DNA of 64,000 bases from Pyrinomonadaceae bacterium (GTDB lineage: Bacteria > Acidobacteriota > Blastocatellia > Pyrinomonadales > Pyrinomonadaceae), in NCBI GenBank assembly GCA_021228405.1, contig JAJQRF010000009.1, positions 124,001 to 188,000 on the forward strand, given 5' to 3'. This document shows positions 1 through 64,000 of this stretch, one piece after another. A program made the position numbers and the translations under genes. A model generated the notes under the pieces. It was given only the letters and a program-made list of their open reading frames with translations, made no database searches and had not been told where the DNA came from. Position 1 is the first letter of the stretch. The number at the start of each line of letters is the position of its first letter.

Positions 1-30
1 ATAATTGATGAAAATGGCAGTTTTTGAAAA

Positions 31-606
31 TTAAATATTTATCGAAAAGAGTTTGAGCGTTTCGTTGTCGCTTTCGATGAGTCCGTCGTATTTGAAACCG
101 AGCTTATCTAAAAGTTTTCCCGAACTTTCGTTGTCCTGCGTCGTGATCGCCAAAACGCGCTTCAAGCCTAAAACTTCCTTGCCGTATTTCATCACCGCAC
201 TTGCCGCTTCAAAAGCGTAGCCTTTCTTTTCAAACTGCGGCAAAAACGCAAAACCGATGTCGGCATCGGGAAGCGTGTCGCGTTTGACAAAACCGCACAT
301 TCCGATAGATGGATTTGGGCTTTTAGATTTTGGATTCCGGATTTCTAAGTCCGGAATTTGGAATTTGGAATCCGGAATCTCGGATTTGAGTTCAACCGTA
401 TAGAGTCCGAAACCGTGTTGCGCGTAGCTGACGCGGTAGCGTGTTTCGATAAAATTTTTTGCCTCTTCGACGGTTCGCACATTGCGGTCGCCGATATATT
501 TCAGAAAAGACGGCTGATTGAGCAGATCGAGGATGAATTCGGCATCCGTTTCGACGATCTCGCGTAAAATCAAACGTTCGGTTTCGAGAATTTTTTTAAC
601 AGACAT
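31..606 (-). CDS. GNAT-family N-acetyltransferase (RimJ/RimL type) with a repeat-derived insert
   Basis: About 191 residues. The N-terminus (residues 9-16, ETERLILR) and the C-terminal part (GFAFLPQFEKKGYAFEA, then NESSGKLLDKLGF) are typical of ribosomal-protein-type GNAT acetyltransferases, which transfer acetyl from acetyl-CoA to an amine; the substrate cannot be told. I start at the ATG at 606; the frame stays open upstream to 795, but that part overlaps the end of the next gene and looks unlike the family. Residues about 74-100, in the loop between the strands ending YTVELK and beginning IGMCGF, are built from a short repeated motif (IPDSKFQIPD...NPKSKSPNPS) encoded by a class A DNA word repeat at 311-383. 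Fold assignment is firm, function generic. Confidence 0.8.
   Translation of the reverse strand: MSVKKILETERLILREIVETDAEFILDLLNQPSFLKYIGDRNVRTVEEAKNFIETRYRVSYAQHGFGLYTVELKSEIPDSKFQIPDLEIRNPKSKSPNPSIGMCGFVKRDTLPDADIGFAFLPQFEKKGYAFEAASAVMKYGKEVLGLKRVLAITTQDNESSGKLLDKLGFKYDGLIESDNETLKLFSINI
311..383. repeat. Class A word repeat inside the acetyltransferase gene
   Basis: Reiterated GGATT(T/C)(T/C)GGAATT-like words lie within the reading frame of the acetyltransferase. The same word type is intergenic at 12240-12305 and 12690-12733 and lies inside other genes at 20796-20832, 28937-28972 and 32099-32145. Confidence 0.75.
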
Positions 607-655
607 TGAGTTACCAGCTAAGTTTTTATTAATTTGCCTTAATGATCGGTCGAAT

Positions 656-1690
656 TCATTCAGGATAATAACGCTTCCACGTTTTCGGCGGGGCTTTGAG
701 AATTTCTTCGGTTGAATAACCGCGTCCCGTCCAGGTAAATTTGGCGCGAAACTCCAGTAGTTTCGGTTTCCCGTCCGGGAAGGAGTAACGGGCATAATGT
801 CCCGCGTCGCCGATTCCGCGCGCCTTGACGAAGACGATCAATTCCTTTTTTTGCGGGTCGAAAAATCTTCCGCCGACCGTTTTCACGTTTGTTTTTTCAA
901 TGGTTTTGGCAACGTCCGAATCTTCGTCGTGCGTAAATTCAAAGCCCGGAAACTCCAGCACTTCCGTTTTGGCGGGAAGCGAAGATTCATCATACATCAA
1001 ATAAGCGTTGATCTCATTGTATACGCCCTGTGAGCAGGGAATTTTGACGAGATATTTATTAATCGAAAACGGGTAAAACTCGATGCCGTAATTTTCAAAC
1101 CATCCCGACGCGGATTTTTCGAGATGCGCTTTTTGATATTTTAATTCCTGACCGACCGCGAGTTTTCCCGCTTTGAATTGATTGTTGCCGATGATGTTCA
1201 GCTTCGTCGTGCCGAGTTTTTTTGCCAGTTTTTCGAGATCGTCGATGTCGTTTTCCTGAACCGTGTAAGTCAACATCTGCGGGTTATCGACGACCGTGAT
1301 AAAACGACCGTTCTCCTTTTGAATTTCGCGGTATTCGCAGTTTTCGTCGGGCGGCAGTTGCGGCAGAACGTCTTCCAACGCTTCGGCGCAAGCGATCTGC
1401 AATTCCCGGTTCCGATCGCTCTGATCGTTAGAAAAACGGCAGTCTTCGGGAAATTTGATCGTTTTCCGGCGGGCTTTCGTCTGCAACGGCAAGACGATCT
1501 TTGCATTGTTCGCTTCCGCGTTCTTATCGGCGGAAGCGGAAACGTTTGCCGTGTTTTCGGGCGCGCTTTCGGAAACGTTCGGCGGCAGTCCGGCGGCACG
1601 GCACGCACCGGACAGGAAAACGCCGATCAGTAGAACCGCGTAGATCGCGCGGTAGGATTTGAAATTTCTGCTTAACATAATAAAAAACAT
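656..1690 (-). CDS. Lipoprotein with LysM-like segment and DUF1176-like C-terminal half
   Basis: 344 residues. An N-terminal hydrophobic segment ends in a lipobox (LSGAC, residues about 26-30), so this is probably a membrane-anchored periplasmic lipoprotein. A linker rich in Ala, Asn and Glu follows. Around residues 130-195 is a LysM-like module (TYTVQENDIDDLEKLAKKLG...VGQELKY). The C-terminal half (CSQGVYNEINAYLMYDESS) resembles DUF1176 proteins. The start ATG overlaps the stop of the upstream muramidase-like gene (TAATG), so the two are probably translationally coupled. The LysM-like segment is closely similar to the C-terminus of that neighbour. The pairing could be a cell-wall enzyme with an envelope partner; that is inference. 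Confidence 0.6.
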   Translation of the reverse strand: MFFIMLSRNFKSYRAIYAVLLIGVFLSGACRAAGLPPNVSESAPENTANVSASADKNAEANNAKIVLPLQTKARRKTIKFPEDCRFSNDQSDRNRELQIACAEALEDVLPQLPPDENCEYREIQKENGRFITVVDNPQMLTYTVQENDIDDLEKLAKKLGTTKLNIIGNNQFKAGKLAVGQELKYQKAHLEKSASGWFENYGIEFYPFSINKYLVKIPCSQGVYNEINAYLMYDESSLPAKTEVLEFPGFEFTHDEDSDVAKTIEKTNVKTVGGRFFDPQKKELIVFVKARGIGDAGHYARYSFPDGKPKLLEFRAKFTWTGRGYSTEEILKAPPKTWKRYYPE

Positions 1691-3162
1691 TATCGCGGCG
1701 TGCGGCTGACGATGATCTGGTAAGCGCGCGTAAATTTATCGACGTATTCCGTATCGCCCTTCTTGTTAGGCGTTTTGCTGTTGTAGTTGCGCATTGCCGT
1801 CTGCCAGTCGAGCCAGCCCGTGATAAATTTTTCGAGATGCGCTTTTTGATATTTCAGTTCCGTTCCGACTTTCAAAACGGTCGTTTTCGTCATTCCGCTG
1901 GTATTTCTGATGATATTTTCGCTCGTCGTTTCCAATCTTTTCGCAATGTCGTCGAGTCCTTTGCGGTCGGTGTTTTGAATCTTATAGCTTAAAATCTGCG
2001 GATTATCGACAATTTCGCGCCAACCCACTTTCCCGTCGATGGCTTTTGTGTAGAGATAGGCAATGCCCGCCCTGATATTGTTTTTTCCCTTCACGTTCGT
2101 CTTGGTCTGAAGCTCCTGCCGCAGTTCGGGCGGCGTGATGAAATCGGAATTGTCCAAGCCTTCGCTGATGACCTTATAGCCGGGATCGGCTTCGTATCTG
2201 CCGATCTGCAACGGGAAATCCTTCCATTGCACGGCTTCCTTTGCCGGTCCCGACTGGATTTCCGTCCAGACCATCGCTTTAACGTAACGCCAATCGAGCG
2301 GGACGAACCCGGCGGTCGCGGCAAACTTATTATTATAATAGGTAACTTCTTTTTTGATGAGCTCGTCGTATTCGTTCCAGCGCGCATCTTCGAGCGACAT
2401 CCGGAAACGCGCATCGCTCATAAGCGGGTCGGCGTTGAACATCATTGCCCTGATCTGCATTCCGGCAAAATGGACTTTAATATCGATCTCCATTTCCGAG
2501 TTGGCGCGTTTGATAAACCACTCGGCGATCGTTTTATCCAGAACCCTGCCCGCCTTTTGCGTATTGAACCACGTGATCGAACCGCTGTCGAGCGGTTTAT
2601 TGTTGGTGATGACCGTGTTCGGCAAAACTTCGTTGAGGAGTTTTTCGGTGTATTTGGTTTCGACCGTCAGCAATGCTTCCCTGAGTTGTTTTAATTTCAG
2701 ATCGGAAGCGATCGCTTGCCCGAAAAGTTCAAACGTGCCGCCGAAATAATATGCCAGCGTGCGGCGCGCCTTTTCGGTCAGGCTCGGCAGTCCGTAAACT
2801 TTTTCGTAAAGACTGATGGCATATTCCAGCCTGGCGTTCGTAAAGTCGAGCAAACTCGTCGGCAGGTTTTGTTCGTTGACCAGTTCGACGAATTTGATGG
2901 TCGAGTAGGCTTGCATACATTCGTTGCAGTAGGCAGTCATTATCTCATCGACCTTCGGCAGTTTGCAGGTCACTTTTCTGCCTTTGATGTCGAGGTCGTA
3001 TTTGGAATCCTTAAATTTATAATTGACCATCGCATTCGGCAGAAGCGGAAATTGACCGAGATTTTCGGCAAGCGGAACGTAGTTTGCAAAACTTCGCGTG
3101 AGCAGAAAATCGCCTTGCCCGCCGGAGCTTCCCGAAAAATCGGCAGAGTGTTCGTTACCCAT
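1690..3162 (-). CDS. Lysozyme/transglycosylase-like protein with C-terminal LysM-like module
   Basis: 490 residues, no signal peptide. The middle region carries elements of a lysozyme-like fold: a helix with a candidate catalytic Glu (KAMVWTEIQSG, about residues 296-306), a PLQIG turn, and the helix NNIRAGIAYLYTKA (about 371-384). Residues about 395-450 are LysM-like (YKIQNTDRKGLDDIAKRL...VGTELKYQKAHLEK). This combination is known from cytoplasmically made muramidases of phages and contractile injection systems, which do not need a signal peptide, but no tail or sheath gene is visible here. It lies third in a minus-strand operon (4275 to 656). The function is inferred from motif order, not from a full domain match. 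Confidence 0.55.
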   Translation of the reverse strand: MGNEHSADFSGSSGGQGDFLLTRSFANYVPLAENLGQFPLLPNAMVNYKFKDSKYDLDIKGRKVTCKLPKVDEIMTAYCNECMQAYSTIKFVELVNEQNLPTSLLDFTNARLEYAISLYEKVYGLPSLTEKARRTLAYYFGGTFELFGQAIASDLKLKQLREALLTVETKYTEKLLNEVLPNTVITNNKPLDSGSITWFNTQKAGRVLDKTIAEWFIKRANSEMEIDIKVHFAGMQIRAMMFNADPLMSDARFRMSLEDARWNEYDELIKKEVTYYNNKFAATAGFVPLDWRYVKAMVWTEIQSGPAKEAVQWKDFPLQIGRYEADPGYKVISEGLDNSDFITPPELRQELQTKTNVKGKNNIRAGIAYLYTKAIDGKVGWREIVDNPQILSYKIQNTDRKGLDDIAKRLETTSENIIRNTSGMTKTTVLKVGTELKYQKAHLEKFITGWLDWQTAMRNYNSKTPNKKGDTEYVDKFTRAYQIIVSRTPR

Positions 3163-3251
3163 CTTTTATTACCTCTCAATAAAAAATCATTCTTCAGTGG
3201 AAGAGAGTTATCAATTATTCTTTTCACGCCTTTCAGGATGAGGCTTCAGGC

Positions 3252-3590
3252 TCAGTGCCAGGTAATCAAGCCCTTCGCGTCATACTTTAAAACGAGTTCG
3301 TGATCTTCCTGAAAAAGTCTTTTCTTGTGTGCCCTGATCGCGATCAGGTTTTCTTCGAGCAATTGTTCCTTGCGCACTTCGGCTTTATGTCTTTCAAAAT
3401 GCTCTTTCCAGTCTTTCATATATTCGTCCGAAATTTTCAGTTCCTTTTGAAATTTGAAGCAATAATTTATAAATTGCTCGGCGTAGAACATTGCCGTTCT
3501 GCGGTTGCCGTTTTCATACGCTTCCTCATACTTATGACAAAGCTCGTAAAAACCCGCCAGAATTTTTTTCATCTTTTTTGATATAGCCAT
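3252..3590 (-). CDS. Small charged helical protein, unknown function
   Basis: 112 residues from the ATG at 3590 (MAISKKMKKILAG), 13 bp downstream of the preceding gene; a longer frame reaches 3710 but overlaps that gene's end. The sequence is rich in Lys and Glu and predicted helical (YEEAYENGNRRTAMFYAEQF...EHFERHKAEVRKEQLLEEN). No family recognised. It sits between two genes of the same orientation and is presumably co-transcribed with the muramidase-like gene, so it may be an accessory or chaperone-like protein; that is only context. Confidence 0.6.
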   Translation of the reverse strand: MAISKKMKKILAGFYELCHKYEEAYENGNRRTAMFYAEQFINYCFKFQKELKISDEYMKDWKEHFERHKAEVRKEQLLEENLIAIRAHKKRLFQEDHELVLKYDAKGLITWH

Positions 3591-3603
3591 AAGTTTTATG
3601 TTT

Positions 3604-4275
3604 TTAAGCGGGCGGTGTCGTGTTGCCGCCTTTTTTCGGGCGCGGGGCGCGTTCGATGCGGGTTGCAATGCGCCACGCATCGAGTTTTGCGGGATCATCG
3701 GCGTAAGCATTTTTAATATACGTGTCGATCACCAGAAAATTGTCCTCGGCTTCGTCGAAAGCATTCTTGCGCCCGCTCACCGCCGCGCCGCGCGAAACGG
3801 TTGCCGCATTGCTTTTATCGAGTGCGGCGGCAAAGGCTTCGATCTTGGCGGCGGATGCTTCGAGATAAGCGGGCTTGATGCCGAGTCCCAAAAACGCCTC
3901 CCGTTCGAGCAATGCCTTTTCGTCAACACTGCGTGCCGCCGCTAAAAGCTGTTCGTCGTTTTTTCCATAGGGCATCGGGAAATTTTCATCGAAACCGGGT
4001 CTGCGGCGCGCGATCGTGTATGCGGTTTTGGCGTATCTTTCCATAAATTCCCTGATCGCCCGCCGCGCGACCTTTCTTTCGACCGTGCCTTCCTGCGCCG
4101 TGTCCTGATGCGTGTTTTGCGACGCGCTTTCCGCATCTATCCGTGCAACGGCGGCACGAAAAATTTGAATTGCCGATCTGATCTCCGGCTGTTCCGGCAG
4201 GTCGGAAAATTCCGCCGTCAAAGCCGCCAAAGCCCTTTTGAACATATCCTGTTCTCTGCGTTCGTCGTCTGTCAT
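3604..4275 (-). CDS. Helical protein of unknown function, first gene of the muramidase operon
   Basis: 223 residues, predicted mostly alpha-helical and Ala-rich, without signal peptide or membrane segment. The N-terminus (MTDDERREQDMFKRALAALTA) and a basic, Pro-rich tail (RAPRPKKGGNTTPPA) give no recognisable family. It opens the minus-strand cluster that continues into the small charged protein, the muramidase-like protein and the lipoprotein. A class B repeat array starts about 150 bp upstream of its ATG. Confidence 0.6.
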   Translation of the reverse strand: MTDDERREQDMFKRALAALTAEFSDLPEQPEIRSAIQIFRAAVARIDAESASQNTHQDTAQEGTVERKVARRAIREFMERYAKTAYTIARRRPGFDENFPMPYGKNDEQLLAAARSVDEKALLEREAFLGLGIKPAYLEASAAKIEAFAAALDKSNAATVSRGAAVSGRKNAFDEAEDNFLVIDTYIKNAYADDPAKLDAWRIATRIERAPRPKKGGNTTPPA

Positions 4276-4419
4276 AGCTTTTTTTCTCCGTTTGGCAGTA
4301 AGCGGTTTCGGAACTAAGGCAAGAGTTCGGAGTCCGTTTCCGAGAAGGTTTCAAGGTAGTTTTGCCGCCCCGGGACGAAACGAACAAGGTCTGCATCGTT
4401 TTTGAAACTGCTTGCAGTC

Positions 4420-4765
4420 AAATTGCAAAATTTTGCCGCCGCTTTGCGGATTTTGATGCCGCTTTTTGCATTTTGTCGCCGCTTTGCGGATTTTTAATCC
4501 CGCTTTTCGCTTTCGGATGACGGTTCGCGCATCGTGTCGTCAAGTTTGCAGATTTTGACGGCGGCTTTACCGATTTTGGTGACGCTTCTTCCGTTTTGAT
4601 GCCGCTTTGCGCATTTTAAAACGGGAATTGCGCCGTTTTATCGCCGCTTTGCACGTTTTGAAAGCGGCTTTCTCAATTTTGAAGCCGCTCCGCACGTTGC
4701 GAAATCAACTTTGCCTGTTACAAAGCCTTTTTTGCACGTTTTCAAAGCCGTTCAAAAATTGATAC
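4420..4765. repeat. Class B tandem array, 20-21 bp period (CCGCTTTGCgcATTTTGATG type)
   Basis: About 16 degenerate tandem copies with spacing 19-22 bp, usually 20 or 21. The recurring parts are CCGCTTTGC and ATTTTGA. The array fills much of the 640-bp spacer between the genes ending at 4275 and 4916. No ORF is credible here. From 4765 to 4915 I see only AT-rich sequence with no clear signal. Confidence 0.7.
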
Positions 4766-4915
4766 CGCTAATTTACTCCTTTTTTATTTAAAATGGAAGA
4801 TTTTTTTTTATGAAAGAAAAAAATTTCGGCTTTGTCCGGTTCGCCGACTTGCGAAAAATCGAAAAATACCGGGAGCCGCGTCGTTTCTGAAAATCCGGCG
4901 GTGCGTTTTGTTCAG

Positions 4916-5332
4916 CTAAACTTCGACCGCTTCGAGGCGGGTTAGAACGACGGGCGCGGCGGTTCGCAGAGTGTTTTGGATTTCGGCAACCCGGTCGGTG
5001 TCGCGGATGAGCGATTCGATCTCGGATTCGCTTGCTTTGGCGGAAATTTTGACGTGATACGCGATGTTTTGGGCGGGTTCGCCTTCCGCGCCGAAATCGC
5101 CTTCGACCGTGACCTCGACGCGCTCGACCGCGATGCCGCGTTTCGCCGCCTCGCGGTAAATATCGTTAGCGTAACAGGTGGCAAGCGCGAGAAAAAGCAG
5201 TTCGCCGCCGTTGACCGACGAACCGAAACCCGACGCTTTCGGCGCGATCGAAACACTCTGCCGGGTGCCGTTCGTTTCCACCGAAACTTCGTGTTTCCCG
5301 AAACTATTCGCAACGCTTGCCCTTATTTTCAT
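4916..5332 (-). CDS. OsmC/Ohr-family protein
   Basis: 138 residues from the ATG at 5332. The OsmC fold is suggested by SSVNGGELLFLALATCYANDIYREA (residues 39-63) with Cys53 at the position of the second, conserved Cys of the family. A canonical first Cys is not evident, so thiol peroxidase activity against organic hydroperoxides is uncertain. The start codon overlaps the lipA stop codon (TAATG), so the two genes are likely translationally coupled. A longer in-frame ORF to 5464 lies within lipA and is not used. Confidence 0.75.
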   Translation of the reverse strand: MKIRASVANSFGKHEVSVETNGTRQSVSIAPKASGFGSSVNGGELLFLALATCYANDIYREAAKRGIAVERVEVTVEGDFGAEGEPAQNIAYHVKISAKASESEIESLIRDTDRVAEIQNTLRTAAPVVLTRLEAVEV

Positions 5333-6282
5333 TAACTTAATCCGCCGATCTGCACGAGCTTTGCGTCGCCCGCTTCGCTTTGCTGTCGGGCGTGATAAGA
5401 CGAACGCGTCAAGGGAGAAGATTCGACGTGTTTGAAGCCCAAATCCAAGCCGATGCGTTTCCATTCCGCGAACTCTTCGGGCGTGACGTAGCGTTCGACG
5501 GGCAGACGGCGTTCATAGGGCTGTAAATACTGCCCGATGGTCATAATGTCGCAAGAAACCGAGCGCAAATCCTTCATCAGCTCGACGACTTCCTCGAACG
5601 TTTCGCCGAGTCCCGCCATAATTCCGCTTTTCGTCTTCATCCGCGGAAATTTCGTGTCGCGGAAATGCGCGGCGCACTCCAATAATTCGAGCGTCTGCGT
5701 ATATTTCGCGTCGGGACGAACACGGCGGTAAAGTCTGGCGATGGTTTCCGTGTTGTGATTCAAAACTTCGGGACGCGCTTCGAGCACGATGTTCAAGGCT
5801 TCTTCGTTGCCCTGAAAATCGGGAATTAAGACCTCGACGCGGCAGTTCGGGTTTACTTCGTGGACTTTGCGAATCGTTTCCGCCCAGTGCGCCGCGCCGC
5901 CGTCCGCCAGATCGTCGCGGTTTACCGAAGTGATGACGGCGTGTTCCAATCCGAGATGCGCGACCGCCGCCGCGACGTTCGCGGGTTCTTCGGGGTCTAA
6001 ATCCATCGGTTTGCCTTTGTTGACCGCACAAAATCCGCAATGCCGCGTGCAGGTATCGCCGCCGAGCATAAACGTCGCCGTTTTATCCGTCCAGCATTCA
6101 AAGATGTTCGGACACCGCGCTTCCTGGCAAACCGTGTGCAGATTCAAACCTTCGATCAGGCTCAAAACCTTGTTCTGATTCGTCGGGTCGCCCAGTTTGA
6201 TGCGAAGCCAGTCGGGTTTCGGCAGACGTTCCTTTTTCTTTTTGCTGACAAACTTTTGAATTAAAACTTTTTCTTCGATCAT
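5332..6282 (-). CDS. lipA: Lipoyl synthase (radical SAM)
   Basis: 316 residues. It inserts two sulfur atoms into protein-bound octanoate to make the lipoyl cofactor. All signature residues are present: the auxiliary 4Fe-4S ligands Cys52, Cys57 and Cys63 (CQEARCPNIFEC), the radical SAM ligands Cys78, Cys82 and Cys85 (CTRHCGFC), and the C-terminal RSSY serine ligand at 293-296. Length is normal. It is followed by an OsmC gene with overlapping stop and start codons; no lipB is visible in the window. Confidence 0.96.
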   Translation of the reverse strand: MIEEKVLIQKFVSKKKKERLPKPDWLRIKLGDPTNQNKVLSLIEGLNLHTVCQEARCPNIFECWTDKTATFMLGGDTCTRHCGFCAVNKGKPMDLDPEEPANVAAAVAHLGLEHAVITSVNRDDLADGGAAHWAETIRKVHEVNPNCRVEVLIPDFQGNEEALNIVLEARPEVLNHNTETIARLYRRVRPDAKYTQTLELLECAAHFRDTKFPRMKTKSGIMAGLGETFEEVVELMKDLRSVSCDIMTIGQYLQPYERRLPVERYVTPEEFAEWKRIGLDLGFKHVESSPLTRSSYHARQQSEAGDAKLVQIGGLS

Positions 6283-6315
6283 AAAACTATAAATTAAAAA
6301 GATATTCTAACATTT

Positions 6316-6651
6316 TTACAAACGCGCAACGACCTTGCCCTTGATATATTCACGTGTCACCGCGCCGAATTCGCGGCTGTCGTTGCTGTCTTCCGCGTTG
6401 TCGCCGATGAGCACGTAATGTCCGTGTTCATTAATGTGCGCAATCCGTTTGACGATCTCGCTGTTTTGCTCGACCGGATGTTTCGCGACGACAATATCGC
6501 CGACTTCAGGTTCGGCGCGGCGGTCGACCAGAACGACTTCGCCATCGTAAAGCGTCGGATTCATCGAAGTTCCTTCGCAAACGTATTTATGGCGCGTGCC
6601 CGTCAGAACCAACGCCATCTCGTAAAAACCCGCTTTCGGCAATTCCTTCAT
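6316..6651 (-). CDS. Small S26-type signal peptidase, NiSOD-maturation-protease-like
   Basis: 111 residues. It has the S26 box with catalytic Ser29 (CEGTSMNPTL), the hydrophobic strand GDIVVAKHP (51-59), the dyad Lys68 (IVKRI), and GDNAEDSNDSREFG (83-96). No membrane anchor is visible. The compact form with GDN-x-x-x-S-x-DSR-x-FG resembles proteases that mature nickel superoxide dismutase. A second copy sits next to sodN at 12317. Here the neighbour is lipA, 33 bp away, so the substrate of this paralogue is unclear. Confidence 0.75.
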   Translation of the reverse strand: MKELPKAGFYEMALVLTGTRHKYVCEGTSMNPTLYDGEVVLVDRRAEPEVGDIVVAKHPVEQNSEIVKRIAHINEHGHYVLIGDNAEDSNDSREFGAVTREYIKGKVVARL

Positions 6652-6667
6652 TTAATTGAAATCACGT

Positions 6668-6696
6668 TTGACAAACCGTTTTCGATTCACTAAATT
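6668..6696 (+). promoter_or_regulatory. Sigma-70-type promoter of the cysteine synthase leader
   Basis: TTGACA at 6668-6673 is followed after 17 bp by TAAATT at 6691-6696. It lies about 34 bp upstream of the leader peptide ATG. A near-identical promoter precedes the SAM-II-like leader at 7972. Confidence 0.65.
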
Positions 6697-6729
6697 CAGA
6701 ATATAGACTTTTTAGTAAAGATTCAAGAA

Positions 6730-6813
6730 ATGAGTAAAACACGTCTTCAAAATCAAATCTGTTGTTGCTGTTGCGGAAAGCATCGGCTGAGATTCGGCGT
6801 GGAAAAAATGTAA
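6730..6813 (+). CDS. Cysteine-rich leader peptide (attenuator ORF)
   Basis: A 27-residue ORF (ATG 6730 to TAA 6811-6813) with five consecutive Cys codons at residues 11-15 (ICCCCCGKHRLRFG). It lies between a good promoter and an intrinsic terminator, upstream of a cysteine synthase. That is the classical order of a ribosome-mediated attenuator: ribosomes stalled on Cys codons when charged Cys-tRNA is scarce would favour read-through into the biosynthetic gene. The Shine-Dalgarno is weak (AAGA). A ribosome stalled at the Cys run lies about 80 nt before the terminator; an antiterminator pairing was not worked out. Confidence 0.7.
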   Translation: MSKTRLQNQICCCCCGKHRLRFGVEKM

Positions 6814-6845
6814 AAGAAAAGCGCGAATTTTATAAAAAATCAGCC

Positions 6846-6888
6846 GGTCGTGAAAGAAAAAACAAAACTTTCACGACCTTTTTGTTTT
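6846..6888 (+). terminator. Intrinsic terminator in the cysteine synthase leader (attenuator)
   Basis: Perfect 11-bp stem, GGTCGTGAAAG (6846-6856) with CTTTCACGACC (6868-6878), loop of 11 A-rich bases, followed by TTTTTGTTTT. It lies between the Cys leader ORF and the gene it is expected to control, so it should act as a conditional terminator. Confidence 0.85.
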
Positions 6889-6924
6889 GAGAACAAGTTC
6901 AGGCTCCGAATGGGTGAAAAGATT

Positions 6925-7890
6925 ATGCAAACTGCAATAAAAGAAGCGGAAGTGAGAAAAGATTTCAGAGCGGAAGAGATTTCAAAGAATTTTCTCGAAG
7001 CCACGGTCGGTAATACGCCGCTCATTCGTCTGCGCTCGGTGACGAGTGATTTGCACGCAAATGTCGAAATTTATGCGAAAGCCGAGTTTATGAATCCGGG
7101 CGGTTCGGTCAAAGACCGTGCGGCTCTGGCGATGATCCTGGCGGGTGAAAGTGCGGGCGAACTGACAAAGGAAAAAACGATTCTCGATGCCACGAGCGGA
7201 AACACGGGAATCGCTTATGCAATGCTCGGCGCGGCGCGCGGCTATCGTGTGACGCTCGCTTTGCCGAAAAACGCGAGCGCGGCGCGCAAGAAAATTCTTA
7301 AACTCTACGGCGCGGAGATCATCGAAACCGACCCGCTGAACGGAACGGACGGCGCACAGCTCGTCGCCAAAGAACTTGCCCGCAAACATCCCGAAAAGTA
7401 TTTTTATCCCGACCAATACAACAACGAAGCGAACTGGAAAGCGCATTTTGCGACGACCGCGCCCGAAATCTGGTGGCAAACACACGGACAGATCACGCAT
7501 TTTGTCGCAGGTCTCGGCACGACGGGAACTTTTGTCGGCACGACGCGCAGATTAAAGGAATTTAATCCCGATCTGCAAGCGATTTCAGTTCAGCCGAGTT
7601 TGCCGCTTCACGGTTTGGAAGGCTTAAAACATCTCGAAACGGCAATCGTCCCGGGAATTTACGACGCAAATTTGGCGGACAGGAATCTGGAAGTCGAAAC
7701 CGAAGATGCGCAGGTGATGACGCGCCGTTTAGCCCGCGAAGAAGGCTTATTCGTCGGTGTTTCGGCAGGCGCAAACGTCTTTGCCGCACTTCGCATTGCC
7801 GAAGAGTTAAAGGAAGACGCGGTTATCGTCACGGTTCTGTGCGACGGCGGCGCGAAATATCTGCACGAAGATTTTTGGAACGAAGCGTAA
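6925..7890 (+). CDS. PLP-dependent cysteine synthase / cystathionine beta-synthase family
   Basis: 321 residues from the ATG at 6925. It belongs to the fold-type II PLP enzymes that make cysteine from an activated serine and sulfide or a sulfur carrier. The PLP lysine is Lys63 (NPGGSVKDRAAL) and the phosphate/substrate loop is TSGNTG (90-95). Ending near DGGAKYLHEDFW is usual for this family. A JAMM peptidase and a sulfur-carrier/E1 fusion lie downstream, the partners of CysM in the CysO route of Mycobacterium, so a CysM-type O-phosphoserine sulfhydrylase is plausible. CysK or cystathionine beta-synthase cannot be excluded. Expression is probably controlled by the Cys leader and terminator upstream. 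Confidence 0.85.
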   Translation: MQTAIKEAEVRKDFRAEEISKNFLEATVGNTPLIRLRSVTSDLHANVEIYAKAEFMNPGGSVKDRAALAMILAGESAGELTKEKTILDATSGNTGIAYAMLGAARGYRVTLALPKNASAARKKILKLYGAEIIETDPLNGTDGAQLVAKELARKHPEKYFYPDQYNNEANWKAHFATTAPEIWWQTHGQITHFVAGLGTTGTFVGTTRRLKEFNPDLQAISVQPSLPLHGLEGLKHLETAIVPGIYDANLADRNLEVETEDAQVMTRRLAREEGLFVGVSAGANVFAALRIAEELKEDAVIVTVLCDGGAKYLHEDFWNEA

Positions 7891-7971
7891 AAAACGATTA
7901 GTTGTTCTTTGAAATTTCATCGCGTGTAGACTGTATGCAAATTGTTATCGGTTCGACTTTACATACCCGGC

Positions 7972-8001
7972 TTGACACGCTCAAAGTTAATCCTGTAAAT
8001 T
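7972..8001 (+). promoter_or_regulatory. Sigma-70-type promoter of the SAM-II-like leader
   Basis: TTGACA at 7972-7977 and TAAATT at 7996-8001 with an 18-bp spacer, about 40 bp upstream of the riboswitch candidate. The two hexamers are identical to those of the promoter at 6668. Confidence 0.6.
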
Positions 8002-8040
8002 GCAAATTAGTTCTTTAACTGCTTTCCGATTGATTGAAAG

Positions 8041-8098
8041 CGCGTAAAGTGGCGATTTAAGGTTAACTTGCTCCACTTCAAAAAAACTGCTAAACAAC
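8041..8098 (+). ncRNA. SAM-II-like riboswitch
   Basis: The sequence fits the SAM-II aptamer: P1 stem AGTGG (8048-8052) with CCACT (8073-8077), the loop beginning CGATTTAA and ending CTTGCT, then an A-rich joint and the conserved GCTAAA (8089-8094) that forms the pseudoknot side. SAM-II aptamers sense S-adenosylmethionine and usually repress methionine genes. Downstream come a ribosome-binding site (AGAGGA, 8104-8109), a tiny ORF and an intrinsic terminator, then a cystathionine gamma-synthase/lyase-type gene. I identified it by eye from conserved segments; a covariance search would settle it. Confidence 0.75.
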
Positions 8099-8113
8099 TG
8101 CAAAGAGGATTTT

Positions 8114-8140
8114 ATGATCGGCTCTCGTGCTTTTAATTAG
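8114..8140 (+). CDS. Possible 8-residue leader ORF overlapping the terminator
   Basis: ATG at 8114 with AGAGGA five bases upstream encodes MIGSRAFN and stops at 8138-8140, inside the terminator hairpin. If it is translated, the ribosome would cover the left half of the terminator stem. A SAM-II aptamer that blocks this ribosome-binding site could therefore act through translation of this ORF. It could also be chance. Confidence 0.3.
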   Translation: MIGSRAFN

Positions 8141-8155
8141 CGCGGGAGCCTTTTT
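8120..8155 (+). terminator. Intrinsic terminator downstream of the SAM-II-like aptamer
   Basis: Stem GGCTCTCGTGC (8120-8130) with GCGCGGGAGCC (8140-8150), 11 pairs including two G-U, loop TTTTAATTA, then TTTTT. It stands between the aptamer and the coding start at 8225. Confidence 0.75.
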
Positions 8156-8224
8156 CAGTTTGGGATTTTGGATTTGGGGGATGGAATTTACCCACCCGTT
8201 ACCGCAGGTGGTTCTGACAAAAAG

Positions 8225-9412
8225 ATGAGCGAATATTCGATAGACACGAAACTTGTCCACGCGGGCGAAAGACGGCAAACGCCGACCGGAAAATCGGTTT
8301 CAACGCCGATTTATCCTTCGACGACTTACACTTACGATTCGATGGCGGAAATGGACAAGGTTTTTTCGGGCGAAGGCGGCGATTATGTTTATTCGCGCTA
8401 CGGCAACCCGACCGTCAATGCGTTGGAAGAAGCGGTTGCGGAGATCGAGAGCGGGAAATTTGCGGTCGCGTTTGCGTCGGGAATGGCGGCGATTCACGCG
8501 GCACTTTTTGCTTGCGAGCTTGCGCCGGATTCGGTCGTTCTGGCTTCGCAAGACCTTTACGGCGCGTCGTTCGATCTGCTGAAAAAGATTTTCGGAAGTT
8601 ACGGTGTGAAAACGAAGACGGCGGATTTTAACGACCTGAAAAATTTGCAAGCGCAGGTTGAAGAACTGAAACCGCGCGTTTTGCTGGCGGAAACCATCTC
8701 GAATCCGCTTTTGAAAATCTGCGATATTGAGGCGGTTGCCGGGATCGCACATTCAAACGGCGCGAAATTGGTCGTTGACAATACTTTTGCATCGCCGTTT
8801 TTGTGTCAGCCCGTTCGGTTCGGCGCGGATTTTTCAGTTCATTCGGCGACGAAATATCTGAGCGGACACGCCGACGCGACGGGCGGAATCGTGATCTCAA
8901 ACGACGAATTCGACAAACCGACGCTCGATGGAATAAAAAAACTCGTCGGCGGAGTCTTAAGTGTTTGGGAAGCGCATCAAATTTTGCGCGGCATCAAAAC
9001 GCTCGGACTCCGGCAGGAAAAACAATGCCGAAACGCGGCGGTTCTGGCGGAACATTTGTCGAAAAACGAATTTATCGAAAAGGTTTATTATCCGAATCTG
9101 GATGATAAAAAATCGGCGGATAAGGTTTTGAAAGACGATTTCGGCGGCGCGCTGGTTTCGATAAAGTTAAAAACCGACACGACGGATGCGGCTTGGAAAT
9201 TTATGGATTCGCTCAAACTCTGTGTTCGTGCGACGAGCCTCGGCGACGTTTACACGCTCGTTTCGCATTCGGCTTCGTCGTCGCACCGCGAACTTTCGCC
9301 GAAAAAACGCGCGAGTTTGGGAATTGCGGACAGTCTGGTGCGAATCTCGGTCGGCATCGAAGATGTGAAAGATTTGATCGCCGATATTGAACAGGCTCTT
9401 AAAAATGGATAA
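8225..9412 (+). CDS. Cys/Met metabolism PLP enzyme (cystathionine gamma-synthase/lyase family)
   Basis: 395 residues from the ATG at 8225; the frame is open to 8168 but that part lies in the leader. Family marks are YSRYGNPTVNALE (56-68), the PLP-binding AETISNPLLKI...VDNTFASP (155-191) and the PLP lysine Lys210 (SVHSATKYLSGH). The family covers cystathionine gamma-synthase, gamma-lyase and O-acetylhomoserine sulfhydrylase, which sequence alone does not separate here. The SAM-II-like leader favours a methionine-forming role; the adjacent cysteine synthase would also suit transsulfuration. The stop codon (TAA 9410-9412) lies inside a class A word repeat. Confidence 0.88.
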   Translation: MSEYSIDTKLVHAGERRQTPTGKSVSTPIYPSTTYTYDSMAEMDKVFSGEGGDYVYSRYGNPTVNALEEAVAEIESGKFAVAFASGMAAIHAALFACELAPDSVVLASQDLYGASFDLLKKIFGSYGVKTKTADFNDLKNLQAQVEELKPRVLLAETISNPLLKICDIEAVAGIAHSNGAKLVVDNTFASPFLCQPVRFGADFSVHSATKYLSGHADATGGIVISNDEFDKPTLDGIKKLVGGVLSVWEAHQILRGIKTLGLRQEKQCRNAAVLAEHLSKNEFIEKVYYPNLDDKKSADKVLKDDFGGALVSIKLKTDTTDAAWKFMDSLKLCVRATSLGDVYTLVSHSASSSHRELSPKKRASLGIADSLVRISVGIEDVKDLIADIEQALKNG

Positions 9413-9484
9413 TTGATAGTTGATAATGGATAGTGAAAAAACGAAATAAATTATCAATTATCCATTGTCAACTATCAATTAAAA
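9402..9484. repeat. Class A inverted word repeat (GATAATT/GATAGTT words)
   Basis: The left arm reiterates the 7-bp words GATAATT, GATAGTT and GATAATG from 9407; the right arm (9450-9481) is their inverse (TATCAATTATCCATT...AACTATCAATT). The element fills the spacer exactly, from the stop codon of the upstream gene to the ATG of the next, and would form a long hairpin in RNA. Confidence 0.8.
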
Positions 9485-9486
9485 CT

Positions 9487-9912
9487 ATGATTTACATAAC
9501 TGAAGAACATAAAAAAGCGATCGAAGCGCACGGCGAAAAAACTTATCCGTTTGAATGCGGCGGAATGTTGATCGGGCGTTTTGAGGCGGACGGGAAAAAG
9601 ATCGTGACGGAAACTTTTCCGCTTGAAAATTCGAGCCGGGAAGATCAGAAAAATCGTGTTTTGATCTTGCCGAAAGACGTGATGAAAGCCGAACGTTATG
9701 CGCGTTCTTTGAAATTGGATGTTATCGGTTATTACCATTCGCATCCCGAAGACCGCGCCGTTCCGTCGCAGTATGACCTCGACCACGCGCTTCCGGTTTG
9801 GTCTTACATTATCGTTTCGGTGATCGGCGGAAAAGCGGTTGACGTTCGTTCGTGGCAGATGGAAGACGACCGCTCAAAGTTTAATGAAGAAGAATTTTTT
9901 ATCGAAAATTAA
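9487..9912 (+). CDS. JAMM (Mov34/MPN) metallopeptidase, Mec-like
   Basis: 141 residues from the ATG at 9487; an in-frame upstream extension is repeat-encoded. The zinc site of the JAMM family is complete: Glu23 (PFECGG), His84 and His86 (YYHSHPEDR), Ser94 and Asp97 (SQYD). In the mycobacterial CysO pathway the JAMM enzyme Mec releases cysteine from the CysO-cysteine adduct. The next gene begins with a CysO/MoaD-like domain and a cysteine synthase lies upstream, so this role is well supported by context. It might also cut the internal GG of the fusion protein; that is inference. Confidence 0.88.
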   Translation: MIYITEEHKKAIEAHGEKTYPFECGGMLIGRFEADGKKIVTETFPLENSSREDQKNRVLILPKDVMKAERYARSLKLDVIGYYHSHPEDRAVPSQYDLDHALPVWSYIIVSVIGGKAVDVRSWQMEDDRSKFNEEEFFIEN

Positions 9913-9913
9913 A

Positions 9914-9990
9914 GAATTGTTCACGGGTGCACACGGCAAAAAAACTGAAAGATAACAAAAAAACGTGTGCATCCGTGAACGATAAAATTT
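9914..9990. repeat. Class A inverted repeat (TTCACGGGTGCACACGG arms)
   Basis: Left arm GTTCACGGGTGCACACGG (about 9919-9936) and right arm CGTGTGCATCCGTGAAC (about 9964-9980) are near-perfect inverse copies starting right after the stop codon of the JAMM gene. A stem of 15-17 bp can form. Confidence 0.8.
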
Positions 9991-10008
9991 CAATGGAGAA
10001 ATAAAAAT

Positions 10009-11457
10009 ATGGCAGTAACAATTGTAATCCCAACGCCTTTGCGTCAGTTTGCGGGCGGACAATCGGAAATCGAAGTGGAAGCCGCAACGACGGGCGAGGC
10101 ATTGGAGAAGTTGACGGCTCAATTTGCCGATCTGAAAAAACATCTTTACAGCGACGGCGGAAGTCTGCGAAATTTCATCAATGTTTACGTCGGCGACGAG
10201 GACATCCGCGATCTCGACAATCTCGAAACGGGAGTCAAAAACGGTGACGAGATTTTGATCGTCCCTTCGATCGCGGGCGGAAATATTGCGGCGGAAGCAA
10301 AAGCCGAAAAAGAATTGCCCGCGCTTTCAAATGAAGAAATTGCGCGCTATTCACGGCATCTGATCCTGCCCGAAGTCGGTTTGGAAGGACAAAAAAAGCT
10401 TAAAGCCGCGCGTGTTTTGATGATCGGCACGGGCGGCTTGGGTTCGCCGTTGGGTCTATATCTGGCGGCGGCGGGAATCGGGACTTTGGGCGTGGTCGAT
10501 TTCGATGTCGTTGACGAATCGAATCTGCAAAGACAGATCATTCACGGCACGAAAGATGTCGGTCGCCCGAAGATCGCTTCGGCGAAAGATCGTTTGCAGG
10601 ACATCAATCCGAACACGGACATCGAGGCTTTTGAAACGCGTCTGACGAGCGAAAATGCACTCGAATTATTTAAGGATTTCGACGTGATCGTTGACGGAAC
10701 GGACAATTTCCCGACGCGTTATCTCGTCAATGACGCTTCGGTTTTGACGGGAAAACCGAACGTTTACGGTTCGATCTTTCGTTTTGAAGGTCAGGCGAGC
10801 GTTTTCTGGGCGGAAAAAGGCGCGTGTTACCGCTGTCTTTATCCCGAACCGCCGCCGCCGGGATTGGTTCCGAGTTGTGCGGAAGGCGGCGTTCTCGGCG
10901 TTTTGCCGGGAATTGTCGGCACGATCCAGGCGAACGAAGTCATCAAAGTTATCTTGGGCGCGGAAGGAATTTTGTTGAATCGTTTACTGCTTTTCGACGC
11001 TTGGAAAATGCGTTTTCGTGAATTGAAGCTCAAGAAAAACGCCGATTGCCCGATTTGCGGCACGAATCCGACGATCAAGGAATTGATCGATTATGAAGAG
11101 TTTTGCGGTTTAAATTTGCCCGTGGAAGAAAAAACTCTTGAAGAAATCAGCGCAAAAGAGTTAAATGAATTAATAAAGAGTAATCCCGAATTGCAGATCA
11201 TCGATGTGCGCGAACCGCACGAATTTGAAATTGCGCGGATTCCGAATACGAAACTTATTCCGCTCGGCGAAGTCGTCAATCGGTCGAAAGAGATCGACCC
11301 GTCGCGTTTGAGCGTCGTGCATTGCAAAGGCGGCGTGCGAAGTGCGAAAGCGATCAACGCATTGCAGGAAAACGGTTTTACGGGACGACTTATAAATCTG
11401 AAAGGCGGAATCACGGCTTGGTCGGACGAGGTCGATCCGACCGTGGCGAAATATTAA
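10009..11457 (+). CDS. Sulfur-carrier (CysO/MoaD-like) - E1/MoeB - rhodanese fusion
   Basis: 482 residues in three parts. Residues 1-91 are a MoaD/CysO-like ubiquitin fold that ends in VPSIAGG, with the Gly-Gly at 90-91. Residues about 107-355 are a ThiF/MoeB adenylating enzyme: nucleotide loop GTGGLG (140-145), zinc pairs Cys273/Cys276 and Cys347/Cys350, and Cys290 in PSCAEGGVLG, matching the reactive Cys of this family. Residues about 376-482 are a rhodanese domain with active Cys439 (VVHCKGGVRS). Such enzymes adenylate the carrier's C-terminal Gly and load sulfur onto it. Here the GG is internal, so the carrier must be cut free first; the adjacent JAMM peptidase is the obvious candidate. 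With the cysteine synthase it suggests CysO-type cysteine synthesis. Confidence 0.9.
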   Translation: MAVTIVIPTPLRQFAGGQSEIEVEAATTGEALEKLTAQFADLKKHLYSDGGSLRNFINVYVGDEDIRDLDNLETGVKNGDEILIVPSIAGGNIAAEAKAEKELPALSNEEIARYSRHLILPEVGLEGQKKLKAARVLMIGTGGLGSPLGLYLAAAGIGTLGVVDFDVVDESNLQRQIIHGTKDVGRPKIASAKDRLQDINPNTDIEAFETRLTSENALELFKDFDVIVDGTDNFPTRYLVNDASVLTGKPNVYGSIFRFEGQASVFWAEKGACYRCLYPEPPPPGLVPSCAEGGVLGVLPGIVGTIQANEVIKVILGAEGILLNRLLLFDAWKMRFRELKLKKNADCPICGTNPTIKELIDYEEFCGLNLPVEEKTLEEISAKELNELIKSNPELQIIDVREPHEFEIARIPNTKLIPLGEVVNRSKEIDPSRLSVVHCKGGVRSAKAINALQENGFTGRLINLKGGITAWSDEVDPTVAKY

Positions 11458-11469
11458 GAAGGAAGATTA

Positions 11470-11578
11470 TCTACAGATGAACACGGATTCACACAGATGT
11501 AAGAAGATTCAAGAAAACAGATAAATCTCTTTGGTTTTATCTAAAAAAATATCTGAATTTATCTGTGTTCATCTGTGG
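11470..11578. repeat. Class A inverted repeat (CAGATGAACACGGATT words)
   Basis: Left arm around 11470-11500 (CTACAGATGAACACGGATTC) and right arm around 11548-11578 (TATCTGTGTTCATCTGTGG) are inverse copies, 11-13 bp after the fusion gene's stop codon. They fill the spacer before the peroxiredoxin gene. Confidence 0.8.
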
Positions 11579-11603
11579 ATGAAAATAATTAAGGAGAAAA
11601 ATT

Positions 11604-12236
11604 ATGTCATTGAGAATTGGAGATGATGCGCCGGATTTTACGGCGGATACGACGGAAGGCGAAATTAATTTTTACGATTATTTAGGCGACAGTTGGGGCG
11701 TTTTGTTTTCGCACCCGAAGGATTTTACGCCCGTTTGCACGACCGAGCTCGGCGAAGCGGCGCGGCTGAAACCCGAATTCGACAAGCGCAACGTGAAAGT
11801 CATCGGTTTGAGCGTTGACGCGACCGATTCGCATCACTTGTGGGCGAAGGACATCGAGGAAACGCAGGGAACTGCGCTCAATTTTCCCGTTATCGCGGAC
11901 AAAGATAAAGCGGTTGCCGATCTTTACGATATGATTCATCCGAATGCGAGCGATACTTTTACGGTGCGTTCGGTTTTCGTGATCGGTCCCGACAAAAAGA
12001 TCAAACTTAACCTGACTTATCCGGCAAGCACGGGCAGAAATTTTGAAGAAATCCTGCGCGTTATCGATTCGCTTCAACTGACCGCGAAACACAGCGTTGC
12101 CACGCCCGTAAACTGGAAAAACGGCGACGATGTAATCATCGTTCCGGCAGTTTCAAACGAACAGGCGAAGGAAAAATTTCCCGACGGCTGGAACGAGGTC
12201 AAGCCGTATTTGAGAATCGTCAAACAGCCAAACTAA
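11604..12236 (+). CDS. 1-Cys peroxiredoxin (Prx6 type)
   Basis: 210 residues. The peroxidatic Cys45 is in DFTPVCTTELG, and it is the only cysteine in the protein, so no intramolecular resolving disulfide is possible. The extended C-terminal arm (about 160-210, PVNWKNGDDVIIVPAVS) is typical of the Prx6 group, which reduces hydrogen peroxide and organic peroxides. It stands between the cysteine locus and the nickel superoxide dismutase genes, so this stretch has a redox theme. A clear ribosome-binding site (AAGGAG) precedes the ATG. Confidence 0.93.
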   Translation: MSLRIGDDAPDFTADTTEGEINFYDYLGDSWGVLFSHPKDFTPVCTTELGEAARLKPEFDKRNVKVIGLSVDATDSHHLWAKDIEETQGTALNFPVIADKDKAVADLYDMIHPNASDTFTVRSVFVIGPDKKIKLNLTYPASTGRNFEEILRVIDSLQLTAKHSVATPVNWKNGDDVIIVPAVSNEQAKEKFPDGWNEVKPYLRIVKQPN

Positions 12237-12237
12237 A

Positions 12238-12305
12238 CGGATTTTGGATTTTAGATTTTGGATTTTGGATTGGTTTTATTAAGCCTTTTCAAAATCCAAA
12301 ACTTT
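12238..12305. repeat. Class A word repeat (GGATTTTGGATTTT) between peroxiredoxin and sodX
   Basis: Left part reiterates GGATTTT with 7-bp spacing from 12240; the right part (about 12288-12303) is the inverse (TTCAAAATCCAAAAC). It lies between two convergent genes and starts two bases after the peroxiredoxin stop. Confidence 0.8.
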
Positions 12306-12316
12306 TAATAGGGAAA

Positions 12317-12664
12317 TCAAAATTTTTTTACTTTCGCTTCGATTTTCCCGAGAATATCTTTTCTTAAAATCGTGCCGAAACTGCGGCTGTCGGTGCTTTC
12401 GTTTGGATTGTCGCCAATCAGAAAATATCTGTTTTCGGCGGTGATTTCTTTAACTCGTTTGAGAATTTTGACGCTTTTTTTGAAAGGATGATCGGCAAGC
12501 ACGATGTCGCCTATTTTCGGGTCGAAATTGAGATTTATCAAAACGAGATCGCCGTTTTTCAAAATCGGAAGCATCGAATCGCCTTCGACGCGGAAAATTT
12601 TATGCTTTGAAAAACTTTTCGCGTTTTCTTCATTCAATTCAATTTCCGGCAATTCATTTTTCAT
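12317..12664 (-). CDS. sodX: Nickel superoxide dismutase maturation protease
   Basis: 115 residues from the ATG at 12664 (a TTG lies one codon upstream). S26 peptidase with Ser30 (VEGDSMLPIL) and Lys69 (ILKRVKEI), the strand GDIVLADHP and GDNPNESTDSRSFG near the C-terminus. Soluble and compact, as expected for SodX, which removes the leader of SodN so that the new N-terminal His can bind nickel. It directly follows sodN on the same strand, 70 bp away, with a hairpin-forming class A repeat between them. Confidence 0.88.
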   Translation of the reverse strand: MKNELPEIELNEENAKSFSKHKIFRVEGDSMLPILKNGDLVLINLNFDPKIGDIVLADHPFKKSVKILKRVKEITAENRYFLIGDNPNESTDSRSFGTILRKDILGKIEAKVKKF

Positions 12665-12669
12665 CAAAA

Positions 12670-12733
12670 ATAAAAAGCGGATCGCAGATTTTTAATAAAA
12701 TCCGCAATCCGCAATCCCAAATCCGAAATCGGT
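12670..12733. repeat. Class A hairpin between sodN and sodX
   Basis: On the minus strand, directly after the sodN TAG, the words CGGATTTGGGATTGCGGATT are followed by an AT turn, the inverse ATCTGCGATCCGC and a T-run. The structure could attenuate transcription from sodN into sodX or stabilise the sodN 3' end. Confidence 0.7.
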
Positions 12734-13195
12734 CTAGCTTGCCGTAAACCAGGGAACGTCTTTGCCTTTTGTTTCCCAGAAGATTCCGTGAATTTCCTTG
12801 ATCGCGTCCATTAATTCGTTGGCGTGTTCGAGGCTTACTTCCTGTTTGCACGACGAACAAGCTTTCGCGGCTTTCCAGAAAATTTCGTGCAGATTCGGAT
12901 ATTTTTCCAAATGCGCCGGTTTGAAATAGTCCGTCCACAACACGAGAATGTGATGTTTTGCGAGTTCGGCGCGTTCTTCTTTGATCGCAATAAAACGCGT
13001 CAAAGTGTTGTGATAAGCGATTTTAGCTTTTTCGTCGCCGTCCGCCGGATATTTCAAATCGAGAATCTTTTTCGTCAATTGTAAAACCGATTCGGCTTCG
13101 ACGCGTGCCTGTGACGGATCGTAAACTCCGCACGGACCGTCGCAATGCGCTTCGGCAACTTCAAAATTCATATTTTCAATCAAATCTTTAAACAT
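12734..13195 (-). CDS. sodN: Nickel superoxide dismutase
   Basis: 153 residues. The nickel hook is intact: His17-Cys18-Asp-Gly-Pro21-Cys22-Gly-Val-Tyr25, followed by DPSQARVEAESV. After removal of a 16-residue leader (cut between Ala16 and His17) the His becomes the N-terminus and ligates Ni with Cys2 and Cys6. The rest is the usual helical bundle (LTRFIAIKEERAELAKHHILVLWTDYFKPAHLEKYP). Length is normal. It lies 33 bp behind a 2Fe-2S ferredoxin gene, and sodX follows. It dismutates superoxide in the cytoplasm. Confidence 0.96.
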   Translation of the reverse strand: MFKDLIENMNFEVAEAHCDGPCGVYDPSQARVEAESVLQLTKKILDLKYPADGDEKAKIAYHNTLTRFIAIKEERAELAKHHILVLWTDYFKPAHLEKYPNLHEIFWKAAKACSSCKQEVSLEHANELMDAIKEIHGIFWETKGKDVPWFTAS

Positions 13196-13227
13196 TTCTT
13201 TCTCCTTGTCCTTTATAAATTAATTTT

Positions 13228-13560
13228 TTATTCGACAGGTCGTCCGCCCGCATCGATTCCTTCGACGCTTGCCTGGCGAATGACTTTAACGTGCAGATCG
13301 TCGATCAGACGCACCTGACACGACAAACGCGTGTGATCTCCCAGATCGGTTTTCGAGGCTAAAATGGCTTTTTCGGCATCGCCGATCTCGCCCGGATCGC
13401 CCGATAAAACTTCGACGCGGCACGTCGTGCAGCGCGCATTTCCGCCGCAGCGGTGAAGAATATCGACCCCGTTATCTTCCAGACATAAAACGAGCTTGCG
13501 TCCTTCTTCCGCTTCAAAAGCGACCATACCGTTGGCAGTTTCGGCAGTAATTTTCGGCAT
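13228..13560 (-). CDS. 2Fe-2S ferredoxin
   Basis: 110 residues from the ATG at 13560. Plant-type 2Fe-2S binding pattern C-x5-C-x2-C-x33-C at Cys38, Cys44, Cys47 and Cys81 (HRCGGNARCTTCRV...LSCQV). The region between 52 and 80 is of the adrenodoxin/bacterial type (GEIGDAEKAIL). It is first of the ferredoxin-sodN-sodX run on the minus strand. A direct link to superoxide dismutase is not established; it may simply supply electrons elsewhere. The reading frame is open upstream to 13668, but that part does not resemble ferredoxins. Confidence 0.88.
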   Translation of the reverse strand: MPKITAETANGMVAFEAEEGRKLVLCLEDNGVDILHRCGGNARCTTCRVEVLSGDPGEIGDAEKAILASKTDLGDHTRLSCQVRLIDDLHVKVIRQASVEGIDAGGRPVE

Positions 13561-13791
13561 TTCTTTCAAAATTCTCCTGCAATCAAAATTTGTAAAACTT
13601 CTATAATTCGACTTTGGCACAAATCGGACGCAAATGGCAAGTTGCGGAAAATTAAAGTATTGTTTCACGGCAGAAAAAACTTCCGAATCATATTTCGAGT
13701 GTTTTCATAATTTGTTAAAGCGGCATTGAATAACTGCAAAGTGAGCAAAAATGAAGAAGACAGCGAAAATTATGATTTTTCTCTAAAGCAA

Positions 13792-13942
13792 AAAATGATT
13801 TTGTGGTAACACAATTTAATTTTATGACGACACAAAATGATTTTGTGTTAAGACAAAATAAATTTGTGGTAACACAAAATAAATTTGTGGTAATACAAAA
13901 TTAAATTGTGTTACCACAAAATAGATTTGTGTCGTCACAAAA
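13792..13942. repeat. Class B tandem array, exact 21-bp period (AAAATAAATTTGTGGTAACAC type)
   Basis: Seven consecutive 21-bp units begin at 13792, 13813, 13834, 13855, 13876, 13897 and 13918. Most start AAAAT and end in -AC; the middle alternates between TTTGTGGTAAC and variants such as TTTGTGTCGTC. The array runs into the truA stop codon (13943). From 13561 to 13791 I see only AT-rich upstream sequence. Confidence 0.85.
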
Positions 13943-14704
13943 TTACTTTTTTTCGGTTTCTTTTTTGTAGAAAACCTTTTCGAGAAACAATCCTGACGGC
14001 GGCGCGGTATATTTGGCAGGCGCGTTTGAAGGAAATTTCAGCAGTCGGGCAAACCCGTCGTAAGTTAAATTTCCGCGTCCGACTTCCGCCAGCATTCCGA
14101 CGATTCTTCTGACCATTTTCCATAAGAAATGGCTCGCTTTGATGCGGAAAAAGATCAGGTGATCCTGCATCAAGATTTCCGCGCTTTCGACCGTTACGAT
14201 GGTCGATTGTTTTTTCGTTTCGTCGAGCTCGCAAAAGGAAATGAAATCGTGTTTGCCGACGAGCATTTCGGCGGCGGTCTGCATTGCCTTTACATCGAGC
14301 GCGTCTTTGATCCACCAGACGTGATTTTTCGCAAAAGCGGTGCGGCGCGTCGATATTTGGTAAAGATACTGACGCGCCACGGCATCTTTGCGGGCGTGAA
14401 AATTGTCCGCCGCGTTCGTCACTTTCAGAATGTTGATGTCGTGCGGCAAAATATCGTTAAAGCCGTGCTGAATCTGTTTCGGCGTGACATTTACCCTTAA
14501 TTCGGGAACTTTCAGATGCGCGACCTGTTCGATGGCGTGCACGCCCGCGTCGGTTCGTCCCGCGCCGAAAAATTCAAATTTCGACGCAAAAAGCTGACGC
14601 GCCGCGTCCTGCATTTCGCCCTGAATCGTCTTCGCATTATGCTGAATCTGCCAGCCGCGATAACGTGTTCCTTCGTATTCGATTTCTAATTTCCAAGTTG
14701 GCAT
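13943..14704 (-). CDS. truA: tRNA pseudouridine(38-40) synthase
   Basis: 253 residues. Catalytic Asp52 is in GAGRTDAGVHAIEQ (47-60), and IEYEGTRYRGWQIQ (8-21) and the C-terminal FLWKMVRRIVGMLAEVGRG are characteristic of TruA. It converts uridines 38-40 in the anticodon arm of many tRNAs. The last codons are close to the edge of the 21-bp array and the start abuts the left arm of a four-helix-bundle element. Confidence 0.95.
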   Translation of the reverse strand: MPTWKLEIEYEGTRYRGWQIQHNAKTIQGEMQDAARQLFASKFEFFGAGRTDAGVHAIEQVAHLKVPELRVNVTPKQIQHGFNDILPHDINILKVTNAADNFHARKDAVARQYLYQISTRRTAFAKNHVWWIKDALDVKAMQTAAEMLVGKHDFISFCELDETKKQSTIVTVESAEILMQDHLIFFRIKASHFLWKMVRRIVGMLAEVGRGNLTYDGFARLLKFPSNAPAKYTAPPSGLFLEKVFYKKETEKK

Positions 14705-14706
14705 AA

Positions 14707-15213
14707 AAGTTTTCAGATAGTTTACAGGAAGTTGCAGGAAGTTTTCAGATAGTTTATTAGAAAGTTTGAGAGGATCTTTAAAAATTAGTTGTTTGTTGTT
14801 CTGAGATATTGAGCAAGCGATAACGTCATTCTCGAAATTTCGGTCAGAATTTGATAAAGTTCATCGAATTCTTTTTGATTTATATAACTTAAACCAAACG
14901 CGATGTGCAGATGTGATTGGACTTCGGCGGCTGAACCGCGTGCGATGTTCAAAAAATTCGCAAACTCCGTATTCGTTCTGCGCCCGTGTCCTTCGGCGAT
15001 GTTTGCCATAATTGAAACCGACGCTCGACGAATCTGGTCACGCAAGCCGAAATCTTTGGCAAATTTTTCTTCTGAAGTTATTTTGTAGATGAGCAAAGTT
15101 AAATCTTTAGCTTTTTGCCAAGCCTGAATTTCCTCGAATTTATTAAACTTAGCCATTTCCCAAAACTTCCTGCAACTATCTGTAACTTCCTGCAACTTTC
15201 TATAACTATTTTC
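14707..15213 (-). mobile_element. Inverted-arm element enclosing a four-helix-bundle gene (element 1)
   Basis: Left arm 14707-14767 and right arm 15159-15213 are inverse copies made of words such as GTTGCAGGAAGTT and CAGATAGTTTACAGGAAGTT. Between them lies a single ORF of the S23/four-helix-bundle family in the direction of the flanking genes. The right arm supplies the stop codon of the upstream thioesterase gene (15206-15208). An RNA of this region would fold into a long stem with the ORF in the loop, the plan of 23S rRNA intervening sequences. Mobility is inferred, not shown. Confidence 0.55.
14785..15156 (-). CDS. Four-helix-bundle (S23/Avd-like) protein
   Basis: 123 residues from the ATG at 15156 (MAKFNKFEEIQAWQKAKDL). 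The family hallmark DFGLRDQIRRASVSIMANIAEG (about 35-56) and ARGSAAEVQSHLHIA are present. Relatives are encoded within 23S rRNA intervening sequences, beside diversity-generating retroelements (Avd) and as orphans; they form basic oligomers that may bind nucleic acid. No reverse transcriptase lies in this window. The frame extends 20 codons upstream to 15216, but that part is encoded by the right arm. Function unknown. Confidence 0.88.
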   Translation of the reverse strand: MAKFNKFEEIQAWQKAKDLTLLIYKITSEEKFAKDFGLRDQIRRASVSIMANIAEGHGRRTNTEFANFLNIARGSAAEVQSHLHIAFGLSYINQKEFDELYQILTEISRMTLSLAQYLRTTNN

Positions 15214-15598
15214 CAATCACAATTTTCTCACGATGCTGATTGATCGCAACATAAGTTACTTCGGCTTCGGTGACGCGGACGCTTGCGCCGTGGCTGTCGA
15301 AGCGTTCGGCTTCGACGATGACCTTGATCGTGATCGACGTTCTGCCGATGCGGACGGTTTCGGCGTAAAAGCTGACGAGATCGCCGATAAAAACGGGTTC
15401 GTGAAAGATGACTTCCTTCATCGCAACCGTCACGAAACGGTCGTGGTTGGTTGCACGCACCGCGCCGACACCGCCGGCAACGTCGATATAGCTCAAGATC
15501 ACGCCGCCGAAAACCGTGCCGTGTGCATTCGTATCGCGCGGCATCATCGTCAGCCGAATCGCCGCGTTTCGCAAGTGTTCTGTTTGTTCGTTTTCCAT
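15206..15598 (-). CDS. Acyl-CoA thioesterase, hotdog fold (YciA-like)
   Basis: 130 residues from the ATG at 15598 (MENEQTEHL); 13 more codons are open upstream. Hotdog thioesterase features are NAHGTVFGGVILSYIDVAGG (about 24-43), with the Asp of the SYID-type helix, and VAMKEVIFHEPVFIGDLVSF. Such enzymes hydrolyse acyl-CoA thioesters in the cytoplasm; chain specificity cannot be told. The stop codon TAG (15206-15208) comes from the right arm of element 1. Confidence 0.85.
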   Translation of the reverse strand: MENEQTEHLRNAAIRLTMMPRDTNAHGTVFGGVILSYIDVAGGVGAVRATNHDRFVTVAMKEVIFHEPVFIGDLVSFYAETVRIGRTSITIKVIVEAERFDSHGASVRVTEAEVTYVAINQHREKIVIGK

Positions 15599-15648
15599 AA
15601 TCCTATTGTAGCGCAAAAAGCGAAAATCCCTTTCCACGCCGCCTCACG

Positions 15649-15735
15649 CAAAATGCACGACGCAAGCCTCAACTTGCACGACGACAACGGCAACTTGTGC
15701 GATGCCAACGCCTACTTGCAGATCGGCAAGCTTAC
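15649..15735. repeat. Class B tandem array, 21-bp period (CAACTTGCACGACGcCAACGC type)
   Basis: Four 21-bp units begin at 15649, 15670, 15691 and 15712, each containing (C/A)TTGC and a CAA(C/G) end. The reverse complement of this family recurs at 47163-47225, so at least this sequence family is dispersed in the genome. It lies about 50 bp upstream of the thioesterase start. Nothing else is seen from 15735 to 15823. Confidence 0.8.
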
Positions 15736-15823
15736 ATTTCAAAGAAAACCCGTTACAAAATTATGTAAAAGCCGCGCATTGTTGAAAATTTCCCTTCCTG
15801 CAAAAGAGAAAAGCCTGTTTTTT

Positions 15824-16474
15824 TCAATCTCTCGGGTTTGAAAGATGCTTTTCCGTCCAGTTTTTGACGGCTTCGCGGAGTTCGTTTAGGTGTTCGTCGA
15901 AAAAATGACCGCAATTTTCAAATGAAACCAGTTCGGCATCGGTGTTTTTTGCGACTTTTTCGACTAATTTCCTGACATTCTCGAGCGCGCCGAATTCGTC
16001 GCGGTCGCCGTGAACGAAAAGAATCGGTTTGCGTAAATCTTCCAAATAATCGTAATCGTCGTATTTATCGACGGGCGTTCCGATCGAGATCAGGCGTTTC
16101 ACTCTTTCGTCCGTCATCCCGACTTCCGTTCCCATTCTTGAACCGAACGAAAAACCCGCGAGCGTGATGTCGAAATGCGGGTAGTTTTTGCTCAGATAGT
16201 CCAAACAATCGCGCACGTCCTGTTTTTCCGCCTCGCCGTCGTGTTCGCCGTCCGACGCGCCGACCCCGCGAAAATTAAAGCGCAAAGTTATTAAACCGGC
16301 ATCGACCAAACCCGCCGCCGCGCGAAAAACGACCTTGTTGTGCATCGTGCCGCCGCCCATCGGGTGCGGATGACAAACGAGCGCAACGCCTTTCGCTTCG
16401 CCGTGCGGTTCTTTCAAGATCGCTTCCAGTTGCCCGACCTCAGCCGGAATGAATAAATTACCTTTCGGATACAT
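15824..16474 (-). CDS. Alpha/beta hydrolase, dienelactone-hydrolase-like
   Basis: 216 residues. An oxyanion-type motif CHPHPMGGGTMHNKVV (34-49) is followed by the nucleophile elbow AGFSFGS with Ser109, the acid Asp in FVHGDRDEFGAL and the base His in ENCGHFFDEH. This subgroup is common in bacteria and acts on small esters; no physiological substrate is known from sequence. No signal peptide. Confidence 0.85.
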   Translation of the reverse strand: MYPKGNLFIPAEVGQLEAILKEPHGEAKGVALVCHPHPMGGGTMHNKVVFRAAAGLVDAGLITLRFNFRGVGASDGEHDGEAEKQDVRDCLDYLSKNYPHFDITLAGFSFGSRMGTEVGMTDERVKRLISIGTPVDKYDDYDYLEDLRKPILFVHGDRDEFGALENVRKLVEKVAKNTDAELVSFENCGHFFDEHLNELREAVKNWTEKHLSNPRD

Positions 16475-16483
16475 AAAAATAAT

Positions 16484-16612
16484 AAGTTTCAGGTTTCAAG
16501 TTTCTAGTTTCAAGTTTGCAGAGTAAAATATCAAGTTTGCTGTTTCTGTCGCGTCAGAGCAGAGAGTTGGTTTTTATAACTTGAAACTAGAAACCTGAAA
16601 CTAGAAACCGAT
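16484..16612. repeat. Class A inverted repeat (GTTTCAGGTTTCAAGTTTC words)
   Basis: Left arm 16488-16520 (AAGTTTCAGGTTTCAAGTTT then CTAGTTTCAAG) and right arm about 16579-16611 (ACTTGAAACTAGAAACCTGA and onward) are inverse copies built from a 10-bp word. The element sits between divergent genes, so any promoters must lie in or beside it. Confidence 0.85.
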
Positions 16613-16676
16613 GTGATTTCGTGATACTTTTTGAAAGAATTTATCTTTTTTTTAGCGCAATTTTAAGACTTAAATA

Positions 16677-18539
16677 ATGGAAGAATTTATCGAACCGGGC
16701 GGGGAAACCGTTCCCGCGAAAGAAACCGAAAACATTACCGAAAAGCCGAAGGAACCGAAGAAAACCTGGCGGCAGTATTTTGAAACCGACGATGCCGTGC
16801 GGCTCGTTTATCTGATCTTCGGACTTTTTGCCATCATACTCGTGATGACGCTTTTGCAGTTTCAGACGAAAGCGATCTGTTGCGGCGACTGGGACGGCTA
16901 TTATCACATTCGCTGGAGTCAGCTTTTATGGCAGAATTTCAGTCAGGGCAAATGGCTGCCGACGTTTGAATGGCTGCCTCTGACCGTGCTCAATCCGCAG
17001 GATTACGCCGATCATCATTTTCTTTTTCATCTTTTGCAGATTCCGTTTTTGTGGTTTTTTGAACCCGTCATGGCGGCAAAGGTCGCGGCGGTGACGTATG
17101 CGAGTCTGGCAATTTTTTCGGTTTACTGGATTCTTTACCGTTACAAGGTCGAATATCAGCTTTTGTGGCTGATCGCGATTCTGGTATGCGCGAATTCGTT
17201 TTATTACAGGATGAATATGGCGAAGGCTCCGCCGCTCACGATCATCATCACGATCGTAGGAATTTACCTGCTTTTCGAGCGCAGATACGTTTGGCTTGCG
17301 CCGTTGATGTTCGCGTTCGTCTGGACTTACAGCCTTTTTCCGCTTCTGCTTTTCGCGGCGGTTTTCTGGACGATCATTATCGCGTGGAACGAACGCCGTT
17401 TTGAATGGCGACCGCTTGCCTACACGGGCGGCGGAATGATTTTGGGAAATCTCATCAATCCGTATTTTCCGCAAAACCTGTTGCTTTTCTGGGAACATTT
17501 CTACACGAAATTCAAGGTCGGTTCGGATTTCGCGGTCGCGGTCGGCGGCGAATGGTATCCGTATACGGGAATGGAATTGATCTTGAATTTTCCCGTCGCC
17601 CTTCTTGCAATGCTCGTCGGCTACATTCTGTTTATGCCGAAAAACGGCAAACTGCCCGAACGCGCCACGTTTTTTCTGATGTTCGTGACGGTTTTGCTCG
17701 CGGCGCAGTTTCGCTCGAAACGCTTTGCCGAATATTTTCCGCCGTTTGCGATTCTTTTCGTCGCGTTCAGTTGGCAGGCGTTCAAAACGCGCGAAGTCAT
17801 CGAATTGCCCGACGAATTCAAACGCGACATCGAACCGTTTCTGGATGTCGATCAGCCGACCGAAAAACAGCAAACGTGGAACATCGTCAGGCAAGCCGGA
17901 GTTTGGACGCTCGGCATTGCGCTCTTTATTTTCTTTGTTTACAACCTCGCCGGATTTCATCATTTCGGCGTGGACGAAAGCGGTCTGATGGAAACGATCA
18001 AAGGAAACGAAGCCGACGACCGCTACCAGCGTGCGATGAATTGGGCGACCGGCAAGGATGAAAAAGGAATCGACAACATTCCGGCGGGCGAACGGATTTT
18101 TAACTGTAACTGGGACGATTTTCCGAAACTTTTCTTTTTCAATACGAAACATTCTTACGTTTTCGGACTCGACCCGAACTATCTTTTCTCGGAAAATCCC
18201 GATCTTTATAAACAACTGGTTGACATCACGGCAGGAAAAGTTGATGATTCCGCGCCGGTCATTCGTGAAAAATTCGGCGCAAATTATATCTTTGCAGACG
18301 CGAAGGAAAACGAGGAAATGATTGCCAAAGCATTGGAAAGCGGTTGGGTCGAGATAGTTTACGAGGACGACGAGGCGCGAATCTTAAAAATCCGTCCGCA
18401 AAAAGGCGAAGCCCCGAAGGAAGCGATCGAAGACGACGCGCCGCCGACTCCCGAAGAGTTGAAACAACTCGAAGAAGAAGAAAGAGCCGAAAATACGAAA
18501 AAAGCAAACGCGAATGTTGAGGAAGAGAGTGAGCCGTAA
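16677..18539 (+). CDS. Polytopic membrane protein, GT-C/oligosaccharyltransferase-like
   Basis: 620 residues with about ten membrane segments between residues 40 and 430 and a hydrophilic C-terminal part. After the first segment comes CCGDWDGYYHIRWSQLLWQ (about 67-85), which resembles the acidic loop with His/Arg that follows TM1 in STT3-type and other GT-C glycosyltransferases. The soluble end contains IPAGERIFNCNWDDFPKLFF, a form seen in dolichyl-phosphate-mannosyltransferase-like proteins. The acidic tail (EELKQLEEEERAE...) is low complexity and its last codons run into a class A repeat. The exact donor and acceptor are unknown. Confidence 0.55.
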   Translation: MEEFIEPGGETVPAKETENITEKPKEPKKTWRQYFETDDAVRLVYLIFGLFAIILVMTLLQFQTKAICCGDWDGYYHIRWSQLLWQNFSQGKWLPTFEWLPLTVLNPQDYADHHFLFHLLQIPFLWFFEPVMAAKVAAVTYASLAIFSVYWILYRYKVEYQLLWLIAILVCANSFYYRMNMAKAPPLTIIITIVGIYLLFERRYVWLAPLMFAFVWTYSLFPLLLFAAVFWTIIIAWNERRFEWRPLAYTGGGMILGNLINPYFPQNLLLFWEHFYTKFKVGSDFAVAVGGEWYPYTGMELILNFPVALLAMLVGYILFMPKNGKLPERATFFLMFVTVLLAAQFRSKRFAEYFPPFAILFVAFSWQAFKTREVIELPDEFKRDIEPFLDVDQPTEKQQTWNIVRQAGVWTLGIALFIFFVYNLAGFHHFGVDESGLMETIKGNEADDRYQRAMNWATGKDEKGIDNIPAGERIFNCNWDDFPKLFFFNTKHSYVFGLDPNYLFSENPDLYKQLVDITAGKVDDSAPVIREKFGANYIFADAKENEEMIAKALESGWVEIVYEDDEARILKIRPQKGEAPKEAIEDDAPPTPEELKQLEEEERAENTKKANANVEEESEP

Positions 18540-18745
18540 GCGGTAAGCCGTGAGCAGAAAGAGAACAGGGTGAACGGTGAGTGGAAAGAGAAGATAAAAT
18601 GGTTTTAAGGTTTGATTTTATGAAAAATAAATACAAGAAAATAAAATTCACAAAAATGTTGCCGAATTATATATTTCAAAAACTTCACGTTGCGGCTTAC
18701 TACTCACTGCTCACGGCTTACTGCTTACTCTTTACTTCTTGCCAG
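18537..18745. repeat. Class A inverted arms spanning a stop codon and a lipoprotein signal peptide
   Basis: Left arm 18537-18590 (TAAGCGGTAAGCCGTGAGCA...) starts at the stop codon of the membrane protein gene. Right arm about 18690-18745 is the inverse (CTGCTCACGGCTTACTGCTT), and lies inside the next gene where it encodes the hydrophobic signal segment. GTAAGCCGTGAGCAG is shared exactly between the arms. Confidence 0.85.
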
Positions 18746-19132
18746 CCGAACGCTTCGATCATGAATTCGCGGTCGGATGCGCCGCCTTTGAGTTCGGCAA
18801 ATTCGACCCCTGCAAAAAGTTCGGTCGAAACCGATGTCGAAACGATGCGGACTGCTGATTTCGATTTTATCTATGTGATGAAACGCAAAGACAGTGGCGT
18901 GTTGACGGCGGAAGATAAAACTTTTATCAAGGAAAATTCGCCGCGTGAAACGAATCGGTTTTTGTTGAGCGACGAAGGAAAAGCCGTTGTCGCAGGATCA
19001 AAATATAAATTTTTACCCGAACATTTGAAGGCTTTGTCGTCGCGCTTCGTCATCGAAAACTTTTCCAAACCCGACGGCGAAACCGGCAATAATGCGAACA
19101 CGAATGCCAATGCGAACGTAAAATTCAAATAA
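18620..19132 (+). CDS. Small lipoprotein with repeat-encoded signal peptide
   Basis: 170 residues from the ATG at 18620 (MKNKYKKIKF). The hydrophobic segment YYSLLTAYCLLFTSC ends in a lipobox (LFTSC) and is encoded by the right arm of a class A element. The mature part (about 130 residues) is unlike known families: a Ser/Ala-rich linker, DFDFIYVMKRKDSGVLTAEDKTFI, then an Asn/Ala repeat tail (NANTNANANVKFK). The next gene starts seven bases after its stop. Probably an outer-envelope lipoprotein of unknown function. Confidence 0.65.
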   Translation: MKNKYKKIKFTKMLPNYIFQKLHVAAYYSLLTAYCLLFTSCQPNASIMNSRSDAPPLSSANSTPAKSSVETDVETMRTADFDFIYVMKRKDSGVLTAEDKTFIKENSPRETNRFLLSDEGKAVVAGSKYKFLPEHLKALSSRFVIENFSKPDGETGNNANTNANANVKFK

Positions 19133-19138
19133 AAACCA

Positions 19139-20350
19139 ATGTCCGAAAAAGAGAAAACAACCGCAAATCAGCCTGAAAAAAAACGCGAAAGAGCGCAAAC
19201 GATCCGCCGCGTCGTGCTCGATTCTTCGTCGCCTTCGGTGCGTTCGATCGTGCGCGTCGTCATTATCACGCTCATCATTCTCGCGGTTTTCGATTTTTTC
19301 AAAGGCATCATCTCTTCGCTGACGAGCTTGTTTTTTATGCTCGTGCTCGCAATTTTTCTGGCTTATCTGATAAATCCTCTGGTAAAGCTGATTCGCGAAC
19401 CTTTCAAGGCGCGCAATCTCGGAAAGTTTATGCCGCGCGCGTTGGCAATCGCTATTTCCTACTTGCTCGTTTTTACGGTTTTGGGTGTCGGCATCGGTTA
19501 TCTCGCACCGCGCATTGCCGAACAATCGCGGACTTTCGGGACGAATGTTCCGACCTACACGACAAATTTGCAAAACAACCTGAACGATTTCAACCGCCGT
19601 CTGGACAGAATGCGCATCTCGGACGCGGCGCAGAAACAGATCAATGACAAGATCAATTCTTTTTTGAGCGAAGCCGGAACTTATCTGACCAACGTTGCGG
19701 GAGCAATTGCGATAAATCTGGTTTTATACACGCCTTGGTTTGTTTTGGTGCCGATCCTTTCCTTTTTCTTTTTGAAGGATGCCGATCTGTTTCGCATCGG
19801 CGTTTTGAGATTTTTCCCGTCGGGACGCTGGCGCGGGCGGGTCGATTCGGTGATGCTCGATGTCAATAACACGCTTGCCGCTTATGCCCGCGCACAGCTT
19901 ATCTCGTGTTTTTTGATCGGAACCGTCTGCACCATCGGTTTTTACATTCTGGGAAATAATTACGCGCTTCTGCTCGGAATTTTAGCCGGCATCTTTGAAT
20001 TCGTCCCGCTCATCGGACCGCTGGCAATCGGCATTATCGCGACGACCGTGGCGGGATTCGAGTCGGGTTCGCAAGCCGCCTGGACAGCGGCATTTCTAGC
20101 GGTTTTCCGCATTATTCACGATTATGTGACGTATCCGCGCATCGTCCGCGAAGGCATTCACCTGCACCCTCTGGCAATTATTCTGTCGGTTCTCGCGGGC
20201 GAACAGGTCGCGGGAATTCAGGGCGTTTTCATCGCCATTCCGATCGTTTCGCTGGCAACGGTGATCTATCGACACATTCTCCAACACAGCGGAAATCAGG
20301 GTTTGTTGGACGGAATTCTGGAAACGAAGGAGCCGACCGCAAAAGTTTAG
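19139..20350 (+). CDS. AI-2E family transporter (PerM/YdiK-like membrane protein)
   Basis: 403 residues with about eight membrane segments in the order of the PF01594 family: a pair near residues 40-80, one at about 100-122, a long soluble region (about 130-175), then a C-terminal set including LLLGILAGIFEFVPLIGPLAIGI (about 278-300). The ending YPRIVREGIHLHPLAIILSVLAGEQVAG is characteristic. Members export diverse small molecules or ions; the name from quorum-signal export does not establish the substrate. A charged N-terminal segment precedes the first helix. Confidence 0.9.
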   Translation: MSEKEKTTANQPEKKRERAQTIRRVVLDSSSPSVRSIVRVVIITLIILAVFDFFKGIISSLTSLFFMLVLAIFLAYLINPLVKLIREPFKARNLGKFMPRALAIAISYLLVFTVLGVGIGYLAPRIAEQSRTFGTNVPTYTTNLQNNLNDFNRRLDRMRISDAAQKQINDKINSFLSEAGTYLTNVAGAIAINLVLYTPWFVLVPILSFFFLKDADLFRIGVLRFFPSGRWRGRVDSVMLDVNNTLAAYARAQLISCFLIGTVCTIGFYILGNNYALLLGILAGIFEFVPLIGPLAIGIIATTVAGFESGSQAAWTAAFLAVFRIIHDYVTYPRIVREGIHLHPLAIILSVLAGEQVAGIQGVFIAIPIVSLATVIYRHILQHSGNQGLLDGILETKEPTAKV

Positions 20351-20353
20351 CTT

Positions 20354-20497
20354 ATGTCCTTATTTACAAAACTCGTGCTTATCTTTACCGCACTGGTCAT
20401 TCTGGCGATGCTTGCCAATTTTCTGTTAATTAAATTTTTTTATTGGGGAGATAAAAAAGAAGCACCGAAGAAACTGAAAGACGACAAAGAAGATTAA
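20354..20497 (+). CDS. Small single-pass membrane protein
   Basis: 47 residues: one hydrophobic helix (LVLIFTALVILAMLANFLLI, about 7-26) followed by KFFYWGDKK and a Lys/Asp/Glu tail. The ATG lies three bases after the AI-2E gene stop, so it is probably translated with it. Its stop codon overlaps the stop codon of the convergent lpxK gene. It could be a small partner of the transporter; no family is recognised. Confidence 0.6.
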   Translation: MSLFTKLVLIFTALVILAMLANFLLIKFFYWGDKKEAPKKLKDDKED

Positions 20498-21510
20498 TCG
20501 AAAACGTTTTCGAGCAATTGCCGAAAACGTTTTTCATCTTCAAAAAATATCTCACTTTCAACCACAAAACACGGCAATTCAAACTTTACATTCTTCAATT
20601 TCACCGCATCCTTTGCCGTCGTCAGCAAAATTTGCGCACCGCTTTTCTTGGCGGAATTTTCAATTTCGGCGATGTCTTTCCGCGTATAAAAATGATGATC
20701 GGGAAATTTTTGCGCCGAAACGAGGTTGAAGTTTTCGCTTTTTAACTGCTCGAAAAAATTGTCGGGATTGCCTAAAGCGCAGAAAGCGAAAACGATTTGG
20801 GATTTGGGATTTGGGATTTGGGATTTTGTTTTTGCAGGGAAGTTTTTGAGGTCGGTCAGGTTCGAGATTTTATTGTTTGAAATGAAGACCGGACAATTCG
20901 TATATTTTGCTATTTCGATTTTTAAATCTTCGACTTTGTTCGATAAATTGGCGCGGGTGATGACTACCGCATCGGCGCGTTTCAGGTTTTCGAGCGGTTC
21001 GCGCAAAATTCCGAAAGGCAGTATTTTGCCGTTTCCGAAAGGGTTGGTGGCATCGACGCAGACAATGTTAAGATCGCGTTTCGCCTTTTGATGCTGAAAG
21101 GCATCGTCCAGAACAAAAGCCGACACGCCGAATTTTTCAACTGCAAATTTCGCCGCCGAAACGCGGTTCGCATCGGAAATTACGACTGCTTTTCCGCGTA
21201 ATTTATTCGCCAGTTCAAAAGGTTCGTCGCCCGCAAATGCGGCTTCGACGAGAACTTTTTCGCCGTCGGAAACCAAGACACGTGACTTCGGATTTTTACG
21301 CCCGTAACCGCGTGAAAGAATGCAAACCTTTTCGCCTTTTTCCGCCAAAATCTCGGCGACAAGCGCGACGAGCGGAGTTTTTCCCGTTCCGCCGACCGTG
21401 ATATTTCCGACGCTGACCGTTTTCGCGCCCAAAGAATGCGAAGCGAAAATCCCTTTTTCATAAAACGAGTTGCGCAAATTCTGAATTTTCCCGTAAAGAC
21501 GGTCGAGCAT
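20494..21510 (-). CDS. lpxK: Tetraacyldisaccharide 4'-kinase
   Basis: 338 residues. LpxK phosphorylates the 4' position of the lipid A disaccharide at the inner membrane. The P-loop GNITVGGTGKT (35-45) and ILSRGYGRK are typical, as is VFVLDDAFQHQKAKRDLNIV (approximate). Residues about 226-239 (KTKSQIPNPKSQI) are encoded by a class A word repeat at 20796-20832, just before the strand VFAFCALGNP; this region is a loop in the family. The presence of lpxK shows a lipid A outer membrane. Confidence 0.93.
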   Translation of the reverse strand: MLDRLYGKIQNLRNSFYEKGIFASHSLGAKTVSVGNITVGGTGKTPLVALVAEILAEKGEKVCILSRGYGRKNPKSRVLVSDGEKVLVEAAFAGDEPFELANKLRGKAVVISDANRVSAAKFAVEKFGVSAFVLDDAFQHQKAKRDLNIVCVDATNPFGNGKILPFGILREPLENLKRADAVVITRANLSNKVEDLKIEIAKYTNCPVFISNNKISNLTDLKNFPAKTKSQIPNPKSQIVFAFCALGNPDNFFEQLKSENFNLVSAQKFPDHHFYTRKDIAEIENSAKKSGAQILLTTAKDAVKLKNVKFELPCFVVESEIFFEDEKRFRQLLENVFD

Positions 21511-21513
21511 AGA

Positions 21514-21553
21514 TGGTTAATTGTAAATTGTAAATCGTTAATTGTTAATCGTG
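21514..21553. repeat. Class A left arm (GGTTAATTGTAAATTG words)
   Basis: Reiterated TTAATTGT/TAAATTGTAAAT words just upstream of the lpxK start. Its inverse lies at 21961-21991, overlapping the trpD stop codon. The two arms bracket the tandem array at 21607-21840. Confidence 0.75.
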
Positions 21554-21606
21554 TTTGCCCGAACTTTATTTTTGATTTTTTTGAAAAGATAAGTAATTTT
21601 CAGTTG

Positions 21607-21840
21607 ATATGAGCATCTGTCGGCACAATATGAGTATCTGTTACGCTATATGAGCATCTGTCAGAGTAATATGACCATCTGTCACGTGATATAAGTATCT
21701 GTCAAAGTAATATGAGTATCTGTCACATTATATGACCGTCTGTCAGACTGAGGAGAGCATCTGTCAGGTTTTTTCTGCATCTGTCAGGTTATATGAGCAT
21801 CTGTCAGATATTTTCCGCATCTGTCAGATGCTTGCCGAAA
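21607..21840. repeat. Class B tandem array, 20-21 bp period (ATATGAGCATCTGTCAG type)
   Basis: Eleven copies of the core (A/G)TCTGT(C/T) occur at a spacing of exactly 20 or 21 bp from 21617 to 21821. The 5' part of the unit switches between ATATGAGC, ATATGAGT, ATATGACC and TTTCTGC/TTTCCGC. No coding capacity. It lies about 100 bp upstream of lpxK. Confidence 0.85.
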
Positions 21841-21937
21841 CAATGAACATTGTCTGACTAATGCACAAAAAGAACGCAAAATGAATTTTTATAACTGTAT
21901 GGCTTGATCGCGCTTCCTTGATGTGTCGCAAAAAATA

Positions 21938-21991
21938 AAGCCGCAAAGTTACGGCTTCCTTTAACAATTAACCATTTACAATTAACCATTA
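21938..21991 (-). terminator. Terminator of the trp operon with class A right arm
   Basis: On the minus strand after trpD, AAGCCG (21957-21952) pairs with CGGCTT (21943-21938) and is followed by TATTTTTTG. The segment 21961-21991, between trpD and this hairpin, is the inverse of the class A arm at 21514-21553 and supplies the trpD stop codon TAA (21989-21991). Confidence 0.6.
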
Positions 21992-23080
21992 ACTTTTATT
22001 TTTATTCGTCGTTTGAATCAGTCTTTCGAGCTTATTTTGTGCCTGTCCGCTGTCGATGGATTGTTCGGCAAGCCGTGCGGCTTGCATCGGTTCGGGCGCA
22101 ACTCCGCCGACAACGAGCGCGGCGGCGGCATTTAGAACGATCAGGCTTCGCGCTTCGTCGCGGCGTTTACTGCTCAGAACGTCTTTAATAATTTGCGCGC
22201 TTTCATCTGCCGTTTTGACGTGCAGATGATCGATCTTTCCGCAATTCAAACCGAAATCTTCGGGCGCAATGCGAAATTCGGTGATCTTGTTTCCCGTGAT
22301 CTCGGCAACGTAAGTTTCACCCGTCAAAGTCATTTCGTCCAAACCGTCCGACCCGTGAACGATCCAGGTTTTTTCGGTTCCGAGCAAAGCGATCGCTTGC
22401 GCCATCGGCTCGAAAAGCGACGGGTGCCAAACGCCGATCAATTGTTTCGGTGCCTTTGCGGGATTTGCCATCACTCCGAGCAGATTCAGACAACTGCGAA
22501 TGCCGAGCGCACGGCGAATGTCGCCGACGCGCTGTAAGGTCGGATGAAATTTCGGCGCGAACATAAAGCAAAGTCCCGTTCCGTTCAGCAGGGTCTGGGC
22601 AAATTCGGGTTCGCCTGAAATTTTAACGCCGAGTTTGGCGAGAACGTCCGCACTTCCCGATTGGCTCATCACGGCGCGGCTCGAATGTTTGGCGACGGCA
22701 AGACCTGCTCCCGCTGCGACGAAAGCCGTGGCGGTCGAAACGTTAAAGGTTTTCGCCGCGCTCGAACCCGTTCCGCAGGTGTCGATAAAATTTTTGTGAC
22801 GCGATTTGATCCTGATCGTTTGTTCGCGCATCACCCGCGCCATTCCTGCCAGTTCGGTAAACGTTTCGCCCTTTGCGGTCAAAGCGACGAGGCAACCTGC
22901 GATCTGGGCTGGATTGGCGTTAAAATCCGTCATCGCACGAAAAAAAACGGCAGCTTCTTCTTCCGTAAAGTCTTCTCCGCGCATCAATTTACCCAGAAAC
23001 GGAAAAAGCGGCGAGTCCGCTTTACTGTTCGTGGCGGACATCGGCGCGGAAAGCAGCCATTCTGTTTTAGACATCAACAT
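21989..23080 (-). CDS. trpD: Anthranilate phosphoribosyltransferase
   Basis: 363 residues. Transfers phosphoribose from PRPP to anthranilate, the second committed step of tryptophan synthesis. The signature loops are FIDTCGTGSSAAKTFNVSTA and KHSSRAVMSQSGSADVL; most relatives have GTGGD and KHGNR, so this is a divergent variant, though the PRPP-binding frame is kept. Start taken as the first ATG; MSKTE two codons later is equally possible. It lies 118 bp behind trpG. Stop codon and following bases come from a class A arm. Confidence 0.93.
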   Translation of the reverse strand: MLMSKTEWLLSAPMSATNSKADSPLFPFLGKLMRGEDFTEEEAAVFFRAMTDFNANPAQIAGCLVALTAKGETFTELAGMARVMREQTIRIKSRHKNFIDTCGTGSSAAKTFNVSTATAFVAAGAGLAVAKHSSRAVMSQSGSADVLAKLGVKISGEPEFAQTLLNGTGLCFMFAPKFHPTLQRVGDIRRALGIRSCLNLLGVMANPAKAPKQLIGVWHPSLFEPMAQAIALLGTEKTWIVHGSDGLDEMTLTGETYVAEITGNKITEFRIAPEDFGLNCGKIDHLHVKTADESAQIIKDVLSSKRRDEARSLIVLNAAAALVVGGVAPEPMQAARLAEQSIDSGQAQNKLERLIQTTNKNKS

Positions 23081-23198
23081 AAATTGAAAGGCAAAATTTA
23101 AAAATAAATCGGCAAACTCGGAAAAGTGCGGCTTTTTTTCAGGCGGAGCTTTGGAATTTGTAAACAGTCGCAGGAAAACCGGTTACATATCTAATATC

Positions 23199-23765
23199 TC
23201 AAAGTTCGAGGAAGTTTTGCAAGAGTTTTTTGCCTTCGGTCGTTAAAATCGATTCGGGATGAAACTGCACTCCTTCGATCTTGAACTCTTTATGACGCAA
23301 GCCCATTATCAAACCGTCGGGCGAAGTTGCCGAAATTTCGAGGCATTCAGGCAAAGATTCGCGTTCGACGACGAGCGAATGATAACGCGCCGCGCGGAAA
23401 CGGTAAGTCAGGTCTTTGAAGATGGTTTTCCCGTCGTGGCAGATTTCGACGGGTTTCCCGTGCACGGGCGCAGGGGCGCGGACGACTTTGCCGCCGAAAA
23501 TCTGACCGATTGCCTGATGACCGAGACAAACTCCCAGAATCGGCGTTTTCGTGTCGGGATTTTTCAGAATGTCGAGCGAAACGCCCGCCTCGTCAGGCGT
23601 TCCCGGTCCGGGCGAGATCAGGATTTTTTCGGGCTGTAAATCTTTTTCGATTTCCGAAAGCGTAATTTCGTCATTGCGAAAAACACACATTTTCGCGCCG
23701 AGCTCGCCCAAATATTGAACGAGGTTGTATGTGAACGAATCGTAATTATCTATAACTAAAAGCAT
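23199..23765 (-). CDS. trpG: Anthranilate synthase / aminodeoxychorismate synthase glutamine amidotransferase subunit
   Basis: 188 residues, class I glutamine amidotransferase. Catalytic Cys80 ([12 protein letters not shown]) with the His/Glu pair in [10 protein letters not shown], and the oxyanion segment [11 protein letters not shown] (51-61). It releases ammonia from glutamine for TrpE and may also serve PabB for folate. Its usual neighbour trpE is separated from it here by a four-helix-bundle element of about 430 bp. Confidence 0.93.
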
Positions 23766-24195
23766 AAATTCTGTAGATAGTAGATAGGAGTTGGTAGTTA
23801 ATTTTTTATGTTCTTGTTTTGAATTGCACGGATATAACTGCCGAGCATTTTACTTATTTCGTTTGCGTCCGCCAATAGTTTAGTCGAATCGCCAAACTGT
23901 AAGTCTTTCGCAAGAATCAGATAATAACGAGATTCTTCCAATGAGCCTTGCGAAATATTATAAAATCGAACTTTATCCGCCAAACTCAACTTCCTGAAAC
24001 CTTCGGCGAAATTTGCCGGAACTGAAACTGCCGATCTTCGCAGTTGAGAAATTAAGCCGAATATTTCCTGCTTCGGAAAGTTTTCAGTGAATTTGTAAAT
24101 CGCCAAAACCCACAAATGCGCTTTCTTCCACAACTCCACATCCTCAAAATTTTGCGAATACATATCTTCTCCTATCTATTCGCTCCTATCTACTA
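23766..24195 (-). mobile_element. Inverted-arm element enclosing a four-helix-bundle gene (element 2)
   Basis: Left arm 23771-23800 (CTGTAGATAGTAGATAGGAG...) and right arm 24165-24195 (TCTCCTATCTATTCGCTCCT...) are inverse copies sharing AGTAGATAGGAG exactly. The ORF lies between them, in the direction of trpE and trpG. The right arm starts at the trpE stop codon TAG (24193-24195), and the ORF's own stop lies in the left arm. Its design matches element 1 but with unrelated arm words. Confidence 0.6.
23798..24163 (-). CDS. Four-helix-bundle (S23/Avd-like) protein inside the trp operon
   Basis: 121 residues ([34 protein letters not shown]). Family hallmark [22 protein letters not shown] (about 41-62) and [18 protein letters not shown]. 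It has no role in tryptophan synthesis that I know of; its place between trpE and trpG, inside inverted arms, points to insertion. It is only distantly similar to the copy at 14785-15156, so the two are not a recent duplication. Confidence 0.88.
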
Positions 24196-25695
24196 AAAGT
24201 CTTCCGCCATTTCAATCGCCTTGACGAGGGCGCGGGCTTTGTTGATCGTTTCTTCGTATTCCTTTTCCGGGACGGAATCGGCGACTACGCCTGCGCCGGC
24301 TTGGATCGAAGCTTCTTTATTTTCGAGCCGGATCGTGCGGATCGCAATGCAGGTGTCGAGATTTTCGGCATAATCGATGTAGCCGATCGCGCCTGCATAA
24401 ACTCCGCGCGGTGTCGGTTCGAGTTCGTCGATTATCTGCATTGCCCGAACTTTCGGCGCGCCTGAAACCGTTCCCGCCGGAAAACACGCGCCGAGCGCGT
24501 CGAAACGGTCGTTTTCGTCCTTCAAACGCGAAGTCAGACTCGTGACCAAATGCTGAACGTGCGAATATTTTTCGATCTTCATCAGTTCCGCGACTTCGAC
24601 CGAACCGAATTCGGAAACACGTCCGAGATCGTTTCTGCCGAGATCGACGAGCATTATGTGTTCGGAAATTTCCTTCATATCCGAACGCAAATCTTCGCCC
24701 AAAATCCAATCTTCCGTTTCGGTCGCGCCGCGCGTCCGCGTTCCTGCGATCGGGCGATATTCAAGTTTTTTGCCGTGACAGCGAACGAGCATTTCGGGCG
24801 ACGCGCCGATCAGCGTTTCCGCGCCGAGTTTGATGTAGAACATATACGGCGAAGGATTTGTCGTCCTCAGCGCGCGGTAGATATTGATCGCTTCGGCGGA
24901 AGTTTGCCGTTTGAATTTCTGCGACAGCACGACCTGATAAGCGTCGCCCGCGAGGATGTGATCCTTGATTTTTTCGACGGCTTCGAGAAAATCGTTTTTC
25001 AGCCAATTCGATGAAAACTGATGCGATTTTTCGCGCTTTTCGGCGTTGATCGAATGCGGGATCGGCAAACTGTTTTCCTGTAAAAGCTGTTCGAGCCGTT
25101 CGGTTTCTTCGCAGGCTTCGTCGTAGAGAATCCGCAGTTTTGCTTCGTCGCCGTTCGCTTCATCGGTAAAAACGACCGAAACGAGTTCGATGCGCTGTTT
25201 CAGGCGATCGAAAACGAGAATGTTTCTGAAAAACATCCACACGGCTTCATCGGTTTCGGGCGTTTTCCCGTTTGCGAGGGCTTTTTCAAACCAACGCGCC
25301 GAATCGTAGGCGAAAAATCCGACTGCGCCTCCGCAGAGCGGCGGCAGATGCGGTCGGCGGGCGAGCTTATTTTTGCCGAAATATTCGCGTAGATATTCGA
25401 TCAGATTCGTATCGGCAAGCGTTTCCGTTGCGCCGTTTCTTTCAACCAACGTTTGCGAATTGCGCGAACGAACCGTCATCCACGGATTTGCCGCGAGAAA
25501 CGAATAACGCGCGAGCTTTTCGCCGCCTTCGATCGATTCAAGCAGAAAAGACTGTTCGGCATTGCCCGCAATCCGCAAAAACGCGCCGACGGGCGTATGC
25601 AAATCCGCCAAAACACTGCGCACGACGGGAACGACGTTGCCCTTTTGCGCCGCTTCCAGAAACTCTTCAAATGTATCAGGTGAAAACTCGATCAT
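24193..25695 (-). CDS. trpE: Anthranilate synthase component I
   Basis: 500 residues. Converts chorismate and ammonia to anthranilate with TrpG. The chorismate-binding core is clear: GDAYQVVLSQKFKR, IGASPEMLVRCHGKKLEYRPIAGTRTRG, LVDLGRNDLGRVS, FPAGTVSGAPKVRAMQII and IQAGAGVVADSVPEKEYEE. The N-terminal part has the regulatory ESIEGGEKLARYSFL motif near residue 52, a site of tryptophan feedback in the family. No Trp-codon leader is visible upstream; instead a 21-bp array begins about 190 bp before the ATG. Confidence 0.95.
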   Translation of the reverse strand: MIEFSPDTFEEFLEAAQKGNVVPVVRSVLADLHTPVGAFLRIAGNAEQSFLLESIEGGEKLARYSFLAANPWMTVRSRNSQTLVERNGATETLADTNLIEYLREYFGKNKLARRPHLPPLCGGAVGFFAYDSARWFEKALANGKTPETDEAVWMFFRNILVFDRLKQRIELVSVVFTDEANGDEAKLRILYDEACEETERLEQLLQENSLPIPHSINAEKREKSHQFSSNWLKNDFLEAVEKIKDHILAGDAYQVVLSQKFKRQTSAEAINIYRALRTTNPSPYMFYIKLGAETLIGASPEMLVRCHGKKLEYRPIAGTRTRGATETEDWILGEDLRSDMKEISEHIMLVDLGRNDLGRVSEFGSVEVAELMKIEKYSHVQHLVTSLTSRLKDENDRFDALGACFPAGTVSGAPKVRAMQIIDELEPTPRGVYAGAIGYIDYAENLDTCIAIRTIRLENKEASIQAGAGVVADSVPEKEYEETINKARALVKAIEMAEDF

Positions 25696-25880
25696 TTACA
25701 GATAAATGGTAATTGAGAGAAAAGTAAAAAGTAAAAGGTAGAAAACAAAATTCGGATTTATATAGTGAAATAGTTTATTTACAGCCTGTTCGTCAGATGT
25801 CGAGGCAACTCGAAATGACTTTGAGAACTCTGATGCGGATGTCCGAAAGGATGAAATTTTTTGCGCCGCCCCTCTGTTGA

Positions 25881-26215
25881 GGGGAAACGCCGCACTTTCA
25901 AGTATCAGCTTGATACTTTAGAGTGTGGACTTGATACCCGAAAGAGGAAACCCCACACTTTCAAGTATCAGCTTGATACTTGAAAGTGTGGGCTTGATAC
26001 TTGAAAGTATCAGCTTGATACCTGAAAGTGTGGGCTTGATACCTGAAAGTGTGGGCTTGATACTTGAAAGTATCAGCTTGATACCTGAAAGTGTGGGCTT
26101 GATACCTGAAAGTGTGACGACCACACTCTCAAGAAGAAAATTTCTACCTGTGAGTATGGGCTTGATACTTTTGAGTGAGAAATTTACTGTCGAAAGATGA
26201 AAACGGGTATCAAAA
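25881..26215. repeat. Class B tandem array, exact 21-bp period (GTGTGGGCTTGATACCTGAAA type)
   Basis: About 16 units in strict 21-bp phase from 25881. Two unit types, beginning GTATCA or GTGTGG, share GCTTGATAC and end TTGAAA or CTGAAA in different combinations. ORFs on both strands across it are a by-product of the 21-bp phase. It occupies the spacer between the divergent trpE and the secreted-protein gene at 26415; the remaining bases are AT-rich. Confidence 0.9.
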
Positions 26216-26414
26216 GACACTTCAAATATCTCAAGAACCGGGTTGAGTTTCATTTTCAGAAAATTATTGCCGGAGTTTTGCTCCTTTCAGGCGGGACTCT
26301 AAGTGTTTGCACCGATTTTTGAGGCATCTTTATAATAAAAACTAACGCAATTTATTTACTAATTTGCGTTCTGCCTTTACTATTGATTCAGCAGAATCAG
26401 GAGTCATTCTACTA

Positions 26415-28133
26415 ATGTATAAAAAATTATTTTTGCCTTTGATTTTTCTACTGCTTGTCGAGTCTATTTTTCCGCAAACCGTCGAAACCAAGAAGGACGA
26501 CGAATTTTCCGCTGAAACACGCAAACAGGCGGTTGAGTTTCTCCGTGAAACGGCAGGTGACGTAAATAATTTACGTTCGCTCGAAAACCGCATCAGTTTT
26601 TCGTCGGAGGTTGCTTCGATTATGTGGTTTAACAACGAACAGGAAGCGCGCGTGATGTATCAATCCGTCATCAACGATTTCAAGCAGTTGCTGTTTGAAT
26701 ATGACTCACAGCTTAATGCGATGGGCGACGTGAAAGAAGATTATTACGGCGGCGGTTTTCTCGGCGGCGAATTGAACGAGAAAGCGAAGCTGATGCGAAA
26801 ACTGCAAAAGTCGGTTTCGGTTCGTCAGCAGATCGTGGCAAGCATTGCCGAACACGATCCGCAACTTGCCTTCGATTTTTACGATGCAAGCTTGAATGCG
26901 ATCACGAATGCCGACCTGCGCCAGCGTTTTACGGGCGATGCTTATTTTATAACGCGTCTTTTGACGGAGATCGCGCAGAAAGACCCGAACAAAGCCGCCG
27001 AATTCGGTCGCAAAAGTTTGGCGAACGGCGTAAATTATCAGCATCTCGAACTTCTCAAAAAGATATACGCGAAGGATGTTGATAAAGGGGCGGAATTTGC
27101 TGAAGAGATGGCGAAAAAATTAAAGGATGCCAAATCCGAATCGGAAGAATATTATATGCTCGGTTCGGTCTTGCAGCTTGGCGCGGACAATTTTGCAAAA
27201 GCCAAAAAAGACAACAAAAAGCCGATGTTTACCGAACAGACTTTGCGCGATCTAACCGAGGTTTTGGCGCAGAATTTGTTAAAGAGCGAAGAACCGCGCG
27301 GAATGGAATATGTCGAACTGATCGAGAAATTTTCACCGTCGCGCGCCGTTCAGATTCGTGCCCGGCTTAACAATCGGATTTCCAATTCAAATCGCGGCGG
27401 TTACGGTGCCAATGTCGCGAATCGTGCATCACCGCCACCTCCAACATCGGTTCCGAAAGGCATCGCCGCAACCATCGACGAGGTTCCTTCCGAGGAAGAT
27501 TTGACAAAAAATTTAACAAATCTTCAAAATAAGGATTTACCGAAGGAAGAGCGGGAAAAAATTATCGCAAAGGCTCGAAAAATTATTTCCTCGCTTCCGG
27601 GCAGACAGGCAAAGCTCTTTGCCCTGAGCGGTTTGGCGGCACAGGTTTACAGTGTCGGCGATAAAGATTTGGCGGCGGAGATTATGCGTGAAGCCGAGGG
27701 ATTGGTCAATCTTCAGCCGAAAAATTATCAGGATTACATCGAAGTCTGGCTCTTGATAAACGGCTACTCGCAATCGGATGCGAACAAGGCTTTCCCGATT
27801 CTCGAAGACGCGGTTGCGCGTATCAACGATACGCTTAACGCATTTGTCAAAGTTGCCGAATTCATTGATGTGCAGGGCGATATTATCGACGACGGCGAAG
27901 TTCAGGTCGGCGCGTTCGGCGGTTCGATGGTGCGCGAGATCACGAACGGCTTGGGACAAACCGATTCGGTTCTGCGAAATCTCGCCAAAGCCGATATGGG
28001 CAGAATGCGGGCGATCACCAATCGTTTCGACAAGCCCGAAATCCGCGTTTTGGCAAAAATGCTCGTGCTTCGCGCCGTTTTCGGCGATCCGCAACAAAAA
28101 ACGGAGAAAGCCGAAGATTCCGTCGGGGATTAG
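26415..28133 (+). CDS. Secreted helical-repeat protein, unknown function
   Basis: 572 residues from the ATG at 26415, preceded by AGGAG 12 bases upstream. Signal peptide MYKKLFLPLIFLLLVESIFPQ. The rest is predicted almost entirely helical, with motifs such as DPQLAFDFYDASL, DPNKAAEFGRKSL and DVDKGAEFAEEM at intervals of about 35 residues, suggesting a TPR-like or HEAT-like solenoid, interrupted by a Pro-rich linker (ASPPPPTSVPKG). Probably periplasmic. No enzymatic motif seen. Confidence 0.7.
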   Translation: MYKKLFLPLIFLLLVESIFPQTVETKKDDEFSAETRKQAVEFLRETAGDVNNLRSLENRISFSSEVASIMWFNNEQEARVMYQSVINDFKQLLFEYDSQLNAMGDVKEDYYGGGFLGGELNEKAKLMRKLQKSVSVRQQIVASIAEHDPQLAFDFYDASLNAITNADLRQRFTGDAYFITRLLTEIAQKDPNKAAEFGRKSLANGVNYQHLELLKKIYAKDVDKGAEFAEEMAKKLKDAKSESEEYYMLGSVLQLGADNFAKAKKDNKKPMFTEQTLRDLTEVLAQNLLKSEEPRGMEYVELIEKFSPSRAVQIRARLNNRISNSNRGGYGANVANRASPPPPTSVPKGIAATIDEVPSEEDLTKNLTNLQNKDLPKEEREKIIAKARKIISSLPGRQAKLFALSGLAAQVYSVGDKDLAAEIMREAEGLVNLQPKNYQDYIEVWLLINGYSQSDANKAFPILEDAVARINDTLNAFVKVAEFIDVQGDIIDDGEVQVGAFGGSMVREITNGLGQTDSVLRNLAKADMGRMRAITNRFDKPEIRVLAKMLVLRAVFGDPQQKTEKAEDSVGD

Positions 28134-28272
28134 ATTTGAGAAAGGAGAATTTGCTCGCCGAATATGCGGAATGACAGGGAGAGAAAGCAAAATTTTCCCT
28201 TGTCTTCCGTGTGTTTTGCGGACAGATTTTCGTTGTTTTGAATTCCGTGCGGCTTTCGTTAAAATTTGCTGA

Positions 28273-28926
28273 ATGGAAAGAACACTGAGAATCACGGAAA
28301 TTTTCCTTTCGATTCAGGGCGAATCTTCCCACGCCGGACGACCTTGTGCGTTCGTGCGTCTGACGGGTTGCCCGATGCGCTGTGTCTGGTGCGACAGCGA
28401 ATATACTTTCACCGGCGGCGAGCGTTTGAGTTTTGAAGAAATCTTTCAAAAACTCGAAGATTTCGGCTGTAAACTGGTCGAGGTAACAGGCGGCGAACCA
28501 CTCGCACAAAAAGCGGCTTTTCCTTTTATTACCGAACTCTTGGACAAAAACTACGAGGTTTTGATCGAAACCGGCGGCTACGTTTCGACCGAAAAAGTAG
28601 ATGAAAGGGCAAAGATAGTTTTAGACGTAAAATGTCCGGCATCAGGCGAATCGGCAAGAAATCATTGGGCAAATCTGGAAAGATTGAATGCGGAAAAAGA
28701 CGAAGTGAAGTTTGTCATCGCCGATTTGAATGACTGGGAATTTGCCAAAAAAATTATCGGTAAATACGATTTGGAGAAATGCACGAAAGAAATCTTGATC
28801 TCGCCTGTTTTCGGAATTGAAAATTTGCAGGAAATTGCTGAAACCGTTTCGCGAAGCGGATTGAAAGTGCGTTTGAACCTGCAATTGCATAAATACATCT
28901 GGGGCAAAGACGTGCACGGAGTTTAA
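28273..28926 (+). CDS. queE: 7-carboxy-7-deazaguanine synthase
   Basis: 217 residues. Radical SAM enzyme that contracts carboxytetrahydropterin to 7-carboxy-7-deazaguanine in queuosine synthesis. Cluster ligands are Cys33, Cys37 and Cys40 (GCPMRCVWC), preceded by EIFLSIQGESSHAGRPCAFVRLTG. GGEP follows near residue 75 (EVTGGEP). It is followed directly by queC, forming a two-gene unit. I see no preQ1 riboswitch in the 140 bp upstream. Confidence 0.93.
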   Translation: MERTLRITEIFLSIQGESSHAGRPCAFVRLTGCPMRCVWCDSEYTFTGGERLSFEEIFQKLEDFGCKLVEVTGGEPLAQKAAFPFITELLDKNYEVLIETGGYVSTEKVDERAKIVLDVKCPASGESARNHWANLERLNAEKDEVKFVIADLNDWEFAKKIIGKYDLEKCTKEILISPVFGIENLQEIAETVSRSGLKVRLNLQLHKYIWGKDVHGV

Positions 28927-28931
28927 TTTTG

Positions 28932-29630
28932 ATGATCGAATCCAGAATCCGGAATCCGGAATCCAGAATCGCGGTCGTGCTTGTTTCCGGCGGAATGGAT
29001 TCGTGCGCGACTTCGGCAATTGCGAAGGCAGAAAACGATAAAGTTGCATTTCTGCATATTTCATACGGTCAACGAACCGAAACGCGTGAAAGAAAGGCAT
29101 TTAACGATATTGCCGATTTTTACGGCGTGGAAAATCGGCTTGATATTTCAATCGAATACCTGGCAAAAATCGGCGGTTCGAGTTTGACCGATAAAACGAT
29201 GGAAGTGACCGAAGCCGATTTGGAATCGAAGGAAGTTCCGACGAGTTACGTGCCGTTTCGTAATGCGAATATGCTTTCGATTGCGACGAGTTGGGCGGAA
29301 GTTCTCGGTGCGAACGCAATTTATATCGGTGCGGTTGCGGAAGACTCAAGCGGTTATCCCGATTGCCGACCTGAATTTTATGCGGCGTTTGAGAAAACCA
29401 TCGAAACGGGCACAAAACCCGAAACGAAAATCTCGATAAAAACGCCGATCATCAACCTTTCAAAGGCAGAGATCGTGCAAAAGGGAATCGAATTGAATGC
29501 GCCGCTTCATCTTTCGTGGTCGTGTTATCGAAGCGAAGATTTCGCCTGCGGAACGTGCGATTCGTGCGCTTTGCGTCTGCGCGGGTTTGAACGTGCGGGC
29601 GTAAAAGACCCGATTTCCTACAAATCTTAA
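28932..29630 (+). CDS. queC: 7-cyano-7-deazaguanine synthase
   Basis: 232 residues from the ATG at 28932 (a TTG one codon earlier is possible). It makes preQ0 from the QueE product using ATP and ammonia. PP-loop SGGMDS at 19-24 and four zinc cysteines at 198, 206, 209 and 212 (SWSCYRSEDFACGTCDSC). Residues 2-13 (IESRIRNPESRI) are encoded by a class A word repeat (28937-28972) and stand before the first strand AVVLVSGG, so the repeat provides the N-terminus. Confidence 0.93.
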   Translation: MIESRIRNPESRIAVVLVSGGMDSCATSAIAKAENDKVAFLHISYGQRTETRERKAFNDIADFYGVENRLDISIEYLAKIGGSSLTDKTMEVTEADLESKEVPTSYVPFRNANMLSIATSWAEVLGANAIYIGAVAEDSSGYPDCRPEFYAAFEKTIETGTKPETKISIKTPIINLSKAEIVQKGIELNAPLHLSWSCYRSEDFACGTCDSCALRLRGFERAGVKDPISYKS

Positions 29631-29699
29631 ATTAAAGCAAAAATATACAAAAATGCCGCTCTTTGAATGATTTTCGGAGTTGCTGTGAAAGGTAAAAAA

Positions 29700-30233
29700 A
29701 TGAAAAAAATCGCGTTTATATTAGCTTTCGGTTTGATATTTTCGATAGGAAACGGTTTCGCGCAAACGAAGACTGCAAAAACGAGATTTTCGTCCGTTTA
29801 CACGGATTTGAAAAAAAACTGCAAGACCGTCAGAGGCGGTGAAGGTCAGGACGATGCCTTCGATTGCCGCGGTGTCGGCGGTTATCGCGTGGCGGTCTGG
29901 TATAGTGCGGCGGCGGAGATCGTCGCGGTTAATCCGCCCGACAAATCCGAGTCGATCTCGCTCGATACGCACGATATTGCCGCCGATTATTCAAAAAGGA
30001 AGATCGAATGGCGTTTGGCAAACGGAAAACCTTTTGCGGTCATCTTTCGCGTCGACAAATACGGCGACGAAAAGAAGAACGATTACGACATTTTCGGCAA
30101 AAAGATCGGCGAAGAATTAAAGGTCATCGGCTTGAAAGGCTTTGAGAATATCAGTTTTACGGTTGACGCAAAAACGCCCGACGCAAACGCCAAAGCGCGC
30201 GAAGCGGCTGACAATGCGTTCAGTCAAAAATAA
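29700..30233 (+). CDS. Secreted protein of unknown function
   Basis: 177 residues from the ATG at 29700 with AAAGG upstream. Signal peptide MKKIAFILAFGLIFSIGNGFAQ. Two Cys (NCKTVRGGEGQDDAFDC) may form a disulfide in the periplasm. The core YRVAVWYSAAAEIVAVNPPDKSESISL...WRLANGKPFAVIFRVDKYGD resembles small beta-rich periplasmic domains, without a firm family. The tail is Ala-rich. Confidence 0.65.
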   Translation: MKKIAFILAFGLIFSIGNGFAQTKTAKTRFSSVYTDLKKNCKTVRGGEGQDDAFDCRGVGGYRVAVWYSAAAEIVAVNPPDKSESISLDTHDIAADYSKRKIEWRLANGKPFAVIFRVDKYGDEKKNDYDIFGKKIGEELKVIGLKGFENISFTVDAKTPDANAKAREAADNAFSQK

Positions 30234-30236
30234 AGA

Positions 30237-30788
30237 TCAGTTTTGAAAATCCTCGCGCACGAATGAAAACAAAACGCCGTCGTGAACGCGGTCGCCGATC
30301 ATCACTCTTTTTCGCAGGATTCCTTCATATTTCGCGCCCGATCTTTGAGCGGCTTTCTGGCTCGGGATATTTTCCAGCGCGGCGAGAATTTCAACCCGGT
30401 TTATTTCCAAATCTTCAAACGCCGTCCGCGCTAAAAGCCGTGCGGCTTCGCGGGCGATGCCGCGGTTTTGCTTGGAAACACGAATCCAATAACCGAGATT
30501 GACCAGACGATGCTGAAAATTGAACTGGTTGATGCTGACCGTTCCCGCAAATTTGCCGTCCGAATTATCGAAGATCGCAAAATTATATTCCGACGCGCTT
30601 TCCCAACAATTTTCACAATAACTCGCATATGAATGCGTTTCTTCGACCGTATAATTTTCGTGACACCAGGGCATCCAGCGCGTAAACTCACCGCCGCGCG
30701 ATTCAAGACCGGCTTCAAAGATTTCGGAAACAAAACTTTGCTGAATCCTGCGCAACGTGACGTTTTTACCTGAAATTTCAGTCCTCAT
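30237..30788 (-). CDS. GNAT-family N-acetyltransferase (RimJ/RimL type)
   Basis: 183 residues from the ATG at 30788. RimJ/RimL pattern: VTLRRIQQSF at the start, GTVSINQFNFQHRLVNLGYWI in the middle, NRGIAREAARLLARTAFEDL for acetyl-CoA binding and NIPSQKAAQRSGAKYEGILRKR near the end. Probably acetylates the N-terminus of a protein or a small amine. Its start overlaps the end of the upstream membrane protein gene by 11 bp. Confidence 0.88.
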   Translation of the reverse strand: MRTEISGKNVTLRRIQQSFVSEIFEAGLESRGGEFTRWMPWCHENYTVEETHSYASYCENCWESASEYNFAIFDNSDGKFAGTVSINQFNFQHRLVNLGYWIRVSKQNRGIAREAARLLARTAFEDLEINRVEILAALENIPSQKAAQRSGAKYEGILRKRVMIGDRVHDGVLFSFVREDFQN

Positions 30789-31443
30789 TTTTTGAAATTT
30801 CCTCACGTTGTTTTTCGAGTTCGGCAATTCGCGCTCTTAGTTTGTCGATCTCTGCGTCGATGTCTTCGGTTTTCGATGTTTGCTGACTGAGTTTGTGAAA
30901 GATCGGGGTCATTATTGTCAAAGCCGCGATGACGATGGACAAAACGCCGAGCGTGCGCGGAACAAGATCGCTGTTGAAGCCCTGCTCGAACCAGATGAGA
31001 TAAAGCAAAAACGTCGACAAACTCCAAACCGCAACGTGAACCGCGTAACGCGACCAGAGAAATTTTTTGTCGAGCCTGGCGATCGAAAGCAGGGAAATAT
31101 GCGAACAGGCAACGGCTAAGATCAAAGCCGACATAGCAGTTTTGACCGGAATTTCTCCGCCCTGAAAGTCGTTCCAGATGAAAATGATGAACAATATTGC
31201 CGCGACGGATGCGAAAAAGATTCCCGCATAAGGTAAAATCTTTCCGCGTTTTGCTTCGAGGCAGGCACCGCACGCCAAACCCAGAATGCTCGTGATCGTG
31301 ATCGTCAGCGTCGTCAGCAAAATTTTCGTTTCAAACTCGCCGAAATCGCCGAAAAGAATCACGCCGATGCCGAGAATCGCGCTCAACGCGACGGAACCGA
31401 TCAGCAGATACAAGAAGAATTTTTTCAGATTAATATTATTCAT
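30778..31443 (-). CDS. Membrane protein with C-terminal coiled coil
   Basis: 221 residues from the ATG at 31443 (MNNINLKKFFLYLLIG). About six membrane segments fill residues 8-175; the C-terminus (KTEDIDAEIDKLRARIAELEKQREEI) is a predicted coiled coil in the cytoplasm. No family recognised. The frame continues upstream to 31944, but inside the M16 peptidase gene on the same strand, and is not used. It is followed, with overlap, by an acetyltransferase. Confidence 0.75.
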   Translation of the reverse strand: MNNINLKKFFLYLLIGSVALSAILGIGVILFGDFGEFETKILLTTLTITITSILGLACGACLEAKRGKILPYAGIFFASVAAILFIIFIWNDFQGGEIPVKTAMSALILAVACSHISLLSIARLDKKFLWSRYAVHVAVWSLSTFLLYLIWFEQGFNSDLVPRTLGVLSIVIAALTIMTPIFHKLSQQTSKTEDIDAEIDKLRARIAELEKQREEISKNED

Positions 31444-31496
31444 TTCACCTCGAAAATACACGAAATTCGGTGAAAAGAAAACTTTTTTATTAAAAA

Positions 31497-32771
31497 TTAA
31501 ATCTCCAACCGGTCGCGTCCGATCTTTAAGCCGTTCAGATTTCCGAGGGCAGCAAAGGCGATCTTTTCGGTTTGGAAAAATTCCTTTGCCAATGATTGCA
31601 CTTCTTCCAAACTGACGGCTTCGATTTTTTGTAAGGTTTCTTCGATGGAAATTTGGCGACCGTGAACCATTTCCAGGCGTGCGAGCGTTCCGGCGCGGGT
31701 GGCGGAATCTTCCAAACCGAGCAAAATCGCGGCGGCGGATTGTTCCTTGATGAGTTCGAGTTCTTCTTTCGTGATGCCGTTTTGCACGACCGAGCGCATT
31801 TCCTTGAGCGAAATGTCCAAAACTTCGCCCGTCTGTTTCGGCGATGTTCCGGCGTAAACCGTGAAAATTCCGCAATCCTGATACATCGCCGCGCTTGCGC
31901 CGACACTGTAAGCCAAGCCTTTTTCCTCGCGCACTTTTTGCCACAGACGCGAAGAAGTGCCGCCCCCGAGCGCATTGGCGAGAATGTCCGCCGCATAACT
32001 CCGTTCGCTCTGCGCGTCGACAAAAGGCGCGGCGATTATCAAATGCGCCTGTTCGAGATTTTTCTTCTTTTTAATGATTATCGGAGAAGCGATGATCGGT
32101 TTTTCGTCTTTGGAATCCGGAATTTGTTTGGAATCTGGTTGTTGACCGAAAAACTTTTCCGCCAGTTCGACGATTCTTTCGTGTTCGACGTTTCCTGCCG
32201 CCGCAATTATAAGGTTTGACGCGTTAAAGGTTTCGGCGTGGTATTTTCGGGTCAGTTCACGGTTAAAAGTTCGGACGATGCGGGGCGTTCCGGCGATGGA
32301 CAGACCGAGCGGATGATTCGGGAAAAGTTTTTCGTTGAAAAGCTCACCTAAAAAATCTTCGGGCGCGTCTTCGGTCATTTTTATTTCCTCGATGATGACC
32401 TTTTGTTCGCGTTTCAGTTCTTTTTCGTCAAAAAGCGGGTTTGCCAGCAGATCAGCCAACAGATCGAAGGCTTTTTCGAGTTGCGTATCGACGACCTTGA
32501 TGGCAAATCCGGTTTCTTCGTGCATCGTAAAAGCATCGAGATTTCCGCCCAGTCTGTCCGTTTCGATCGCGATTTCGAGCGCGGTTCTTTTTTGTGTTCC
32601 CTTAAAAACCGCGTGTTCGATAAAATGCGAGATTCCGTTCAGTTCGGCGGGTTCGTGACGTGCGCCCTTGCGGAAAAAAAATCCGAGCGTAACACTGCGG
32701 ACACCGGGCATTTTGTCTGTAAGGATGGTTAAGCCGTTTTCAAATCTGGTCGTCTGTATGTCTTCTTTCAT
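31497..32771 (-). CDS. M16 family zinc peptidase
   Basis: 424 residues from the ATG at 32771. The inverted zinc motif HxxEH is His49-Phe-Ile-Glu52-His53 (NGISHFIEHAVFKGT), with the distal Glu expected in the segment KREQKVIIEEIKMTEDAPED. The C-terminal half has the family's LGGGTSSRLWQKVREEKGLAYSVGA. No signal peptide, so cytoplasmic processing is likely. Residues about 208-224 (QQPDSKQIPDSKDEK) are encoded by a class A word repeat (32099-32145). Confidence 0.92.
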   Translation of the reverse strand: MKEDIQTTRFENGLTILTDKMPGVRSVTLGFFFRKGARHEPAELNGISHFIEHAVFKGTQKRTALEIAIETDRLGGNLDAFTMHEETGFAIKVVDTQLEKAFDLLADLLANPLFDEKELKREQKVIIEEIKMTEDAPEDFLGELFNEKLFPNHPLGLSIAGTPRIVRTFNRELTRKYHAETFNASNLIIAAAGNVEHERIVELAEKFFGQQPDSKQIPDSKDEKPIIASPIIIKKKKNLEQAHLIIAAPFVDAQSERSYAADILANALGGGTSSRLWQKVREEKGLAYSVGASAAMYQDCGIFTVYAGTSPKQTGEVLDISLKEMRSVVQNGITKEELELIKEQSAAAILLGLEDSATRAGTLARLEMVHGRQISIEETLQKIEAVSLEEVQSLAKEFFQTEKIAFAALGNLNGLKIGRDRLEI

Positions 32772-32844
32772 CGTGATAAAGCAAACCTTTAAATTATCAC
32801 GCGAGCAGATTCGATTCAATCAAAGAAGATTTGCGCGCGAAACA

Positions 32845-32925
32845 AACGAAAAGAGCGAAAAAAAACAGACGTTTTGGCGGTTTCATTTTTTCGTATCTTT
32901 CGTTTATTTCGCAGACAGTAATTAT
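32845..32925. repeat. Class A inverted repeat (CGAAACAAACGAAAA arms)
   Basis: Left arm GCGAAACAAACGAAAAGAGCG (about 32837-32857) and right arm TTTCGTATCTTTCGTTTATTTCGC (about 32888-32912) are imperfect inverse copies in the spacer between the M14 and M16 genes. Confidence 0.7.
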
Positions 32926-32929
32926 TTCC

Positions 32930-35209
<2,280 letters not shown>

Positions 35210-35284
35210 TTGGATATTGAAAACTCCGTTTCGGAAGATTTTTGATGATTTTAACGGATTTCCGCAGTTTTTGAAACAAACGAA

Positions 35285-35641
35285 GAACTCAACGGGCGAA
35301 ACGATGCGTTCATCCGTCGAACGGCAACTTTCCGCGAACCGACAGACGAACTCAACCGCCCGACGGACGAAGCCATCCGATGCGCGGATGAGTTCATCCG
35401 ATGGACAGACGAAGCCAACCTATCGACGGATGAGCGCAACCGATCAAAGGATGAACTCCGCGAAGCGGCGGATGAACTCAACCAATGAACAGACGAAGCC
35501 ATCCGATGCGCGGATGAACTCATCCGATGAACAGACGAAGCCATCCGATGCGCGGATGAACTCATCCGGTGAACGGTTGCGTTCCCCCGTCATCGCGGGG
35601 GAACGCAACCGTTCATCGGGGGAAGTTTCAGGTATGCAATA
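35285..35641. repeat. Class B tandem array, exact 21-bp period (GAACTCATCCGATGAACGGAT type)
   Basis: About 17 units in strict 21-bp phase from 35285. Each unit combines an opening (GAACTC, GAAGCC, GAGTTC, GCGTTC), A(T/A)CCG, a middle (ATGCGC, ATGAAC, ATGGAC) and an ending (GGAT, AGAC), reused in different combinations. The last units turn into an inverse (GTTCCCCCGTCATCGCGGGG and GGAACGCAACCG). It lies 76 bp upstream of the M14 gene and also upstream of the divergent OPT gene. Confidence 0.9.
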
Positions 35642-35648
35642 AACGTCG

Positions 35649-35748
35649 AACAAACTTCAGTTTGTTCATTTCCGCCGCCAAACGAATGTTTGTCTTGTAA
35701 TTCTTGAATTAGAAGGGCTAAACAGACAGACAAACTGAAGTTTGTCTT
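35649..35748. repeat. Pair of palindromes sharing ACAAACT/AGTTTGT
   Basis: ACAAACTTCAGTTTGT (about 35652-35667) and ACAAACTGAAGTTTGT (about 35728-35743) are two near-perfect 16-bp palindromes differing only at the centre, with a third related word (CAAACGAATGTTTG) between them. Each could form a short cruciform or RNA hairpin. The remaining 190 bp before the OPT gene show no clear feature apart from the ribosome-binding site. Confidence 0.7.
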
Positions 35749-35940
35749 ACCTTGAATTGGAGTCGGAGATTTTCTTACTACAAATTTTTAGCCGAAAATC
35801 GTTTTCGGTGCATCATATTTTTGCAAATTATTGCTCTCACACTTGGTTTGCTTGCGAATTTTGCGCGGGCAAGGTAAATTAAGCAAGATTTCAATTCTAA
35901 ATTTCTTTCCCCAAGTAAAAGATTCTGGAGGATTTCGTTG

Positions 35941-38292
35941 ATGAAAAATCCATTTTTGGAGAATTTCCGCTCTTATATTCCCGACAAGACGAGTTTACGG
36001 GAACTTTCGATCTTGCCGCTCGTTATCGGCACATTGCTCGGCATCGTTTTCGGTGCTTCTTCGCTTTATCTCGTTTTGAAAACGGGGTTGACGGTTTCCG
36101 CTTCGATTCCCGTCGCGGTCATTGCGATCACTCTCTTTCGCATTTTGTCGAAACTGGGTTTGCGCGATGCGACGATTCTTGAAGGAAATATTATGCAGAC
36201 CGCTGGTTCGGCAGGTGAATCGATCGCGTTCGGGGTCGGCGTGACGATGCCCGCGATTATGATTCTCGGGTTCGACCTCAACCTGATGCAGTCAACGCTC
36301 GTCGCGGTTTTCGGCGGACTTTTGGGGATTTTGCTGATGATTCCGCTTCGCCGCGCGCTTATCAAGGAACAGCACGGCTATCTGAAATATCCCGAAGGCA
36401 CGGCTTGCGCGGAAGTTTTAAAAGCGGGCGCGTCAAAGGAATCGCGCGACGCGTCGCAGTTGGTTGACACGAACGCAGATGACAACGCCGCTCTGCAAGG
36501 CGGAAAAATTATCGGTGTCGGCTTCGGTTTGGGTTTTATTTACAACGTGCTGATGCAGGTTTTCAGCCTGTGGAATCCCGAACCGCACAAGGAATTGTCC
36601 GACAAAACCATCAAAGGCGGCTCGATCTCGCTCGAAAACAATCCCGCTCTGCTCGGTGTCGGCTACATCATCGGACCGTATGTTTCGGGTATTATGCTCG
36701 GCGGCGGCGTGCTGTCGTATCTCGTTCTGATTCCGCTGATTAAATTCTTCGGCGAAACTGCCGCTTCGCCCATCGCACCCGAACTCAGCAAAACCATCGG
36801 CGAAATGGATGCCGGGCAAATCCGCGGCGCGTATATCTTATACATCGGCGCGGGCGCGGTCGCGGCGGCGGGAATCATCTCGCTTTGCCGTAGCTTGCCG
36901 ACGATCTGGAGCGGTTTGAGATCGGGTTTGGCAGATTTGATGGGCGGCGGAACAAACGCCGACGGTTCGGGCGTGCCGCGCACCGATCAGGATATTTCGA
37001 TGAAATGGGTGATCGTCGGCATTATCGGCTTGATCGCGGGAATCTTACTGCTTCCGCAACTCGGACTTTCGATCTTTACCGATTGGAAAGTTTCCATTGT
37101 CGGCGCGATTTTGATCTTACTGCTCGGATTTTTGTTCGTAACGGTTTCATCGCGTCTGACGGGCGAGATCGGCTCGTCGTCAAACCCGATTTCGGGAATG
37201 ACGGTCGCGACGCTTTTAATTACCTGTCTGGTGTTTCTAGCTTTGGGCTGGACGACTGCCGACCCGTATTTCGTGACGGCTTTGTGCATCGGCGGCATCG
37301 TCTGCATCGCGGCATCGAACGGCGGCACAACTTCGCAGGATTTGAAAACCGGCTTCTGGGTCGGCGGCACGCCGCGCAATCAGCAGATCGCGATTCTATT
37401 CGGCGCACTCGCTTCGGCGTTGGTTTTGGGCTGGCTGCTGGTCACGCTCAATAATTCGGAAACTTATTATCACAAAGTTACCGATAAGGAATTTGCCGCC
37501 GAATTTCGCGTCAAGGAAGATCAGCTTTTCCGCGAGGGCGGCACTTTCAAGAGCGAACACGTCGTCAACGGGAAATACAAGGAAGTTGACCAAAACAATT
37601 ACCGCGTCTGGCAAAACACCGATCCGGCGGCGGGCGGTGTCGGGAAATATCTGATCGACACACAGGGCAAACCCGTCTATCTCGTCGATCCCGGCATCAA
37701 CGGTCAGGTCAAAGTCGATGAGGACGGAAAAACGCTGACGCGCTATGACGCGCCGAAAGCGACCTTGATGAGCTACATTATCAAAGGAATTTTGAATCAG
37801 GAATTGCCGTGGGGCTTGGTTCTGATCGGCGCGATGATCGCCATTATGCTCGAACTTGCGGGCGTTCCGTCGTTGGCGTTCGCGGTCGGTTTGTATCTGC
37901 CGATCTCGACCTCGACACCGATCTTCGTCGGCGGAATGATTCGCTGGATCGTCGATATTTACCTGCGTAAGAAGTTTGAAAAACAAAATCTGACGAAGGA
38001 GCAGATCGATGCCGAAACCGATAAATCGAACGGCGTTCTGATGGCTTCGGGCTACATCGCGGGCGGTGCAATTGCAGGAATTATGGTCGCACTTTTTAGT
38101 TTAGACTACGGATTTTTGAATAAACTGAAGGAGATCAAGGACGGCTGGGCAGAATGGGCGAAAACGGGAAATCCGTTTTTTGCAGGTCCGAACGCCGACT
38201 GGCTCGGAATGATCCCGTTTTTGATTTTAGCGATCATTCTTTATTTCGTCGGTCGTGAGATGATTCTTTCGGGCAAAAAGCAAGGCGAATGA
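35941..38292 (+). CDS. OPT-family oligopeptide transporter
   Basis: 783 residues from the ATG at 35941, with GGAGG ten bases upstream. About 16 membrane segments. Family marks include SLYLVLKTGLTVSASIPVAVIAI near the N-terminus, EGNIMQTAGSAGESIAFGVG, and KYPEGTACAEVLKAG (about 145-160). A soluble insert of about 90 residues (YYHKVTDKEFAAEFRVKE...) interrupts the membrane part near residue 510. OPT proteins carry peptides or metal chelates with protons across the inner membrane; the substrate is unknown. Confidence 0.92.
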   Translation: MKNPFLENFRSYIPDKTSLRELSILPLVIGTLLGIVFGASSLYLVLKTGLTVSASIPVAVIAITLFRILSKLGLRDATILEGNIMQTAGSAGESIAFGVGVTMPAIMILGFDLNLMQSTLVAVFGGLLGILLMIPLRRALIKEQHGYLKYPEGTACAEVLKAGASKESRDASQLVDTNADDNAALQGGKIIGVGFGLGFIYNVLMQVFSLWNPEPHKELSDKTIKGGSISLENNPALLGVGYIIGPYVSGIMLGGGVLSYLVLIPLIKFFGETAASPIAPELSKTIGEMDAGQIRGAYILYIGAGAVAAAGIISLCRSLPTIWSGLRSGLADLMGGGTNADGSGVPRTDQDISMKWVIVGIIGLIAGILLLPQLGLSIFTDWKVSIVGAILILLLGFLFVTVSSRLTGEIGSSSNPISGMTVATLLITCLVFLALGWTTADPYFVTALCIGGIVCIAASNGGTTSQDLKTGFWVGGTPRNQQIAILFGALASALVLGWLLVTLNNSETYYHKVTDKEFAAEFRVKEDQLFREGGTFKSEHVVNGKYKEVDQNNYRVWQNTDPAAGGVGKYLIDTQGKPVYLVDPGINGQVKVDEDGKTLTRYDAPKATLMSYIIKGILNQELPWGLVLIGAMIAIMLELAGVPSLAFAVGLYLPISTSTPIFVGGMIRWIVDIYLRKKFEKQNLTKEQIDAETDKSNGVLMASGYIAGGAIAGIMVALFSLDYGFLNKLKEIKDGWAEWAKTGNPFFAGPNADWLGMIPFLILAIILYFVGREMILSGKKQGE

Positions 38293-38379
38293 CCGGATTA
38301 GAAAATTATATTATTTTTGAGTTGTTTTGTGATATTATCGCAGAACAACTCATTCTTTTTTATAAGGAAACATTTCAAG

Positions 38380-40239
38380 ATGCCCGATCTATCAATATTT
38401 CAGTTCAGACCGATACTTAAAATAATCTTCCTGCTTAGTGTTTTTTCATTCGGGCATATTTTCATTTATGCACAAACTGCCGCCGCGCCGCCTCCACCGC
38501 CGCCTGTTCAGATAAGATCAGTTGTCGCAGGAAATGGAAGCGGTGTCGGTTACGGTGACGACGAGGATGATACAAAAGTAACCGGCGCAACTATTCGCGG
38601 GCGCGTTTTTTATGAAGATACGAACCGTCCGGCGCGTTTTATCGCGATTGGTTTAATCAGCGATAGCGCGGAATTTTACAACAGCTATTCCACAAAATAT
38701 GTCAAAACCGATGCGAACGGCGAATTTGTCATCAAAAACGTGAAACCCGGCAATTATCTGCCGATCATCAAAAGCGACGGCATTTTAACGCCCGAAGTCG
38801 TTAGAAAAACTGCGAAAGACGAATACGATCAGCCTTCCTTTGAAAAAGTTACGATCGACGGTTTGGGCGAAATCCAGGTCATGGTTCGTGCCAAACGCGG
38901 CGGCGCGGTCAGCGGTCGGATTCAATATGCCGACGGTGAATCGGCGGTCGGAGTAAAGGTCGAAATTTTGAAAAAACAGGGCGAAAGATACGGGAATGTT
39001 ACTCCCGGTTACGGCGAGCAAAGCATCGGTTCGGCTGAAACGGACGATCGCGGAATTTATCGCTTGACCGGACTCCCGGCGGGAACCTATATCGTCCGCG
39101 TCATCGAACCTTTTTCACACGGTGTAAGCAGAGCACAATATGGTTACAGCCTTCGCAATCAAGAGCAGAGCAGTCTTTTGCGAACATATTATCCCGAAGG
39201 CGAAAGCTCGAAAAAGGCGAAAGAAATCGAAGTCGCGCCCGGTCAGGAGCAAACCGATATAAATATAATTCTGCCTGAAAGACAGCTTTTCGATTTGACC
39301 GGAAAGATCGTTTCTAAAAAAGACAGACAACCGCTCGAAAATTTTACGGTCAATTTTTACAAGCAGACCGACTTGGACACAGGACTGGTTTCAAATTACG
39401 AGGCAGGTTCGATAAATGCAAATAAATTGGGCGATTGGACGATGAAAAATCTGCCGAAAGGCAAATATAAAGTGACGGTTTCGCAAACCTACATTTATCG
39501 TCAGAAAGAATCGACCGAAAAACAAACCGAATATCCGAACGTTACGAGGGAATTTGAAATCACCGATAAAAACATTGACGACATCGTTTTTGAAATTCCT
39601 GTTGCTTCGAGTTTAAGCGGCACGATCGTGACCGAAGACGGCAAACCCGTGCCGCAAAATGCAGTGGTTTTCGCCTTTGATGAAAAAACTAAACAGAATT
39701 TCAGTTCGTTACATATCTACACGCAAAATAGCGATAATATAAAACAATCAGATAGGGGGAAGCCGTTTCAAATATCGAAAATGGTTGCCGGAAATTATAA
39801 ACTTTCACTGTCGGGCAACGAATATTACGTAAAATCGATCACGCTGAACGGTCGTGATGTGACGAATTCTGCCATCGAAGTTGGTGAAAGCGAGGATTTA
39901 GGCGGTGTGCAGATCGTTGTTTCGACCGAAATGGGAACGATCAAAGGCAAAGTGAATAATTTCAAAGCAGGTATTGGAATGGTTGCCGTCGCGATAAGTC
40001 CGAAATTTGATGTTGCAGATTTGCGCGGAAATACATTCAGCGGGGCTGTCGGCGCAAACGGCGAATTTCAGATCAAGACTAAACCCGGCGAATATGCCGT
40101 GATAGTGTTCAGTTTTGAAAATCGTCCGCGAACTGCAACCGAGGCGGAAAGTTTTCTGCGAAAGGCAGTTGAAAACGCGCCGAAAGTTACCGTTAAAGCA
40201 AACGAAACTTACAATGTTTCCTTAGAAATGCCAAATTAG
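38380..40239 (+). CDS. Secreted protein with carboxypeptidase-regulatory-like beta-sandwich repeats
   Basis: 619 residues from the ATG at 38380 (AAGGA upstream). Signal peptide MPDLSIFQFRPILKIIFLLS...FIYAQ, then a Pro run (AAAPPPPPPVQ). Several repeated Ig-like segments follow the pattern GxVxxxDGxPxxGxxVxx...TDxxGxFxIxxxxPGxYxV (for example GATIRGRVFYEDTNRPARF...TDANGEFVIKNVKPGNYL; GTIVTEDGKPVPQNAVVFAFD). Such proteins are abundant in acidobacteria and lie on the cell surface or in the periplasm. No catalytic domain. Confidence 0.78.
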   Translation: MPDLSIFQFRPILKIIFLLSVFSFGHIFIYAQTAAAPPPPPPVQIRSVVAGNGSGVGYGDDEDDTKVTGATIRGRVFYEDTNRPARFIAIGLISDSAEFYNSYSTKYVKTDANGEFVIKNVKPGNYLPIIKSDGILTPEVVRKTAKDEYDQPSFEKVTIDGLGEIQVMVRAKRGGAVSGRIQYADGESAVGVKVEILKKQGERYGNVTPGYGEQSIGSAETDDRGIYRLTGLPAGTYIVRVIEPFSHGVSRAQYGYSLRNQEQSSLLRTYYPEGESSKKAKEIEVAPGQEQTDINIILPERQLFDLTGKIVSKKDRQPLENFTVNFYKQTDLDTGLVSNYEAGSINANKLGDWTMKNLPKGKYKVTVSQTYIYRQKESTEKQTEYPNVTREFEITDKNIDDIVFEIPVASSLSGTIVTEDGKPVPQNAVVFAFDEKTKQNFSSLHIYTQNSDNIKQSDRGKPFQISKMVAGNYKLSLSGNEYYVKSITLNGRDVTNSAIEVGESEDLGGVQIVVSTEMGTIKGKVNNFKAGIGMVAVAISPKFDVADLRGNTFSGAVGANGEFQIKTKPGEYAVIVFSFENRPRTATEAESFLRKAVENAPKVTVKANETYNVSLEMPN

Positions 40240-40265
40240 TAAAATTTCGTTTTACCTTTTTATAT

Positions 40266-40296
40266 ACGACACGCTATAATGTTTTCGGCGTGTCGT
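40266..40296 (+). terminator. Stem-loop after the carboxypeptidase-regulatory-like gene
   Basis: ACGACACGC (about 40266-40274) and GCGTGTCGT (about 40288-40296) form a perfect 9-bp stem. No strong T-run follows on the plus strand, so it may act as a weak terminator or mRNA end. Confidence 0.45.
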
Positions 40297-40398
40297 TTCC
40301 ATTCCCCGAAAACACGCCTTCCATAGCGCGTAACTTCTTTTGTAACCTGCAATTCAATCTGCAAATTCTTTCTAAGTAAAAATCCCGGAGATATTTTA

Positions 40399-41292
40399 AT
40401 GTTGGAAAAATCATTTCAAGTGAAATCTTTATTTTTAGTGTTTTGTGTTTCTGTTTTAAGCCTCGGTTGTGCGGTTCAGGCATCGAAAAACTCGCCGAAC
40501 GAAAAGGCTGTTTTGAAAAACGCTTCCACGTCGGGCGAAAAGAAAACGGACGGCGCGGCGGAAAATCCGAAAGGCGCAAAGATCGAAATTCAACCGAATT
40601 CGCCTGCCGATACGGTGCGTGTTTTCTATAAAAATCTGCGCGAAAACCGCATTCGTGAAGCGATGTTCTTAACTAATCTGCGTCCTGCGATCGAAGGTTT
40701 GACGGATGCCGAATTAAAGGATTTTCAAATCGATTTTGCGGCAGTCGCGAGTCAGGTTCCGACCGAGATCGAGATCAACGGCGAGATAATTTCCAATGAC
40801 AAAGCGACCGTCACCGCAAAATTGCCCGACAACGAAACCGGCAAACTCGAACTTCAACAACTCGAACTCCGCAAGGAAGACGGCTATTGGATAATTATGA
40901 CGGTCGATGCCGAAACCGAAAAAGACATCAGAAAGGAAGGCAAAAATTACTTTTACGCGCTCCGCATCGAAACGCATCACAAAGAAGCCAAGTCGATGCT
41001 CAATAACATCGCCAAAGCGCAGATGGTTCACGCCTTGCAAAACAAAGGGCAGTTTGCCGATTTTCAAACGCTTATCGAGGGCGGACTTTTGACCGCCGAC
41101 GTGCTTTCGGGGGATTCGACCGGATACGATTACGTGCTCAAAGTTTCGGACGACAAAAAGCAGTATTACGTCAACGCGACTCCGGTCGCTTACGGCAAAA
41201 CCGGAAAATTATCTTTTCTCGCCGAATATGACGGAAAGACCAAAATCCGTCTGGATGAGAAGGATAAAGGCGGTCAACCGCTCAAAAAGTAA
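40399..41292 (+). CDS. Lipoprotein with DUF4878-like domain and pilin-like C-terminal part
   Basis: 297 residues. Lipobox LSLGC near residue 24 after a hydrophobic segment. Residues about 70-170 (SPADTVRVFYKNLRENRIREAMFLTN...EDGYWIIMTVD) look like the NTF2-like DUF4878 fold. The C-terminal 110 residues (SMLNNIAKAQMVHALQNKGQFADFQTL...YDYVLKVSDDKKQYYVNATPVAYGKTG) resemble the globular head of acidobacterial type IV pilin-like proteins without the pilin helix. GGAG stands ten bases before the ATG. Confidence 0.65.
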   Translation: MLEKSFQVKSLFLVFCVSVLSLGCAVQASKNSPNEKAVLKNASTSGEKKTDGAAENPKGAKIEIQPNSPADTVRVFYKNLRENRIREAMFLTNLRPAIEGLTDAELKDFQIDFAAVASQVPTEIEINGEIISNDKATVTAKLPDNETGKLELQQLELRKEDGYWIIMTVDAETEKDIRKEGKNYFYALRIETHHKEAKSMLNNIAKAQMVHALQNKGQFADFQTLIEGGLLTADVLSGDSTGYDYVLKVSDDKKQYYVNATPVAYGKTGKLSFLAEYDGKTKIRLDEKDKGGQPLKK

Positions 41293-41416
41293 AGAAAATA
41301 TTAAATTTATTGAGATTTCTGTTGAAATTTAAATCGAAACGCGGTATAAGTTGCTTTACCCCCTAGGTTTTTTCAATCCGACGAAAAAAAATTCCGAATC
41401 AAAAAAGCAACTGCAA

Positions 41417-41881
41417 ATGATTAGAAAGCTGATTTCAAAATTTAACAGAACTTTTACTGAAAAGGTCGTATCGGTTCGCAAAGATTTTCACGTTCCGATC
41501 AAAATCTGGCTGGAACCCGACAGGCAGACCGGCAAACTCCAGATGCCGCTCGAAAACCTCTCGATCTCAGGTGAAACAAAGGATTTGAGCGTGACGGGAA
41601 TCGCCTTCATCGTTTCTTCGATTCGTTTGAAGGAACATTATCTCGTCGGCGAAGGCAAAACTTTGAACGCCGAACTCGATTTGCCCGGCGGAAAGATCAG
41701 AATGCAGATCGTCGGACAGCGGCACGAGCAATTTGGCAAACATATTTCGACCGCAAAATTTCTGGTCGGTGCAAAGATCACGAAAATGAGCGACCAAGAC
41801 CGCGAAGCCTACGAGGATTTTCTGCGCTACGGCAAGAAACGAATGAAAAAAAGTTTGGCTCTCGGCATCGACGAAAGCTGA
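41417..41881 (+). CDS. PilZ-domain-like protein
   Basis: 154 residues from the ATG at 41417. KDLSVTGIAFIVSS (about 55-68) matches the D/N-x-S-x-x-G part of PilZ c-di-GMP receptors, and RQTGKLQM plus the beta-barrel pattern that follows fit the fold. The upstream RxxxR segment is not clear (VSVRKDFHVPIKIW), so c-di-GMP binding is uncertain. A clear terminator follows. Confidence 0.7.
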   Translation: MIRKLISKFNRTFTEKVVSVRKDFHVPIKIWLEPDRQTGKLQMPLENLSISGETKDLSVTGIAFIVSSIRLKEHYLVGEGKTLNAELDLPGGKIRMQIVGQRHEQFGKHISTAKFLVGAKITKMSDQDREAYEDFLRYGKKRMKKSLALGIDES

Positions 41882-41904
41882 ATTTTCATACAAACAAATT
41901 AACG

Positions 41905-41938
41905 AAAAGCGTTGAGAATTTATTTTCCCGACGCTTTT
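41905..41938 (+). terminator. Intrinsic terminator after the PilZ-like gene
   Basis: AAAAGCGT (41905-41912) pairs with ACGCTTTT (41931-41938), followed by TGTTTTG. The flanking A-run and T-run make it usable on both strands. Confidence 0.65.
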
Positions 41939-41983
41939 TGTTTTGCCGTCTGCTTCGTGATTTAATTGACTAAAGAAAATATA

Positions 41984-42082
41984 TCTGCCCACGAAATACT
42001 CGAAAAAAACGAAAGTAGGCATTTGATGAATAATTATCTTTGTTCTTCTTTTTTTCGTTTCTTTCGTGTATTTCGTGGGCAA
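41984..42082. repeat. Class A inverted repeat (CCACGAAATACACGAAAG arms)
   Basis: TGCCCACGAAATACTCGAAA (41980s) and its inverse TTTCGTGTATTTCGTGGGCA (about 42062-42081) form a long stem with further matching AAACGAAAG/TTTCGTTTC. It lies in the 227-bp spacer before the oxidoreductase gene. Confidence 0.85.
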
Positions 42083-42108
42083 AGACAATTCTGCGGATAA
42101 TAAAAATT

Positions 42109-43197
42109 ATGAGTAAAAAAGTTAGAATCGGCTTCATCGGGACGGGTTTTGCGCGGACGGTACAGATTCCTTCGTTTTTGAAATGTGAAAATGCCGAGAT
42201 CGTGTCGGTTGCCAGCTACACCATCGAAAACGCCGAAAAGACGGCAAAACTGTTTGCGATTCCGCATTTTACCGACGATTGGCGCGAAACGGTCGCGCAC
42301 GAAAACGTCGATCTCGTCTGCATCACCACACCGCCCGTTCTGCATTGCGAACAGACGCTTGCGGCAATCGAAAACGGCAAACACGTGCTCTGCGAAAAAC
42401 CGATGGCAATGAGCGTTTCCGAGGCACGCGAGATGACCGAAAAAGCGCGTGAAAAAGGCGTTTTAGCATTGATCGACTTCGAGCTTCGTTTCCAGCAGGG
42501 CAGACAAAAAGCCCTCGAAATCATTCGCGGCGGCGAACTCGGCAAGATTCGCCACGCCAAATACAATTTCCGCGCCCCGCAACGCGGAAGCCTCGATATT
42601 CCGTGGAATTGGTGGTCGGACAAAACAAAAGGCGGCGGCGCGGTCGGCGCGATGGCTTCGCATATGATCGATTCGTTCTACTTCTTTCTCGGCACCGAAG
42701 CTGCGAGCGTTTTCTGTCAACTCCAAACACACATCAAACAGCGCAAAGACCCGGATAAGAACGAAATGCGCGATGTCACGACCGACGACGAAGCGATGTT
42801 CGTCTTTCGTTTCGCCGAAAACGAATTCACCGAAGATGCGACCGGCTTGATCTCGCTTTCCGTCACCGAACAGCCGAAATATCAAAACACGCTCGAATTT
42901 TTCGGCACGAAGGGCGCAATCCGCATCGAACATCGCGGCGAACTTTTCATCACCAGAAACGGCGAAAAAGACTGGACAAAGATCGAAACCGACCCCGGCA
43001 CAAACGTTCCGGGCATCGGCGACACTGGCTTTGCACGAGGCTTTATGGCATTCGCCCCGAAGATCGTCGAAGCAATTTTGAAGGAAAAAACCGAAATCGA
43101 ATTTGCCGCCAAGTTTGAAGACGGCTTAAAAGTCCAAAAAATAATCGACGCGGCACACGAATCAAACGAAAAAGGCTGTCTCGTGAAAATAAAATAG
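42109..43197 (+). CDS. Gfo/Idh/MocA-family NAD(P)-dependent oxidoreductase
   Basis: 362 residues from the ATG at 42109. The Rossmann loop IGFIGTGFART (7-17) and the family motif CEKPMAMSVSEAREM (about 94-108, catalytic Lys in EKP) are clear; DLVCITTPPVLHCEQTL precedes it. Such enzymes oxidise or reduce sugars and cyclitols; the substrate is unknown. The stop codon TAG is the first base triplet of the palindromic element that separates it from the convergent LRR-Roc gene. Confidence 0.92.
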   Translation: MSKKVRIGFIGTGFARTVQIPSFLKCENAEIVSVASYTIENAEKTAKLFAIPHFTDDWRETVAHENVDLVCITTPPVLHCEQTLAAIENGKHVLCEKPMAMSVSEAREMTEKAREKGVLALIDFELRFQQGRQKALEIIRGGELGKIRHAKYNFRAPQRGSLDIPWNWWSDKTKGGGAVGAMASHMIDSFYFFLGTEAASVFCQLQTHIKQRKDPDKNEMRDVTTDDEAMFVFRFAENEFTEDATGLISLSVTEQPKYQNTLEFFGTKGAIRIEHRGELFITRNGEKDWTKIETDPGTNVPGIGDTGFARGFMAFAPKIVEAILKEKTEIEFAAKFEDGLKVQKIIDAAHESNEKGCLVKIK

Positions 43198-43370
43198 AAC
43201 GAGGATTAAGCGAATCAGGCGGATAAAAGCGGATTACAAAACAGGCAGAAACGCGACCTCAAGGAAGCGTGTTTCTGCCTGAAAATACTAAGACATCATC
43301 TGCGAATAAAAAACTCTTTCCTACAAAATATCCGCGAAAATCCGCTCAATCAGCCAAATCCGCGTTCTAA
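43195..43370. repeat. Class A palindromic element bounded by two stop codons
   Basis: The left arm begins TAGAACGAGGATTAAGCGAA at 43195, the stop codon of the oxidoreductase. The right arm read on the minus strand begins TAGAACGCGGATTTGGCTGA at 43369, the stop codon of the LRR-Roc gene. Both arms continue with reiterated GCGGATT words. A third hairpin (GAAACGCGACCTC...GTTTCTGCC, 43250-43285) lies in the middle. It may serve as a shared bidirectional 3' end. Confidence 0.85.
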
Positions 43371-46300
43371 TCTTCCAATTGCTCTGGCGATATTGTCTGC
43401 AAGTCATCATGACCGAGAACTTTTCTCAAAAACCAAATCACACCGTCCGCTTTTATTTCTTTGGACATTTTAAACTCGTGTTCGATAGACGCATCAATGC
43501 CCGTCAGACATGCGAACGGCAAGCCGACTTTTAATTTTAATTTCGTATCGGAAGAATATTTAGCTTTATTGACTGCCTCGATTTGTTCTGCCGAAAGTTT
43601 GTTTTCCTTAACAAGCTTTTCATCGATCAGCGTGAAAAATTCATCGGTCAAATTTTTCAATTCGGCTGATTGCGTTTCGTTCAGCTTTTCAAACATCTCG
43701 TCCAGCTTTTTATATATCGCCTCGAAATTGTCTGATTGTTTGACCAGATTTTTGACCGTTGAATTTTTGATATTTGAATCAATAATGACGTTTCCGTTGA
43801 TGTCTGAAATATTGAATACATTTGATTCTTTGTTTTCCATAGTTTCTGCAATGATATAAATGTCTTTCAGCAATTCTTTGATCGGAATATCTTCATAACT
43901 TTTACGGCATTCAATAGTGTGCTTTTTTCTTTTAAGCCTGTCTTGAAGCTCGAACAATTTATATGGTTCTAATTCCAAACTCTTTCTTTCGTTCTCGTTT
44001 AGATTTTTTAATTCAGGTTCGGACAATGATTCAAACTTTCCTTTCAGTTCCTTGCATTTGGCGCAGGTGCAGGGCACAAACTCATCAAATTTCAGACGGT
44101 TTTCAAACCAATCTCTGTCAATTCCATGTATCTCGTTTCTGATTATCGTGAGAAGCTCCTTGTTGTGAACGATATTTTCGCCGATCACTCTGATCGTGAT
44201 TTGTTTCGATTGGTCGCGTTCGACGACTTCGGCGATCGAATCGTGATGACTGAGCAAAACGCCTTTGTTCCAGACGATTTGTTTGTCGTCTATTGAAACG
44301 ATGTTTTTGTGAAGCCTGACGATAAGGCGCGGAACGATGCCTTTCGGCATAAACTTGAATAGAAACTCGGTGCGGATTTCGTTCATTTCTTCGAGTCTGT
44401 AATCTTTTTCAGGTTTATACGGCAAAAGAATCGGCACGATAAATTCGTTATCATTTATCTTGTAAGCAATTTCAAATTTTCCCTTCTGCATCAATCCGAG
44501 CAAAAGGTCGCAATCCTTCAAACTGTAGCCTTCCTTTTGCCACAATTCTTCGACATAATCCACTTTGAATCTGCCGTGGTCTTTCTCGATCTTGTTATCC
44601 TGCAAAACAACATAAAGCGAATCGATCACCCAATTCGGTTTGAGAATAAATTTGTTCCGCAGATTTATGTCCGTCTTATAATTCAGCGCAATGCCGAGAT
44701 CGTGCAGGTAATCTCTTAATTGTTCCTGATAATCTTTATTCGTCAGCTTGAAACTATTACAGATTTCCAGAAACCTGTCTTTTTCGATATAAGCATTTTT
44801 ATCTTTTAATCTTTCGATTTCCTTGCGGACATCGACCCATTTTTTCGGAAGCGGCGAACCGATCTGTTTCAAATTTGAGGTTTTTAGATGGATTTTGTTT
44901 TTCAGCGTTTCAAATCTGCCGTCTTCGTCCGTGTAAAAATTAACGCTTTCTTCTTCGATACATTCCAAATGTTCGCCGAATTGTTCTCTGAATTCGGTAA
45001 TATTAAAAGTCTTCACGGGTTTTCCGCCATTTTCGTTCAGCACGACCAAAACGGGACAATCTCTGCCGAGCGTGGCGATGATCTCGAACCAGTAATTAAA
45101 ATTCGGCAATTCTTTTCTGCCGTCTGCCAACAGCACATAGAGCGAACGTTCGGTAAAGAAATATTGATGCAGAACATACTGAATATCCTGCCCGCCGAAA
45201 TCCCAGAAGTGCGCGGTGATTTCCTTGCTTTTGTCCTTGTGATACGGAATCGGTATTTTAGCGATCTCGATCCCGACGGTCTGCACCGAATCTTTCCCCT
45301 TCATTCCCTTAACCCATTTTTCATTGTCTATTATCTTTTGGGTCAAAGTGGTTTTTCCCGCTTTTGGTTCACCGACAACCAAAACCTTGGCTTCAAAAAT
45401 TAATTCCTGTTTTTCTTTTAACTGTATGTAGTAATTAACTATTTGATCTATCTCATCTCTATTTAATGAAGCAAATTCACCTTTATCTTTGATCATTTTC
45501 TTGAGATTTTTCGGTATTTCCAGATTAGAATTTCCATAAATCTGAAGCGAAGTTAAGTTTTGCAAATCTTCGAGGAAATCTGCATCTGATAGATTATTGC
45601 CGCTTAAATCAAGCAAAGATAACTTTGTCAGTTCTTTGAGAAAATCCGCACTCCATAACTTATTATTTCTTAAATCAAGCAAAGACAATTTTGTCAGCTC
45701 TTTGAGGAAATCCGCATTCGATAAATTGTTGCCGCTTAAATCAAGCGAAGATAAGTTTGTCAGCTCTTTAAGAAAATCATAATTTGATAACTTATTGTTT
45801 CTTAAATTAAGCGAAGATAAGTTTATTAGTTCCTTGAGGAAATCTGCATTCCATAATCTATTGTCACCTAGATCGAGCGAAGACAATTTTGTCAGCTCTT
45901 TGAGGAAATCCGCATTCGATAAATTGTTGTCACCTAAATCAAGCGAAGATAAGTTTGTCAGTTCTTTGAGAAAATTCGCATTCGATAAATTGTTGTCACC
46001 TAAATCAAGCGAAGATAGGTTTGTCAGTTCCTTGAGAAAATTATAATTCAGTAAATTATTGCCGCGTAAATCAAGCGAAGATAAGTTTGTCAGCTCTTTA
46101 AGAAAATCATAATTTAATAAATTATTGTAACTCAAATCAAGGAAAGACAATTTTGTCAGCTCTTTAAGAAAATCATAATTTAGTAAATTATTATTTCTTA
46201 AATCAAGCGAAGATAAATTTGTCAGCTCTTTAAGAAAATCATAATTTAACAACTTATTGTTTCTTAAATTAAGCGAAGATAAGTTTATTAGTTCTTTGAG

Positions 46301-46750
46301 GAAATCTGCATTCCATAACTTATTGTCACCTAAATCGAGCGAAGATAAATTAATTAGTTCTTTGAGAAAATTTGCATCCCGCAAATTATTGTTTCTTAAA
46401 TCGAGCGAAGATAAATTAATTAGTTTGGCGATTATTTTATAATCAGGTAATCTCGATGATCGTAATTTGAGCTTTTGTAAATGAACAAAATCTTGCAGAA
46501 AGTCAGATTCTAAAAGTAGCAAACTCGTAAAATCCAAAGCCAAACCTGTGATGTTTCCGTCTTTATTAATACTGTAATTTCTTACACCTTTATAAGGAAA
46601 ATTGGGACTCAATCGGTGGAAAAACGAATAACTTGCAAAATTAGATTTTGCAATGAAAGAGTTTTCGGTAAAAAGATTTTCGAGGCTGACTTCGTTCAGC
46701 TTGATGCCGAGTGTTTTTTCGATATGTTTGATGCGTTCGAGATCGGTCAT
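43367..46750 (-). CDS. LRR-Roc-COR (Roco) GTPase protein
   Basis: 1127 residues. Order: N-terminal region (1-95); about 13 very similar 22-residue leucine-rich repeats plus degenerate flanks (about 100-420) of the form TNLSSLDLRNNNLLNYDFLKEL-like; Roc GTPase with P-loop VVGEPKAGKTT (about 455) and DxxG in FWDFGGQD; COR domain, with a cysteine cluster VPCTCAKCKEL...IECRKS near 905-965; then a C-terminal part with NGNVIIDSNIKNSTVKN and helices. Roco proteins are dimeric GTPases; in bacteria several act as sensors and some LRR-NTPases protect against phage. Its spacers carry a 21-bp array and class A arms on both sides. Confidence 0.93.
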   Translation of the reverse strand: MTDLERIKHIEKTLGIKLNEVSLENLFTENSFIAKSNFASYSFFHRLSPNFPYKGVRNYSINKDGNITGLALDFTSLLLLESDFLQDFVHLQKLKLRSSRLPDYKIIAKLINLSSLDLRNNNLRDANFLKELINLSSLDLGDNKLWNADFLKELINLSSLNLRNNKLLNYDFLKELTNLSSLDLRNNNLLNYDFLKELTKLSFLDLSYNNLLNYDFLKELTNLSSLDLRGNNLLNYNFLKELTNLSSLDLGDNNLSNANFLKELTNLSSLDLGDNNLSNADFLKELTKLSSLDLGDNRLWNADFLKELINLSSLNLRNNKLSNYDFLKELTNLSSLDLSGNNLSNADFLKELTKLSLLDLRNNKLWSADFLKELTKLSLLDLSGNNLSDADFLEDLQNLTSLQIYGNSNLEIPKNLKKMIKDKGEFASLNRDEIDQIVNYYIQLKEKQELIFEAKVLVVGEPKAGKTTLTQKIIDNEKWVKGMKGKDSVQTVGIEIAKIPIPYHKDKSKEITAHFWDFGGQDIQYVLHQYFFTERSLYVLLADGRKELPNFNYWFEIIATLGRDCPVLVVLNENGGKPVKTFNITEFREQFGEHLECIEEESVNFYTDEDGRFETLKNKIHLKTSNLKQIGSPLPKKWVDVRKEIERLKDKNAYIEKDRFLEICNSFKLTNKDYQEQLRDYLHDLGIALNYKTDINLRNKFILKPNWVIDSLYVVLQDNKIEKDHGRFKVDYVEELWQKEGYSLKDCDLLLGLMQKGKFEIAYKINDNEFIVPILLPYKPEKDYRLEEMNEIRTEFLFKFMPKGIVPRLIVRLHKNIVSIDDKQIVWNKGVLLSHHDSIAEVVERDQSKQITIRVIGENIVHNKELLTIIRNEIHGIDRDWFENRLKFDEFVPCTCAKCKELKGKFESLSEPELKNLNENERKSLELEPYKLFELQDRLKRKKHTIECRKSYEDIPIKELLKDIYIIAETMENKESNVFNISDINGNVIIDSNIKNSTVKNLVKQSDNFEAIYKKLDEMFEKLNETQSAELKNLTDEFFTLIDEKLVKENKLSAEQIEAVNKAKYSSDTKLKLKVGLPFACLTGIDASIEHEFKMSKEIKADGVIWFLRKVLGHDDLQTISPEQLED
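45560..46440 (-). repeat. 66-bp tandem repeats coding the LRR domain
   Basis: At least 13 tandem units of 66 bp (22 residues) with high DNA identity. Variable positions are concentrated after DL (RNN, GDN, SGN, SYN, RGN) and after the second L (LNYD, SNAD, WNAD, SDAD). The same variants recur in different combinations, which suggests duplication and gene conversion within the gene. Confidence 0.85.
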
Positions 46751-47162
46751 TTTTTTTTTCGGGAAACTTTAAATGCTAAGGAAACGGCAAACATTTGCGG
46801 TCTTTGGGCTAAATTGGGTTTTGCGCGTATTTTACAAATTTTTGTGCGGGATGTCTATAAATTTCTATTTATTTTTTTCCTTTGACGGCATATTGTTTTT
46901 TTATAAAAACGATAAATGCAGACAAAAAAGTATTGAATTTTATAATAAAAAGTTTTATGATGCTTTTGAATTTAACGTCAGTTTGAGATAAGACGAACAA
47001 GACTTGGGCGGAAACGCTTGCAAAGGTTTGTTGAAAGAAGGTTTTTTTACAAAAAAACTTCCGATTTATTTCACGCCGCTTCCTGCGACGTTAGCCGAAA
47101 ACAGCCGCGCCTTTTTGCTCCGAATCTTTTGCGTTCATCTCTTACTACACATCAAACAAAAT

Positions 47163-47225
47163 AAGGAAGTAAGCGTTGGCATCGTGCAAGTAGGCGGTGT
47201 CGTCGTGAAAGTGAGCGGTTGCTTT
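47163..47225. repeat. Class B tandem array, 21-bp period, same family as 15649-15735
   Basis: Three units of 21 bp begin at 47163, 47184 and 47205. AAGTAAGCGTTGGCATCG here matches AAGTAGGCGTTGGCATCG in the reverse complement of 15691-15715. The spacer from 46751 to 47160 otherwise holds AT-rich sequence without a credible gene. Confidence 0.8.
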
Positions 47226-47231
47226 GATGAA

Positions 47232-47285
47232 CAATGGTTAATGGTTAATTGTCTTTCACAATTAACCATTAACCATTAACCATTA
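47232..47285. repeat. Class A inverted repeat (GGTTAATGGTTAATTG words)
   Basis: Left arm ATGGTTAATGGTTAATTG (47235-47252) and right arm CAATTAACCATTAACCATTA with one more CCATT form a hairpin. Read on the minus strand the right arm begins with TAA, the stop codon of the S9 peptidase (47283-47285). The same words form the arms around 21514 and 21961-21991. Confidence 0.85.
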
Positions 47286-49325
47286 TTTCATATATTTGTC
47301 GAGAAAATCGGCGACTTGCGGATACAGGTCGAGGCGATTTTTCAGTTTGGCGACACCGTGACCTTCGTCGTCGTAGAGCTTGTATTGCACGACTGCGTTG
47401 CGGTCTTTCAGGGCTTTGACGACCTGTTCGGCTTCGGTGTAAGGAACACGCGGATCGTTTTTGCCGTGAATCACGAAAAGCGGGGCTTTGATCTTATCGA
47501 CCTTTGCCATCGGCGAGATCGCGCGCAGGAAATCAATGTCTTTGTCGAGCATCCCGTATTCGACTTCACGCTGTCGGCGGCGATAACCCGACGTGTTTTT
47601 CAGGAAGGTTTCCCAATTGACGATGCCGACCGTATTGACCGCCGCCGCCCACAGATCGGGATAAAGCGTGATCGCCGCCATCGTCATATAACCGCCGTAA
47701 CTGCCGCCCATCACGGCGATTCGTTTCGGGTCTGCACCGCCCGAAGTCTTTAACCATTCGACCGAGTATGCCAAATCCTTGACCGAATCTTCGCGTTTGC
47801 GAACGTCGTCGAGATGCGTAAAAGTTTTGCCGTAGCCCGTCGAACCGCGCACGTTCGTCGCCAGAATCGCATAGCCGCGCGACAGATAATATTGATAAAG
47901 CGGATTAAAACCGGGACGCTCCTGCCCTTCGGGTCCGCCGTGAACGCTGACGATGACGGGAATTTTTAATTCTGGAACTTCAGTCGAAGTTTTTCCATCT
48001 GTAATATTCAAAGTTCCCACAGACTTTGGCAAATCTTTTTGATTATTGTAACGCGGTATAAATTTGTAAATATATTGACCATTAGTGCCATTATTAGTAA
48101 GTTTTGCAATATTATTAGGAACATAATACCAAGCCGGAATTTCGCGTCCGTCGAAGGTCTTGAACTTTATCAACTGCGGTTCGACGAATGAATTCTGGTC
48201 GATTCCCGCACGGTCGCTTTTGGTGATCTGCGTGAGCGTTTTCTTTTGCAGATCGTAAAGCCAGATGTCGGCGTTGTATTTGGCGGAAACGAACGTGAAC
48301 GCGAGCTTCGAGCCGTCTTCGCTGAAATTCATACCGCCGACGATGCCTTGTGCGGGAAGCTTGACGGTTTCGTTTTTCGCGTTGAAACGCGTAATGAGCG
48401 GTTTGCCGTCGGTTTCAAATTTACGCAGGAATAATTCGGAAAAGCCTTCGCGGTTGAGCGTGTAAGCCATCAAGCCCCGGCTGTCGAGCATTTCGATGTC
48501 GTCAACGTCCCAGTTCGTTTCGTCCAAAGTCTTAACTTCGCGGTTCGCGTCCGACCAATCGCTTTTCATCGCCGCATTTTTCAGACGCATCTGCGAAAGG
48601 CTGAAAAATTCGCGTTTGTCGTTCTGCGCGAAAACGTAGCCGTCAGCCGTAAAATGAACATTGCCGAATTGCGAAGAACCTTCGTGCGGTGTCAGCAAGG
48701 TTTCCTTTTTCGTTTCGACATCGATCAAATAAAGATTATTGTCCAAGCTCAATTCCGTTCCCGAACGCGAAATGATGATCTTTTTGTCGGAACTGTCAGC
48801 CGCCGCGAACGAATTGGAACCATCTTGTTGATAAATCAATTCTTCCTTGCCGTCCGCAACCGTCATCCGGTAAATGTCGAAATATTGCGGATTGCGTCTG
48901 TTCGAGGCATAGTAGACTTTCGTGCCGTCATCCGACCAATCGCCGAAATTATGGCGAATCTTCGGGCTGTTCGTCAGTTCCTTGATGCCTGTTCCGTCCG
49001 CCTTCATCCAGAAAAACTGTGTGTTTTCATCGCCGCCGCGCGCCTTTCCGAAAACGAGCGCGTCGCCTTTCGGCGAAAACCGCACAAAGCCGACGTTGTC
49101 TTCATAATCAGTAACTTGCTTGGGTTGACCGTTCGGCAGATCGATCATCCAAACCTGCGAAGTTCCCGTTACGTTCGTCAGATAAAACAGGCGTTTCCCG
49201 TCGGGCGAAAGCTGCGGCGAACTTGCCGATTTGATCGAAAGATATTGTTGAATCGTATATTTGTCCTGTGCCGAAACGGACAGACAGAAAGCCAACAAAA
49301 CGAAAAGAATAGCGAATTTTTTCAT
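47283..49325 (-). CDS. Secreted S9 prolyl oligopeptidase-family peptidase
   Basis: 680 residues. Signal peptide MKKFAILFVLLAFCLSVSAQ. Beta-propeller with TolB/WD-like repeats (LSPDGKRLFYLTN, FSPKGDALVFGK, WSDDGTKVYYASN, FSEDGSKLAFTF) up to about residue 400; C-terminal alpha/beta hydrolase with nucleophile in GGSYGGYMTM, acid Asp in IHGKNDPRVPY and base His in DDEGHGVAK. Acylaminoacyl-peptidase-like (S9C). It probably removes short peptides in the periplasm. The stop codon is part of a class A repeat. Confidence 0.93.
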   Translation of the reverse strand: MKKFAILFVLLAFCLSVSAQDKYTIQQYLSIKSASSPQLSPDGKRLFYLTNVTGTSQVWMIDLPNGQPKQVTDYEDNVGFVRFSPKGDALVFGKARGGDENTQFFWMKADGTGIKELTNSPKIRHNFGDWSDDGTKVYYASNRRNPQYFDIYRMTVADGKEELIYQQDGSNSFAAADSSDKKIIISRSGTELSLDNNLYLIDVETKKETLLTPHEGSSQFGNVHFTADGYVFAQNDKREFFSLSQMRLKNAAMKSDWSDANREVKTLDETNWDVDDIEMLDSRGLMAYTLNREGFSELFLRKFETDGKPLITRFNAKNETVKLPAQGIVGGMNFSEDGSKLAFTFVSAKYNADIWLYDLQKKTLTQITKSDRAGIDQNSFVEPQLIKFKTFDGREIPAWYYVPNNIAKLTNNGTNGQYIYKFIPRYNNQKDLPKSVGTLNITDGKTSTEVPELKIPVIVSVHGGPEGQERPGFNPLYQYYLSRGYAILATNVRGSTGYGKTFTHLDDVRKREDSVKDLAYSVEWLKTSGGADPKRIAVMGGSYGGYMTMAAITLYPDLWAAAVNTVGIVNWETFLKNTSGYRRRQREVEYGMLDKDIDFLRAISPMAKVDKIKAPLFVIHGKNDPRVPYTEAEQVVKALKDRNAVVQYKLYDDEGHGVAKLKNRLDLYPQVADFLDKYMK

Positions 49326-49413
49326 TAGTGAATTCTCCGAAATTGATTTGTAAAAAGAAATGGATAACGAATTTCTTCATTATCCACTATTCGCCCGAAT
49401 TTATCCAGAACGG

Positions 49414-50364
49414 CTATTTCACGTATTTCGACAGGAAATTCATAATATCGTCGCGCATTTCTTTCGTGATCGTATGTTCCACGTTTGGATAAAGCTTGAA
49501 TTCGGCATTCAGCTTTGCTTGTTTATAAAGATTTTTACTGCTTTCCCAACGCTCGACAGGTGTTTTTCCGAAGAGCGCGAAGATCAAATCTTTGTCGGAA
49601 TCTTCATAAGAATCTCCGAAAATTACCGAATCGTTCTCGTCTTTGTCACCCAGAAAAATAAAGAGCGGAACTTTGCGAAGCTCGTTCAGATTCAATTTTT
49701 TGCCCGAAACGGTTTTGAAATCTTCAATGCCGATCGGATAGCGCAGAGTTTTTTCTTTGTAAACTGCCGTCGGCGCGATTGCCCAACCACCGGGCGAACC
49801 GATCGCCGCCGCTTTAACGCGTTCGGGATGCAGGAACGCGAAGCGGTTGGCAAACATTCCCGAAGCCGAAAAGCCCGTGAGCAAGACCTTTTTATCCAAT
49901 TTTACTTTTTCCTTTGCCCATTTTTCCCGGGCATCGTCGATCATTGCAATGAGCTGGAGATCGAGCCGTGCATATTCTTTTTTCGCGGTTGTCATCGTGT
50001 CGCGGTCGAGCGCGTGCGTGTAGATTTGCCAATCGGTTTCCGAACGCGGAAAAACCGGCGTTAGAACGGCGACTTTCATCTGATTTGCAAAGCCTGCATT
50101 CTGCGTGATGCGCTTTTTGACATCGGTTTCGTGAACGTTCAGATCGTCGGCGAGTTTTCCCGTGTTATTCGGAATGACAAGAATCGTGTGCGTTCGTTTC
50201 GCTACTTTCGCATCGCGAATTTCGGGCGGCATATACAAATAATAAGGATAAGAAAAACCTTTTTCGGGTTTGGCTTCGACCTTGATAATGTCTGCCGAAT
50301 TTTGCGCTAAACTTGCGCCTGTCGTTGAAAATAAAATGAATAAAAATAAAAGAACGTTTCTCAT
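49414..50364 (-). CDS. Secreted alpha/beta hydrolase (esterase-like)
   Basis: 316 residues from the ATG at 50364. Signal peptide MRNVLLFLFILFSTTGASLAQ. Nucleophile elbow TGFSASGMFANRFAFLHP, acid in FLGDKDENDS and base His in YPNVEHTITKEM. Resembles esterase/polyhydroxybutyrate-depolymerase-like hydrolases; the substrate is unknown. The upstream open frame to 50577 overlaps the neighbouring PNPOx-like gene and is not used. Confidence 0.82.
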   Translation of the reverse strand: MRNVLLFLFILFSTTGASLAQNSADIIKVEAKPEKGFSYPYYLYMPPEIRDAKVAKRTHTILVIPNNTGKLADDLNVHETDVKKRITQNAGFANQMKVAVLTPVFPRSETDWQIYTHALDRDTMTTAKKEYARLDLQLIAMIDDAREKWAKEKVKLDKKVLLTGFSASGMFANRFAFLHPERVKAAAIGSPGGWAIAPTAVYKEKTLRYPIGIEDFKTVSGKKLNLNELRKVPLFIFLGDKDENDSVIFGDSYEDSDKDLIFALFGKTPVERWESSKNLYKQAKLNAEFKLYPNVEHTITKEMRDDIMNFLSKYVK

Positions 50365-50471
50365 AACAGCATTTCTTACGCCGCGAGAGCAAATCGGTTC
50401 CAATAAATTAAAAAAAAAGGACGGGAAAATGGTTTCCTCGTCCGTTTCGATGCGTAAACTAAAGAATTTAA

Positions 50472-50972
50472 TTACATATTTATTTTTCCGTATTCGCCGC
50501 CGTCGGCTTGCTGTCCTGTAACCAAAGCTTTGACAAATCCCGCAAGCTGAACCAGCGTCGAGTTCGGTGAATCCCAATATTCGGCTTCCTCAATCGTGAT
50601 CTTCAGCAAACAAAGCGACGGATCGTCCAACCCTTTCGGAAACCACGCTTTCAAAATCGGACTCCAGAGTTCTTCGATCTTGGCGCGGTCTTTGTTGACC
50701 TCGGCGCGTCCGAAAACCGAAACGTATGTGTTATCGTTCGGTTTTGAATAAGCCACGTTGACGCGGTTATCGGCTTCGATTTCCTCGACTTTGTGCGTTT
50801 CGTCGCTCGTAAAAAACCAGAGATCGCCTTTTTCGTCAACTTCCTGCGTCGACATCGGACGACTGCGAAACTTTCCGCCCGCGATGGTCGTCAGCATTGC
50901 GAAATCGATTCCTTCGAGCAATTCCTTTAATTTTGCGATTGATTCTTCTCTCGTATCGTAATTTTTCTGCAT
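50472..50972 (-). CDS. Pyridoxamine 5'-phosphate oxidase-like flavin-binding protein (general stress protein 26 type)
   Basis: 166 residues. Split-barrel fold with the FMN-binding pattern FAMLTTIAGGKFRSRPMSTQ (about 24-43), DLWFFTSDETHKVEEI and NVAYSKPNDNTYVSVFGRAE. The C-terminal region (LWSPILKAWFPKGLDDPSLCLLKI) matches general stress protein 26-type members, which bind FMN or F420; no pyridoxine pathway gene is nearby. Cytoplasmic. Confidence 0.88.
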   Translation of the reverse strand: MQKNYDTREESIAKLKELLEGIDFAMLTTIAGGKFRSRPMSTQEVDEKGDLWFFTSDETHKVEEIEADNRVNVAYSKPNDNTYVSVFGRAEVNKDRAKIEELWSPILKAWFPKGLDDPSLCLLKITIEEAEYWDSPNSTLVQLAGFVKALVTGQQADGGEYGKINM

Positions 50973-51054
50973 AATAATTTTCCCTCGTTCGATTAATCTG
51001 TTCTGAAATCAAACAGTTAAATTTAACAAAGCAAAAATTATTCCTTGAAAGTGA

Positions 51055-51142
51055 GGAACGCGGATTGGGCGGATTTAGCTGATAAAACGAATTTTCATAA
51101 ATTTTACCCGTAGAATCTGCCCAACCTGCCCGATTTGCGTTC
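51055..51142. repeat. Class A inverted repeat (AACGCGGATTGGGCGGATT arms)
   Basis: GAACGCGGATTGGGCGGATT (51056-51075) and its inverse AATCTGCCCAACCTGCCCGA then TTTGCGTTC (to 51141) pair around an AT-rich centre. The words resemble those of the palindrome at 43195-43370. Confidence 0.85.
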
Positions 51143-51151
51143 AGAAAAACT

Positions 51152-51586
51152 TTACGAAGTGTGATCGAGAATAATTCGCCAGCCTTCTTTGAATTTACGG
51201 AAATTCAGCGTAAACATTCCCGTCGGTTTGTCTTTTTCCCGAACGAGCGTGAATCTGCCGAGCACGACTGCCGAATCCTTACTCGTGACGGTGATTTCGA
51301 GTTCGGAAAAGGAAAGTTCGCCCATCAGAGCTTTTGAACTGTATGATTTTTTATAATTTTCAAGCGTCGGCTGCCAGCCTTTCGTCACTCTGTCGCCCGA
51401 AACGAAAGTCATCTGCGGCGAATTCCAATAACCTTTCATAAAGCCTTCGAGGTCGCCTTTGTTCCACGCCGCCGTTTGTTCGTCCAAAACTTTGCGGATA
51501 TCGGATTTTATTTTTTCATCCTTTTGCGCGAACGTGCCGACCGCGCAAACGCCAATTAAAATAAGCATCAAAATATGTTTCATCAT
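51152..51586 (-). CDS. Secreted SnoaL/DUF4440-like protein
   Basis: 144 residues. Signal peptide MMKHILMLILIGVCAVGTFAQ. NTF2-like fold with VLDEQTAAWNKGDLEGFMKGYW and FVSGDRVTKGWQPTLENYKKSY, ending GWRIILDHTS. This family (DUF4440) is common as small secreted proteins of unknown function; some relatives are isomerases or immunity proteins. Confidence 0.85.
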   Translation of the reverse strand: MMKHILMLILIGVCAVGTFAQKDEKIKSDIRKVLDEQTAAWNKGDLEGFMKGYWNSPQMTFVSGDRVTKGWQPTLENYKKSYSSKALMGELSFSELEITVTSKDSAVVLGRFTLVREKDKPTGMFTLNFRKFKEGWRIILDHTS

Positions 51587-51743
51587 ATGGATAATTTAGC
51601 AGAAAATTGCGGAATCAGGTGCAGAATTTTAAATAAAAATTGGCTTTAATGAAAAATTTAAGTATCATAAGTCTTTGTTTTAGCATCTTTTTATTGTGGA
51701 ACATGAAATTTGGGTGTAAGACGATTTGACGAGTAAGGGAAGA

Positions 51744-53735
51744 ATGGGAAGGTTTAACGAGAAGATTTTCGAAGCTGTTTCGGCAGGCATTATATGTCTT
51801 GACAGAGAATTGCTTATTACGCAATACAATCAGCTTGGCGCACGTTCAATCGGTGCGGCGGAAGGTGACGACTTAAGCGAAAAACAATTCTTCAACGTTG
51901 CCAGCGATAATCTTTTCGGCTTGCGCATCGCTTTTCAAAAAACTCTCGCGGACAAAAAAAAGCGCACGTTTTGGGGGCATCCCGTTCCTTTAAAAGAATC
52001 AAACGAAAAAACATTTTGGGATTTTACCGTCAGCGAGCTCGACGGCGGCATTCTTTTGTCGGCGGTTGAAGTGACCGACCGCGTCCAAGCCGAACGGAGC
52101 TTGCAGGACGCAATCGAAGAAAAACGCGAACTGATCGACGACCTGCGCGATGCTAATCGTCAATTGGAAGAATACAATCGGCTGAAAGCGGAATTTGTCG
52201 CGAATATGTCGCACGAACTGCGCACACCTTTGACGGCAATTATTGGTTTCGCCCAACTGATGCAGATGAAATTCGAGCGCGGCGAAGCCGTCAAAAATAT
52301 CATCGGCGACGGTTTGGAAAGAATTTTACGAAACGGAAGGCATCTGCTCACGCTGATTGACGAAGTGCTCGACCTTTCAAAGATCGAAGCCGGACGCTTG
52401 ACACTTCATCTCGATCATTTCGATCTGCCCGAGCTTATCGGCAATGCTTTCGGTTCGCTCGAATCGCTTGCCGTCGAAAAAAAATTGGAATACAAAATGG
52501 AAGTTTCAGGCAATTTTCCGTTCGTTTTCAGCGATTCGGCGCGGATTCGCCAGATTTTGACGAATCTGATCTCGAATGCGGTCAAATTTACCCAGGAAGG
52601 GAAAATCGAAGTGAAACTCAAACCGTTTAGCGACACCGAATGGCAGTTGAGCGTGAGCGACACGGGAATGGGGATCGATCCCGAAAATATTAGTAAGATT
52701 TTCGAGCGTTTTCGACAGGTTGACGGCTCATATACGCGTAAGGTCGGCGGTTTCGGGCTGGGTCTTTCCATTTCACAGCATCTTGCCGAACTGCTCGGCG
52801 GAAAGATAACGGTCGAATCGGAACCGGGAAAAGGGTCTAAATTTATTATGACTTTACCGTATGTCGCGCCGAAGGCGATTCGCACGCTTGCGCCTTCGAT
52901 GAACGGTCACGACAATTCGACTGAGATTTCGGAAATTCTCGAAAATGACGAAGGTCGGCATAGCATTCTGGTCATTGACGACATTCCCGATTCGACGCAG
53001 ATTCTCTCGCAAATGCTCATTAATGCAGGCTTTCACGTTGCTGTTGCACATTCGGGCGCGGAAGGAATTCGCATTGCGAAACAGATCAAACCCGATGCCA
53101 TCACGTTGGATGTGATGATGCCGGGGATGGACGGCTGGCGCGTTTTGCAGGCAATGAAAGCCGATCCGCAACTTGCCGCGATTCCGGTCGTGGTCGTTTC
53201 GATCGTTGACAATAAACCGCTCGGCTACCGTCTGGGCGCGAGCGATTATCTGGTCAAACCCGTCGAGCCGAACAATCTTCTCGAAACGCTGAACGGAGTG
53301 ATTCCGATTTCACATGAAGATCACGAAGACTATATTCTGGTGGTCGATGACGAACAGGGGGTCCGCGAACTTTTACTTGCCGCGCTCAAACAAGGCGGTT
53401 TTAAAACCAGAAGCGCGGCGAGCGGCGAAATCGCTTTTTCGCTCGCCCAGAAGCACAAACCGAAGGCAATTTTGACCGATCTGCATATGCCGGGCGGGAT
53501 GAGCGGCTATGAACTGATCGCGCGGTTGCGTTCGCAAAGCGAAACGGCGCATACGCCGATCGTCATTATTACCGGCAAGGATTTAATGGAAGAAGACCGC
53601 CGTCTGGTAAGCGGTCAGATCGCCGATGTCATTCGCAAAGGCGATCTGATGTTGACGGATTTGGATGTAAGATTGCGAGAAACTCTCGCAGAAATAGGAG
53701 TTACCCCGACAAATGGCAATCATAATGTTGGTTGA
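51744..53735 (+). CDS. Hybrid histidine kinase: PAS-HisKA-HATPase-REC-REC
   Basis: 663 residues from the ATG at 51744 (GGGA upstream; a TTG lies at 51726). Order: PAS-like sensor (about 1-112), coiled coil, HisKA with His157 (FVANMSHELRTPLTAIIGF), HATPase_c with G boxes (DTGMGIDPENISKIFERF, GFGLGLSISQHL) to about 385, then two receiver domains (ILVIDDIPDS... and ILVVDDEQGV...) with phospho-acceptor Asp in AITLDVMMPG and AILTDLHMPG. No membrane segment, so a cytoplasmic sensor. It overlaps the next response regulator gene by 23 bp. Confidence 0.93.
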   Translation: MGRFNEKIFEAVSAGIICLDRELLITQYNQLGARSIGAAEGDDLSEKQFFNVASDNLFGLRIAFQKTLADKKKRTFWGHPVPLKESNEKTFWDFTVSELDGGILLSAVEVTDRVQAERSLQDAIEEKRELIDDLRDANRQLEEYNRLKAEFVANMSHELRTPLTAIIGFAQLMQMKFERGEAVKNIIGDGLERILRNGRHLLTLIDEVLDLSKIEAGRLTLHLDHFDLPELIGNAFGSLESLAVEKKLEYKMEVSGNFPFVFSDSARIRQILTNLISNAVKFTQEGKIEVKLKPFSDTEWQLSVSDTGMGIDPENISKIFERFRQVDGSYTRKVGGFGLGLSISQHLAELLGGKITVESEPGKGSKFIMTLPYVAPKAIRTLAPSMNGHDNSTEISEILENDEGRHSILVIDDIPDSTQILSQMLINAGFHVAVAHSGAEGIRIAKQIKPDAITLDVMMPGMDGWRVLQAMKADPQLAAIPVVVVSIVDNKPLGYRLGASDYLVKPVEPNNLLETLNGVIPISHEDHEDYILVVDDEQGVRELLLAALKQGGFKTRSAASGEIAFSLAQKHKPKAILTDLHMPGGMSGYELIARLRSQSETAHTPIVIITGKDLMEEDRRLVSGQIADVIRKGDLMLTDLDVRLRETLAEIGVTPTNGNHNVG

Positions 53736-54108
53736 AGATGCCCCCGATACACGTGATTTATTTAAAATGGTTCTCGAAATGTCCGGACACGAAATAGAAT
53801 TAGCCGAAAGCGGTGAAATGTGTCTTGCCAAACTCGAAACCATTAAACCCGACGTGATCCTGATGGATATTAGTCTGCCCGGAAAATTAAGCGGTTTGGA
53901 CGTAGTGGAAAAACTTCGTGCCGACAGATCGTATAATAAAACGCCGATCATCGCACTGACCGCTCACGCCATGGAAAACGACCGTATCCTATCACTCGCC
54001 GCCGGATGCGACGAGCATATCAGCAAACCCGTCTTTGACCTCGGCACATTTGCCGCCGTGGTCACGAAATACGCCGAACAGGGCAGAAATGTCTTGCAGA
54101 ACCGTTAG
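53713..54108 (+). CDS. Single-domain response regulator
   Basis: 131 residues, receiver domain only. Acidic pair in LVEDAPDTRD, phospho-acceptor Asp52 (PDVILMDISLPG), switch Thr in IIALTAHAM and Lys in EHISKPVFDL. Without an output domain it probably relays phosphate or acts by protein contact, as in CheY/DivK. It is translated with the hybrid kinase upstream and is followed by the PYP-like gene. Confidence 0.92.
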   Translation: MAIIMLVEDAPDTRDLFKMVLEMSGHEIELAESGEMCLAKLETIKPDVILMDISLPGKLSGLDVVEKLRADRSYNKTPIIALTAHAMENDRILSLAAGCDEHISKPVFDLGTFAAVVTKYAEQGRNVLQNR

Positions 54109-54131
54109 AAACAATAATAAATTAAGAAAAA

Positions 54132-54491
54132 ATGGAACTACGTAAAACCGCCGATGAACTGGCAAAATTGACTCCCGAACAGCTCGATCAATTACCGTTC
54201 GGCGTGATCGAACTTTCGGCTGACGGCACGATCCTGAGTTACAACGCGAGTGAAGCCGCACTAAGCGGGCGTAAGCCCGACAAGGTCATCGGACGCAATT
54301 TTTTTACGGAAGTCGCGCCCTGCACGGACGTTCGCGAATTTTACGGCAGATTTCTCGACCTCATCGAACATCGCGCCATTAATCACGAATTTGAGTTTAC
54401 CTTCTCGTTTCCCGTTCCGGTGCAGGTTTTTATCACGATGCTCTATGAACAACACGAAAACACGGTTTGGGTAATGGTCAACCGCAAATAG
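54132..54491 (+). CDS. pyp: Photoactive yellow protein homologue (PAS)
   Basis: 119 residues, close to the 125 of Halorhodospira PYP. The chromophore Cys is kept: Cys64 in VAPCTDVREFYGRF, matching Cys69 (VAPCTDSPEFYGKF). The other active-site residues keep a constant offset of five: Tyr37 (Tyr42), Glu41 (Glu46), Arg47 (Arg52), with Ser45 for Thr50. PYP binds p-coumaroyl through the Cys and senses blue light. Neither a tyrosine ammonia lyase nor a coumarate ligase is visible in the window. It lies 23 bp behind a response regulator and hybrid kinase, so it may be their light input; that is inference. Confidence 0.88.
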   Translation: MELRKTADELAKLTPEQLDQLPFGVIELSADGTILSYNASEAALSGRKPDKVIGRNFFTEVAPCTDVREFYGRFLDLIEHRAINHEFEFTFSFPVPVQVFITMLYEQHENTVWVMVNRK

Positions 54492-54500
54492 GAAATATCC

Positions 54501-54815
54501 TTGAATAAATTTATCGAAGAACAACTCAGAAATGCCATCGAAGCCGGCGAGTTTGACAATCTCGAAGGCGCAGGAAAGCCTTTGAATCTGGATGCCTATT
54601 TCAACACGCCCGAAGATTTTCGCGTCGGTTATTCAGTTTTGAAGTCAAGCAAATTCGTGCCTGAAGAAGTCGAAAGATTAAAAGAGATCGGCGAATTGAG
54701 GGAAAAACTGCAAAATTGTAAAAGTGAAGAAGAAAAGCAGAAAATCAATAAAATTCTGAACGAAAAAAATCTTGCGTTGAGTCTTTTACTCGAAAGAAAC
54801 AAACGCGGCAGATAA
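54501..54815 (+). CDS. DUF1992 (DnaJ-homologue C28-like) protein
   Basis: 104 residues, start TTG at 54501, nine bases after the PYP stop, with GGAAA upstream. IEEQLRNAIEAGEFDNLEGAGKPLNLD (5-31) is the DUF1992 signature. The C-terminus (SEEEKQKINKILNEKNLALSLLLERNKRG) is helical and basic. The function of the family is unknown. The tight spacing puts it in the kinase-regulator-PYP operon. Confidence 0.85.
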   Translation: MNKFIEEQLRNAIEAGEFDNLEGAGKPLNLDAYFNTPEDFRVGYSVLKSSKFVPEEVERLKEIGELREKLQNCKSEEEKQKINKILNEKNLALSLLLERNKRGR

Positions 54816-54881
54816 AAGACGCACGGAGAGCTCCGCGCGTCTTCCGCCCTTTCATCGAAACCGTTCCGAAATGCTTACGAA

Positions 54882-55508
54882 TTAATATTCCTTTTGCTTA
54901 TCGGTTAATGCAATTCCCATTTTTTCGAGCGTTTCCTTGTTCAGCGTGCCCGTCACCTTTACGCCGTTCGCCGCTTGAAATTTCTTGATGCCTTCGCGCG
55001 TTGGATCGTCCAGCTTCCCGGTTTCTTCGCCCGCATACATCGTGCCCGCCTTCAATTTTCTCTGGGCTTCCATAATTTGTTCCTTCGTCGCACGGAAAAC
55101 CGGCTTTCTGGTTTTTGTCTTGTCCGTGCCGGAAGCATCGGTCGAAGCCATCTGATCGGGCGGTGCGGGAATCGCTTTTTGCGCGTCGGTTAGCGCGATG
55201 TTCATTTTTTCCAGTGTCGAGCGGTTCAAAGTTCCGGTTTGTTTCAAGCCATTGTCCCTTTGAAACGCTTTAACTGCCGTCCGAAAAGTATCTTCCATTT
55301 TTCCCGTCGCTTCGCCGCTGTATAATCCTTTGTCCTTCAACATTTTCTGTGCTTCCGTGATCTGTGCTTTGGTGGCGCGGAAGATCGGCTTTTTAGGCTT
55401 GGATTCAGTTGCCGGAGTTGAAGCCGCAGAAGTCGCGGTCGATGTTTGGGCATTGATTGAAAGGCTCAAAAAAGCCAATACGATAATGATTAACAATAAT
55501 TTTTTCAT
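54882..55508 (-). CDS. Secreted protein with two peptidoglycan-binding domains
   Basis: 208 residues. Signal peptide MKKLLLIIIVLAFLSLSINAQ, then two similar PG_binding_1-type repeats: ATKAQITEAQKMLKDKGLYSGEATGKMEDTFRTAVKAFQ...TLEKMNIALTD and ATKEQIMEAQRKLKAGTMYAGEETGKLDDPTREGIKKFQ...TLEKMGIALTD, separated by a short linker (PAPPDQMASTDASGTDK). No catalytic domain; probably bound to the cell wall. Confidence 0.88.
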   Translation of the reverse strand: MKKLLLIIIVLAFLSLSINAQTSTATSAASTPATESKPKKPIFRATKAQITEAQKMLKDKGLYSGEATGKMEDTFRTAVKAFQRDNGLKQTGTLNRSTLEKMNIALTDAQKAIPAPPDQMASTDASGTDKTKTRKPVFRATKEQIMEAQRKLKAGTMYAGEETGKLDDPTREGIKKFQAANGVKVTGTLNKETLEKMGIALTDKQKEY

Positions 55509-55718
55509 CTCTTGCTCCTTGGGTTGGTAGATTTTGGTAGAGCATTCAAAAACAAAATCCTACGCAAAAAATAAAATTCCTGCGCATAAAAACTTTTTTT
55601 GTTGATGAATGTAAGCAGTATCTACCTATTTTTATTTTCTGTCAAGATTATTTTTATTTTGAATTAAACCGAATGAGGCGAAGAAGGTTTTATTATAAAA
55701 AACGCTTCTGCAAATAAA

Positions 55719-55751
55719 AAAAGTTCCGGCACTTACAATGCCGGAACTTTT
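55719..55751 (-). terminator. Strong intrinsic terminator of the VWA gene
   Basis: Perfect 13-bp stem AAAAGTTCCGGCA (55719-55731) with TGCCGGAACTTTT (55739-55751), seven-base loop. On the minus strand it is followed by TTTTTATTTG, directly after the VWA gene's stop. It can work in both directions. Confidence 0.9.
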
Positions 55752-55770
55752 CAGAAAATGCGGACTGTTT

Positions 55771-57924
55771 TTATTGCGTCAACTCAAAATCGATCCACTG
55801 GGTCGTGACTTTGTTTTTACTGCCGAGCGAATTTTCGGCAACTATTTGCAAAACATAATTTCCAGGAGCCAGATTGTTTCCCAGTGTAATCGCGCCGTCG
55901 CCTTCGATTCGTGTCAGATCGGACTGCTGAGTTAAATCCAGCGAAGAGGGTTTTCCTTCAAAAACCAGTTCTCCTTCACGATACAGCTTTGCCTGTGTCC
56001 TGATTTGCAGATTTGAAGCCGTATTTGAAAGATAGTTATACAAAATATAGGAATAGAACAAAATTGTCCCGCGCTGAAATGTTCTGGTTGCCGTGACGCT
56101 TTGCGTGTCGGGAACATCGGACACTTCAATGCCGTTAGCCTTTTTATCCCATTGCGCGGCGGTCAGGTTTTGCAGCATCATTCCTGAGAGAGCTACTTTT
56201 TCCTTTTCCAGATTCGGAATTTCAATGAATTGGCTTGCCGAGCCGACGCGGTTTCCTTCGACATCCCTGACTGCCAATCTCAACTGGTAAGCCCCCGCGT
56301 CTTTGACGGGAATTTTCATCGTGTAGGCAAAGCCTTTTTCCTTTATCTTTGCCAGATTTTCAGGTTTGATGCTGATCGTATAATTTTTGTTGAAACTGCC
56401 GACCACTTTTCCGCTTTCTCCGAAAGTATATGCGAATACGTCGAAAGAAACTTTTTTATTACCGTTCGGCTGGTCAACGAACTTAACATTTTTGCTGTCA
56501 AGGTGCATTAAGGCGCGAACATAACTGCCTTCTTTTTCATCATTCAGATAAACCGAAGTCAGGCGCATTTCAATATCACCCGAATTAAACGGAGAAAAAA
56601 GGGCTTCGACTAATCTTTCTTCCGGCGATTTTTCAAACTGCCTGATCTTTTCGTCGGGAAGCGCAATGAATCCTTTTCGATAACTGAGCTTTACATCATC
56701 GCGTTTAGACTTTATCTGCAAGGCATTATATTTGAGTTTCTTATAATCGAAGGTGTCGTCGTCCGGCTGATAACCGATCAGATAATAGCCTTTCTGATCG
56801 TTAAGTATTTTCGATACCGCAACCGACAGGAAATTCCCGTTTTTTGAGAATCTTCCGCCCGTTTTATATGCCAGATACGACAAACCGTCCTGATTATTGA
56901 AAAAGTTATCGCGCCGGTCTTTTTGGATGCCGTCAACGTCCTCGAGGCTGAGTCCGGTCGTATCGTCCGCCGTCGACAAAGAAGCGGGATCAAGCAGTCC
57001 GGCTGCCTGAATGCTGTTTATCACAACTCCGGCACGACTTGCCGAATCGATCAGATTGTCGATTGCCTGTTGGATGTTCGAGGTATTGCTCTGGTTAAAT
57101 TTTACGTCGCGGTCATAGAGTCTGAACCCGTCCGAAAAAAGAATAACCGCTTTGCGTCCGGGCAGATTTTTCATTCCTTCGACCACGTATCTCATCGCGC
57201 CGAGCGTTCCGACGGAATATTGTCCCTGACGCGTTTCATTAACTAATTTTTCCAGTTCCTTGTCTTTATCATTTCCGCCGACACTCATTGTCGAACCGTT
57301 TCTTTGTTGTCCGTTCAGATAATCTTTCGTCGTCGGACGAATCGGCTCAAAACCGCTGATGCCGCTTCTCGACAGCGGACTCCAAGAGATTTTTTTGATC
57401 GCGGCATAAAGAATTCTTTTGTCGGATGTAAACTGTTGAAGCGCACCCAATCCTGCACTGGTGCGGATGATTGCCACCAGATCGTTGGGAAGCATCTGTT
57501 CATCGACGAATTTTTTCAGGGCTTCTTTGGTCGCAAACATACTGCTGAAAGATAAGCCCAGATCATCAACTACTAAAACGACCGTGCGGCGAATCTGTTC
57601 GGGACGCAGATTAAAACTGACAGGCGGCACGAAAGCTGTTTTCGGCTTTTGTTCGCTGACCGAAGCCGGCGCAAGCGAAATGTAAGAAAAGTTCGTGATT
57701 TTCTGAGGTTTTCCGTTTTCAAAAACCTCAAAATCATCGGCAGACAGATCGGTAATTTGCTTTCCGTCCTTATCGAGTGCGGTGACATCGATCTGCACGA
57801 GGGCGGATGAAATTTTTACGACATCGTCATCACTTGCAGGGGAAGAGTTCGGCTGAACGGTTTGTGCCGAAGCTGAAAGAGAGAAGATGAAAAAAATAAA
57901 GACAGCATAAATAGAATACTTCAT
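55771..57924 (-). CDS. Secreted VWFA-related acidobacterial domain protein
   Basis: 717 residues. Signal peptide MKYSIYAVFIFFIFSLSASAQ. VQIDVTALDKDGKQITDLSADDFEVFENGKPQKI (about 47-80) and the VWA-like core with VVLVVDDLGLSF and GRKAVILFSDGFRL are typical of the VWFA-related domain found mainly in acidobacteria (TIGR03436). The C-terminal 300 residues form beta-rich segments (VPVKDAGAYQLRLAVRDVEGNRVG...). Function unknown, probably surface-bound. It is the best taxonomic marker in the window. Confidence 0.9.
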   Translation of the reverse strand: MKYSIYAVFIFFIFSLSASAQTVQPNSSPASDDDVVKISSALVQIDVTALDKDGKQITDLSADDFEVFENGKPQKITNFSYISLAPASVSEQKPKTAFVPPVSFNLRPEQIRRTVVLVVDDLGLSFSSMFATKEALKKFVDEQMLPNDLVAIIRTSAGLGALQQFTSDKRILYAAIKKISWSPLSRSGISGFEPIRPTTKDYLNGQQRNGSTMSVGGNDKDKELEKLVNETRQGQYSVGTLGAMRYVVEGMKNLPGRKAVILFSDGFRLYDRDVKFNQSNTSNIQQAIDNLIDSASRAGVVINSIQAAGLLDPASLSTADDTTGLSLEDVDGIQKDRRDNFFNNQDGLSYLAYKTGGRFSKNGNFLSVAVSKILNDQKGYYLIGYQPDDDTFDYKKLKYNALQIKSKRDDVKLSYRKGFIALPDEKIRQFEKSPEERLVEALFSPFNSGDIEMRLTSVYLNDEKEGSYVRALMHLDSKNVKFVDQPNGNKKVSFDVFAYTFGESGKVVGSFNKNYTISIKPENLAKIKEKGFAYTMKIPVKDAGAYQLRLAVRDVEGNRVGSASQFIEIPNLEKEKVALSGMMLQNLTAAQWDKKANGIEVSDVPDTQSVTATRTFQRGTILFYSYILYNYLSNTASNLQIRTQAKLYREGELVFEGKPSSLDLTQQSDLTRIEGDGAITLGNNLAPGNYVLQIVAENSLGSKNKVTTQWIDFELTQ

Positions 57925-58049
57925 TTTTTACTCCTTAAGTATTAATGGTTTAGTCCAAGTAATTTCGACATATAAAATATAGGCGATTTTATAAGGAAAG
58001 TCACTATTTTTTTTAGTTAAGTATAGATAATGATTAAATTTCAGGCGGT

Positions 58050-60224
58050 TTATTTTTGTTCGTAGATTTCCAGCTTCCGGTAAATCGTTTTACGTCCGAT
58101 ATTCAATAATTTGGCGGCGCGTGATTTGTCGCCGTTGGTATAATCGAGCGCGAGTTCGATCGCTTTACGTTCGATGTCGTCCATTGTCGCGGGAAATTCG
58201 ATCTCGATATTGATGGCGCGACCTTCGCTGGCGGCTTTGGCGCGTTCCTGGCGGGCTTGCGCGTCGAGTTCAAAAGCTTTTTTGCTGATTGCTTCGGGTA
58301 GATCGTCGAGTTCGATCTGTCTGCCCGAAGCAATGATTACGGCGCGTTCAATGGCATTTTCGAGTTCTCGCACATTGCCGAGCCATTCATAATTGACGAG
58401 TGCGCGCAAGGCTTCTTTGGAAATTCCCGAAACGAAACGTCCCGTTTTTTCCTTGTAGCGTTCGAGAAAATGAAAAACGAGCAGATTAATATCTTCGATG
58501 CGGGCGCGCAAAGGCGGTAGAGTGATCGGAAAAACCGACAGGCGATAATATAAATCCTTGCGAAATCTGCCGTCTTCGATGGCTTTTTCGAGATCGACGT
58601 TTGACGCGGCAACCACGCGCACATCGGTTTTGATAACGTCGCTTCCGCCGATTCGCGTCAGCTCGCCGTCCTGCAAAACCCGCAACAGTTTGACCTGTGC
58701 CTGAAGCGGCATTTCGCCGATCTCGTCGAGAAAAAGCGTTCCGCCGTCGGCTTCCTCAAAACGCCCTTTGCGCTGATTTCGCGCATCGGTAAACGCGCCT
58801 TTTTCGTGTCCGAAAAGTTCGCTTTCGAGCAGTGTTTCGGGGATTGCGCCGCAGTTGATCTTGATATACGGCTTGTTTTCGCGTCCCGAATTGTAATGAA
58901 TGAGATTCGCCAGCAATTCCTTGCCCGTTCCCGATTCGCCCTGAATCAAAACGGTCGTGTTCGTGTCCGCAACGTTTAGCGCAAGTTCGATGGCGCGCCG
59001 GATGGATGCGGCTTGACCGACAATTTCGCTTTGCCGCTGATGTAAAGCGGATTTCAGCCGCATTACTTCCGCCGAAAGCTGATCGCGTTCGAGCGCGGTT
59101 CCGATCTGGTCGGCAATTCCTTCGACGAGGGCGACATCGTGATCGTTGAAAACCGTTTCGCGTTCTTCGCCCCAGACGAAACCGAGCAGACCGAAGGCTT
59201 GTCCGGTGACGCGCACGGGCGAAACGAGCGCGGCTTTGCCGTTCAGTTGTGAATTGAAAATGAGGCGAATAGCAAAGGGAAGCTGTGAATCGATGATCTT
59301 CATCGTTTTCCCTTCGCGCAAAATGTCACTAAGTGCAGGAAACGGTTCGAGATCGAGTGATTGACCGTGTTCCTCGATCATCTTCAAAACGGCGTTCGGT
59401 TCGACACCTTCGGCAGATTTGAACGATGCGAGCGAGATCGATTTTCCCGCTTGATCCAAAACTCCGAGTGCGCCGTAATCCGCGCCGACAAGCTCGACGG
59501 CGCGTTCCAGAACCCTCGATGAAACTTCCTTAAAATCGGAATGCGAGTTGAGCGTATTGGCAATTTCGAGAAGCGCGTTGGTGCGGCGCGTTTCCAGTTC
59601 CTGAGTGACGTAAAGACTCGTGTATTGATAACCGATGGCAAGTTGTTGCGCGATGGATTCGAGAAACTGGATTTCTTCTTCAAGCCATTTACGCGGCGAT
59701 TTTGTGTCGTGAAGTCCGAGCAGTCCGACGAGCTTATTCTTAAAACTGATCGGAACGATCAAAAGCGATTGAGTTTCCAGAGCTTTCGCGAAAAATTTCA
59801 ATGTCGCATTGTCGTATTTCTCAATGTCATTGATCGCGATCGGTTTGGAAACGTCGAATCGTTCCGAAAGTTTTTCGATGTCGATCGGAATCTTGGTGCC
59901 GAGGCTCGAAGGAATGCTTTCATCCCTGCGCCATTCGTGGCTGATGCTAAGTTCGCTTTCAGAGGTTATTTGCAAAAGATCACAGCGATCGGCTTGAAGC
60001 ATTCGCCCGATTTCCGAAACCACCACGTTTAAAAATCTTTCGAGGTCGATATTGGTCGGCAGATCGCGCGCAAGTCGATTGATGATGCCTTCGCGGGCTT
60101 CGTGCATTTTAATCTTGCGTTCAAGAGATAAGTTTTCGGAAAAAGGCGGCGTTTCGAGTTCAATTTTCATATCCGGGGTATTGAAAGAGCCAGGAGAATA
60201 AATATCTTCTTTAATCATCTGCAT
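58050..60224 (-). CDS. Sigma-54-dependent transcriptional activator with two GAF domains
   Basis: 724 residues. Two GAF-like sensor domains (about 40-195 and 215-375), then the AAA+ core: Walker A GESGTGKE, the sigma-54 contact loop GAFTDA, Walker [12 protein letters not shown], and sensor segments. A Fis-type helix-turn-helix closes the protein ([35 protein letters not shown]). There is no receiver domain, so it senses a small ligand or redox state. A perfect inverted repeat TGTCAA-G-TTGACA lies 14 bp upstream of the start and could be an operator; its target genes are unknown. Confidence 0.93.
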
Positions 60225-60236
60225 TTAAAAACATAT

Positions 60237-60249
60237 GTCAAGTTGACAC
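60237..60249. promoter_or_regulatory. Short palindrome upstream of the sigma-54 activator gene
   Basis: TGTCAA and TTGACA flank one central base at 60237-60249. It may be an operator, or on the minus strand TTGACA may be a -35 element whose -10 would lie at the annotated start (then a downstream ATG would be used). Confidence 0.35.
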
Positions 60250-60283
60250 AAAACTAGCATCTGTGTTTTTTAGATGCACAAAT

Positions 60284-60326
60284 GAAAAGGCAGACCGAAT
60301 CTTTTTTCTCGATCTGCCTTTTTTCG
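60284..60326 (-). terminator. Terminator of the TPR lipoprotein gene
   Basis: AAAAGGCAGA (60284-60295) pairs with TCTGCCTTTT (60314-60324) with one mismatch below; the U-run on the minus strand is short but present (TTTTC). It lies between the TPR gene end and the activator gene. Confidence 0.5.
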
Positions 60327-60341
60327 CTTTCTATCTTATTG

Positions 60342-61259
60342 TTACGGATTGCCTTTTTTATCCACTTTCGGCGGCTCTGCCTTCGGGGGCGGCGGAGGCG
60401 GTATGGCGGCTGTATTGGATGCCGGTTTTGGTTCTCCGTTCTGTCGCGACGGGCGCGAAGTCGGCGGTTGCGGTTGTTGCGGCTGTCCGGGGATTTTTTG
60501 CTTCGCGCCGAAATCGACACGTTTCTTTCCGGCTTCGGCTTTTTCGAGCAAGGCTTCGGCTTGGAAGTTTGAAGAGTCGAGTTCGAGGGCTTTTTTTAAA
60601 GCCTTGACCGCTTCATCATACTGCGCGAGCTTGATCAAAATTGCGCCGAATTCGGTTTGGTATTCTGTATCTTCGGGTTTTAATTTGATCGCTTGACGAA
60701 GCGATTTTTCGGCTTCTTTATCTTCGTTCAACTTATTGTAAGCACGTCCGATGTTATAATGCGCCGCGTCGTTTTTCGGGTCTTTAGCAAGAATTTTTTT
60801 GTATGCTTTGACCGCATTTTCAAAGGCTTTTTCGGAATCCGTCTTTGCCGGTTCGAGCGTTTTTCCTTTCTTTACCGGGGTCGGAGTCGGGGTCGGGTTG
60901 ATTTCCGCTTCCTGATTCCGGTTCTTTTCGGCTTCGAGTAAACCGTAAGCGATTCCCAGACGAAAATGTGCGTCGGCGAGATCGGGATTAAGTTTGATTG
61001 CCTGTTTAAGGGCTTCGATTGCTTTATCGGTCGAGTTGTTATCAAGCAATTTGATGCCTTCGGCGAGTGCCGTTTCCGCGTCTGTAAATGTCGGCAAAGG
61101 TGTTTCCTGCGCGGTAACGTTCGCATTGACATTCGTTTCGACAGTCGGCGTTGCCGTTGCATTCGTATTCGCGTTGCCGTTGTTTGCCGAATTTCCGGTG
61201 CAATTAGTCAGCGATAACGCCGACGCGGTTAAAATAAACGTGAAAATAACTTTTCTCAT
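60342..61259 (-). CDS. TPR-repeat lipoprotein
   Basis: 305 residues. Lipobox after a signal segment (ALSLTNC, Cys20). A low-complexity Asn/Ala/Thr linker (NGNANTNATATPTVETNVNANV) leads to TPRs: AIEALKQAIKLNPDLADAHFRLGIAYG, AVKAYKKILAKDPKNDAAHYNIGRAYN, EKSLRQAIKLKPEDTEYQTEFGAI and AVKALKKALELDSSNFQAEALLEKA. The C-terminus is Pro-rich. Probably an envelope scaffold. Confidence 0.85.
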   Translation of the reverse strand: MRKVIFTFILTASALSLTNCTGNSANNGNANTNATATPTVETNVNANVTAQETPLPTFTDAETALAEGIKLLDNNSTDKAIEALKQAIKLNPDLADAHFRLGIAYGLLEAEKNRNQEAEINPTPTPTPVKKGKTLEPAKTDSEKAFENAVKAYKKILAKDPKNDAAHYNIGRAYNKLNEDKEAEKSLRQAIKLKPEDTEYQTEFGAILIKLAQYDEAVKALKKALELDSSNFQAEALLEKAEAGKKRVDFGAKQKIPGQPQQPQPPTSRPSRQNGEPKPASNTAAIPPPPPPKAEPPKVDKKGNP

Positions 61260-61318
61260 AAAAATTTCTGCAAATTGTTTTGTTAGATTCGGGGCAGGAA
61301 TTTTGTAAAAATTGCGGC

Positions 61319-61666
61319 TTAGCCCGGGGGAAAGATAAACGGGCGACCTGCGAGAAGATGAACGTGCAAATGAAAAACCGTCTGTCCGCCGTCGCCGTTC
61401 GTATTTATTACGACACGATAGCCGTCTTCCGCAAAACCTTTTTCGCGGGCGATTTCGGCAGTGGTCAGCAGAAGATGTCCGAGCGTTTCCTTATGATTTT
61501 TTTCGGCTTTGGCGAGCGAATCGAAGTGTTCGCGCGGAATTATCAAAATATGCGTCGGTGCCTGCGGACTAATATCGTTAAAGGCGATGCACACATCGTC
61601 TTCGTAAACTTTTGACGAAGGTATTTGACCTGAAATAATTTTGCAAAATAAACAGTTTTCGCTCAT
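61319..61666 (-). CDS. HIT (histidine triad) family nucleotide hydrolase
   Basis: 115 residues, HINT-type. The triad is His99-x-His101-x-His103 (TVFHLHVHLLAG). CLFCKIISGQIPSSKVYEDD (5-24) has the two N-terminal Cys seen in zinc-binding members. It hydrolyses nucleoside phosphoramidates or similar adducts in the cytoplasm. Confidence 0.93.
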   Translation of the reverse strand: MSENCLFCKIISGQIPSSKVYEDDVCIAFNDISPQAPTHILIIPREHFDSLAKAEKNHKETLGHLLLTTAEIAREKGFAEDGYRVVINTNGDGGQTVFHLHVHLLAGRPFIFPPG

Positions 61667-61730
61667 ATTCGGAAACCATAATTAAATCATAAACCTGAGT
61701 TTTGGACAAATATAAATGCAGGCAAAAAAA

Positions 61731-61791
61731 AGCCCCGGTTCGCCAACCGGGGCTCTTTCCCGTCAATCTTCCACACTTGGCGGGAGTTTAA
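61731..61791 (-). terminator. Double hairpin downstream of murA, terminator plus possible structured RNA
   Basis: On the minus strand CCCGCC...GACGGG (61786-61759 region) is followed by AGCCCCGGTT-loop-AACCGGGGCT (61754-61731) and TTTTTTTT, a very stable terminator. The first hairpin and the 60 bases before it (ACTCCCGCCAAGTGTGGAAG) lie 90 bp beyond murA and might be a small RNA of its own. Confidence 0.7.
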
Positions 61792-61808
61792 TAAGGAGAC
61801 TTCAATAT

Positions 61809-61880
61809 ATGAACGACTCATCTAAACGATATTTATATCACAAAATTTTCAGAATTCAAGCATTTTTTTTGAAAATTTAA
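61809..61880 (+). CDS. Possible 23-residue protein
   Basis: ATG at 61809 with AAGGAG ten bases upstream encodes MNDSSKRYLYHKIFRIQAFF and three more residues, ending one base before the murA stop. Good ribosome-binding site but no homologue known to me. It would be read against the murA transcript. Confidence 0.3.
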   Translation: MNDSSKRYLYHKIFRIQAFFLKI

Positions 61881-63170
61881 TTATTCTGCCGACATTGCCA
61901 TCGAACTTGTGATCCTTTCAATGTCTGCGCCGACCTCACCGAGTTTTTTGACGATGTTTTCATAACCGCGATCAATGTGATAAACGCGGTCGATCAACGT
62001 TTCGCCTTCGGCACAAAGCGCGGCTAAAACGAGCGAAGCCGACGCGCGCAGATCGGAAGCGATTATTTTCGCGCCCGTCAGTTTCGTTTTCCCGTGAACG
62101 GTTGCCGTGTTCCCCGAAAAATCGATCTTTGCACCCATTCTGATAAGCTCGGAAGCGTGCATAAATCGATTTTCAAAGATCGTTTCTTTAATGGTCGAAA
62201 CGCCTTCGGCTTGCGTCATCAAAGCCATATACTGCGCCTGCATATCGGTCGGAAAAAGCGGATGCGGCTCGGTCGTTACATCTCTTGCGACCAATCCGCC
62301 CGAACTTTTTTTGACCAAAAGAGTGCTCGGATTGAGTTCGGTAATTTCGACTCCGGCTTCACGCATTTTTTCCATCACAGCCGTTAAATGTTTCGGTTCG
62401 CAGTTCTTGATTTCGAGTTCGCCGCCGGTGATCGCCGCCGCGACGATGAAAGTTCCCGTTTCGATGCGGTCGGGAATGATCGTGTGCTGTGCGCCGCCTA
62501 AAAATTCTACTCCTTCGATCTCGATGGTGTCCGTTCCCGCGCCTTTGATTCTCGCGCCCATCTTGTTCAACAGATCGGCAAGGTCTTCGATCTCGGGTTC
62601 CTGCGCGGCATTTTTGATAACGGATTTGCCTTTGGCAAGACTCGCCGCCATCATCACGTTTTCCGTTCCCGTCACCGTAACTTTTTCAAAATTTATTTCC
62701 GCGCCGATCAATCTTCCGTTCGGCGCGGTCGCGACGACATCGCCCGACTCCAAGGAAACGGTCGCGCCGAGTTGTTCAAATGCTTTCAAATGCAGATCGA
62801 TGGGTCGCGTTCCGATGGCACAGCCGCCGGGAAGGGAAACTTTCGCCTTTCCGAAACGTGCGAGAAGCGGTCCGAGCGCGAGAACGCTGGCGCGCATCGT
62901 TTTGACGAGTTCATACGATGCTTCAAAAGTTTCGATATTTTTCGCCGTAACTTTATGTGTGCGAAGCTCGGGCGTTAAAACCGTCGCGCCCAAATCTTCG
63001 AGCAGACGGCGTTGCGTGATTAAGTCCTTAACATACGGAACATTATGCAGAATAACGGTTTCCGCCGTTAAAAGCGTCGCCGCCAGACAAGGCAAAGCGG
63101 AATTTTTCGCGCCGCTGATCTCGATTTTCCCATTGAGCGGTTTTCCGCCGTGAATCAAAAATTTGTCCAT
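61881..63170 (-). CDS. murA: UDP-N-acetylglucosamine 1-carboxyvinyltransferase
   Basis: 429 residues. First committed step of peptidoglycan synthesis, adding enolpyruvate to UDP-GlcNAc. Lys22-Asn23 (SGAKNSALP) and the catalytic, fosfomycin-reactive Cys117 (SLPGGCAIGTRPID) are present, so the enzyme should be fosfomycin-sensitive. LFPTDMQAQYMAL and the closing RGYENIVKKLGEVGADIERI are typical. Length is normal. Confidence 0.96.
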   Translation of the reverse strand: MDKFLIHGGKPLNGKIEISGAKNSALPCLAATLLTAETVILHNVPYVKDLITQRRLLEDLGATVLTPELRTHKVTAKNIETFEASYELVKTMRASVLALGPLLARFGKAKVSLPGGCAIGTRPIDLHLKAFEQLGATVSLESGDVVATAPNGRLIGAEINFEKVTVTGTENVMMAASLAKGKSVIKNAAQEPEIEDLADLLNKMGARIKGAGTDTIEIEGVEFLGGAQHTIIPDRIETGTFIVAAAITGGELEIKNCEPKHLTAVMEKMREAGVEITELNPSTLLVKKSSGGLVARDVTTEPHPLFPTDMQAQYMALMTQAEGVSTIKETIFENRFMHASELIRMGAKIDFSGNTATVHGKTKLTGAKIIASDLRASASLVLAALCAEGETLIDRVYHIDRGYENIVKKLGEVGADIERITSSMAMSAE

Positions 63171-63272
63171 AAAATAGATATAGAAAAAATAGTAATGCTT
63201 TAGTAATGCTTATAGATGCAAATAGGAAATCTTATCACGAAGGTTTGAAATTGAAAAAGAAAGAAACAAATA

Positions 63273-63968
63273 TTATTTTCTGACCGGTTTATAAAATTTT
63301 GCCAAAGTCGCCGGCGGAAAACCTACCCAGTAAAGACCTTGAAAAAGTGACCATTTTGTAAAAGTCCAGACGAAAGATTTATTTTCAAAGCGGCGCGAAG
63401 AGGTCGTAACGGGCAGGTTAATATGAATGAAACGTCCTCTTTTTTGTAATTTTTTGACAAAATCCAAGTCTTCAAAAAGCGGTAATGGTTTGAACCCGCC
63501 GATTTTTTCATAAATCGAACGCCGTGCAAAAATCGCCGAATCGCCGTAGATCAGATTTGCGTTGCGAAGGATCGGATAAAGTTTCGTCATAAACTTTGCC
63601 CAGCGTGTTTCGCCCGAAAAGATGATCTCGAAATTTCCGCCCGCAACTTCGTCGAAGCGCATAAAGGATTTGATTTGTTTGCCTGAACCCTGAACGGGGC
63701 GCGTGTCGGCGTGGAGAAACCAGAAAATTTCACCTGCGGCGTGTTTCGTGCCTTCGTGAAGCTGTCGTCCGCGATTGGCTTCGGCGATTTTTACCAATCT
63801 GATCGGTTTATTTTTCGGATAGTTTTCGATGATCGAAACGGTTTCGTCCGCGCTTCCGCCGTCGACAATGACGATCTCATCGACGTTCACAAGGCGCGAA
63901 AGTGCATCGAGCGTTTTCTGAATGGTCAATTCCTCGTTAAATGTCGGAATAATTACGGAAAGCTTCAT
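63273..63968 (-). CDS. Family 2 glycosyltransferase (TIGR04283-like)
   Basis: 231 residues. GT-A fold: LSVIIPTFNEELTIQKTLDAL (3-23), VDEIVIVDGGSADETVSII and the DxD-like HADTR (ANRGRQLHEGTKHAAGEIFWFLHADTRP). The GR-Q-H/N-G and FLHADT pattern matches transferases associated with rSAM/selenodomain clusters, though no partner of that type is in the window. One hydrophobic segment near the C-terminus (TKWSLFQGLYWVGFPPATLAKFY). Confidence 0.85.
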   Translation of the reverse strand: MKLSVIIPTFNEELTIQKTLDALSRLVNVDEIVIVDGGSADETVSIIENYPKNKPIRLVKIAEANRGRQLHEGTKHAAGEIFWFLHADTRPVQGSGKQIKSFMRFDEVAGGNFEIIFSGETRWAKFMTKLYPILRNANLIYGDSAIFARRSIYEKIGGFKPLPLFEDLDFVKKLQKRGRFIHINLPVTTSSRRFENKSFVWTFTKWSLFQGLYWVGFPPATLAKFYKPVRK

Positions 63969-64000
63969 TATTTAAAGTCGAAAATTGACTTTAATTATCA

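Follow-up and report, generated by a model that had tools for sequence, protein, structure and literature searches.

A trpE-trpG insert best read as an intervening-sequence element outside rRNA, with relatives at operon junctions of many bacteria

Introduction

The 23S rRNA of Coxiella contains an intervening sequence (IVS) of 428 nt with a 28-bp terminal stem and tandem heptamers before an S23p ORF, and this IVS is excised by RNase III (PMC4990558). According to the passages of that report drawn on here, its authors hold expression of the S23p protein to be improbable, mobility of IVSs was proposed in 1993, related IVSs with an S23p ORF occur in Leptospira and Brucella, and the Xanthomonas S23p protein is a homopentamer of four-helix bundles (PMC4990558). 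S23p, also called IVP, is a protein without known function. To our knowledge no catalytic motif has been recognized in it.

Cyanobacterial STRRs are heptanucleotide repeats that are intergenic and arranged in tandem. In the RAYT/REP and REPIN systems a gene is flanked by hairpins and gene-less hairpins occur elsewhere. The elements described here share that arrangement, but their protein is unrelated and their hairpins are built of tandem words. Avd, a protein of diversity-generating retroelements, forms a five-fold assembly and works with a reverse transcriptase. Homology between Avd and PF05635, the family of 23S rRNA-intervening sequence proteins (IVP/S23p), has been noted (PMC10053308). 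TAACTGA heptanucleotide repeats are mainly direct repeats, and the portion of the report used here names no gene between them (PMC4679880). An IVP gene between cmr3 and cmr2 of a cyanobacterium is mentioned in one of PMC4679880, PMC11270868, PMC2700814, PMC10053308, PMC4990558, PMC3936711 and PMC10910872. In the portions of the open-access literature that we covered, we found no earlier description of an IVP gene lying outside rRNA between paired heptamer arms.

Here we describe an insert between trpE and trpG in the window, by which we mean the whole 64,000-nucleotide stretch of Pyrinomonadaceae DNA that was analysed. Like the 23S rRNA IVS as portrayed in the passages cited above (PMC4990558), the insert is ~430 nt long, carries one S23p/IVP ORF between complementary termini, and has heptamers before the ORF, which lies in sense with the host transcript. 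Unlike the rRNA IVSs, the trp element and other IVP elements sit at protein-gene junctions in many copies per genome, with different words and ORF-less hairpin kin, and they are known here from sequence alone. They resemble bacterial heptanucleotide repeats, as far as these are described in the same portion of PMC4679880, in having intergenic tandem heptamers near start codons and a patchy distribution across phyla, and differ from the TAACTGA repeats in that IVP arrays are paired in inverse orientation and accompany an IVP gene.

Results

The insert extends from the TAG of trpE to the last base before the trpG ATG (Table 1), and thus lies between two protein genes and not inside a 23S rRNA gene. 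Its ORF matched PF05635 with 112.7 bits against a curated cut-off of 33.8, and an AlphaFold2 model of the protein (pLDDT 94.1) has four helices. The top Foldseek match of this model, a four-helix bundle like Xcc0516, was 2gsc, with a TM of up to 0.87. An earlier note had described a 121-residue four-helix-bundle ORF between trpE and trpG, and the coordinates, the family match and the model all bear this out. Avd (4dwl, 8ube) has the same four-helix fold (TM 0.73-0.75, Foldseek), whereas its identity to the trp IVP is only 10-12%. The single ORF of the element being a PF05635 protein, no Y1 transposase is present.

Table 1. Coordinates of the trp insert, element 1 and further hairpins in the window
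Feature	Position	Strand	Remarks
trpE (anthranilate synthase component I)	24193-25695	-	PF00425, PF04715; upstream host gene
trpG (glutamine amidotransferase)	23199-23765	-	PF00117; downstream host gene
Whole element, trpE-trpG	23766-24195	-	430 bp including the trpE stop codon
IVP/S23p protein, 121 aa, four-helix bundle	23798-24163	-	PF05635, E 1.2e-32
5' arm	24183-24195	-	exact inverse word TAGTAGATAGGAG; leading TAG is the trpE stop
Extra 5' copy AATAGATAGGAG	24169-24180	-	same side as the 5' arm
3' arm, period-7 repeat	23773-23797	-	GTAGATA on the + strand at 23773-23787
Element 1 IVP ORF	14785-15156	-	likely start MAKF; listed open frame to 15216; PF05635, E 1.1e-38
Element 1 5' arm	15164-15207	-	period 10, AGTTGCAG-type words
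Element 1 3' arm	14706-14767	-	period 10
Inverse heptamer pair without IVP	21513-21993	.	arms 21513-21552 and 21961-21993; 20- to 21-bp repeats inside
ORF-less heptamer hairpin	16486-16608	.	arms 16486-16517 and 16578-16608
ORF-less heptamer hairpin	47233-47285	.	
ORF-less heptamer hairpin	9404-9481	.	both arms in one array (by eye)

Each arm is an array of tandem words that recur about every 7 nt; the words differ from element to element and are complementary within each element. An exact inverse of the trp 5' arm (TAGTAGATAGGAG) was found at 23778-23790. The arms therefore do share an inverse word as the earlier note had it, with a length of 13 nt instead of 12, and its placing of one arm at the trpE TAG also stands, as the first three bases of that arm are the trpE stop. 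An inverse match of 13 nt was reached by none of 5000 shuffles and at none of 19,693 window positions of the same geometry. The gapped local score of the arms is borderline on its own (26, where the shuffles have their 99% point at 25 and reach 27 at most), and folding of the insert RNA gave a z of -2.58. Complementary termini around an S23p ORF, a trait of 23S rRNA IVSs, are thus present in the trp insert.

Element 1 has the period 10 and different words, and its protein is 33% identical to the trp protein with both belonging to PF05635, in agreement with the earlier view that the arm words of the two are unrelated and their proteins only distantly similar. The host genome gave 12 PF05635 matches, corresponding to about 11 copies, since one broken copy accounts for two matches and one match falls short of the cut-off. 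The inverse score of the flanks exceeded the 99% point of their own shuffles in 10 of these 12 rows, the exceptions being L005 and L009. Word arrays are visible by eye at both, and the 3' array of L009 extends into the end of its ORF.

Period-7 arrays are numerous in the window. Across 400 kb of the host genome, 31 arrays were found at period 7, with 0-6 for each of the remaining periods between 4 and 15; one shuffle of the same 400 kb yielded no arrays. An inverse partner outscored a direct one for 12 of 14 window arrays and a direct partner won once, and for the 38 arrays of the 400 kb the corresponding counts were 26 and 9. Array lengths in the host cluster at 30-33 nt (27/60). A layout of five 5-nt cores with 2-nt spacers, fitted to a pentameric ring, was rejected, as the two variable phases were neighbours in just 21 of the 72 arrays, close to the chance level.

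Other repeats were also observed in the window. An inverse heptamer pair (GGATTTT / AATCCGC words) at 12239-12730 surrounds a minus-strand ORF of 115 aa that by eye resembles an S24/LexA-type peptidase, not an IVP, and is possibly other cargo. Heptamer arrays of 33 nt lie in frame within lpxK- and queC-like frames (by eye) at 20794-20826 and 28938-28970, with the peptides KSQIPNPKSQI and ESRIRNPESRI. Tandem arrays of 21, 42, 63, 66 and 126 bp occupy 25883-26168, 35331-35574 and 45545-46414. No resemblance to the arms was noticed in them, and the one at 25883-26168 lies mostly within a 111-codon open frame (25918-26253).

A PF05635 match was present in 59 of 78 genomes of the class. The class set comprised 98 loci, 96 of them usable: 9 of the host (L010-L012 excluded), 29 others, and 60 further rows from the top of a score-ranked list, in which four rows were skipped, three with an internal stop. 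For each locus the upstream flank was compared with the reverse complement of the downstream flank, and mismatched loci served as the control. The median score was 42 versus 16 for mismatched flanks, with 88 of 96 loci above the 95% point of the control and 45 above the 99% point. A wider scan of species genomes took the best 80 of 560 loci (79 usable) from Planctomycetota, Chloroflexota, Pseudomonadota, Bacteroidota and others, together with Acidobacteriota including some class members; the score was beyond the 95% point in 62 of these 79 and beyond the 99% point in 40. The flanks of 8/96 class and 17/79 wider loci (best 80 of 560) were not above the 95% point. With about 11 copies in the host and inverse flanks above the 95% control at 88/96 and 62/79 loci, the earlier idea of a general element class is supported.

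The IVP loci have further regularities, in which the wider counts refer throughout to the best 80 of 560 loci. G outnumbers C in the 5' arm at 77/88 class and 59/62 wider loci. Arrays of period 7-10 occur in either flank at 92/96 class and 73/79 wider loci, and in both 200-nt flanks at 72/96 and 50/79. By crude ORF calls, the IVP gene is in sense with the upstream gene at 80 of 86 class and 49 of 60 wider callable loci; both neighbours are sense at 67 class loci versus both antisense at 3 (wider, 33 versus 7), and no more than 12 nt separate the upstream stop from the start of the 5' arm at 61/80 class and 33/49 wider loci. A need for the host transcript would account for the sense bias, whereas avoidance of gene damage accounts for the place only. 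At a single site dN/dS could be measured, with values of 0.06-0.11 for three ortholog pairs, the other 50 pairs having dS of at least 1.5 or being saturated; the ORF is under purifying selection at this one testable site. At one orthologous element (L069 compared with L068) an 87-bp deletion has removed the 5' arm while the protein is unchanged, providing a natural arm-less control. No relative of the one IVP protein used as query was found in viral contigs. A plasmid search matched 12 records; of the five listed, three are IVP genes from cyanobacteria and two are from E. coli, one of these matching over trpE. Searches of Rfam returned nothing at gathering score in six sources.

The terminal repeats are often alike within protein subfamilies and unrelated between them. 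Proteins with the motif YRQLIAWQK go with GTGGTCA words, and those with xFEDIxAWQKAR often with AGTCTxGGA. Between genera, with homologous flanks removed, protein identity correlated with arm similarity (rho 0.208, 3154 pairs, p 0.0003 in a Mantel test; permutation maximum 0.125, reverse-complement control -0.06). Same-genus pairs at unrelated sites gave a rho of 0.244 (p 0.0007), and the wider set (best 80 of 560, flanks not compared) a rho of 0.178 (p 0.0005, control 0.01). The correlation was absent among same-genome pairs (rho 0.05, 124 pairs, not significant), and some close proteins, such as L045 and L221 with 71% identity, have unlike arms all the same (similarity 0.24). Of the eight proteins most similar to the trp IVP, L278, L250 and L270 are accompanied by GTAGTC-type words, to be compared with GTAGATA at the trp element, and the remaining five by AGAA-, GAAG- or AAAATC-type words. 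Because words track the protein subfamily across genera at non-homologous sites, we could show by sequence comparison that ORF and arms travel as one unit, present at unrelated sites of separate genera. Such a correlation would also result if ORF and arms were simply inherited together, so it does not prove that the protein recognizes the words. Homologous flanking genes were seen for 53 locus pairs, on both sides in 47 and on one side in 6, and some elements are old, with some loci being one and the same site.

Single junctions were compared among species. The junction occupied by L042 was searched in 41 genomes of its genus, and the 30 loci listed come from 30 species. Five of these 30 have 2-4 bp, 23 have ORF-less inserts of 43-90 bp, and two have an IVP, namely its own genome G060 and G084. 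Nineteen of the 23 ORF-less inserts fold above all 50 shuffles, with more G than C in the 5' arm of 13 and the reverse in 6. Their words vary from species to species, with several sets common to two or more; L103, L109 and L113 are plain palindromes by eye, and no target-site duplication was evident by eye at this junction. At pdhA-pdhB, 24 loci of relatives and host include six gaps of 8-17 bp, other loci with ORF-less hairpins of differing words, and an IVP in the host and G016. The IVP set contains further pdhA-pdhB junctions with an IVP in G052, G076 and G088, the last with another subfamily and other words, and a profile search found no IVP in three long pdhA-pdhB gaps (561-936 bp). These comparisons show single junctions of the class in empty, ORF-less hairpin or IVP-element states.

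Empty and filled states of one site, a trait of insertion sequences and MITEs, were seen at the L042 and pdhA-pdhB junctions and not at the trp junction. Among 28 trpE loci in 26 relatives, trpG was within 300 bp at 9 and at 816-1216 bp at 6, and 13 had no trpG within the stretch examined. The description of trpE and trpG as normally adjacent therefore applies to 9 of 28 loci, trpG being more distant or not seen at the others. A profile search found no IVP between trpE and trpG at any of these 28 loci, nor was an exact empty site for the trp element found among them. An ancestral trpE-ORF-trpG order throughout the relatives, which the earlier note had named as evidence against its reading, was accordingly not seen. 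Of 27 loci examined, 7 have a hairpin within 180 nt of the trpE stop. At L014 (G016) and L015 (G013), from the two closest relatives, a gene that by eye is ankyrin-repeat-like separates trpE and trpG. At one of the 28 loci (L037, in G024 of another family) an independent IVP of another subfamily (3135-3476) directly follows trpE and is followed by a gene other than trpG. It has period-7 words on both sides (by eye, ATTTGCG/ATTTGCA) that by eye equal those of the host copy L012, whose protein it also resembles.

The ORF-less arrays in a sample of the host genome were compared with the arms of the host's own elements (ten, element 1 being excluded). The mean match of 52 such arrays was 32.7. Phase-permuted arms gave 24.0, with a maximum of 27.7 over 40 draws, and foreign arms gave 19.7, with a maximum of 24.2. 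These array matches are not independent, since the two arms of a hairpin were counted as two arrays and 15 of the 24 best matches point to one element, L009. Heptamer hairpins were also counted in samples of 41 genomes, uncorrected for phylogeny and GC. None was found in 13 of 13 IVP-free genomes (22-40 kb each) or in 7 genomes with 1-2 IVP genes, and the 21 genomes with at least 4 had a mean of 3.6 per 100 kb (Spearman 0.57 over the 41 genomes, phylogeny uncorrected). Nine of these 21 had no heptamer hairpin in ~40 kb and six had no period-7 array in ~40 kb, among them G013, G060 and G085 with 13-17 IVP genes.

A reverse transcriptase was rejected as the partner of the IVP: the counts of the two are uncorrelated (rho 0.06), and of the 40 genomes with 5 or more IVP genes 22 lack one. 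The host genome has no PF00078 (reverse transcriptase) match, so that a reverse transcriptase is not needed by presence. Genes for Y1 transposases are present in 6-21 copies in 37 of the 40 genomes with at least 5 IVP genes. Those at L201-L219 are single-domain genes, mostly with inverse REP-like palindromes, and L212 has a AGTTGCAG-type array upstream.

Discussion

Since a published 23S rRNA IVS has the same build, we conclude that the trp insert is best read as an IVS element outside rRNA, belonging to a multi-copy element of operon junctions. We consider it probable that an IVS-type hairpin element, in which inverse arrays of short tandem words enclose an IVP/S23p gene, makes up the insert and operates by the mechanism proposed below. 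The results go beyond the earlier note in a known protein family, tandem-repeat arms, numerous ORF-less hairpins, and words that track the protein subfamily. Additionally, the recurrence of such loci at gene borders in many bacteria, with different words, suggests a widespread mobile hairpin element.

In the mechanism that we propose, the host transcript would serve as the message for the IVP. The protein may, like Xcc0516, assemble into a ring of five bundles and in this form recognize the words of its own arms as an RNA hairpin or as single-stranded DNA. By analogy with the 23S rRNA IVS, RNase III would cut the stem in the trp transcript, which would separate the trpE and trpG messages with little harm to the host. 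The IVP may further aid the copying or moving of the hairpin ends, with ORF-less hairpins as its dependants.

Other explanations were weighed against this one. The arms might be self-made, with slippage expanding the words, template switching at quasi-palindromes keeping them complementary, and the IVP a passenger without a role in spread. Such a process would fit the abundance of ORF-less hairpins, the variation of words by species at the L042 junction, and the clustering of host array lengths at 30-33 nt (27/60), as a bounded mutational process might yield. We nevertheless regard it as unlikely, since it does not lead one to expect words that agree with the IVP subfamily at non-homologous sites of different genera, ORF-less host arrays that resemble the host's own IVP arms, 13 of 13 sampled IVP-free genomes (22-40 kb each) without a heptamer hairpin, or complementarity kept across an ORF of ~370 nt.

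Two further explanations appear weaker still. A device serving the host, in which the hairpin insulates or cleaves the trpE-trpG transcript and sets the ratio of its products, the IVP is an RNA-binding regulator, and structure rather than sequence is kept, would be in keeping with the strong sense bias, with purifying selection on the ORF at the sole testable site, and with occupation of the L042 junction in 25 of the 30 species listed. It is difficult to reconcile with the same junctions being empty in sister species, with the many unrelated gene pairs that elements occupy, and with the finding that no examined relative has an IVP between trpE and trpG, and we consider it quite improbable. 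The least likely of all, with very little in our judgement to recommend it, is that the genome's Y1 (RAYT-like) transposases move the hairpins as REP-type palindromes, the IVP being incidental. Copy numbers of Y1_Tnp and IVP do correlate over 78 genomes (rho 0.70), and inverse flanks alone do not set IVP genes apart, being present at 14 of 19 Y1 genes. Those flanks are plain palindromes, however; an array of period 7-10 occurs in either flank of only 3 of the 19 Y1 genes and in both flanks of none, and six IVP-free genomes carry 4-13 Y1 genes.

A broader hypothesis can be put forward, to which we give slightly less than an even chance. IVP/S23p proteins may be the specificity factors of a bacterial class of miniature hairpin mobile elements found in many phyla, each subfamily reading its own word; ORF-less heptamer hairpins, perhaps including the known cyanobacterial and other heptanucleotide repeats, would be their dependants, and the rRNA IVSs a special case. 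If elements that have their own recognition words and leave ORF-less hairpins behind are common at operon junctions, the function of the IVP becomes testable by binding and by RNA ends, and some of the intergenic heptamer repeats that lack an explanation would acquire a driver gene.
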